Positions 1 to 44,620 of a stretch of DNA of 44,620 nt are shown one piece after another. Both the position numbers and the translations under genes were made by a program. Location of the stretch: positions 275,247 through 319,866 of the forward strand of contig NW_003200738.1 of the NCBI RefSeq assembly GCF_000006405.1, given 5' to 3'. This DNA comes from Perkinsus marinus ATCC 50983 (lineage: Eukaryota; Perkinsozoa; Perkinsida; Perkinsidae). The number at the start of each line of letters is the position of its first letter. Positions within the stretch are counted from its first letter, which is position 1. Below the pieces are notes generated by a model that was given only the letters and a program-made list of their open reading frames with translations, did no database searches and was not told where the DNA came from.

Positions 1-376
1 CATTATGTGATTCATCAAATCTATACCCCCCAACACAACAACATTACGTGCATCAGCCAAACTATACCGGAAACACAACTGCAAGTAACTACAGGCAATC
101 ACGCTAGCCAAGTCAACCGTACGACAGAAAGGAAAATGGTCCACGGCTTGCCACCACTCTTAGGGCAACACGAGATGAAACGGAGAATACGATGATGGAG
201 GATGCCAGAGTATCCATTAGAGTATAGTGCGATAGAAACGAGACATGACGAGCTAAGTGAGAATGGGAGAGAACGACAAATCTGGGTACGGATCACCACC
301 GATTTCCGAAGCTAGCAATGACAATAATACAGCAGCATGGCGCTACTACTAACTATTATCATTACGCGTCTGCCTC
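1..376. other. No recognisable gene
   Basis: Short open frames occur on both strands here, but none has a recognisable domain, a plausible intron chain or a biased composition. It is the region downstream of the first rhodanese gene, whose stop codon is at 377-379. Confidence 0.4.
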
Positions 377-1291
377 CTATGTGGTAACTTCCAGAGTGCT
401 AACGCTACCACAGTTGCCGATAGCGCCACTATCCCCGCTATCAATGCTCCACGCTTCAGCCGTGCATTTGATGCTTTCTGAACAAGAATACAGCATCAAA
501 AAGTTCACGAAGACCCGAAATGAGTTCGATCTAACCTGCCTATCCTGATCAGCATGAGCTTTTACTTGTTGTACTATCTGTTGAGCACTGTCTCTATTAG
601 TGGTAGGGAACACAGCTCTGAACCCACACTCTTGCATGAGGAAACTCGCAGCATGATCTGATATCATACCAAATCTACGTCACAGATGTGATTTCACTGA
701 CATTACTCGCTCGTGTGCCATGGGCACAGTAGACTAGCACTGGACGATCCTTCCTGATCTCATCAAACCTCTGCGGCAACTCAGCGAGAGGGATATGAAC
801 TGCGCCATTCACTGGAGCTGAACGGAGCGCCATCATTAATAATGATTCAACACGATCACTCTATTCCAACAACCCTTTGCTATCTAACTGCTGCAGATTT
901 TTGGAAGAGTTGAGTTCCAAGCTTCTCGGAGATGTGAGAGGATCAATCAGTTATTGAAAACTAATCAATTGCGAATTGATAGGAGTTTCGTCATTTCTTA
1001 CGTCATTAGCTTCCATTATGGCGTAATTTTATCAGAATTTGACTGATTGTGGACAAGTATTCAGAGTGATAATGAATGGGTTACCGCTGAACAATTGTCT
1101 CCCAAATCACTTCTCACTACGAGATCGAACTATCACGATGACGTATTCCCTGCAGTGGTGAATGACACAGCAAAACCAGCCTCCTTCGTGTCCCCACTAC
1201 CTTCCTTGCCAATTTCATCATCACTCCGAACATCAAGCACTGTGAAATCTGCATGTCCACAGCTGGCTAGCACTGCCTCAAAGGTAGACAT
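377..1291 (-). CDS. Rhodanese-domain protein, paralogue 1 of 3
   Basis: Predicted single-domain rhodanese-like sulfurtransferase. Exons (minus strand) are 1201-1291, 707-817 and 377-657, which join in frame to 160 residues. The start gives MSTFEAVLAS. Exon 1 carries the strand-turn motif TVLDVRSDDE, exon 2 carries GAVHIPLAE and the catalytic loop CAHGTR, and exon 3 carries the C-terminal helix. The 49-nt intron (658-706) has the same position, phase and length as in both neighbouring paralogues, which strongly supports it. The other intron is 383 nt (818-1200) instead of the 52 nt seen in the paralogues, so an insertion or a missed exon is possible. The C-terminal tail of about 60 residues is unlike the paralogues and may be read-through. 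The active-site Cys and the following Gly and Arg are kept. In this family the Cys carries a persulfide; the substrate is unknown. Confidence 0.7.
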
Positions 1292-1559
1292 GGAGACAAC
1301 AACAGAGGAAATAGTAGAAAACCCTCAACAAATTCCAAGAGCACTTCGTCATAACCGGTACTGCCTAAACACCATTTGCGCTTTTCCAAGATCTAGAATT
1401 TCATACCTGTCCATGACAGTCATAACAGTCCTCACTGCATCATCCAACCTAAGCCTCTATCCAATGATAGAAGCGATCTTTTCTACCTCCATGTGAGCAC
1501 ACGAAACAGACTATTTCCAAGACACTAAGTTCACTGTTGCTGAATAACCGTTTCATAGC

Positions 1560-1860
1560 TAAGCCACAAAATTCAGTACGCTTACGATAATCAATACCAC
1601 GAGAGGCCACAACTTTTTGGACATGCGGCCAACGCAGAGCCGATGTGCCTAAAGCTATTTGCAAACCATTACGACGTGCGAATCATCGTTAATACCCTAC
1701 AACCTTGGAAAGTAACGCAACTATTCGCTCAGAATCGTGAGACTGGTATTTTTAGCCAAGTGCTCAACTATTTTATTCAGATGTCTATTAGGACGACGCG
1801 CAAACTGCGCTAGAACAAATATGAGAAACTAGTAACGAATTGTAATAGGAGGAGCATAGT
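1560..1860 (-). pseudogene. Decayed duplicate of the rhodanese 5' region
   Basis: This stretch lines up with 2320-2570, the membrane-segment exon and upstream flank of paralogue 2. Shared blocks include the pieces around 1590-1650 and the GACTGGTATTTTTA-like block near 1740. The equivalent of the membrane segment no longer reads as a clean hydrophobic run, and no rhodanese core follows directly. It looks like a leftover of the tandem duplication that produced the gene cluster. The interval 1292-1560 holds nothing else I can name. Confidence 0.45.
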
Positions 1861-1873
1861 TTGATAGTGAGCT

Positions 1874-2460
1874 TCACATCTTCTTAGCAAGTTCCTCAGC
1901 TTCATCATAAGCCTTCTTAGCCGCATCGCAATCAGTGACATTCATAACAGGCTTACGACCCGCAGCTCTCAATGCATCAGCAGCACGCTCTGACACCAAC
2001 AATGCATAACTACCAATAAACCTATTACAACGACTTACTAGCTCTCAAGCCGACCGCACAGTGAACAATAACAGGTCCCTCGGGAACTTCACTCATCCTA
2101 TCGTTGAACTCAGCAATAGGAATATGGACACTACCAGGGTTCGAAGCTGAAACAAATATCGAGTCCACGACTTCCGTAAACTCCATAACAATTGTTACGT
2201 TTGGTCGCCAATTCATCATCTCCCCTAACATCAACAATAGTAAGCTTCTTTCCCTTGGCGATCTCAGCAGCCAGATCAGCTGTAGTAGTAGAGTTACTAC
2301 TCGACATCATAGAGCCCATTACAGCAACGGCAATCAATACCACAAGAGGTAACAACTTCCCAACAGTGCCAGTTAACCAAGAGCCGATAACTACAGCTAA
2401 GCCCAAGAATGCTATACTGGTCAACGGCGATGACGATGAGGAGGCAGACGAAGAAGACAT
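1874..2460 (-). CDS. Membrane-anchored rhodanese-domain protein, paralogue 2 of 3
   Basis: Exons 2199-2460, 2039-2146 and 1874-1989 join in frame to 161 residues. Introns are 52 nt (2147-2198, GTAACA to TTTCAG) and 49 nt (1990-2038, GTAAGT to GTCAG). The chosen start (2458-2460) opens with MSSSSASSSSS, followed by about 36 hydrophobic residues that form one or two membrane segments. The rhodanese domain follows: LTIVDVRGDDEL, then SNPGSVHIPIAEFNDRM, then the catalytic loop CAVGLR, then a C-terminal helix ending AEELAKKM. If translation began instead at the internal MMSSSN the protein would be soluble like paralogue 3. Without splicing the frame breaks at both introns, so single-frame prediction will miss this gene. 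Expected role is persulfide transfer or phosphatase-like chemistry at a membrane; the substrate is unknown. Confidence 0.8.
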
Positions 2461-2692
2461 CACGATAAAAGCAATAGACACAATGTGAACTACGAACCAA
2501 CAATCAGCGGCGTTTCCAGCAACACAACACAAACAGTAGTCGAGACACCGGTATTTTTGACCAAGTCCCTCTATGAGTGTTTTAAGAGCTCCTATCACAA
2601 CGACAGTAAAACTATGATATAAAACTAACACGCTTCTGATAATGCAACGTGTCAAAAACACCAAGTAAGAGGAACACTGTTCATTGTGAACT

Positions 2693-3117
2693 TCACATCT
2701 TCCTAGCAAGCTCCTCAGCCTCTTCACAAACCTTCTTGGCCGCATCGCAATCAGTGACATTCATAACAGGGCAACGACCAGCAGCTCTCAATGCATCAGC
2801 ACCACGCTCTAACAACAACAATACATAACAACCTATACAGTCACTACAACGACTTACTTGCTCTCAAGCCGATAGCACAGTGAATGACAACAGGCCCCTC
2901 AGGAACTTCACTCATCCTATCATTGAACTCAGCAATAGGAATATGGACACTACCAGGATTCGAAGCTGAAACAGACATCGAATGCACGACCATAAGTGAA
3001 CTCCCCGAGTTCCTCACGCTTAGCCTTCAGTTCATCATCACTCCTAACATCAACAATAACAATCTCCTGACCAGCCTTGATGGCTTTAGCGAGATCCTCT
3101 ACAGTGGCGTTCGACAT
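2693..3117 (-). CDS. Soluble rhodanese-domain protein, paralogue 3 of 3
   Basis: Exons 3018-3117, 2858-2965 and 2693-2808 give 107 residues, the size of a minimal rhodanese domain such as GlpE. Introns are 52 nt (2966-3017, GTGAGG donor) and 49 nt (2809-2857, GTAAGT donor), in the same phases as paralogue 2. Motifs in order are MSNATVEDL, IVIVDVRSDDEL, NPGSVHIPIAEFNDR, the catalytic loop CAIGLR and a helix ending EELARKM. It lacks the membrane segment of paralogue 2, although exons 2 and 3 are nearly identical between the two, which indicates recent duplication. In this family the loop Cys accepts sulfur from thiosulfate or a persulfide. Confidence is high because intron length and position agree across the copies. 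Confidence 0.85.
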
Positions 3118-3629
3118 AAGCAACGAATTAGACTAGAATTAACAACAACCTACATCAGTGAAAAAATCCAAGGCATATAATCTCCCTCAGGGGAAGCATC
3201 AAAAACTACAAAGGGAAAATATAGACAAATAGCTCGTGCTAGTCATAGAAGGAACCGACACAAGGGGACAACTACACAACTATGAGCGCTTATTATAGCC
3301 ACAACGAACTCACGAGTCGCTCTACGGTCTCACCTGATGTTATACTGTCAGAATGGCCGGTCAAGCCAACGTGCACGCGAGCACAATCTTCAAGGCTAAA
3401 GTCTCCACCAATTATTTTTTCAGTACGGCAACTATACCATAGCTGTTTACTTCCTCAGTCGTTTGTATGACCCAATGCTGATCATTGATCAAGTCGTGAC
3501 ATGTGGATCATCTACCACAATGACCTCCCTCCTATCGATGAACTCAGCTAAATGTTGATATGAAAATGGTCATTCTTGCTCAACACCAGTAAAAAAGGCA
3601 GCGTTCGTCACCGTCACTGCGCCACGAAA
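3118..3629. other. Intergenic, no gene seen
   Basis: Upstream side of the rhodanese cluster and downstream side of the SPCS2-like gene. A 62-codon plus-strand frame at 3282-3470 has no recognisable features. Confidence 0.4.
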
Positions 3630-4381
3630 TTATTCTCGTTTACTCTGTTTCATAGCTAGCCGCCTATGACTCGCAAACCGACGGTAAAGGACATCAAAAC
3701 GGGTAAGCAGCTCTTGGCCATCCAACTCACCATCCTCATGGAAGTAATTCCCAATGCTCTCCCGAATTTCCTGATCATCACGACACAAGATTCTTGCACG
3801 CATGCACACGAGTATCCTAGGATCACCTCGGACATGTTCGGCTTGTTACTGCGCAATCTCAATACCAACTCCGAGCTGAAGCCTTGCATTTCCACGTCGA
3901 CAAAGATCCTATCACCAGTCTGAATGAAAAAAAATCAAATTCAATCTTCGAAATTGTCTCTAATTCCTTACCTCCCGATCGCTGATCTGAACGTCACTCG
4001 ACTTGGTCAAAAGCATATCAACCAAACAAGTGACGCCAGAGAAGAAGAAGTAGCCCAACACACATAACTTCAATAAAGAGGAATCCTAAACAGGAACACA
4101 CAAAGGTTCCTCCTTGCCGAGTAGGAATGTGGTACAGCAGGAAACTTGAGAAAGAACTGCCCGACGATGCCAGCACTGCAAGCCAGAGCCATAAGGAGTA
4201 TCCTCATCCACGGTAGACTAGTATCTTCGATATAACCCAAAGCCGGTAGAGCCTGAATTACCAAATGAGTGGTATGAGGAGTGCTGTCAGTCACGACCTA
4301 CCTCTCCCAGAAAGTCATTCACCGCCTTGACGATCTCATATGAGGAATACAGATTACTAGCCGTACCTTAGGAGAACTCAT
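3630..4381 (-). CDS. SPCS2: Signal peptidase complex subunit 2 (SPC25-like)
   Basis: Predicted ER membrane subunit of the signal peptidase complex. Supported exons on the minus strand are 4302-4334 (or further upstream), 4136-4252, 3972-4085, 3827-3919 and 3630-3770. Introns are 49, 50, 52 and 56 nt and all restore frame. The product shows family order: IVKAVNDFLGE, ALGYIEDTSLPWMRI leading into the first membrane segment (LLMALACSAGIVGQFF), KFPADSSLLKLCVLGY leading into the second, then a cytosolic beta region (DRIFVDVEMQGFS, LVLRLRS) and the family C-terminal motif SIGNYFHEDGEL. The total is about 160 residues, near the yeast homologue. The 5' end is uncertain: an ATG at 4379-4381 gives MSSPK but needs a 32-nt intron, and an extra upstream exon is possible. 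Identification rests on domain order, membrane topology and motif memory. Confidence 0.75.
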
Positions 4382-4514
4382 TAAAACCAAACAGGAGCCC
4401 GCGACTTAGCATAGGAGCATATAAAAACCAAGTTCCTGACTACGTGAATATTTCTCCATACTGATCAGAATCCGGATGAAACCCCCACAATCACAATAAT
4501 ACCGGGGCGTGAAC

Positions 4515-4638
4515 ATTGGAGTTTCACCACCCTAGTGATATGAAAAACATACTTTACGACTGCTGCATATCACCGCGAACATCGCGTTTTTGACCGAGTT
4601 TTACGCCGCCACTTCACGTAAAACGAGTGAAACTCCAT
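4515..4638. mobile_element. MITE-like element, copy 1
   Basis: About 124 bp bounded by inverted ends TTGGAGTTTCAC and GTGAAACTCCA. The interior (CTGCATATCACCGCGAA and CACTTCACGTAAAAC) is shared with copies near 35.3, 38.0, 40.3 and 41.2 kb. It has no coding capacity. It lies just upstream of the SPCS2-like gene. Confidence 0.75.
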
Positions 4639-5000
4639 TATATACTTCCCGAGGTGCTTTTCGAACACAATGACAATCCAATCACTGTTTGCCAACTATT
4701 ATAGCCCTTACGTGGTTCAATCCCATGTGGGACTTCTACACGTGGACGACTGCCCGTATTCCCGCCTCGTTGCTTCTTATTGCTAACAGTAGAGGAGCCT
4801 CCCGACATTGTATATAGCCAAAAACTAAAGGAAACTTCTAACGCCGTCCCGAACCAAACAACAGGGTATTCATAGACGACAAAGAGTAACGGTCATGGTC
4901 GCCATAATCAACTCCGCCGCCAGAGCTTATTATAGGCAGCATCATCATCCGTGCGGTACCTGTAGTAATAAAGGTAACCTCATACGTATCCTACCTCAAC
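4639..5000. other. Intergenic, no gene seen
   Basis: No recognisable coding signal on either strand. It separates the MITE from the 3' end of the LRRC56-like gene. Confidence 0.4.
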
Positions 5001-6545
5001 TCACTTGTCCAGGAGTTGTCGTATATCCATGCATCCAACATCATCCAACGGTCCTCTTCCCCTCACCTTCCCCTCCTCCTCCCTGCTTTTACTATACCGT
5101 ATCGCTTTCAGTGGACTGCCACTAAATGCCTTCCCACCAGTGGTCAACATCGATGAGCTCGGCGGCATCGACTCACATGAACCCGTTCTCATGACCATGT
5201 CCCCAGTACCTAACCCGACCTACCCTTACCACATACATAGAGCCTCTCACATGGCCGACTCATATACTCCCTTCCTGTGGTGCTCCCCGTCAACGGCGAA
5301 CGAGACGAATAAACTCCGCCCTAAAAATAGCCTGCCTTCCCTAGCCGAATATCCCTCACCTTATCCCAACTACTCCAGGCCTGACTTGCCGCTCGCTTCC
5401 TGGCCTCTTCCAATACCAACGATATCTCGTCCGGCTCTGACTCGCTCACATTAGAGACCTAAAACCAACTTCCTTAGGAGCCCTTCTGATGACCCAACTC
5501 ACTCCCAAGTCCAGTGTGGTGGTCGCCAATAAGTCCTCCAGGTCCGACCGTGACTGAACAGGGCGCTTCATTTGTCGTCGGAATTTCACCGCGAATACTG
5601 TTATGGAAATTCACTCACTATTTCCATACAAATTTATTGACTATTTTCACGAACGTTCACCGACTCAATTAACTGACGATTCTTTATAAGAATTTTCTCA
5701 ATCCTTTCTCATATAAATTACTACTCACTGTGTGGATCTCATCCCCTGTCCTCGTCGTACTCAAACCAGTGGTCCGATCCACAGCACTGCTCCCTCGCCT
5801 TCCTCTATACAACTCATATCTAATGCAAGCTCTACTAACAGACAGCACCTTGGCTGTTCATTCACATTGTGAGGGTACAAGCTTGCGTTTGGGAAACACA
5901 GTCGACCCTGGTGTCATCATCGAGAACTTCAAGGCTCGGGATGAGACCAAGGAGGTCTCGTAAAGACACCTTTCGAGTGACAGGGTTGCCTTCCAGTGAG
6001 AGCTGCCACACACTACTGCCTGACCAGCCCATATTGCTATTGAGAAGTAATAGGGGGAGCAAGACCTTACAAGTCGCGAGAGCCGAGAGGTCGTTTATGG
6101 TAGAGACTGAATTGCCTTCAACATCTACTATCTGTAGAGAGTCCATCCAATCAATGCCATTCAGCGTGGTGAGGCAATTAAAAGCAATGTACCTTCACAA
6201 GGAATCGAACTCCCGATCTTTCGAGTGTCAGCCGAAGTCTCCAACTCACAGCTCTTGTAGGTTTGGCAGCAACGAGCTCATGCCAGACAGATCACTCAGA
6301 TGACTTCTCGATAAACTAAGGAGCCCCAAACAGCGTCCCAGCCCATTCCAACCATCCTACTTCAAGACTATAAGTCCACTCAGCTTCGTCCCAAGGCTCC
6401 GAGCCTCGCTAATGTACGAGCCCGCGAGGCTGATACCAACGATAACAGCCTATTCCAGTCGGTGATGACCCACTTGAGGACAGTAAGGGCTGGTAAACGT
6501 TCTCCTACACTGCTTACGTCGTGGGCGTCAGTACTCAACTGATAA
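5001..6545 (-). CDS. LRRC56-like leucine-rich repeat protein (exon chain incomplete)
   Basis: The minus strand shows successive LRR pieces in the order seen in LRRC56, an axonemal-dynein and intraflagellar-transport related protein (ODA8 in Chlamydomonas). They are SVGERLPALTVLKW (about 6470-6510), LSDLSGMSSLLPNLQEL (about 6250-6310), then MDSLQIVDVEGNSVSTINDL and SLEGNPVT leading to LLGLIPSLEVLDDD (5862-6146). The pair VEGNSV and LEGNPV followed by an Arg-rich turn and IPxLxxLD is the LRRC56 signature. Further minus-strand coding patches downstream (EPDEISLVLEEARKRA near 5400-5450 and a patch near 5530-5570) may be C-terminal exons. I did not resolve all splice sites or the start, so the span is approximate. 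A generic LRR protein of the SDS22 or LRRCC class is the alternative. If correct, it implies a flagellated stage. Confidence 0.55.
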
Positions 6546-6683
6546 AGTCGTTTCGAGCCTCATAAGCCGATAACACTACTACTACTACTACTTTCATTGT
6601 AATCTCAGTAACTTGACTTAGAGAATTGTCTTCTCCTTCACCACCCTTAATATGTGCCTATACCCAATCAATCATATTAGTGG

Positions 6684-6974
6684 TTAACGCCGTTTGTGAG
6701 CGTTTTGTTCGCGGCTTGTAAACTGTACCATATCAGACTCGTATAGTCCCATGTCGTATGTAATCGAGTCCTTCAGTATTACCCGTATAAAGTCCTCAGT
6801 AATGTCACTTCCCATACAGTGAAGGACATCCTGGACCAAATCACACCTCAAAGGAGGTAGGGAAGGACCTGCTCTTGCTGACAACGCCATACCGCCATCA
6901 GGAAGTATTGACTTAACTGCAGTGAGGGTTTCTCCCGACGGCATGCTGACGTGTATCAGAGACGAGGGAGCCAC
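6684..6974 (-). CDS. Hypothetical open frame, 96 codons
   Basis: Unrecognised. An open minus-strand frame with plausible protein composition (for example DLVQDVLHCMGSDITEDF) ends in a basic tail (NAHKRR). It lies upstream of the LRRC56-like gene on the same strand and could be an N-terminal exon of that gene or an independent small gene. No domain or membrane segment is seen. The plus-strand alternatives in this interval are worse. Confidence 0.35.
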   Translation of the reverse strand: MAPSSLIHVSMPSGETLTAVKSILPDGGMALSARAGPSLPPLRCDLVQDVLHCMGSDITEDFIRVILKDSITYDMGLYESDMVQFTSREQNAHKRR

Positions 6975-7170
6975 AGCTCAACTCTGGAATTTCTCATGTA
7001 GGTAGGAAAAGTCGTTGCACAAAAACGAAATCGTGTGAACGGGGATCACTTCGCTCCGCCTGCGCCACGGAATTCACCGACCGCGCAGGATTGCTTTGCG
7101 ATCGCAGAGCTGTGACGCGTTGTGAAGTTCACTGTTCAGCGTTCCCATTATCTCCTCTACGGAAACACCA

Positions 7171-7329
7171 ATGCAATTCCCTCGCATCACTCTAGCCGTC
7201 GTACTGATTGCCACCCTCCTCACAGAGACCTCAGCCGTCAGACTGCAGCGTAAAGGCAAAGGTGGCAATGTTGACGAGCCCAAGCGGAAGAAGGGCTTCT
7301 TCTCGAAGCTCTTGAACAAGAAGAAGTGA
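7171..7329 (+). CDS. Small secreted cationic peptide, 52 residues
   Basis: A short uninterrupted plus-strand ORF. The first 22 or so residues form a textbook signal peptide: MQFPRITLAVVLIATLL, then a small-residue cleavage region TETSA. The mature part is about 30 residues, strongly basic (RLQRKGKGGNVDEPKRKK), and ends in GFFSKLLNKKK, which would form a short amphipathic cationic helix. No cysteines are present. The composition resembles a linear antimicrobial or secreted effector peptide, but no family is recognised and the activity is inference. The start is the first ATG after an in-frame-open upstream region, with CACCA just before it. No intron is needed. The 68-bp tandem array starts 140 bp downstream. 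Confidence 0.55.
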   Translation: MQFPRITLAVVLIATLLTETSAVRLQRKGKGGNVDEPKRKKGFFSKLLNKKK

Positions 7330-7469
7330 TGTTAGTATTGAAAGCAATATCTTCTCCCATGAGTCGCATGATATGGCGATTACATCAACCACAGTTGGTT
7401 AGTATTGTTGTTAACAATTATATCAGTGTTATGTTACAGTAATTCCAATAATCGTGTTCGTTCTCAATA

Positions 7470-8596
7470 ATCTATTTAGGGCGGCCGAATAGGGGAGGGG
7501 CCGCTATGCCCCCCGCTATGGACTATACCATTCAGAGATCTATTTAGGGCGGCCGAATAGGGGAGGGGCCGCTATGCCCCCCGCTATGGACTATACCATT
7601 CAGAGATCTATTTAGGGCGGCCGAATAGGGGAGGGGCCGCTATGCCCCCCCCGCTATGGACTATACCATTCAGAGATCTATTTAGGGCGGCCGAATAGGG
7701 GAGGGGCCGCTATGCCCCCCGCTATGGACTATACCATTCAGAGATCTATTAGGGCGAATAGGGGAGGGGCCGCTATGCCCTCCGCTATGGACTATACCAT
7801 TCAGAGATCTATTTAGGGCGGCCGAATAGGGGAGGGGCCGCTATGCCACCCGCTATGGACTATACCATTCAGAGATCTATTTAGGGCGGCCGAATAGGGG
7901 AGGGGCCGCTATGCCCCCCGCTATGGACTATACCATTCAGAGATCTATTCAGGGCGGCCGAATAGGGGAGGGGCCGCTATGCCACCCGCTATGGACTATA
8001 CCATTCAGAGATCTATTTAGGGAGGCCGAATAGGGGAGGGGCCGCTATGCCCCCCGCTATGGACCATACCATTCAGAGATCTATTTAGGGCGGCCGAATA
8101 GGGGAGGGGCCGCTATGCCCCCCGCTATGGACTATACCATTCAGAGATCTATTTAGGGCGGCCGAATAGGGGAGGGGCCGCTATGCCCCCCGCTATGGAC
8201 TATACCATTCAGAGATCTATTTAAGGCGGCCGAATAGGGGAGGGGCCGCTATGCCCCCCGCTATGGACTATACCATTCAGAGATCTATTTAAGGCGGCCG
8301 AATAGGGGAGGGGCCGCTATGCCCCCCGCTATGGACTATACCATTCAGAGATCTATTTAGGGCGGCCGAATAGGGGAGGGGCCGCTATGCCCCCCGCTAT
8401 GGACTATACCATTCAGAGATCTATTTAGGGCGGCCGAATAGGGGAGGGGCCGCTATGCCCCCCGCTATGGACTATACCATTCAGAGATCTATTTAGGGCG
8501 GCCGAATAGGGGAGGGGCCGCTATGCCCCCCGCTATGGACTATACCATTCAGAGATCTATTTAGGGCCGCCGAATAGGGGAGGGGCCGCTATGCCC
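7470..8596. repeat. 68-bp tandem array, about 16.6 copies
   Basis: Head-to-tail units beginning ATCTATTTAGGGCGGCCGAA and containing GGGGAGGGGCCGCTATGCCC and GGACTATACCATTCAGAG. Units are nearly identical, with scattered single-base variants and one shortened unit near 7745-7810. The unit contains GC-rich pieces that can pair with one another (GGCGGCC and GGCCGC) and a quasi-palindrome ATGGACTATACCAT. Its GC content is much higher than the flanks. There is no open frame across it. Confidence 0.95.
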
Positions 8597-9094
8597 GAGG
8601 ACAAGTATTTCGCATACCCGGGTGAGGACATTAACCTGGAGCTCGAAAGATATAAGTACATGAATAACGAGGTCAGTTCAGCGACGCGGTTTAAATGAGG
8701 ATTTGAGTCTCGCCAACGCCTGCACTTTAACGTCACAATGCTGCCTCCAGTTTGGTGTCCAGTAGACATCCAGAGGCTCAGCAAGTTGCTGACCAGGGTT
8801 GCTGACAGCAACCATGGTCTCTCAAAAAGATACCCTTTTCCTCGTGTTTCCGGTATGTGACCTTACGCAGTGTGTTTGCAGGCCTAACAACGAACAGGCT
8901 GACGAACGCGGTTCAGCTAGAGTAAGTCACTATGCTTCGCGATACTAGACTGAACTCAAGAACAGCTACCATGATGAGAGCTTGCTCGGTCTCGATCAGC
9001 ATTATCAATGAATCTCAAGTCGACATCGATCCTTAGCTGGCAGTCGAGTAAACCACCGATTTGCAGTAGTGATGGTTCAACGCGTTGCCCGTAG
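8597..9094 (+). other. Coding-like fragment, family uncertain
   Basis: Immediately after the tandem array the plus strand reads PEDKYFAYPGEDINLELERY up to a GT donor near 8671, and about 70 bp later a second frame reads PPVWCPVDIQRLSKLLTRVA and then SKRYPFPRVSG. The second piece faintly recalls the PVN(I/L)QRLI region of the RNA polymerase II largest subunit, but it is too short to assign and the splice between the pieces does not resolve. It may be a gene remnant whose 5' part was replaced by the array. The rest of the interval is empty. Confidence 0.3.
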
Positions 9095-10931
9095 CTAGAA
9101 GAGTCCTGGAATGAAGACATATGGAACTAACTGGCAGTAGCGCTGCCAGTCTTTACCATACTTCCTGAAAATGAATTGAAGCCAGTTTCGATGACGTGTT
9201 ATGTAACGATTTATTCTTACTGACGGCAACGTGCATCGTCCCTCAAATATCTTTGAAAAATCATACAAGTGAAGAACATCCAGTGAATGAACGGCAATAG
9301 GCAAGAGACTGTACCACAGGACAAAGCCCAGACACCGGCCATGGTCCAGTCAGCAGCGTAATGAACCTTCCTTGCATACCTATACCTGACAAAGGATCAT
9401 AGTAGGACGATACATCTCCGGCGGACTAACCATCCATCCATTAGAAGATCTGTGCCACAATGAGTTTTGAGAATTCTTGGGTGATCCAAATGGCCGTATT
9501 CGAACTGTGGGATGGCCGCTGTCCGAGTCGGCAAGTTAGGGTTACGAAAATGACTCTTCTGGGCGTTCGCCGTATCGAAAATATAATAGCTGGCAACAAC
9601 GAACACTCTCGCTTGTGTTGATCAGCGTCAATCACTCACGAGCAGAAAAGGAGACCAAGAAGAGCACCGGTCTGCCAAGGCTGTAACGCATACTGGGGAT
9701 TCTTCCAGATGAACCAGCTCGAAAAACAGTATACGAATGGAACCCCACAGAGGTTCCAGTAAATCAGCATCCATCCCCATCTGAAAAACCTTCCAGTTTC
9801 CAGTCGTCAACGAAACATGGAATTTGACTCACTTTTCTTTGAAAATATCCCAGGTAGTGGGGATGCATTCCTCGCCCTTAATGCCTAACAATGTTGCCAA
9901 TAGTTGAGTCACGACCGACGAAAGGACAGCGGCATAGAACTCACATGAATTGGCGTAGAGGAAATGTGCGGTTAGAATGATGAACATACCACCACTGAAA
10001 CCGCTCTTAATGCTGCATGCAAGGGTAAGGATGAATAGTAACATCCATGACACACGAACCTGATACGAAAGAAATTGTCAAAGAGCTGACTGTAAATGAG
10101 TAAAGGCACCTCAAAGAACATCTTAAGGTCAAGTCTCCCACCGAATAGCCTTGGGTTCAACCAGGTACCCATGATGAAATCAGCCACCTGACCTTCACCG
10201 CTCGACAAGCCGGCCATCCAACTGAAAGAAATTCGAACTGCGAACACAGCAACGAGATCCGCGCTTACCCCGTGAACCACATGTAAACAGATGTGATATC
10301 AGCAGCTAACATAGTGAGCAGGACCAACGAATAGTAATAGTCCGTCAGACGGGTGATAGACCAGATGCTGGTGAGGTGAAGAGCAGCTAATGTGATGAGC
10401 GTAACATACCTGACCAAAGCATGCCGCTACGCTCCAAAGTAGACCAGGATACCATGCTGCAAGGGCGTTGCAATTGTACACCAGACGGTCTCCATTGGCA
10501 AGAGGCAACCCCTTGACAACGACTCCTGGTAAGACTACACCGAGGAACATCTCGAAGGCTATAAAGGCAAAGTACCTGAAACACCACAACATAACATGCC
10601 TGGCGACTCATAAAACCCCATGTACCAAACGGCCGCCTCCAAGAAGTTCTCTTTGACATCATCTAGAAGAATAGTGAATCCCTCATCGAACCAGAGCCTC
10701 ATGGGATTGAACACATGCCCTCTATACAGCCGAATAGACGTAGCCAAGTAGAGGACCTATATTAAGAAAATCCACATCAAGGCCTGATCGCAAAGGCATG
10801 CTTCCTACAATGGAGTGAGAGAAGGCTAGCAAGCCAAGGTAACCAGCGAGATCAAACCACTTACGAGTGGCTACAATCTTGGGTTTCACCGCTTTATTGT
10901 TGTTGTTGTTGTTGTTGTTGATGTTCACCAT
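9095..10931 (-). CDS. ERG4: ERG4-type sterol reductase (ERG4/ERG24 family)
   Basis: A complete ten-exon gene. Exons are 10809-10931, 10626-10756, 10453-10575, 10269-10409, 10110-10221, 9833-10059, 9640-9780, 9431-9607, 9221-9385 and 9095-9164. They total 1410 nt and 469 residues, matching the family (yeast Erg4 is 473). Nine introns of 32-56 nt all restore frame. Family landmarks in order are GDRLVYNCNA, MGTWLNPRL then DLKMFFEVRVSW, GEECIPTTWDIF, KWGWMLIYWNLCGVPF, FDTANAQKSHFR, LLMDGWYRYARKVHY and the C-terminal KYGKDWQRYCQLVPY. The family uses NADPH to reduce a sterol double bond in the ER membrane. The KWGWML and WNLCGVP pattern favours ERG4 (C-24(28)) over C-14 or C-7 reductases. The N-terminus carries an Asn run encoded by a GTT-type microsatellite. 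The exact substrate is inference. Confidence 0.9.
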
Positions 10932-12216
10932 ACGGAAGGGTTAACAGTAGGCTTATAGCGCTAGCCGGAAAGATACTACAAATAACAATATCTCCGACCT
11001 GTTGTTCCTCCTCCCCAGACGAAGTGGCATGCTAGTAGCGACTCTCGCTTTCCAACGTAATCCCCACCAACTTGAGAACATCAACGCCAGGTACAGCTGA
11101 AGGCAATGCTTTATCCTGTAGATTTATAGTATCCTCGGCAACGTCAGAAACAGCCATAGAATACACGTCGTCAGATTTCCCCTTGAAAAAACTGCTAGCC
11201 TACTCAAGGTCACTGCACGGTTATCACCAGAGAATCATTCAGACACCTATAATGTTCCCGGGGGGACTCATTTTGAATGTCCCACATAGCTAGGATTCCT
11301 AGCAACGTAGAAAATTCAGCCAAGGTCGAAGCACATACTTCAATCACTTTCCCATGTAGATGTCAACACATTTTTCCCATTGTTATCAAACCATGGGAGG
11401 ACGATATTTCTCGGAGCTAAATGGGTCCCTGTTCATCACCACAGAACAGAGAAAAAATACGAAGTGCATGTTGCTAACTTATCTACTACGATGAGGTCGG
11501 TAGAACACACATCTTCCACTGGACCAACCACTTCAAAGGAGTCTCGACCGTTCCCAATACCCTAGGTAGCAGCACTGTTGAAATGCAATAAATCACGAAT
11601 ATATGTTCACTTTCCTCAGCCAAACGATGAAACCCCATTTGCAAGTGCCCGAAAGGGAAATTAACAAAATCTGAGCATGAGTGGAGAGTTGGCCTCGACG
11701 CAAGATCCTAGTCATATTATGAAATAATATATCCCTTGCGACCAGCATGACACGCCGAAAGAATCTATCAATATCAAAGGGACTCCATCGAGTTCCCTCA
11801 CACTCGTTAACATTGAAAAGGGCCCGCCCAAAGTACGAGGGTATCCCATCGAGTTCCACTACGTTGAATAATGGCCAAAATCGGTCATCGCTGCGATGTA
11901 GTTCGGATGGTCCTAACTATCCGAGACTGTCACGTTGGTTTCGATGACGACCCATATTGCTGCTAATGGTGATACGCCCCTCATACAGGTGGATTCGACA
12001 CGATCATCATTCCATGCACTGAATGCTGTACACTCTATTATACCGTTACCGCCACCACCATCAAGAACAGACATTAAACAAGTACTACAATAGCGCACAT
12101 AAGAGCCATCCCCCAACGCAACTATCAAATTCGGCAGGTAATGAGGAGTTCGACCGTCAGATGGCTAATACCAGATTCAGAAACCAGCTCAGTGTGGTGG
12201 ACTGTAATAGGAACAG
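10932..12216 (-). other. Unassigned region with minus-strand coding-like patches
   Basis: No recognised gene. The best patches are on the minus strand: 11593-11859 (YFGRALFNVNECEGTRWSPF), 11913-12128 (a Cys pair in RYCSTCLMSV), and about 11040-11170 (KSDDVYSMAVSDVAEDT). They could be exons of one unknown multi-exon gene lying between the sterol reductase and the permease. A candidate intron runs from a GTTAGG donor near 11922 to an acceptor near 11864. No domain could be named. Confidence 0.3.
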
Positions 12217-13662
12217 CTAGGAAGAGTAATAATCTATGACACCTTGCACCGAGGCGTAGGTCCCCAATACGAATGCGATGGTACCAACGACTATCAATAC
12301 GTAACATACGATGTGCTCAACATCAAAGGTAAGAAGCGGCTTCTTGGAGATCTTCAATATAAAGGCAGCCGGTGAATAAAATGTGACAATCGAACCGGTC
12401 AAAGAGCCAACCAGACCCAACATAACATTAACATCGGGTAATGCAATAGCCACAGCATAGGATAAACCAATTATGAGTACCACTACTATCCAACCGTATA
12501 CCTTCTTCCACCATGCATTCCTAGGTGGCAAGCATGCCGATATAGCATGAACGATAGAACTCCTCTGAGGATAGACCACCAATGGGAATGCACCAATAAT
12601 GGTGATACACTCCAAAGCAAAGGAAATACATATCATGACATCGCCTTGAGATATGTACTGTCCTAAGTTGATGATGATAGAGGACTGTACATCCATACCA
12701 AATGCCAAGAAGTTAGTAATACCAACAGTAACATAGACGGCAAAGCACACTGCGATCGTCCATACTACTACTGGCATAAACCGCTTGGTCGTAGGGTCGC
12801 GGACCTGGATGTAGATCTCTGGGACGTTAGGTTGATTACAATAAGCAAACGTATAGGTATTGATAGCCGCCAGCATGCTAGTCCAACCATTCACTGGAGA
12901 GACCATATCTGATGGTAGATGATCTGATACGCCGTAACGGCATAGAACGTAGATAGATGTTATAGCCAGAAAGAAAACACCGAGTACACCGAGAAATGTG
13001 ACATAACGAATCTCGCTAATGTGACTTCTCAAAGAGAGAGGAAGCAAGATAACAATAGCGATAACAGCAGTAAAGGGAATGCGGTGTACCCAGATCTTGA
13101 GGAACCAGTTGGTGGGGTCAGGCCCAATGAAATGGACAAGGACCGGATATAGGATATCGAACAACGTGATTAGGTAAGTAACACAAGTGCCAAAACAGAA
13201 AAGTATCATAACAACGTCAAAGCCATAGCACACACCTTTGCCAAAGAGATGCTCTAACAATTCTTCATAGGAAGGCTTCCCTGTTATGTAACAGGCCTTG
13301 GCGATCATTATAATAGACAAGAGTGATAATACACCCATCACGAACAACAACAGTATTCCACCTACTATACCTGCATCTAATATCGAAATAGGAACAGCCA
13401 AGGCTCCTGCTCCCAAAGTAGCCGCCGAAAGATTGAATACAGCACTAAACCGTCCATCAGGTGCCAGAAGGTTCAACTGCGACATCCGAGCGAAGAAAGA
13501 TTTCTTCACGATGGGCTTAGCATCAATCACAGAATTGGAAGCTCCCTTAAGATCATCATCCGCCATCGCCATTGGACTTTCAGAGAAGTCGGCCGTTTCG
13601 GCGCCGCTACTAGAATCACGACCCTCCGTGGGTCCGTCGGCAGCAGCCGGTGAGGCAGCCAT
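12217..13662 (-). CDS. Amino-acid permease, AAAP/SLC38 family
   Basis: A single uninterrupted 481-codon frame. A hydrophilic Ser/Asp-rich N-terminus of about 60 residues is followed by the family entry motif at residues 71-90 (GRFSAVFNLSAATLGAGALA) and about eleven membrane segments. A second landmark is the TM6 region with NTYTFAYCNQPNVPEIY. Length and topology match SLC38 and AVT vacuolar or plasma-membrane transporters, which move neutral amino acids with Na+ or H+. The start at 13660-13662 (MAASPAAADGP) precedes the family core by a normal distance. Unlike the other long resolved genes here it has no intron, which could mean origin by retroposition. The substrate cannot be read from sequence. 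Confidence 0.93.
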   Translation of the reverse strand: MAASPAAADGPTEGRDSSSGAETADFSESPMAMADDDLKGASNSVIDAKPIVKKSFFARMSQLNLLAPDGRFSAVFNLSAATLGAGALAVPISILDAGIVGGILLLFVMGVLSLLSIIMIAKACYITGKPSYEELLEHLFGKGVCYGFDVVMILFCFGTCVTYLITLFDILYPVLVHFIGPDPTNWFLKIWVHRIPFTAVIAIVILLPLSLRSHISEIRYVTFLGVLGVFFLAITSIYVLCRYGVSDHLPSDMVSPVNGWTSMLAAINTYTFAYCNQPNVPEIYIQVRDPTTKRFMPVVVWTIAVCFAVYVTVGITNFLAFGMDVQSSIIINLGQYISQGDVMICISFALECITIIGAFPLVVYPQRSSIVHAISACLPPRNAWWKKVYGWIVVVLIIGLSYAVAIALPDVNVMLGLVGSLTGSIVTFYSPAAFILKISKKPLLTFDVEHIVCYVLIVVGTIAFVLGTYASVQGVIDYYSS

Positions 13663-14998
13663 GGTGCGTTTGGCAATGAACTATCAATAACAGAGTTCCC
13701 TATCCTCAGTGAGAGCATAACCACTACTCAGATATCGGTGATCATTCACACCTAAACGAATTAAGACGCTAAACGAGGGTCGCATATGGCGACATTCGGA
13801 TCCGCAGAGGATGAAAGGAATTCATCTCCAAGACCACAGAGAATAGCAAAGATTCCAAGCATTCAAGTCTCTCCGTGTGACTTATATCCCAGGCATACCC
13901 AATCCCCCTACCCTGTGCTGTGTTGAATCCATTTTTACCAACACTTCTAAAAAGAATAGAGTTGCCTCACGATCACATGAAAACAGTCGCACATCTTCCC
14001 AGGTCTCACCCTTCCACTTACTAGGGTCCAAGTTCCCGAAATAGGATCATGCCATGCGGACTGAGGTTCCTTTTTCTGCCAGCTGCAAGCACAGTTACTT
14101 ATCGGATATCGCATTGAGCGCGCGCCAGTTCGATCGATATGAACAATGCGGGGGCCGGTGCTTTGGTGGCCCCGAAAACTTCTCGCGCGCCCCGAATAAT
14201 ACTCTAAATCCCCGAAAACCACTAGAATTTCCCCGAATGAACTTTATTGTCCCCAATTAAATATTGATAGAGTGTTCTCGCTCATGATGGGTATGAATCG
14301 GCTAGATGCAAACAGTTATTTATTTATGAACAACGAGGGGTTCGCTGGCCTCTGAAATGTTCATAACGATATGTGTTTGGACTATTCAGGATCCTATGAT
14401 TGCACTGGAAGTTTCATGTTGCTGATGCTAGGATGCATTCCCCACGATCTCAAGTATTACGTATAAACCCAGTTTACGTAGGATTCACGCGGATTACTCA
14501 ACATGGCGCTTCCCGGAAACATCCGGGGTCCGGCCGCAGCCGCCTCAGTTTCATGCAAAGTGCTCGAGATGCCCACCAGAGTCCCATCAAGGTATCGAGT
14601 TTCAAGACGACTTCATGCGTGGCTGATACCTGATTTCCGCGAGACCGTTCTTTGATACTTGCTTCATCGCGTCTAGCCTTGACTGCTGATGTATCCCTGT
14701 CAAATCTATTACATGGCCAACTATACTCGTAGAAACGAACGAGTGGTCTTGTGACTAGCAGTACTGCTACCTCAACCAATGGGCTTGTGGTTAGCACTGC
14801 TACTGCCGCAGCTAGTGCCACTTTGACTAGGATTACTACTGAGTCCGGTAGTGATTCTGAGGTTAGCGTGACTACTGCCCGAACTAGTGGTAAACTACCA
14901 TTGGTAGTCTACTCCATTACATCGTATTTTCAGATCACAGAGAAGGGTAATAGTGAGACACGGGTCACGGTATAACTTTCACCATCCTCGGTACTATC
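13663..14998. other. Gene-poor region
   Basis: No recognised gene. A plus-strand frame at 14751-14975 is Ser/Thr-rich and built from degenerate ACTGCTACTGCC-type repetition, so it is probably not a gene. Small palindromes occur, for example ACTACCA/TGGTAGT at 14894-14908. Confidence 0.4.
14165..14255. repeat. Irregular CCCCGAA repeats
   Basis: The heptamer CCCCGAA occurs four times within about 80 bp (near 14170, 14190, 14210 and 14230), with a fifth related CCCC run just after, at spacings of about 20-25 bp. The spacing is too irregular for telomeric repeat. The function is unknown. Confidence 0.4.
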
Positions 14999-15125
14999 AT
15001 TGGAGTTTCACCCGTGATGTGAAAAACACTAGTGAAAAACACATCTCACATTTCACTTCGCGAAAAATGCATATGAGCAGTGAGTGCCGCGTAAAGCATG
15101 TGATGTGTTTTTGATGTGATACGTA
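14999..15125. mobile_element. MITE-like element, diverged or one-ended copy
   Basis: The left end ATTGGAGTTTCACCC plus the CACTAGTGAAAAACAC interior matches the MITE family, and the CACTTCGCG block is present. The usual right terminal repeat is missing. It is probably an old or truncated member. Confidence 0.55.
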
Positions 15126-16076
15126 AAACGAAAGATTTGTCTCGCCGACGGTTTGCGACTTCGCCCATGTTCCCACATGAGAGATGAAAATTTGTTTTGA
15201 CATTGAGCCTTCGAAATAGTTGATTGATCAACACAGAGCTACGTCAATAGGTCAATTAATCCGATGCTCAGACCAGCCATGCTTAAAGACATAGTTCTCA
15301 ATTAATCAAACTGCAATAGCGTTTAGCGCATACAGCTCGTTGAGCGATCGGTCGAGATTGTGTGGAAGACTGTCCTGAGAAGATACAGCGATCGGACTCC
15401 GATAATCATAGTTGGGCTATGTTATGAGCCACGCCAGACATCTCACGTAGAATTAATTGGCAACTTCACTGCTCCCGGCTCCGTCAAAATAGGTTCGACT
15501 GCCATCCCGACTGAATGCATTGTAATCAAAGCGCTTCCGACGTCTTAGCTTCATAGTCGCAATCGGTTGGGACTCCACTGCCAGGTCTCCCTAAGTAATG
15601 GTGATTCAAGGGAGTGCATGATTACACAAGAGCGCCACTCTCAGAGCGGTCGTTCCGACCGGGAATGTTCCAACCGGGTCGGAACATTCCCGTGAACGGT
15701 GTGTTTCAGAAGAGACAGTAGTACATGCCGTGAGGATACTAGTGACTCTAGTACTAAGTGTTGGAAGAACTAATTCTCTCCGACGCCTCCCCTCCCTGAA
15801 ATATCGTCACCTACATTAGCTCCAACCTCACTGGGAGGACAGCAGGAACCGTTGGCTTGGAGCAGTGTAGGGCCTATGAGGAACATATCAACTTTGTAGT
15901 CTCCACAGGAGACATACCGGCATCGGGATACGCTTCTCCACCAAGCATTGTGCTTCTACGCTTCTCGATGTTGGGAGGGGCTGAACCAGTCTGGTTCAAC
16001 CAGAGACCGAAAACGAGCTCAGCGTTTTTGAACAGTTGGTGGCACACTAAGATATCGGAGAGTGCTTACGAGTGAA
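15126..16076. other. Gene-poor region with a strong hairpin
   Basis: No recognised gene. A hairpin at 15660-15692 has a 12-bp perfect stem (CGGGAATGTTCC with its complement) and a 9-nt loop. Other short palindromic words lie near 15745-15765 (ACTAG and CTAGT). Plus-strand frames here lack recognisable features. Confidence 0.45.
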
Positions 16077-16681
16077 TTACCTTGGGCAATGCATCCGAGA
16101 GGTTCGAGAACGTGATATCGTTGAGTGTATCTGCACTCTGCTGAGTATTGTGTATCTGATCAAAATGCATTTATGGTTTTCAGTTTTTTTTCTGTACCAC
16201 TCCTGAATGGAATGGCATTCAGCGAAGAACGTCTTGAGGAGTTCAAGGAGGGGGACCGAAGACACCATCCGGTTCCCGTGGGGCGCTCACATGTAAGTCT
16301 TCGTTGTCCAACTCCTCGCTGCCACGACCGAATTTCGCGTGCTTGCTTCTTTTCATCTGCTTATACCGGGGTTGTGGATTGTTCCGCGTCCTTTTCGGTA
16401 CCGAAGGTATGACCATTCCGGCTTGTTCCTTATCCAATGAAACTGTCACTTGCGGAGAGCACAGTTCGTTGACTCACTGTTTCTGTTCCCAGTATTCCTG
16501 TTTTCGGCGATCCTCCGGTGTCGGTAGCCGTGGGGTTCCTGTGGATTGATGAAGGGATAGAATCTTCGCTCATTTCATCTGCATCAAAATGAGCCAAAAT
16601 ATCAGGTGGAGTGAGTGTCAATTCAGGCTTGGCACGCCTGAATAGCGAAATGGTAGAGCTCTGGATACTCACGCTCTTCAA
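16077..16681 (-). CDS. Hypothetical open frames beside the transposase
   Basis: Three overlapping minus-strand open frames (16430-16681, 16243-16449, 16077-16268) have protein-like, strongly basic composition, for example IPSVPKRTRNNPQPRYKQMK. They follow the MULE transposase on the same strand. MULE transposases often carry a basic C-terminal tail after the SWIM finger, so these may be 3' exons of that element or a second element-borne gene. I could not find an intron that joins them in frame. Confidence 0.3.
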
Positions 16682-17129
16682 ATTGAGGATTCGGGGGGAC
16701 CGGTGGACGTGACCGAGGGGTTGGGGGTGTGCCGAACGAAGAATCTGAGGGAGGAGAGAACTAGGAGATACAAAATAAGCCTAGATTGGGTCTCAATTCG
16801 GGCTGAAACTCGGTCACACACCAGGGCTTTGAACTATGTCAGATGATTGCTTCAGCCTGGTATGGCCGCAAAATTGTGGTAACATAGTCAAACGGGCAAC
16901 TTACTGGCTAGCTGGGACCCCAGGAGGGCATTCGTATACACTACCCTGGCATTCTCTGGTAATCGAAGGGTTGTGGGACGGTCCCGAATTCGTCGGTCAT
17001 GTAGATTTCCTCGAGCTCTCAGCGCGTAGACGGGATCAATCTCCAATGCTCTCACTTTACTGTGCCTGAATCGAACAGGAGGTATGTGCAGTCGGGTATA
17101 GTAAATACAAGGAGGCAGATGACGGTTGA

Positions 17130-19191
17130 TTACCGTGGTCGCCCGGTTGGCCTTGGACCGTAAGTAACCAGATCATCCCACTCGAAGTTCTCCACAGAAA
17201 GTCCTTCCAAAAATCGCACAGCAGCGCTATGCTCACAAGGTGGGAAGCGGCCGTTATAACAAGTACAGGAATAGTTCTCTCGATCTACGATGTGAGCATT
17301 CTGGGAAATAGTCTTGAAGTCATCGTAGTCGCGCCAAGGCAGGCTTGGCAACCCTAGGACTCTTCTAGCATACTGCTCTATAGCAAAATCCAAGGTCTCT
17401 TGATCACCAGCGGCATGTGCTAGCCTATCTGTTGCGATGATGTACATTTTAGCGTTATCGTCGGTGTAGATGCCTTTAATCTCGGTCCCGTTGTCCACTC
17501 TTGCGTATTTCTCGGCCCATTTAGCCCCCGCCGTTGCCCGACGCCGCACAAGCTGTGCATCTTGATCGGACGCCTCTGCTGCAATCGTCGTCGAATCCTC
17601 CACGTACCCGATCATCTCCCCTATGAGCGCGGGGACGGTGGCAGATTTTGCTATTTTACCTGAGGAACTGGTAGGTGATTCGTTGGTACAAAGGTTCACT
17701 AACCTCTTTTCAGCCCGCTGTTGATGCCTTCAATGGCACACGAATGACGTGGTGTTCCGCTCTCCACACCTCTGCAAGACTGCCCCCAAGTGGCCCTTTC
17801 GAGGAGCCAACCATTTTTGAAGGTTGTCATAAAATCTGGATACATATCGTTCCACTTGGCGACTAGTAAGGAGGCTGCTGATGCAAACTGTTCGTCATTC
17901 GGTGCCTGCTGTAGTGCAACCAGGTCGGATTTGAACTCGGCTCGTCTCTGCTCCACAGCGCTCGCACTGATCTCAGTGGATTCATTGATAGCCTTCCGAG
18001 ATGCTTGTAACACTCTGCGTTCCATATGTACCCAGCAGTATAACCTAACTCTCGACGACCGGACCGTCGGATCACCGGATTCTACTGGCCAGGTGAGTTC
18101 AGGGGTAAGTTTGTCTGGTCGGACGCTCCCGAATACCTGAGACATCACATTTCGTCAACATTCATCATTTTATTTGCAAATGACTGGAAGACTGTACCAC
18201 AATACGATGATGATAATGACTGGTAGACTGTATCACAATACGATGATGATAATCGCTGGTAGACTGTATCACAATACGACGATGATAATGGCTGGTAGAC
18301 TGTATCACAATACGATGATGATAATGGCTGGTAGACTGTACCACAATACGATGATGATAATGACTGGTAGACTGTATCACAATACGATGATGATAATCGC
18401 TGGTAGACTGTATCACAATACGATGATGATAATGGCTGGTAGACTGTATCACAATACGATGATGATAATGGCTGGTAGACTGTATCACAATACGATGATG
18501 ATAATCGCTGGTAGACTGTATCACAATACGATGATGATAATGGCTGGTAGACTGTATCACAATACGATGATGATAATGACTGGTAGACTGTATCACAATA
18601 CGATGATGATAATCGCTGGTAGACTGTATCACAATACGATGATGATAATCGCTGGTAGACTGTATCACAATACGATGATGATAATGGCTGGTAGACTGTA
18701 TCACAATACGATGATGATAATGGCTGGTAGACTGTATCACAACACGATGATGATAATGGCTGGTAGACTGTACCACAATACGATGATGGTAATGGCTGGT
18801 AGACTGTATCACAATACGATGATGATAATGGCTGGTAGACTGTATCACAACACGATGATGATAATGGCTGGTAGACTGTATCACAATACGATGATGATAA
18901 TGGCTGGTAGACTGTATCACAATACGATGATGATAATGGCTGGTAGACTGTATCACAATACGATGATGGTAATGGCTGGTAGACTGTATCATAGTTACGA
19001 CAACACGACGGCTAATGGCCGTAGCATCTTACGCTGCTGAAGCCAGTTGTGATTTGCTCTGCCCCATCAGCGACCAGCGTTCGTGGCGAATGTTCGAGGT
19101 CGATCCCCTTGCATCGAGCTACTCGGCGGCATTCATCCCGAACTGCTCCCATAATGCTGCTCACGGTAGATCCAGATTCGTTTGTCGTCAC
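17130..19191 (-). CDS. MULE transposase with SWIM zinc finger (5' end lost or unresolved)
   Basis: Mutator-like transposase on the minus strand. Exons are about 19033-19191, 17704-18136 and 17130-17659. The first carries PRTLVADGAEQITTGFSS, the MULE-type Asp-containing strand. The second carries VRLYCWVHMERRV, FKNGWLLERATWG and SCAIEGINSGLKRG, the family CxxH and Asn/Gly-rich core. The third carries the SWIM finger as CTCYNGRFPPCEH (CxCx7CxH). The 3' intron is 44 nt (17660-17703). The 5' intron (18137-19032, 896 nt) has a GTAAGA donor and a GTCTCAG acceptor, joins codons in phase 0, and is almost entirely the 36-bp satellite. Upstream, an in-frame stop and then a 100-N gap prevent following the N-terminus. 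It may be a decayed element. Function: binds transposon ends and cuts and joins DNA. Confidence 0.75.
18181..18991. repeat. 36-bp satellite, about 22-23 copies, inside the transposase intron
   Basis: Units are 36 bp (CTGTATCACAATACGATGAT, then GAT AAT GGC TGG TAG A), varying at a few positions (ATGACT, ATCGCT or ATGGCT versions). Because 36 is a multiple of 3 and no stop arises, one frame stays open on each strand for over 270 codons (plus: GRLYHNTMMIMA; minus: IQSTSHYHHRIV). These ORFs are a by-product of the repeat, not credible genes. The whole array lies inside the intron 18137-19032. Confidence 0.95.
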
Positions 19192-19299
19192 CTCATCTGA
19201 GAATCATCCACTACGATGGTGGCACCATCGTAGGGTCTTCCCGTGCTATCGCGGTGTTGTACACGGTGTGTACGAAATCAAACACACCAGAGGAGAAGC
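19191..19299. repeat. 108-bp duplicated segment, copy 1
   Basis: About 108 bp is nearly identical to 21990-22097. It starts CCTCATCTGAGAATCATCCA and ends ACCAGAGGAGAAG. On the minus strand copy 2 reads an open frame (FVHTVYYTATAREEP, then IIVVDDSQM), while copy 1 is frameshifted. It carries the hairpin CTACGATGGTG/CACCATCGTAG at 19211-19233. It directly abuts the transposase 5' exon and runs into the gap. Confidence 0.7.
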
Positions 19300-19399
19300 N
19301 NNNNNNNNNNNNNNNNNNNNNNNNNNNNNNNNNNNNNNNNNNNNNNNNNNNNNNNNNNNNNNNNNNNNNNNNNNNNNNNNNNNNNNNNNNNNNNNNNNN
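19300..19399. other. Assembly gap, 100 N
   Basis: Exactly 100 undetermined bases, the conventional size for a gap of unknown length. The transposase 5' side and the retroelement integrase end on opposite sides of it, so their adjacency is not proven. Confidence 0.99.
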
Positions 19400-19401
19400 C
19401 C

Positions 19402-19971
19402 CTATTAGAACGTCAACACTCTGGTCTCAAGAAGTCATGAAAGGCCCTCTGTGCTGAACATCCTGAATCGTGGCCAGCCTATGTCACGAAAGCTCAGCGG
19501 AGGATCAACACCCGATCTACATATGGCTACAGTCCTCAAGAGCTATTCTACGGTTTCGATGCTCTAACGCCCTTCTCAAGACGGTTTGAAGACGTCAGCA
19601 ACACTATCGACGAAGACTCTGTCCGTTTCGAGGCTCGACGTCGTGATCGGGAACGACAGAGAATGGTCAACAGCACTCTCAACGTAATGGAGAAGATGCG
19701 TGCTGATGCTCTCTCGCGTATCAATCCATCAACCTACACTCGACAAGTCGCACGACGACGTCTATTCAAGGTTGGTGACTCCGTGATGAAGTGGGTCCGT
19801 AACGTCGACCCCCTTACTCCTTCATGGAGAGGCCCTCTACTGGTTCAACAAGTACTTGGCGATTCTACTTACAAGCTTTCCGACGGCACTGTTCAAGATT
19901 CCAGAAATATACGGAAGTACTTCGGTAAAGCCCAGAATATGAATCCCATTACTATTGCATATATTCAGTAG
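19402..19971 (+). pseudogene. LTR-retroelement integrase C-terminal part, interrupted
   Basis: The plus-strand frame reads LLERQHSGLKKS, then an in-frame TGA (19438-19440), then KALCAEHPESW, YGYSPQELFYGFDALTPFS and a basic C-terminal domain (ARRRLFKVGDSVMKW, SWRGPLLVQQVLGDSTYKL) to a stop at 19969-19971. The ALCAEHPESW, YGYSPQELFYGF and DxVMKW series is the pattern of Ty3/Gypsy-class integrases: end of the catalytic core, then the chromatin/SH3-like tail. The catalytic region is missing or in the gap. The internal stop indicates an inactive copy. Confidence 0.75.
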
Positions 19972-20006
19972 ATTTAATTCACTTTTGATATTTGTGCCAA
20001 TCTTAC

Positions 20007-20018
20007 GGGGAGGAGAGA
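20007..20018 (+). other. Candidate polypurine tract and start of a 3' LTR
   Basis: A purine run GGGGAGGAGAGA about 36 bp after the integrase stop is immediately followed by TG (20019), as expected for a retroelement polypurine tract next to a 3' LTR. No matching 5' LTR is in the window, so the LTR cannot be confirmed. Confidence 0.35.
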
Positions 20019-20986
20019 TGATAAGAGTCTATAGCCATTCAGTCTTATGGCGTGCGCTCCCTGTAGCGTAAAGCTCGCTCTCGCCCGACCGTTTCAAATA
20101 TTGTCCGTTCAAACCATTGTTCGGATCCCGTGGATCTATCTGATCTGTCTGCACTCAATCTCCACTAACTATTGAATCCTTATGTCCGGTTCTGCATCGA
20201 GTTCTAGTCCTCCGGAAGCCTTCGACCAGCACTTCCTTAACACAATGCGGCTCCCTTGTCTCAGGACCCTTGGTTCACGGTAGCGATGACTCTATCGGGA
20301 GCACAACTTCTTATCGGATAGTAGTATGTCCCAGCTATCTCTAGGGGCAAACAAAGAAAAAATAAAAAAGATGATAGAGGAGGAGGGGAGAGAGAGGGAG
20401 GGAGGGAGAGGGATAGAACAGGATGCGAACGAAACAAAAAAGATGTATGAGACCGCAGTCTGCCTACCGGAGGGATGACGAAATGTTCTCTTTGTGTCGT
20501 GTAGGGATCGCGCAGGGTCGAGTCATTGTTTGTACCGCAGGTCGACACCACTTCGCGACAACAACCATCATTGCTCGGTCTTGGGAAATCGAGCTTTACG
20601 CTCGGTTTTTCACATTGCCTCGATCATCCGTACTCAAATATCACTAGACAAGGATGTGATATGTAGACGGTATCAAAGAAAACATACATTCATTCCTGTT
20701 CCTTCCGTTTGCCTCCTGCTAGCACTCGCGCTTCCTTCGGACTGGTTCGCTCACGAACTTTTTCAGTTCCGTTCTGCGGCCGAAAGAGAGCACCAAATGT
20801 CGGTACTCAGAATCGTTCGCGTCACAAACCTTGTGACAGAAGGAGCGTTCATCGCGAATTAACCATGCCTCATATGATCTCCGGCACTCAGATCATCTAT
20901 GACCGGGCCTGAACACATCTATTTATGGACTCCTTAGGAGACCCTCTGTGGCCAGGGATATTCGATGAACGACACAATGGCTTCAT
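20019..20986. other. Retroelement flank, no gene recognised
   Basis: Probably LTR and flanking DNA. It contains a long purine tract (20341-20412: AGAAAAAATAAAAAAGATGA, then GGAGGAGGGGAGAGAGAGGG-type sequence). Open frames at 20423-20912 have no recognisable features. Confidence 0.35.
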
Positions 20987-21352
20987 TTAAGAGGCTCCAA
21001 AGAACTCTCTATATGAGTAAGTCAACTGCTCCTTTCTCGGGACCTCCACCACCAGTGCGTGCGCCAACAGGTTTTTTTCCAGCACAGTCTCTGGGAATTT
21101 TCCCCGATATATCTTCGCCATTTCCAACCGTTTAAGCAATGTCGGTAAGACTTCGCTGCTGCAGGAATCCAATGAGATTTCGAAATATGAGAACACTCCA
21201 ACCAGTCTCTTCTTCGTCGCTACATCCGTGTACAGGTCAAAGCTGATGTGATGACAAGCACTGGAGTTGGTTACATTGGCCGGCTTCTTGCATACCCGGG
21301 CAGCATGCCATTGCTCGTGGCCTGCGAGTGATTTGCAAGATTCCGTGGTCAA
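20987..21352 (-). CDS. Hypothetical protein fragment, 121 codons
   Basis: An open minus-strand frame with protein-like composition (RLVGVFSYFEISLDSCSSEV, then TLLKRLEMAKIYRGKFPE). No domain is recognised. An overlapping frame at 21237-21464 could supply an upstream exon. It lies between decayed transposons and may belong to one. Nothing indicates its function. Confidence 0.35.
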   Translation of the reverse strand: MTTESCKSLAGHEQWHAARVCKKPANVTNSSACHHISFDLYTDVATKKRLVGVFSYFEISLDSCSSEVLPTLLKRLEMAKIYRGKFPETVLEKNLLAHALVVEVPRKEQLTYSYREFFGAS

Positions 21353-21439
21353 CTTCTGAGATCGGAGCTCTCACCTGATCTCGCGAAAGAACTACACTTT
21401 CGGAAGCCTGATAGCCATTTCTCCGCCGTAGAGCAATGG

Positions 21440-21831
21440 CCCGTCCTAAATTAGGACGGGACAATTAGGACTCCTAATTGTCACAAAATCTTGCACATTA
21501 CATTTAATTTCATCAATGAGTTGAAGCGTATCATCTCTAGAAGAGAGAAAGAATCTCCTCAGAGTATCAACGGTTGAGCTTTAACCTCGCTTAGCGAGGT
21601 TATAGACGATACTAAAAGACTATTGAAGACTATTAAGGATCGAGACGAAGTGTACTAGCCTAGTACACTTCGTCTCGATCTCACGAGTATCCTCTAGTAC
21701 TCTCACTAGGGCGTTGCTCTGTGAGTAGAACTCATACACGGTAGTATCACTGAGCCATGGATTCAACACATTCTCACCAACATATTTGATAACACTAGCA
21801 GGCGACTAGCACTAACTTAGTGCCACTAAGT
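21440..21831. repeat. Hairpin island A: clustered near-perfect palindromes
   Basis: Hairpins follow each other closely: 21440-21460 (CCCGTCCTAA/TTAGGACGGG), 21460-21482 (GACAATTAGGA/TCCTAATTGTC), 21583-21601 (AACCTCGCT/AGCGAGGTT), 21638-21680 (a perfect 21-bp inverted repeat starting GATCGAGACGAAG), and 21815-21831 (ACTTAGTG/CACTAAGT). Each has a single spacer base, so loops of about 1 nt recur. No coding frame covers them. Confidence 0.85.
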
Positions 21832-21989
21832 ACGATGGAATCTTTATCATGGAAAAGATTCTAATGCCTCCCGCGGTAGTTCAACAGAGACGACAGGATA
21901 TGACGTTCACTACCCGCAATCGGTGGGCGACGTCGTGGAAGAGCATCGGGGAGTTAAGACACAGAATCAAAATCTTGATTCCGGTCGTA

Positions 21990-22097
21990 CCTCATCTGAG
22001 AATCATCCACCACGATGATCACCATCGTAGGCTCTTCCCGTGCTGTGGCGGTGTAGTACACGGTGTGTACGAAACCAAACGCACCAGAGGAGAAGGA
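21990..22097. repeat. 108-bp duplicated segment, copy 2
   Basis: Near-identical partner of 19191-19299. Here the minus strand is open (21954-22145) and reads FVHTVYYTATAREEP and VVDDSQMRYD. A GT donor-like GTACGA follows QMR. It is probably a fragment of the same transposon family as the 17-19 kb element. Confidence 0.65.
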
Positions 22098-22249
22098 GAC
22101 GGAGTAGGTTTGCCAATACAGATAGTACGAGTGGTAAATCAACATAACAAGGAATTGAACAGTTGATCACACTCTAAGTTATCCAACTATATTGATGATT
22201 AATAATTAATTAGCTCTATATCTGACTCTTCAGTTTGAGGTCAAGTATC

Positions 22250-22449
22250 GTGGTAGACTACCACTCGTAATTGGATCACACGTCTACGAGACTCTGTGAT
22301 ATAATACCGGTATGATCGCTAATCACTGATCCCGGCGGGATCCGGGGTCATACCGGATCAGTGATCCCTATGATGAGAGGATGAGAGGATCTTGTCCTCT
22401 CATCAGTCCGATGGGAGGACTGAGAAGGGATCTTGCGCAGTTACGCAAG
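22250..22449. repeat. Hairpin island B
   Basis: Stems are 22250-22264 (GTGGTAG/CTACCAC, 1-nt spacer), 22323-22364 (TCACTGATCC/GGATCAGTGA), 22380-22404 (GATGAGAGGA/TCCTCTCATC, 5-nt loop), 22404-22422 (CAGTCC/GGACTG) and 22432-22449 (CTTGCG/CGCAAG, 6-nt loop). Adjacent stems abut each other, so the whole stretch could fold as a string of hairpins. Confidence 0.8.
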
Positions 22450-22486
22450 AAGACAACATTGTCTCTAAACTCATACCATTCCTCCG

Positions 22487-22726
22487 TCATTTTACGACCG
22501 AAACAGGCTGCACGCAGGCATATCCTAATCGGTGTGATAGTTCCTTCATGGTTCTATCATTGACATGATGAGTTCCTTGTCTGACCTCCCATGTGGAGAG
22601 AGAATGGATTGGCCTCCCTACCTTGTTACGCTTTGGCCCTGACTCAATAACACACCCACCGCATTGTTCTTGAAGCGCTGATTTATGCCTTGAATATCTG
22701 AATATTTTAGATATTTTACCAGACAT
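22487..22726 (-). CDS. Hypothetical protein fragment with an AT-hook-like motif
   Basis: A 79-codon minus-strand frame starting MSGKISKIFRYSRHKS. It is basic, with a CGGC turn and KRNKVGRPIHS, which resembles an AT-hook core (GRP flanked by basic residues). It could be the N-terminal exon of a DNA-binding or transposon protein. The region from 22727 to 23573 holds no gene I recognise. Confidence 0.35.
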   Translation of the reverse strand: MSGKISKIFRYSRHKSALQEQCGGCVIESGPKRNKVGRPIHSLSTWEVRQGTHHVNDRTMKELSHRLGYACVQPVSVVK

Positions 22727-23573
22727 TGGAGTTCCTTGAAGCTTTTACATGATTAACCACATCCTACTGAGGTGAAGGTCTCGCGTTATTCGGTATGGAG
22801 GTATACTTCGTAGGAATTACTCTCAACTTCATTCAAGCAGTTGGGTGTACTTCTCTTCGTCTGTTCTCGTCACCCACCGCACTGATCTCACTAAACATAC
22901 TCATAGTGGAAAACTTCGATCACAGTCAAATTTTTTCCTGTAGGACCAGCCACAGTGGTACAGCCTAGACCATCGAGCAAGTTAGAAAGCCCCCTACGCC
23001 TCACAGGAGCTACTATCACCAAGTGATGATCATTCCCTGAGGCCAATAGCTAAGATGGTCATCTGTTCGGCATCTTCACCGAGATCCCTCGATACAACAT
23101 GTAGGGCATCACTCTTGGTCGACTTAGTCTTCCGTATCCCAACCACATTAGGTCTGACCACAGTGCTTCGTTATTACAGGGTACATCCCTGCCTTTTTTG
23201 TCTCTACTATGTCTACTTCTATTGCGAACTGACAACCCAAACTCGTAGATAGACCATATAGCACAGTTAAGGATGGAAGTCTACTGGGAACCAAGATGGA
23301 CAACACCAATCATTGGTCCAAGAAAGATTAAGGCGGCCCACGGGCCATGCCAACAACAGGAACAAGAATAGTATTATCATCAGTCAGAATCTTGGTCGAT
23401 ACTTCTCCTTTAGTCGGTACTTCTTGCGAGCCTCCTTCATTTCATGTTTAAAACTGACCAAGCAGGGGAAATGATATACAAACCCGCTGAAGAGCGCAAG
23501 CGTTTCTCAAGCCCTCTTAATTTGAATACGCTGACATCGTCAAAAACACCATAGACGGCCAGTTCCGTTGATC

Positions 23574-24395
23574 CTACTTGTCTTCAAGATTTTCCCGAGG
23601 TTCCCAGGTCATCTCGGTATAGCCTTTCCACTTCACTAGGTATTTCCGCCTACAAACCACAGAGTAGAGCAGAGACGCCACAGCGGCTTACCCATCGAAT
23701 TGAAGTACCCGGTCCACTATGTATCTGATACCAATCGGCTGTTATACCGCACAGCAGGCAACTTGACTTACCTCCGATTCCCACTGTCATCTTCATAACC
23801 ATTGAGGACCACATCAGAGTCGCTAAGGACTGAGGACGACGATGACGAGCTAGAGGAAGAAGGAGAATCAGGGGTATCCTGAGATCGATCGAGAGATTAC
23901 GAGGAGCATGGGGTGCGATCTCAGCTCACATCGTCAGATGAACTCTCACTGGAGAGAGGAGCCCCAGGGGGCACAATAAAGTCCGACAGGTCATCGGCAG
24001 AGTTCCTCCTAGACCCCTTCCTCTTCCTGCTGCTGCTACTAGAACCCTTATGGAGATGTCCTGAATGGGCGATGATGTTTCATAAGTTTGACGACTACGA
24101 ATTTGAAATTCCGTTCCAAGACAAGCTATCATACCACGAGTTGTTCCCGAAGCATTAAAGAATGTTTCCAGCAGGTGGCCACAAGAATGCTACTGTTAGG
24201 ATGCCTATAACGTGGTGCCTATGACTATTGTCCAATGTAAACGATATAGACTTGCAAGAATAGGCTAACACGTATACAAGTAGCTCACTTTTCTCAGCAA
24301 GTTTTCGTAACCCACTAGCTGGTGATGAGGATGATGGAGAGGAAGAGGAGGATGAGGGATGCCTCTGCTTCAAGGAACCACTAGAAACTGAAACG
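23574..24395 (-). CDS. Chromodomain protein, C-terminal part
   Basis: Resolved minus-strand exons are 23930 to about 24065, 23772-23878, 23692-23724 and 23574-23649. Introns are 51 nt (23879-23929), 47 nt (23725-23771) and 42 nt (23650-23691), and all restore frame. The product has a basic segment (SSSSRKRKGSRRNSADD), an acidic/Ser segment (APLSSESSSDD, DTPDSPSSSS) and then a C-terminal chromodomain: RRYIVDRVLQFDGRKYLVKW, KGYTEMTWEPRENLED, stop. The aromatic-cage positions (Tyr of YIV, Trp of KW, Trp of TWEP) are present, so binding to methylated histone lysine is plausible. The 5' exons are unresolved: a further acceptor lies near 24069 and a Ser-rich frame lies at 24155-24373. A transposon-borne chromodomain is the alternative, but no integrase is attached. 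Confidence 0.75.
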
Positions 24396-24534
24396 TAGGA
24401 AAAGTACGACCATTACTAAGCCAGTAACGAATTTATTCAAGTCAGTGGTAAAATCCATCACCGAGGACAGTCGTGCTCAGAATAGTATACATATGTGCGT
24501 AGACCCACAGGGCTATGCTGATGTGTATCACTGC

Positions 24535-25194
24535 CGAACCTCTAGAATCTCCATCACATATATATTACCCTTGTGGACATCCTCACGAGCTCCACCCTTC
24601 TTCTTCCTCGATGTTGGCTGCTCCGCCTTCTTCTTCTTCACACTACCTTCCGAGGCCACAGTGGTGGTCGTCTCGGACGGTGATGCTATCCGTTCTACCA
24701 GCAAGAGAATTGATTTCTAAACCATCGACACCCTACAGACACATTCACGATTTCACAAATTGCCAGCTTCCGCAGAATGATTTTCCTACTGATTTTTTCC
24801 TCGAGAATCACCGAATTCATAACTCACTCATGCGTCCTATTCTATTCTCAGATGTAAACTCATGACTGGTCAATGCAACTTTCACAAACTGATATCGAGA
24901 CGTTTCACGAAATTCGCATTTCGAGTCGAAAGGGTATGCCAAGATCCTTAAAAAATGGCCCCTGCTACTATCAAGATTGGCTTCCTCTCTCGGCACAGGT
25001 TTCATGTCGCTCCGCACGAGATACACTTCACGTCTATGCACGGCGCTGTCCAATTGGGCCAGCAGATCATCCAGACCTGTCATCGATCCGTCACGCGCCA
25101 CGAAATTAATCTTCCCTCTACATGAAAGCGCGCTGATATCCACATCGTCCTCCGTTATGCGTGTAGGCGGCGGACGTGGTCGTTGCGGTACCAT
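24535..25194 (-). CDS. Hypothetical minus-strand coding patches upstream of the chromodomain gene
   Basis: Two patches. At 24817-25194 an open frame runs MVPQRPRPPPTRITEDDVDI, then FVARDGSMTGLDDLLAQLDS, 125 codons. At about 24535-24700 a Lys-rich segment (EGSVKKKKAEQPTSRKKKGG) leads to NIYVMEILEVRQ, which resembles the first strand of a chromodomain, followed by a GTGATA donor-like site. They may be upstream exons of the same chromatin gene, possibly giving two chromodomains. The joins were not resolved. Confidence 0.4.
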
Positions 25195-25400
25195 CCCCTT
25201 CCTTATACAAAACAGCTACAACGAGGTCCTTTCCTATACACCCTAGACCCGTAATAGACTCCCTTAATTAGCATTATCAAAGCAACAGAGATCGACTGGG
25301 AACAGTTTATGTCAATGACGTAGAGTATCCCATGAAGGGTATCTATGCTTAACCGCAGCATATTGCCGGCAAAGTTGGAATATATAGTACCGTGTTTGGT

Positions 25401-25524
25401 TTCCTCACCTCAGGAGTTTTCTATACTTGAATTCAGGTAGAACTGTACAGAAATTAATACTAGTTTCCCAAAATTTCCTCAGAACTTTCATATTTTCGCC
25501 AACGCGAGTAGTTGACTATGTGCA
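25401..25524. repeat. Dispersed repeat B, copy 1
   Basis: Shares the order TTCCTCA...CAGGAGTTTTC, GGTAGAACTGTACAGAAA, TTTCCTCAGAA.TTTCATATTTTC, GTAGTTGACTATGTGCA with copies near 34.7, 38.4 and 40.6 kb, and more weakly 39.6 kb. It is non-coding. Confidence 0.65.
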
Positions 25525-27060
25525 TACTCTGGATTCAACTCCTTCCTTTCTACTACCGCCTCGAGTCATTCTCCCCAGTTCGTCCCGATGACCTCGTCTG
25601 TGGAGGTAACCTCAAGTGCCGATATCGCCTCTAAAACAGACCGTGCTCCCTCCCTAGTGCACATTTTGGACTCGAGTCAGAAAAACATTATATAAATTTT
25701 TCTCTCCATAAATCAACGTACTGTAGCTATTACTCGCCATTCCACTATCGTTGCCAAATCCGTAGCTACAGTCTCATTGACTCACCTGGTCCAAGGATGA
25801 GGGGAACCCATTATGAAGTCAATGTACTGTTGTAGTTCTCCTCTCGACGTTTTTTCGAACGCCTCGCTCCGCTTAGTGATATCTCGCTCGCCCACGGGTT
25901 AGGCGTTTCCGAGACGCCGTGTCGTCACATTCTTATCATCCTCAGATGGTAACCCTCTTACTCCTGAGGTGATCCCAGGGGAGAGTGTTGCTTTTGGTAT
26001 TGGAGTCGAACTCGGTGTTCTGTGTGTCGAGCTTCGATGGAAGTACGATCAGACCAAGGGGCATACAGGGCTGGTGATGATGACCAAATTGATCGCGAGT
26101 GGTGACGGTGTTGCTCTCGAAGTGGTTGTAGTGGCTTCGACGACTCCTCTGCCTTGGTTGCATAGAGAGGCTCATTATGAGCCAACTCGTGAACATCACG
26201 GGTCGACTGTGGCCACATAAGTGCATGGTGGAGCCGCTGACAATACCGACTCAACAATTCGAGGCACTATTGCTTCTCTCTTGACGAGGCCTGCATTCCT
26301 CATACAACAGTTACTATCATCTTGTGTCATTTTACTTGGTAAAGTACAGGTCTAAGTGTTTCCGTCATGGTAGATGCAATGACTAATAGGCTCTTTCATG
26401 GCATTACCAATGCCTTACACTCTTCAATGGAGCTCAATGAGCTCAGCTCATGTCTCGTCAAGGTCACATCGACTTTTGTCTTTTCTTGTCTACGATCTTT
26501 GTCCTCATCTCGATGGAGAGAGAGCATCCAGAGTATGAGGCTCGGGCTTATTTGCTCATTCTCGAAGTCCCCCTTTGGAGCTTACAGGCGGTGGGCGCCC
26601 TGGCATTGCATGGAATCTGCTTACCACTGGAGGAACACATATCGAATGTCTCCCGGACTTCAAAGCTCCGTTTGAAAGGTGTCTGTCATTTAATTGGACA
26701 TTTTCGCTTCTCTACCACACTCGGAAGAACTCGCCCCGTCCTTACAGTGGAAAGTATCATTGCAGTTTGCCGATAGTAAGATCAGCTTTTGCAACATACC
26801 ACTGACCGCGCGCCCCAAAACCAACCTTCAACGGATTCCCGTACGGGCGTTAGGAATCTTCTATCGACTCGGTTCGTATCCTACTCTCTGTTCACAGCTT
26901 CCAGCAGGATCTGCGGTGATCATGCCGTACCTGGACCAACCCGAGGCCTCATACCATTGATGCTGGACCAACTGCTACTGCGCCCTGATAGACCACTTAG
27001 GGATAGATGATCAGTTCTTGGAAATACTGCCGTCTGAGGACTCCCTTCACGAACACTATG
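25525..27060. other. No recognised gene
   Basis: Several open frames on both strands (for example plus 26450-26776 and minus 25958-26257) lack recognisable domains and have no consistent intron chain. A decayed element or an unrecognised gene is possible. Confidence 0.35.
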
Positions 27061-27130
27061 GTTGACAGTGATGCTAGCACTAGCCGAGAAGCGACGAATA
27101 AGTTCATCGACCTATTGAACAGTCCGTGCC

Positions 27131-27418
27131 ATGTCTTCCATGATCTTCGCTCCTGAGAGCAGGATTCGAATGTCCACCCAAGTGGATGCTGACCTAACTG
27201 TGCTTGCTACAGGAAGTGATCTCCTTTCTCTGGCCGCCTCGCATGCATTCGCCGGCGATGGTGGAGCTTTCTCTTTGGTCGATTCCTTACAAACTGCTTC
27301 AGTCAATCCATCGTTTCGAATACTCTTCTCGAGTACTGCTGATGGTAAAAAAGAAGACAACAAGGTTGTCCTGACCACCATCTCTGGCGTAGCCGACGGA
27401 CAGGCTGCGCAACACTAG
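27131..27418 (+). CDS. Hypothetical protein fragment
   Basis: A 95-codon plus-strand frame with good protein composition (VLATGSDLLSLAASHAFAGD, then NKVVLTTISGVADGQ). A second ATG frame at 27061-27156 (MVDSDASTSREATNKFIDLL) overlaps out of phase and could be joined by an unrecognised intron. It ends about 510 bp before the SPOC gene on the same strand. No domain is recognised. Confidence 0.35.
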   Translation: MSSMIFAPESRIRMSTQVDADLTVLATGSDLLSLAASHAFAGDGGAFSLVDSLQTASVNPSFRILFSSTADGKKEDNKVVLTTISGVADGQAAQH

Positions 27419-27928
27419 AGCACCGGGCAAGAGGGATCCTGACCGCCGCGCTCTCAGCATCCTCTTTGCGGTGGCTGATTCCATCAAAGTGGCCGATCAA
27501 TGGGCTGATCATCGGTACATTAAAGATGGGCAGTTGAACACAGCTCAGCCGCCCAGTTCTGAGGCGTGTGACGTTAGCATGGAGATAAATACCCAGCTGG
27601 GTGTGTATGAGCTCCCTACGCATACCTGCTATAGTCTCTCACACTACGCCGAGCACGAGCAATCAATAGCATGGCACCAAACTGGGCAGGGCACCGGCTC
27701 CACTGACAAACTACTCGTCAAGACCCCAATCTACCTCGTTGCGAGTACGGCCAGGTCCCCCGAGCCCTGCGTCAAGTACTGCGCAATAAGACGGCCTATA
27801 ACCTATAACTCGTTGGTTCGGACTTTGTGTAATCGTTTGTACTGTTTCGCGGCTTTTCACGAGTTTCGTTTCCGATCTCCTTTCCAGCCCTTCTCACGAC
27901 CCAACACAGCATTGATACATCGCGACTA

Positions 27929-29889
27929 ATGTCTCGTCCTGGTGTTGGAGGCGGCGGCCCGGCCGCGACTATCGAAAACTACATGCGTGGCTCTGACTGG
28001 AGGGGTAAGTGGCGTCAGGCCGCTGGGGTCCACCGCACCGCATCGAAACTTTCAACTTCGGCTAATCACCCTAGAGGGCCAAGCATTGGCAGTACGTCCA
28101 CTGAGGGGCCCGAGTGTGGAGGCGGCGGCCCTGTTATTGTCGATTGGCGGAAGGCTGGCGCAGCGTCTGGTACCACTCCGCCCAAGAGAGCCCGACCATG
28201 GTCCGCCGAACCACAATGGCACACTACTCATGCTAAGAGCCGTCACGAACCTTGGGAGGGTGCATGGCATGAGAGTAGCGAACCACGGCAGGGCGAGCGA
28301 AACTGGGGAGGGGGTCGCTCGTGGGACTGCTGGGAAGCCGATCACACTGGTGGTACTTGGCAAGAGGGCCAACAGAAGAGTTGGGATGATGGCCAAGAAG
28401 GTGGCCCCAAGGAGCATGGTGGTGGACCCCCTTCGAATGCCGATGCCAAGGCCCACCGGGGACCATCCGTAGATCACCGAGGATCGGGCGAGCCATCCCC
28501 GAAGAAAGCCCGCAATGTGGCGTCTAAGAGTCCTGACGACCAGCCCGGCAGTTCCGCCCTCGTGAACGCCCTCCGCAAACTCTTCCACGCTAAGAACGCT
28601 GCTGTTACTGCTGCCGAGGGCCCGGTCTCGGAGAAGGAGAAGACGGCAGAAAAGCCCTTGGGCGGAGGGGTTCTGACGGCCCTCCTCGCCAAGCAAGCCA
28701 CGGGTCCCCTGGCCAAGGCCGCTCTCTCGGTTCCTTCACCAGGTGGGAATTGGGCATCCCCTTGCATATGGTATTCATTCCTCTCGAGGTTCTCCATCGA
28801 ATGATCAGAATGACACGGAATTACGTAAGAAAGTCCTCACGAGGCTCTTGTCGAGTGACAATGCTGGGGAGTTTCTGCAGGACCCCAAAGGTGTTTTCAC
28901 AAGTCCCGTGCTATCAGGTTTATTGCTGTTTTCTTTGCAGTTGTTGAGATGCTCCTTCAAGTAGCATCCCAATTGGACGAGAGTGGCCTGTCTGATCTAC
29001 AGAAGTCGGTGGTGGGCATCGTAACGAAGCTTCAATCGTCGACGTCCTCTGCTCCTCCTGGTGCTGCCCCTTCCACCACTATGTCGCCGGGTCAGTTGGC
29101 TAAACGCGATGATTGTGTTGACCGCCTCAAGGCAATCCTTGAAGGGTTGCGAGGCCTTTTCCTCAAACGCCAAGAAGAGCGTATCACTAAAGCAAACGCA
29201 TCCACTAAGCCCGCGGGCGGGGCGTCGGGCGCATCTAGCCACAGTGCTTTGGCCAGTCTTCTCTCGGGGGTTTCCGCCCAAAACCAACCAATATACGATC
29301 ATAAGGTTTGGACGGGGCATGTCCAACGATCGGGGGTCAACAAGGCAAAGGTCAACATCTACACAACTCTGCCAGTCAACTCGCTAATCACGGATTTGGT
29401 CACACAACTCGGCAGCGACCTCAACTTGAGACTTCGAGTCCCCGATACTGAGGTACGCCGGAGTGACTCTCGTCCAACTTCATTTTCAACGCATATCGTA
29501 GTCAGTATTGGTGAAGGCTCCTATTGGGACGCTTTTGGAATGTCGAGTGAGGACCGTTTCCGGGGGAATTGTGAAAACAAATGAACATGAATTTCCACTC
29601 TTTGCTGAGTAACTCGCGCCGATGAACATTTATGGATAGGTTTTGCATCAGCGGCAAAATCATGCAGAAAGCTCAGCTTTGTTGCTTATGAAGGCGGACT
29701 CCGCAGCCGGTAGGCAACAGTACACGCAAGCGATCAACATGAAGTAGCCCTTCCTCAGATCAAGCTGAGTTGAACGCCCAAATCGCTTACTTCAATGGGA
29801 GGAAACGATCAGGCGTAGCTAAGTTCGAACGTGACAGTGGGCATTATGCTGCGTTCATGATACCGCCCGGATCACTTGCTGAGAAGTAG
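27929..29889 (+). CDS. SPOC-domain protein with disordered Gly/Trp-rich N-terminus
   Basis: Exons are 27929-28742, 28789-28890, 28941-29452, 29502-29546, 29640-29709 and 29759-29889, 557 residues in total. Introns are 46, 50, 49, 93 and 49 nt. Residues 1-230 are low-complexity, rich in Gly, Trp, Ser and Pro, with basic SPKKARN. A helical stretch follows (TELRKKVLTRLLSS, VVEMLLQVASQLDESGLSDL). Then comes a SPOC fold: KVWTGHVQRSGVNKAKVNIY, LNLRLRVPDTE, SVLVKAPIGTLL, QNHAESSALLLMKA and the family end YFNGRKRSGVAKF followed by AAFMIPPGS. SPOC domains in SPEN, PHF3 and DIDO bind phosphorylated peptides, including the RNA polymerase II tail, so a role in transcription or RNA processing is likely. 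The fourth intron (29547-29639) is the least certain. Confidence 0.75.
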
Positions 29890-29951
29890 CCCGCAGGTCA
29901 CGAAGTTGGCAGAGGGTCACAATGTGTGTTTAGGTTGATTGGTACTGATGA

Positions 29952-30459
29952 CTACAAGAGGTGCAATCCAGACGATATGGCAACAGTTTGTATGATAACT
30001 AAAACTGGTACCAACGCCTCCGCAGCCATCCCCCATTGAAGCTGATGAGTAGTTTTCAATTGCAACATTCCCCTTATATATTTGCCATTAGTAATCTGCC
30101 ATTCGATAAAAATAATTTGTGTTATTGTCAAAGTGGTCCATGATCTCCAAATGCTTAGTAAGAAGGGATAATAACAAGACACATCAAACCCATCACTGTG
30201 ATAGTAACGTTTATCCAGGATATCGTTGCCATGTGTGAAGATCCTCCGAATTCTGCTCGTAGCTCCTCCGACGCCTGAGAGTTGATACAATGAATATACT
30301 TCCTCTGCCACACAGGACATGTGTGGAGTGACCGGATGGCCGAGACGTGGACGTGCTATCCATTGCTGCGGTTTGACACGTAACATAGGCGATAACTCGG
30401 GGCGAATTTCTCCCTGAGAACCTCATCTCTTGCCCTTTTTCAATATATGCGTCTTTCAT
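29952..30459 (-). CDS. Hypothetical protein fragment
   Basis: Two overlapping minus-strand frames: 30211-30459 begins MKDAYIEKGQEMRFSGRNSP, and 29952-30386 contains PRLGHPVTPHMSCVAEEVYS, then TSRIRRIFTHGNDILDKRYY. The second piece faintly recalls the N-terminal region of type III polyketide synthases (a substrate loop before an IxxRY motif), but no catalytic Cys-His-Asn region follows. Treat it as unassigned. Confidence 0.3.
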
Positions 30460-30567
30460 AGCAACGAAACGCTGTTATGATACGGGGGCGAGCGCGGCGA
30501 CGAATTGTGGCACACCACAGAGTTTGGGAGTACTAATAAGAAGCAACAAGAATCTTCAGCCGAGTTG

Positions 30568-30696
30568 AGAGACAGACTACTAGTCAGTCTTGAGAGACTG
30601 AGTAGTCAGTCTCTCATTCATTAAGGATGTGAACATAGTCGTCAGTTGTGTCCTTGACAAGGACACAGCTGGACAACTGTGAACAAGGAATCCTTG
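30568..30696. repeat. Hairpin island C
   Basis: Stems are 30575-30585 (GACTA/TAGTC around C), 30592-30615 (GAGAGACTGA/TCAGTCTCTC, 4-nt loop), nested 30643-30679 (CAGTTGT/ACAACTG enclosing GTGTCCTTG/CAAGGACAC with 1-nt spacer) and 30684-30696 (CAAGGA/TCCTTG, 1-nt spacer). It has the same style as islands A and B, 8-9 kb away. Confidence 0.8.
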
Positions 30697-31844
30697 CTCA
30701 CCATTGAGATTCAATTATCTTTCCTTCCGGGCCTTGGATAGTGGGTCGGATGAACTCACTAGCCGATAGTGCAATATAACCCCTAATCTAGGAATCCGAA
30801 CTGCCCGACCCATGCGCCAGAGGCCTCGGCCCGGGGCGCACCGCTGCGGCAGACGGATGGAGGAAGAAAAACTCGAGGCTATGCTATCTGCGCTGAACAA
30901 CGCCACTCGTACCACTGGCATATGCCGACGGACCCCCGAGCAGATTTCGTGGACACTACTCTTGTTAGAGAGACTTCGCCTCCACCCGGCTATAGAGGTG
31001 CTTCGGTGTACACGATTCATGCACGGACACGCAGTTGTGTGATTGACCCACGCTTGCTTGTCACGGATTTGACAGCCGGCCTCGAGCGCTGGTAACAAGT
31101 TACATACTGTCAGAGGTAGCCGGATCGCTTGGACATATTCGACCAGTACAGAGCTTCTCCTTCGAGCACTTTTTTGGATAGCTAACACTTATTATGAAAG
31201 GAGTATAGATTAACAATATGTTCATATTAGTAATATCATATATTATAACTAGTACTATTGCATTGGACATATGATTATTAATGTATTATATTATAATGTT
31301 ATTAATATGAGTGCAAGCTCACTGGAAGGTGTACACTTATTAACTCAAAGCAATTACGAAGCTCTCCTCTGTGACTGATCAATTAGCTAAAGCGTGGTCA
31401 TCACTTTGTCAACAACCTTCTATATCATAAGTAATCAACCCAAACAAAGGCGAAGAAACCACAAAACCTTCAGCGATGAAACAGCGAGGTGAATCCACGC
31501 GAAAATACCAATCCGATTCGAACATACTATCCAAGTCGACTTGTATTCCGTTGCCTCGGCCGCCAGATATTTGGTGTTACGGTACTCAACATCAGCAGGA
31601 AACCTCTGAAACTCAATCCCTTGATCTCGGCATTCGTAGAGTAGTATTTTAGTAAAAGTGATGATGGAGATAGTAACAAAGGCACGGGTGTCTAATGGTT
31701 CCTTACAATGATCATTTAACAGCCACACGACCAACGGTGATGATAATAATGATAATGAATCCACGGAAACGAGATACACAGAGTCTTCGTTGTGATCACA
31801 CCAACTACACAACTAGAAAATACCCACAACGTCAACAACGATAT
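30697..31844. other. No recognised gene; AT-rich segment
   Basis: 30715-31188 is open on both strands (minus 157 codons; plus EEEKLEAMLSALNNATRTTG) without a recognisable domain. 31195-31320 is very AT-rich. A minus-strand frame at 31435-31812, just downstream of the HSP70 gene, is unassigned. Confidence 0.35.
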
Positions 31845-34452
<2,608 letters not shown>

Positions 34453-34640
34453 TTAGCTGCGCCCAGATAATCGGCAAAAAACAACAATTGTTAATATCAA
34501 ACAGTAGGGGGGAACTGCTCGTGCCAGGGCATCTCAGCTTTCAGTGGGGATGCACTCGAACTGTTGCCATAACTCACTCCATCTGGGCCGGCCTGAAAAA
34601 ACAATGACGAGTTGTGTATGTAACATGCGTCGTCGTTTTT

Positions 34641-34766
34641 CAGTGTATGTATGTTCGCTTTCCTCAGCTGAGCTCAGGAGTTCCCTCACGAATTCGGGTA
34701 GAAGTGTTTAGAGACCACTGATAATTTCATCAAACTGTCACCGACATACATAATTGACCACGCGCA
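34641..34766. repeat. Dispersed repeat B, copy 2, overlapping a coding 3' end
   Basis: Begins CAGTGTATGTATGTTCGCTT and TCCTCAGCTGAGCTCAGGAG, and ends with ACATACATAATTGACCACGC (ACACATGTGGTTGACCATGT in copy 3). The last 29 bp supply the final codons and stop of the GDSL esterase. Confidence 0.7.
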
Positions 34767-35972
34767 TATTTCCCCTTAACACTGTCGTTCTTACTTCGAC
34801 CGCGATGTCGGGATAGTTTCTATTGATGAGGTGAATCAAAGCCTCATAAAACCATCTACTGCCAAGGGGGCTAAAGTGGAGACCATCTCTCAAGAAGGAT
34901 CGCCAAGCCGCGTCCTTCTGCATTTCATCAAAGATGTTCAAAACCGGTATCTGAATGCAATACAACAACAACAATTAAGAACCCCAAAGGACTTCTACAA
35001 CTGCCTTACTTGCTTTGCCGCACCCACTTCGAGGACCGCTCTCGCGTACTCTCCTGTGGATTGAAGCCTACGATTGGGCAGGTCTGGAGCTGATGCACCG
35101 AATCGGGCCTTTCCATCAGCGACCATTGCCTCCCCATCAATGGGAGGGGGTGTAACCAAAACGAGACGTGAAGTGAACTGAAATGAGCAACGAGTGAGAT
35201 TACTAATCTAACTCGTGTAGTATGCTGACGCTATCTATATTATAATCAATCTGTAATAGCCTATCGTACAGTAGAATCTTCTCTGTGCGTTATTCTATTA
35301 TCTTTCCTTGAAGTTTCACACGCAGTATGGAAAAACACTAGTGGATAAGTATACGACTTCACGACTATTGCATAGCGCGAATGTCGCGTTTTTCACAGAG
35401 TATTACGCCACTTCGCGTAAAACGGGTTGTGAAACTCCATTGTATCAATCGCTCGCCATTGGGTACTTGTAACCGTCCCGAAGCATGTCCACATGTCACA
35501 TATACGAAAGCTCACCGGTTTCGCCAAGTTCACTATCTTCTCTAAAGCCTTACTGAACTCATCCAACGGGACGTGCTTGCTCTCAGACCTGCCAAAGTGA
35601 CCCTCATCAAGAGTCAGCTTCACTCAACCTACCCTGAGGAGTTGACCATTCCCGGCAGCTGAGAGTCATTAGCACCGAGGAAGATGACAACCAACAGCAG
35701 AGGACCTCCAGCCAAGTGCGGTGACCCATCCTTGAAAATATGGCGCGCTACTTCGAGAGTCATCGGCGTGTTGTAACCAGAGTATCTATGGCGCACTTTC
35801 TGATGGAAAAACCGTAAAATCACTGAACCCACCCTCTATTGATGATATCAGCCCTCCTTTGATATCTGTCGGACAATAGTCCACCCCAAGCGTCCAGACC
35901 CGAGAAGCTCTGTTGGGTAATGGAGTCGCCCAGGAGGAGGATTCGACCTCGACAAGTATTGTAATCAGGCAT
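34738..35972 (-). CDS. GDSL esterase, isoamyl-acetate hydrolase (IAH1) type
   Basis: A five-exon gene: 35833-35972, 35633-35785, 35516-35588, 35010-35177 and 34738-34950. The product is 248 residues, the same length as human IAH1. Introns are 47, 44, 338 and 59 nt, all in frame. SGNH-hydrolase blocks in order are ILLLGDSITQQ (nucleophile Ser), IINRGYSGYNT (block II Gly), VIFLGANDS (block III Asn), HVPLDEF, LVLVTPPPIDGEAM, and DGLHFSPLGS (catalytic Asp and His). The family hydrolyses short-chain esters in the cytosol. The 338-nt intron (35178-35515) contains a whole MITE. The last ten or so residues (MRVVNYVCR and stop) come from dispersed repeat B, so the natural C-terminus has been replaced. 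Confidence 0.92.
35308..35440. mobile_element. MITE-like element, copy inside the GDSL esterase intron
   Basis: Ends TTGAAGTTTCACA and TGTGAAACTCCAT are inverted. The interior has CACTAGTG, ATTGCATAGCGCGAATGTCG and CACTTCGCGTAAAACGGGTT. It lies wholly within the intron 35178-35515, which explains why that intron is about 290 nt longer than the rest. Confidence 0.8.
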
Positions 35973-36320
35973 TACTTCTCAACTTGTTAGATATCTCGTA
36001 TCTCCCACCACTGTTGTTGCGAACTCAAACCAGCAGGACTTCGGAAAACACACACGAAAACATGCGCTCATTCGTATCATCACTGATACAAAGCTTAGAT
36101 ACCCAAACTGCTAGAAGTGAGAGCTTCAAAGGGAAGCCGTTCTATAAAGTGGAAGTCTGTGAATCTTTAGTGTGCTCTTGCATTATAGGATGCGAAGGAG
36201 GTCACAGTCGAGCTCGAGCTGTTGGTGATGATGGTTTCAAAGGACCGCTCCATAGAAAGAGAAATCACGCGCCATAAAAATAAGCGCGCGCCTAAAGTGT
36301 TATATCAAATGTGTTTCGTA
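35973..36320. other. Intergenic between divergent genes
   Basis: Upstream of both the GDSL esterase (minus) and the DUF4079-like gene (plus), so it probably holds both promoters. A plus-strand 97-codon frame here has no recognisable features. Confidence 0.35.
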
Positions 36321-36778
36321 CTTCCTTGACTTTTGTACTTCTTCCTTGACTTTTGTACTTCTTCCTTGACTTTTATACATCTTCCTTGGCTTTTATACTT
36401 CTTCCTTGACTTTTATACATCTTCCTTGACTTTTGTACATCTTCCTAGACTTTTGTACTTCTTCCTTGACTTTTGTACTTCTTCCTTGACTTTTGTACTT
36501 CTTCCTTGACTTTTGTACTTCTTCCTTGACTTCTGTACTTCTTCCTTGACTTTTATACATCTTCCTTGACTTTTCTACATCGTCCTTGACTTTTGTACTT
36601 CTTCCTTGACTTTTGTACTTCTTCCTTGACTTTTGTACTTCTTCCTTGACTTTTGTACTTCTTCCTTGACTTTTGTACTTCTTCCTTGACTTTTGTACTT
36701 CTTCCTTGACTTCTGTACTTCTTCCTTGACTTTTATACATCTTCCTTGACTTTTGTACTTCTTCCTTGACTTTTGTAG
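36321..36778. repeat. 20-bp tandem array, about 23 copies, with 180-bp higher-order period
   Basis: The unit is CTTCCTTGACTTTTGTACTT, with variants ending TATACAT. A distinctive pair (CTGTACTT unit followed by a TATACAT unit) occurs at 36521 and again at 36701, a nine-unit higher-order period. The array is strongly strand-asymmetric (pyrimidine-rich plus strand). The 115-codon minus-strand frame (KSQGRSTKVKEEV repeats) is a by-product of the repeat. It ends 43 bp before the next gene's start codon. Confidence 0.93.
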
Positions 36779-36820
36779 AAAGAGACTTTAGTTCGTCTTG
36801 ACATTAGTTAATCCAAAGTA

Positions 36821-37537
36821 ATGATTCCCGAGCCCTACGCCACCTTCACTCACCCAGTCATCTCAGCTGGCGTTGCTGTACTAGTCCTCTACGGAGCGAA
36901 GAAGGGCCTTGAGTGAGAACCGATACACTTACTCTTCGGCTGTCATGAATATGCCTATCATTAGTTCCCGAGCGAGCTCGACGAGCACACCGTCAGAGCT
37001 GAGAGAATCGCGAAGAAGGCACAGGAAAGTTATGTACACCGTGACTGCTCTCTCGTTTGGTACAGCAGCACTTGGAACTACGATGATGGCAGCTCTGCAG
37101 AATGATGACGATCGAGATGATGTCAAGGTAAGCTTCTGCGATATCACATGTATCCATGCAAACTTTCCATGATTTTTTTTTCAAAAGAAAACTCTTCGTG
37201 AAAAGCCTATTGAAAAGAAAACCTCATGAAAACTTTCACTGAAAAGCGTTCTTGGTCGGTCGCCTCTGTGGTGCCGTCTGGGACGTTCCCATTCCACAGA
37301 TTCTCCAATCACCACATGCCCGCTTAGCTGGTCTCTTCCTCTCGGCCATGAGTCTCAACTTTGCTCTTTCTCAAGGACTATTCGGAAAGTTCGATAAGTA
37401 AGTCCACTAGCAACCACAGTGGATCGCATTTCAGTATGTTCAGGTCGAAGCGTAATCTCCATATGTACATCGGATACGCTATAGCCTTTGGAGCACTCGC
37501 CCAGTGGATGTCGGGCATACGCCTCCTCTTGGCATGA
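36821..37537 (+). CDS. DUF4079-like multi-pass membrane protein
   Basis: Exons are 36821-36912, 36965-37127, about 37247-37397 and 37435-37537. Introns are 52 nt (36913-36964) and 37 nt (37398-37434). The middle intron does not resolve in frame (exon 2 ends in phase 0 while exon 3 needs phase 1), so a small exon, a different acceptor or a sequence error is possible. The product has FTHPVISAGVAVLVLYGAKK (first membrane segment), an Arg-rich loop (ELRESRRRHRKV), YTVTALSFGTAALGTTMMAA, then SPHARLAGLFLSAMSLNFAL, RNLHMYIGYAIAFGALAQWM and a final SGIRLLLA. The order HP, RxRH, PHxxxG, LHxxxG, Q..SG matches the DUF4079 family of cyanobacteria and plastids. The gene may therefore be of plastid descent, but that is inference. 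Confidence 0.6.
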
Positions 37538-38022
37538 AATGTCCGTATATTTTCCCTAATGACGATTTCTGACCCGTCACTCGTTGTGTTAGCAGTACGA
37601 CTATGAGGGTTGATTGCATAAAAAAAACAGCAAAGTTTGCTGTTGTTACTATTTGTGTTATTATTATTATTGTCCATGATACTCTTTAATGATTGTTATT
37701 ATTTGTGTTCTTCCATCATGTTATCATGCTTCTAACATGGATCATGTTGCTCATGTTGCTCAGCAAACACGATGAAAGAATAACACATCATGAAAAGTCT
37801 CACTCGTCCATCATTCTGGTCGTGGTATATCTCCTACAAACTCTTAGCGACTATTTTCCTCTCCAGTGAAAGTGACATAATTATCACACGTAAGTGCTTC
37901 CATGTGAGGTCGTCCTCATCCCGGATGTCCATGTCTACTAATAGTAGACTACTATAACCACTGTCTCTTATCAGACCTGTGAATATTTTCGAATGTAACC
38001 TTAATCATCATTTCAGTACATC
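37538..38022. other. Intergenic, AT-rich
   Basis: TTATTATTATTATT-type and TTGTTATTATTTGTGTT sequence and a GCTCATGTTGCTCA short repeat. No gene seen. Confidence 0.4.
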
Positions 38023-38149
38023 ATTGGAGTTTCACAACCTGTTTTACGCGAAGTGGCGTAATACTCTGTGAAAAACGCGATATTCGCGATATGCAGTAGT
38101 CGTAAGGTATATTTTTCACTAGTGTTTTCCATATCACGGGTAGAACACT
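38023..38149. mobile_element. MITE-like element, copy in inverted orientation
   Basis: Starts ATTGGAGTTTCACAACCTGT and TTTACGCGAAGTGGCGTAAT, continues with CGCGATATTCGCGATATGCA, and ends at a decayed terminus (CACGGGTAGAACACT). It is reverse-oriented relative to the copy at 35308-35440. Confidence 0.75.
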
Positions 38150-38323
38150 TTTTTGAAAATCATCATTGCTCTCGAGTTCATATCGGTGTGCTGTTTTCGA
38201 CATGCGTTAGAGAATCACCAAGGCAGCCAGATGATAAGGCCGACTGTGCTATTCTCATCTTCGTATGTTGCTCTGCTATCTCTTTAGCGTTACTTGCACG
38301 TCGTATTAATCGTTGCTGTATTT

Positions 38324-38497
38324 CAGTGTTGAAATATATGTTCACTTTCCTCAGCTGAGCCCAGGAGTTTCCTCACTAATCATAGGAGTTGATATATGAA
38401 CTGGGTTAGAAGTATACAGAAACCAGCAGGAATTTCGCAGAATTTCCTCAGAATATTCATATTTTCACCAACACATGTGGTTGACCATGTGCAAATT
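38324..38497. repeat. Dispersed repeat B, copy 3 (fullest)
   Basis: CAGTGTT...TATATGTTCACTTTCCTCAG followed by CTGAGCCCAGGAGTTTCCTC, then GGGTTAGAAGTATACAGAAA, TTCCTCAGAATATTCATATT and ACACATGTGGTTGACCATGT. It contains the palindromic core CTCAGCTGAG. 38498-38780 holds nothing else recognised. Confidence 0.7.
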
Positions 38498-38780
38498 TAA
38501 CCACGGTGCTGTATCACTGGAATTGCTACGTTAGTTTATCACCTAGTACACTACGCGGTGATCATTGGGTGTTTCTTCACTTAATGAAACCTGCATGTCG
38601 TCCACTACGGCCAACCCCACTAAAAACACAACAAAATATCCTCAAAATATAAACGATCATAACAAGTGGTCATATCAGATAGAAAGACAATAGTGTATCA
38701 GAGACCATGGGAGTACCGTCACCACCTCTATTCAGCGGGGGCAACTCCGGCCACTCACACTACGAATTAAGCCCAACCTC

Positions 38781-41779
38781 TCAAACTGAGAATCGTCTCA
38801 GAAGGGGCTCTCGGATGTCCCATTCGACTGAAGAGTCCGAGAAATTATCAATAGGCGTCTTCTCATCCAAACCATCTTCAGCACGTGGAGGCGCCACAGA
38901 GCTCAGTGTGACGCCCAGCAGAATCACTACCATACCAAGCATTTGGGAAGGACAAGGCAGTAGACCATCAATTGCAAAGTTGAGCCCGAGGACCACTATA
39001 GAGTTGGCCGAGACCACTACATTCACCAGACTGGTACAGGGATATGATAGAGCCAAATTGAGAGCGAAGAAACCAGCAACCTGAAAAGGATGATATCAAA
39101 AATGATCCTTTTCGGAAAATTTCCCCGTAGAAAAAAGCACCAAAAATTATTTTCTTTCCAATTTTTGCCATCATCTCAGCTACAACAGACGAGTTGACAA
39201 GCGCATAGAAGTTCTGTGAACATCCCATGTTCAGCCCAATTCACTACGACCAGTCTAAAAACTTGTTGCATAACAACAACAACTCCCCGCGCAATACCTG
39301 CGTTACGCCAGCTAGTACTGCCAATGCCACTACTATATTGGGCAACACCAATGACGGTAAGTCTTGACCTTCATCACTCTTCACAAAAGCATACCCCACA
39401 AGAAACGCCATACCCGTTTGGGAGACCAATCTGGCTGAGAAGGCGCTCCAAGTAGACACCTTGCCTGAATAACACCAAAATGGCTCCAGGAAAGTTATTG
39501 TTCCTATGCACGGCTAGGGAGAAGTCATAAACTCGCTCGCCTTCATGTCAACAACGGTGACGGAATATATGTTCGTTCTTCTCAGCTGAGCTAAGAAGTT
39601 TCTCCACTTATTCTAGTAGTTTACATACAAATTGCCAAATTTGCTTAGATTTTCATTTTGTCACCGATAGATAGATACCGTTATCTCTAAGATAGCTTAT
39701 CACATCATCAACAGCCTTTATCAGTTTCAGCCCCCAGAACTCGGAAGCTTGGCGAGAAATATTGATTTTTTCAATTTGGGAAACGAAAAAATACCCTCCT
39801 CAGAACAAAGAAACTCTTCCCAAAACATTCCCAGAAATTTTTAATAATTCTGAGATTCATTCAAGATGACACCACCATCGTTTCACTCAGAAGCCACCCT
39901 TATTCTTGTGAACCGTAACGTGATGAGGATAGTTCAAGCCTACCTATGGCACTGTATCGAATCAACAACGTAGTGGCCGCAAACGCCAACATGGAGAGGA
40001 TCTGATCGTCAGAAACATCAGCTGGTCGTCACAAATGACTCAGGAGTTCCTCCGTCACGGAACTTATCCATACCGCTCCTCCCTCAACAGACAAATCTTT
40101 ACTTATAAAGGCACTATAGACTGCTCTTACCGCGAAGATGAATCCTAAAGTCTCATGATACTGCTGACCACTCGCTGCCACTTCGTCCTCTGTCTTGGTA
40201 GATCCTCCCGGCCCCAGTGCCGATATCAAAACACCACACACTACCTATACGGTAGATGCAGGTTATTGAAGGTTCACCCGAGATATGAGTAATACTAGTA
40301 AAAAACATATTTCACGATTTACTTCGCAGAATACAATTATGTTTTCAGCCGCCGAAACGTACACGTCCTATAATTTGCATGGAGAATTACATCACTTCAC
40401 GTTGAACGGGTGAAACTCCATTGGTATACTGATCCACCTACAACCCCTATCAGCACCGCGTGGCGTCTACTGAGGAGCTCCCTGAATATGAAGTGGCCGT
40501 ACACGCTGACCACTATAGTTGTCGAACATAGGACGGCACTCACTGGGCCTAAGGATGAACATGCCCAAGGTCAGTGTTGGAGGAATAAATATTCGCTTTT
40601 CTCAGCTACACTTATCAATACAAGTTTACATACGAACCCGAGTAGAAGTGTGCAGAAACAAATGATCATTTCCGCAGAATTTCCGCAAAATGTCACCTAC
40701 ACATGTAGTTCCCTATGTGAAAATTTTTCCACCGAGACGGAGGTGCATTACCCTTATCAGCAGGCGAGGTGAATACAAATGCTTTCTTCATCAGGCTCAT
40801 AGACACTCCCAAGCCGAGACCTCCAATAAGCGTCAATGCCTTGGTCTTGTACGTGATGGAGGAGGTGTTCGAAGGGGTGTCACTCCAGAAGAACTCAATT
40901 CTGCCACAACGCACCCAATGGATGCCATAACATAACATACCTGAGGAGAAACACCAACACATCATCCGCTGAAACAGTGATAGTGAAATTGACGAGAAAA
41001 CCTGAATTTCGTCCAACAATATCACATATTGTGAATACGTGATTGGAACATGAGCTAAAGCAGTCACTGTAGTTGGCCTTTTTTGCCCCTTGCATAGTTA
41101 GATGATACTAGAAGGTAATGGTACATCATCATGGATCGCTGTCCCCACCCCCCGTAGCACACAATGGAGTTCCACCCTAGTAATAGGAACAGCACTAGTG
41201 AAAAATATATGTCGCGACTACTGCATATCACCGCGAATATCGCATTTTTCACAGAGCATTACGACGCCACTTCACGTAAAACGGGTTATGAAACTCCGGT
41301 GTGTCTCTCTCAGGTGAAGGAAGCCTTTTGCCAAGACTGAGGTAAAGACAGTCTAAGTCGATTGAGTACGACCAACCACTCTCCCTGCTATTATACTCAG
41401 TGGGATGTTATCTCAATGGACGAATAAACTAACAACATCAAAAGTGTTTCCAATACATATCCTTCATAAACTTCCTTTTGAACTCCTACCTGGAATGCCC
41501 CCTACTCCCCAAATGATGGCCAGCATCTTCCACTCAGCACCAATAGCATAATACGCCTCCACAGAATCGTCAAGGATGCCAGTAGCAACTCTGAGATAGC
41601 GACAAGTAAGACAGATAGCGCAAGCACGATCAAGCCAGTACGCGATGAGATAATTGGTGACGCCGAAGCAGAACATGGCGATGAACGAGTACGCGACACA
41701 TCGCCCTGTGTTAGCGATGACGACCTTCCCTCGGGAAACTTCTTGGGTGGCGGCGGCGGCGGCCATATTGAAGAACTGA
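38781..41779 (-). CDS. DMT/EamA-like multi-pass transporter, repeats in introns
   Basis: Minus-strand coding patches in order read as one ten-helix transporter of the drug/metabolite type. They are 41779-41467 (MAAAAATQEVSRGK, SFIAMFCFGVTNYLIA, with a 51-nt intron 41614-41664), about 40950-40760 (ALTLIGGLGLGVSMSLMKKA), about 40560-40430 (GPVSAVLCSTTIVVSVYGHF, then IFRELLSRRHAVLIGVVGGS), 40241-40029 (GVLISALGPGG), 39459-39244 (SQTGMAFLVGYAFV, NIVVALAVLAGVTQV) and 39082-38781 (NSIVVLGLNFAIDGLLP, LGMVVILLGVTLSSV). GPxxA before a membrane helix and then ELL is typical of EamA half-domains. Long introns contain MITEs (40265-40421, 41163-41299) and repeat B copies. Exact joins were not all resolved. 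The substrate is unknown; a sugar or nucleotide-sugar transporter fold is also possible. Confidence 0.6.
39561..39680. repeat. Dispersed repeat B, diverged copy 4
   Basis: Keeps GGAATATATGTTCGTTCTTC and TCAGCTGAGCTAAGAAGTTT, and ends near TGTCACCGATAGATAG. It lies within an intron of the transporter gene. Confidence 0.55.
40265..40421. mobile_element. MITE-like element inside a transporter intron
   Basis: 157 bp with ends ATTGAAGGTTCACCCG and CGGGTGAAACTCCAT. The core is longer and more diverged than the other copies. It lies between two coding patches of the DMT-like transporter. Confidence 0.7.
40572..40728. repeat. Dispersed repeat B, copy 5
   Basis: CAGTGTTGGAGGAATAAATA, TTCGCTTTTCTCAGCT, GAGTAGAAGTGTGCAGAAAC, then ACACATGTAGTTCCCTATGT. 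It lies in a transporter intron next to the MITE at 40265-40421. Confidence 0.6.
41163..41299. mobile_element. MITE-like element inside a transporter intron
   Basis: Ends AATGGAGTTCCACCC and GGGTTATGAAACTCC. The interior has GACTACTGCATATCACCGCG and CACTTCACGTAAAACGGG. It is closest to the copy at 4515-4638. Confidence 0.78.
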
Positions 41780-42195
41780 TCAGGAGAGCAGTTTGATGAA
41801 TCATAGTTGGAATTTGGCAAGTTGAATCTTGATATTAATCACTAACATCCCCATCGAGTTTTGACTACTTACACAAGGCGTTCAATGAGCAGCATAGAAG
41901 ATTGCTAGCAGAATATGCTTTCACACATATCATGATCTCAACACCAACTCGGGAACACCTTTGAATGACTGGGCCGTGGTTGTCAAACACACGGATAGTA
42001 GCGGCTCTGTGGCACATACGATGACCAATGCACTATCCTGGTGGTATACGGAATCATCGTTTAAATTCCCTTTGGCAAATTCTCCTGGTTTTTTTTAATT
42101 CTCGAATGCGTTCTCAAAATTCATAGTCGAATCCGCCACAAAGAGTCGTCTTTTCGTGAAGGCGGAAGTATACGCCTGGAAAAGATAGGGTAGAC

Positions 42196-42460
42196 TCACC
42201 TGCACCATTGACTACGAATATGATCTCCATTGGAGCAGGGTATGAGAAAACTATGAGAAAACCGGCGAGGGAGGGGATAGCCTAGCCTAGGGTGACGGTA
42301 CCGATCCAAGCAAGCATGGTAGGGTTCAAGCAAAAGTCTTCGGCTAAGACAACGTAGATTTTGAACCATCTTAACCATAATGATATCAACGCATTCGCAG
42401 CCAGAACTTCCTCATTGTATGCTGTGTACTCTCCCGAAAAAGCCATGGCCGACATGTGAA
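42196..42460 (-). CDS. Hypothetical membrane protein fragment
   Basis: The minus strand reads MSAMAFSGEYTAYNEEVLAA, then ALISLWLRWFKIYVVLAEDF, and in another frame AIPSLAGFLIVFSYPAPMEI. Two hydrophobic stretches suggest a membrane protein N-terminus, possibly another transporter paralogue or an alternative 5' exon of the downstream DMT-like gene. The joins are unresolved. Confidence 0.35.
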
Positions 42461-42469
42461 ACCGGCCGC

Positions 42470-43266
42470 GCGCGGGGGTAAGGAACTTTTTTGGGGGCGA
42501 GCGATGTGCACAACGGCGGCGATCACTGACCACAGGTGTAGGTAAATTCCCAGTTAGTGTAGGTAAACGTTGCGCGTAGTGACTGGGATCACTTTTAACT
42601 TTCCCTGAAATCCTAGAACGAACCGTACGACAAGCACGTTCCTTAATCTTCACAATGTTCCCAACTGGGTTCCGTTGACCCGAATGATCAACGACTCTAT
42701 TCGAACTCTTGCCACTACGAGTCAATACCATCGTGACTAGTAAACACAATGCCTAACTCGTATACAATACCGTAAACTAATCCCTGACTAAGATACCGTT
42801 CAGACGAAGCTTAGCCACTAGCGAATGATATACCTCAAATCACAGTAAATCACTCTGAGCCTGGGCTCAGGTCCAACGTAAGCAAACGAACGTCGTTGCG
42901 AACGCCTAACCCTAGGGTTCACGCACCCTTGGGAACAGCACGCATGCACAAATCTGTGACGCGAATCATCGAGGCTAGCACAATAGACAGCAGACAGTAA
43001 ATACCGTAATAAAAGTACAGTAAATACCGTAAAACAAGGCGACCAATCAACCATAAGAGTTAACAGGTCTCCGTGCCTTGCGCTGACGCGCACATTGCCC
43101 GCGTGAAATTACCCAATTTCAACTATTGGCGACTTCAATCCAACTCGGAAAAATATACCATATACATACCTTTGGCAACAGTTAAGTACAGACAATATCA
43201 TATTGACATTACGTATCAACCGTATTGCCGAAATAGAAATAATCAAATACCTTACAATCATCATCT
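42470..43266. other. No gene seen; short direct repeats
   Basis: Contains ACAGTAAATACCGTAA twice (about 42990-43035) and GTGTAGGTAAA twice (near 42535-42570). Open frames are short and unrecognised. Confidence 0.4.
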
Positions 43267-44620
43267 TTATTCATCACTACTGCTACTTGAAGAACTAGAA
43301 GAGCTTGAAGAACCTTCATCTTTAGACCCTTTAGACTTCTTCTTCTTCGACTTTTTCTTCTTACCCTTCTCTGAAGACTTTACTTCAACCGAACTTCCTT
43401 CATAAGTGGACTTCATGACATCACTCAAAAATACACTCTTAGAACAGCTGGAACCACCTTGCGCTTCTTTATCATTAGTAACAATAGCCGAAGATTCCCA
43501 TACAGGTTGGGGAAGACCCTTACTCTCGGACTGAGGAGTCTCATACCAGTTACCCTTGTACTTAGAAGCCGAACCGGTAGTATTATACCATCCTCCACTC
43601 CACTTAGAGGAAGAACCATACCAGTTTTTGTCCCACTTAGAGGAAGAACCATCATTACCAGTCACCTCCACCTGGGGGGTTGTAACCTTAGCATCATTAC
43701 TAGTAATAGTAGCGACAGTAGCTTCATCAACCACCCTAGTAGGTTCTTTAGTAGCAGAATCAACATAACCATTCTTAGGATCTCTAGCGATTTGCTGAAG
43801 CGTCTCATCATGGTCACCCTTAGTCTCCCACGGAATAGCCATAGCTGAACCATCCATAGGATAGGCCTCTTCTTCTCCATCACGAACACGGCAGAACCTT
43901 GTCTCAGCAACTGTGAGAGCCCTATAGAAACACTTATCATCAGGACCTTCCGTCTCAATATAGAACATCTCAGACTCATACCTTTTCCAAGCTTGCTGAG
44001 CAATAGTATCAAAAGTATGACCTTCCAAGCGGTTCACCATACAATAGCTCTTAACCGACTTGAAATATATGTGTAAAGTCCTATAAAAGAGAACCTTATA
44101 CATAGTCAATATCCTCAAGGCCGTAAAATACAATGAGTGGGTAACCATACGATAACACCTTTCCTCCGCCAGTGCCGAATCCTCAGCAGGAATCTTAAGG
44201 GGGAGGAGGATAGGATAATTCTCAGTATTCTCCCACTGAGACGTAACGTCCAACATCATCTTGGCGCAAATAAACCGTAACAGAGAACCCACGGTAAGAA
44301 TGGAACAGGGATGCCATATTCCAGCCTTTTCGAGTACCTCAACCGTTAGTTCTTGACCAGGCTTAGCATCCAAAAAGACTGTCTCTCCAGTAACTATAAA
44401 AAGCCTTAACTCTGGGGAGAGAGACGTCCATACTTCAGGGACGAAAGTACTTCCCTTAACGAGAGTCAGATGCATAACCTCTTGCTCGAACTGGTTGAAC
44501 ATACCTCGCCTTATCAAAGGTGTAACGGCGAAAGACAGACCGCCACTAGTAAGCCGAGGACCTTTAACCTTAGAGTCATTGTAACAACCCTGCTTAACTT
44601 CACGGGAGTACTCGTAGCGA
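43267..44620 (-). CDS. Unknown protein with Trp-repeat and Lys/Ser-rich tail, cut by window edge
   Basis: A long intronless minus-strand frame, at least 450 codons. It stays open past 44517 to the window end, so the start shown by any ATG near 44515 is probably internal (upstream residues read VKQGCYNDSKVKGPRLTSGG). The N-terminal 230 residues are globular-looking, without a domain I recognise. A linker follows with three W-motif repeats (SSKWDKNWY, SSKWSGGWY, SKYKGNWY), then a basic run (GKKKKSKKKKSKGSK) and a C-terminal poly-Ser tail ending SSDE. The K(W/Y)xxxWY repeats and the charged tail suggest a nucleic-acid or scaffold-binding region. It could be a gag-like element protein or a lineage-specific family. 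Confidence 0.7.
   Translation of the reverse strand, partial: RYEYSREVKQGCYNDSKVKGPRLTSGGLSFAVTPLIRRGMFNQFEQEVMHLTLVKGSTFVPEVWTSLSPELRLFIVTGETVFLDAKPGQELTVEVLEKAGIWHPCSILTVGSLLRFICAKMMLDVTSQWENTENYPILLPLKIPAEDSALAEERCYRMVTHSLYFTALRILTMYKVLFYRTLHIYFKSVKSYCMVNRLEGHTFDTIAQQAWKRYESEMFYIETEGPDDKCFYRALTVAETRFCRVRDGEEEAYPMDGSAMAIPWETKGDHDETLQQIARDPKNGYVDSATKEPTRVVDEATVATITSNDAKVTTPQVEVTGNDGSSSKWDKNWYGSSSKWSGGWYNTTGSASKYKGNWYETPQSESKGLPQPVWESSAIVTNDKEAQGGSSCSKSVFLSDVMKSTYEGSSVEVKSSEKGKKKKSKKKKSKGSKDEGSSSSSSSSSSSSDE

What the first reader, a model, noticed from the sequence alone, without database searches (positions are those of the whole stretch)
17704..19191. A 36-bp satellite fills a functional-looking intron of a MULE transposase
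Seen: the transposase reads ...ITTGFSS on one side and VFGSVRP... on the other, with a GTAAGA donor at 19032 and a GTCTCAG acceptor at 18137 that join in phase 0. Almost all of the 896-nt intron is the 36-bp array, whereas most other resolved introns are 32-93 nt. Inference: either the satellite expanded inside an existing tiny intron, or the intron boundary was recruited around an array. If the element moves, it could carry and spread the satellite, which would link transposition with satellite dispersal.
Basis: partly seen in the sequence, partly recalled or inferred. Interest (0 to 1): 0.75.

Follow-up and report, generated by a model that had tools for sequence, protein, structure and literature searches.

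The report
Private minisatellite in old transposase intron
A jumping-gene-type protein gene in a shellfish-parasite relative has an old, usually tiny intron that swelled with a tandem repeat seen at no other place in the genome assembly, and two relatives swelled at the same intron with other repeats, so the repeat most likely grew in place rather than being spread by the element.

Summary
On the minus strand of a Perkinsus-like genome, a Mutator-like transposase is interrupted by an 896-nt GT-AG, phase-0 intron (18137-19032); a 36-bp array of 22.6 copies fills 813 nt of it. Twelve relatives in the same genome have a GT-AG intron at the same site and phase, 8 of the 12 being 41-67 nt long; another lacks it. 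So the intron is old and the array grew inside it.

Dispersal is not supported. The 36-bp unit was found at this locus only (22 of 22 hits), no near-identical transposase copy was found, and no resolved relative carries this array. Two relatives have their own arrays in this intron, 24/45-bp and 28-bp, each found at its own locus only (21 of 21, 6 of 6 hits); a fourth has a weak AT-rich 12-nt periodicity. The units differ but show some similarity above shuffles, so an inherited seed motif is possible.

This is an intronic minisatellite with repeated, private growth at one intron. A true hotspot is suggestive only. Splicing is inferred; no RNA was examined.

The parts
19033..19185 (-). Exon A: transposase piece with the second catalytic Asp (LVADGAEQITTGFSS); its upstream limit is uncertain (up to about 19191)
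   Evidence: Translation; C285 (L003) matches at E 2.5e-5 and C177 weakly at E 0.02
18137..19032 (-). Intron 1, 896 nt, GTAAGA...TCTCAG, phase 0
   Evidence: same site and phase in 12 relatives
18179..18991 (.). 36-bp tandem array, 22.6 copies, found at this locus only
   Evidence: genome-wide 22 of 22 hits here
17704..18136 (-). Exon B: CWVHMERR motif and third catalytic residue (CAIEGINSGLKR)
   Evidence: 79% identical to a P. olseni protein over a 164-aa stretch that spans exons B and C
17660..17703 (-). Intron 2, 44 nt, GTTAGT...CCTCAG, phase 1
   Evidence: P. olseni protein P0023 contains the same joined sequence (GLKRG-KIAKSAT); its DNA was not seen
17130..17659 (-). Exon C: C-terminal part with CxCx7CxH (SWIM-like) motif and stop codon
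   Evidence: Pfam SWIM only below its cut-off
19184..19298 (.). 115-bp segment abutting exon A, 90% identical to 21984-22095; no other match reported in the genome
19300..19399 (.). Assembly gap (100 N) that hides whatever lies 5' of exon A

Best explanation
This is the C-terminal part of an old, low-copy Mutator-like transposase gene. Its first visible intron is an ancestral intron of that transposase subfamily, just downstream of the second catalytic Asp; in 8 of 12 relatives it is 41-67 nt. In this copy a stretch inside the intron was duplicated and amplified in place (slippage or unequal exchange) to 22.6 copies of 36 bp, while donor, acceptor and frame stayed intact. As intron sequence the array is removed on splicing and is nearly neutral. 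The same intron also filled with other arrays in two other copies. Shown: position, phase, array, single-locus units, conservation of the intron site. Inferred: splicing, the amplification process, near-neutrality, and that the arrays grew separately (a shared seed motif is not excluded).
For: 13 of 20 examined copies (window plus 12 relatives) have a GT-AG intron at the same phase-0 place; 1 lacks it; 1 is ambiguous; 5 unresolved. Lengths: 41, 43, 45, 46, 49, 51, 62, 67, 220, 314, 619, 896, 1080 nt. The window, L003 and L014 arrays have different units, each hit only at its own locus: 22 of 22, 21 of 21, 6 of 6. blastn of all 13 introns, both strands, gives no match at E<=1 between these three. 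Unit variants recur in blocks along the array (order ABCDEBFDDFDBFFDGHDGDDIJ), as slippage or unequal exchange gives. Exons A, B and C are open to a natural stop. 79% identity to a P. olseni protein over 164 aa, against 75% for a transporter between this genome and P. olseni.
Against: No transcript was seen. The intron carries 47 CAG trinucleotides, so decoy acceptors abound. The part 5' of exon A is an assembly gap, so the gene may be a truncated remnant. Array length could be mis-assembled. Against separate origins: unit-to-unit comparison, 6 pairs against 1000 simple shuffles each, uncorrected, gives L003/L014 1, window/L014 8, window/L019 42, window/L003 46 of 1000 as high. The tree forces only two label changes, which could be one gain and one loss. 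In L013 the 51 nt are open and a multiple of 3, so they could be read as coding there.
Confidence: 0.85

Rival explanations
1. The MULE carries the array as cargo and spreads it by transposition, seeding satellites.
For: A transposase and an array are physically linked. Elsewhere a foldback transposon, proposed to be Mutator-like, seeded satellite arrays (Tetris, PMC4079207, passages seen). One 20-nt, 80% inverted pair at 14648 and 20661 brackets the gene; I took it as chance without a test.
Against: Array found at one locus; the 1488-bp region matches only itself; closest relatives in this genome 45-47% identical in protein; the 12 resolved relatives carry other arrays or none.
Confidence: 0.03
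2. The intron is a real hotspot: an inherited seed motif, local sequence, or selection for a long intron in this transposase repeatedly drives tandem amplification.
For: In the 19 loci of this subfamily (63.6 kb) the four arrays counted, L019's weak one included, all lie in this intron. Units differ yet show some similarity above simple shuffles, as a shared seed would. L076 has a 12-nt stretch twice where its near relative L006 has it once.
Against: Against 28 other MULE loci (1 with an array) Fisher p is 0.086 counting 3 arrays and 0.028 counting 4, and this sets 13 introns against 28 loci, not like against like. Exons cannot keep arrays and the loci were centred near this intron, so the contrast is inflated. 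No genome-wide intron survey was possible. Similarity may reflect shared biased composition.
Confidence: 0.25
3. The array is coding, translated as a repeat domain.
For: Period 36 is a multiple of 3; three frames across the array are open.
Against: From exon A the frame stops after 6 codons of intron, and 896 is not a multiple of 3; 8 of the 12 relatives have 41-67 nt there.
Confidence: 0.02
4. It is a dead, unspliced fossil in which the apparent intron is chance.
For: 5' part not found next to exon A or elsewhere in the window by tblastn with relatives' N-terminal pieces; gap and a 115-bp duplicate abut it.
Against: Same-site GT-AG introns in 12 relatives, open exons to the stop, 79% identity to P. 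olseni over 164 aa.
Confidence: 0.1

Closest known systems
Mutator-like (MULE) transposases, Pfam PF10551 group
   Same: Profile-profile match to 6 of the 28 PF10551-scoring places of the same genome (98.0%, E 2.3e-13); D, D, C..H, E and CxCx7CxH layout; best PDB hit a Mutator family transposase, weak at E 0.005
   Different: No sequence of this subfamily that I scanned matches a Pfam MULE model; a conserved intron splits the domain; element ends not found
Satellite-filled gigantic introns of Drosophila genes kl-3 and kl-5 (PMC6508621, abstract and outline seen)
   Same: Tandem repeats occupy most of an intron of a protein gene
   Different: There megabases; here 896 nt, a repeat found at one locus, a transposase gene, no known expression programme
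Tetris foldback transposon and TIR-220 repeats (PMC4079207, passages seen)
   Same: Tandem repeats inside a DNA transposon, proposed there to be of the Mutator superfamily
   Different: There the repeats lie in terminal inverted repeats and seeded longer arrays; here the array is in an intron and seen at one locus
Introner elements of Amoebophrya (PMC7789003, passages seen)
   Same: Repeats inside introns in a related protist group
   Different: Introners are repeated introns with inverted and direct repeats; here one old site with a repeat private to this copy

Membership tests
Mutator-like transposase | RNase-H-type DDE core with C..H between second D and E | tested here: inconclusive
   Second D, C..H and E present in the window; the first D was not found in the window, and is present in 5 relatives. 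Motif meanings recalled.
Mutator-like transposase | Similarity to MULE profile | tested here: met
   hhalign 98.0%, E 2.3e-13, with the window 1 of 6 rows and the match ending just past the intron join; single-sequence Pfam scans gave no MULE match
Mutator-like transposase | Terminal inverted repeats and target duplications of about 9 bp (recalled) | tested here: inconclusive
   3 inverted pairs at 14500-21500, one weak 20-nt pair bracketing the gene; target duplications not looked for; 5' side is an assembly gap
Spliceosomal intron | GT-AG ends, conserved position and phase, frame restored | tested here: met
   13 of 20 copies, with L013 able to read through in frame
Spliceosomal intron | Excision from RNA | not testable with these tools
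   No RNA data at hand
Satellite DNA | Occurs at many loci or as long blocks | tested here: not met
   One locus, 813 nt; better called a minisatellite
Introner element | Homologous introns at many sites | tested here: not met
   Region matched only itself; unit found at one locus

The most novel reading that the evidence does not exclude
One ancestral intron beside the catalytic core of a transposase family is a hotspot that repeatedly grows private minisatellites in different copies, perhaps from an inherited seed motif, and possibly kept because a longer, decoy-rich intron lowers transposase output and so favours survival of element and host.
Probability: 0.1. Interest if true: 0.65.

Novelty: new member of a known kind. 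Interest (0 to 1): 0.4.

Why it matters
The copies give a small natural experiment: one intron, same site and phase, at 41-67 nt in 8 of 12 relatives and at 314-1080 nt in three copies that hold private arrays. That would let the birth of minisatellites be ordered, and asks whether a splicing system used to tiny introns tolerates them. It also warns that a transposon next to a tandem array does not by itself mean satellite dispersal.

Tried and rejected
Dispersal by the element: not supported. Array as coding domain: rejected. Common origin of the arrays: blastn of whole introns finds no match at E<=1 among window, L003 and L014, and one 15-nt match between L014 and L019 at E 0.39 (one search had compared 10 of the 13, one strand). 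Unit-to-unit comparison keeps a shared seed open, so I no longer call the units unrelated. RNA structure bringing splice sites together: the intron folds less stably than its shuffles (-146.9 against mean -192.05 kcal/mol, z +5.69, 20 shuffles), so not supported. Terminal repeats: none convincing. Pfam on transposase pieces: no MULE match. Protein database: the first search returned one protein, 100% identical to the query and marked by the tool as the window's own; the search with the spliced product returned one P. olseni protein. The own genome alone could be searched, so no DNA of another species was compared. Literature: searches; among the papers listed (8 of 31, 12 of 640) I saw no title or abstract start about arrays at this intron or MULEs of Perkinsus. 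That is not proof of absence.

Full report
Setting. The window lies in a 54.46-Mb, 347-contig genome. An amino-acid transporter ORF (12217-13680) is 90% identical to P. chesapeaki, 75% to P. olseni and 74% to P. marinus, so the organism is a Perkinsus or close kin.

The observation. TRF gives one array at 18179-18991, period 36, 22.6 copies, 96% matches. The unit has 22 matches in the window with up to 3 mismatches and none in 100 shuffles. On the minus strand exon A (19185-19033) ends ...LVADGAEQITTGFSS, followed by GTAAGA; the acceptor TGTCTCAG ends at 18137 and exon B begins VFGSVRP. The intron is 896 nt, phase 0, and reading on from exon A stops after 6 codons. A second intron of 44 nt and a third exon follow, giving 371 aa to a natural stop.

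What protein. Pfam scans of the pieces gave no MULE match. Relatives spliced at the same intron show D, D, C..H, E, and three of them and the window show CxCx7CxH or CxCx8CxH further on (motif meaning recalled). An alignment of six (window included) matches an alignment of six of the 28 PF10551-scoring places of the same genome with 98.0% probability, E 2.3e-13. The best PDB match is a Mutator family transposase at E 0.005. I therefore call it Mutator-like. Element ends were not found; one 20-nt, 80% inverted pair at 14648 and 20661 brackets the gene and I took it as chance. The 5' side is an assembly gap.

The intron is old. Searches gave 19 other places of this subfamily (a lower bound; only best candidates are scored). 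Of 20 copies with the window, 13 show a GT-AG intron at the same phase-0 site: 896 (window), 1080 (L003), 49 (L004), 220 (L005), 41 (L006), 67 (L007), 62 (L012), 51 (L013), 314 (L014), 43 (L016), 45 (L017), 619 (L019) and 46 nt (L076). In L013 the 51 nt are also open in frame. One copy (C213, L087) has no intron there and a small frame break. L015 has a donor but no clear acceptor. L008, L009, L010, L011 and L018 were not resolved. Second introns measured in six copies are 44-95 nt; in L003 I could not place it.

The arrays are private. The window unit occurs 22 times genome-wide, all here; the L003 unit 21 of 21 at C285; the L014 unit 6 of 6 at C129. These searches allow 3 mismatches and would miss diverged arrays. 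L019 has only weak AT-rich 12-nt periodicity (TRF scores up to 129 at default settings); L005 has no array.

Separate origins or a shared seed. Whole introns of window, L003 and L014 do not match each other at E<=1. But the units alone do better than most simple shuffles: L003/L014 1, window/L014 8, window/L019 42 and window/L003 46 of 1000 as high; L014/L019 310 and L003/L019 546. This may be shared composition or an inherited seed. On a 13-row tree the array label (4 rows, L019 included) needs 4 changes; well-supported branches force 2, which could be one gain and one loss. Several forks are weak, and the L076 and L011 rows are short.

Hotspot? In 192.5 kb held, 7 arrays (at least 100 nt, 4 copies, period 9) were found, 4 of them in this intron; L076 and L087, run later, have none. 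Against 28 other MULE loci with 1 array, Fisher p is 0.086 (3 of 13) or 0.028 (4 of 13); this sets introns against loci. It is suggestive only, since the loci were chosen around this intron and exons cannot keep arrays.

Mobility. The 1488-bp region matched only itself, and no relative in this genome exceeds 47% protein identity. The P. olseni protein P0023 is 79% identical over 164 aa, contains the exon B-C join, and starts inside exon B. A transporter is 75% identical between this genome and P. olseni, so the exons have probably been under constraint; whether as an element or a domesticated gene is open.

Mechanism. A short duplication inside the intron, then slippage or unequal exchange (inferred). 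Unit variants recur in blocks along the array. In L076 a 12-nt stretch of its 46-nt intron is present twice, once in the 41-nt intron of its near relative L006, which shows what an early step could look like. The array brings many of the intron's 47 CAG trinucleotides, and the RNA folds less stably than shuffles (z +5.69).

Known background. P. marinus introns range from 39 to 1622 bp, the majority under 100 bp (PMC3101222, passages seen). Satellite-filled introns (PMC6508621, abstract and outline), transposons that seed satellites (PMC4079207, passages) and introners (PMC7789003, passages) are known; this matches none in full.

Noticed in passing
19184-19298 and 21984-22095: A 115-bp stretch abutting exon A is 90% identical to a second copy 2.8 kb away, with no other match reported in the genome; both reach TCTCAGATGAGGT.
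   Followed up: partly
L076 and L006: A 12-nt stretch occurs twice in the short intron of L076 and once in that of L006, a possible first step of array growth.
   Followed up: partly
7470-8596 and 36321-36777: Two further arrays in the window, 68-bp x 16.6 and 20-bp x 22.9; gene context not determined.
   Followed up: no
19441-19971 (+): ORF that looks like the C-terminal end of a Ty3-type polyprotein (recalled resemblance; no Pfam match).
   Followed up: no
P0023 (P. olseni): The annotated protein carries an internal repeat after the transposase part.
   Followed up: no
L087 (C213): A copy with the intron missing and a small frame break at the junction, a candidate intron loss.
   Followed up: partly
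Array units of L003, L014 and window: The units resemble each other somewhat more than simple shuffles do; a common seed motif or shared composition is undecided.
   Followed up: partly
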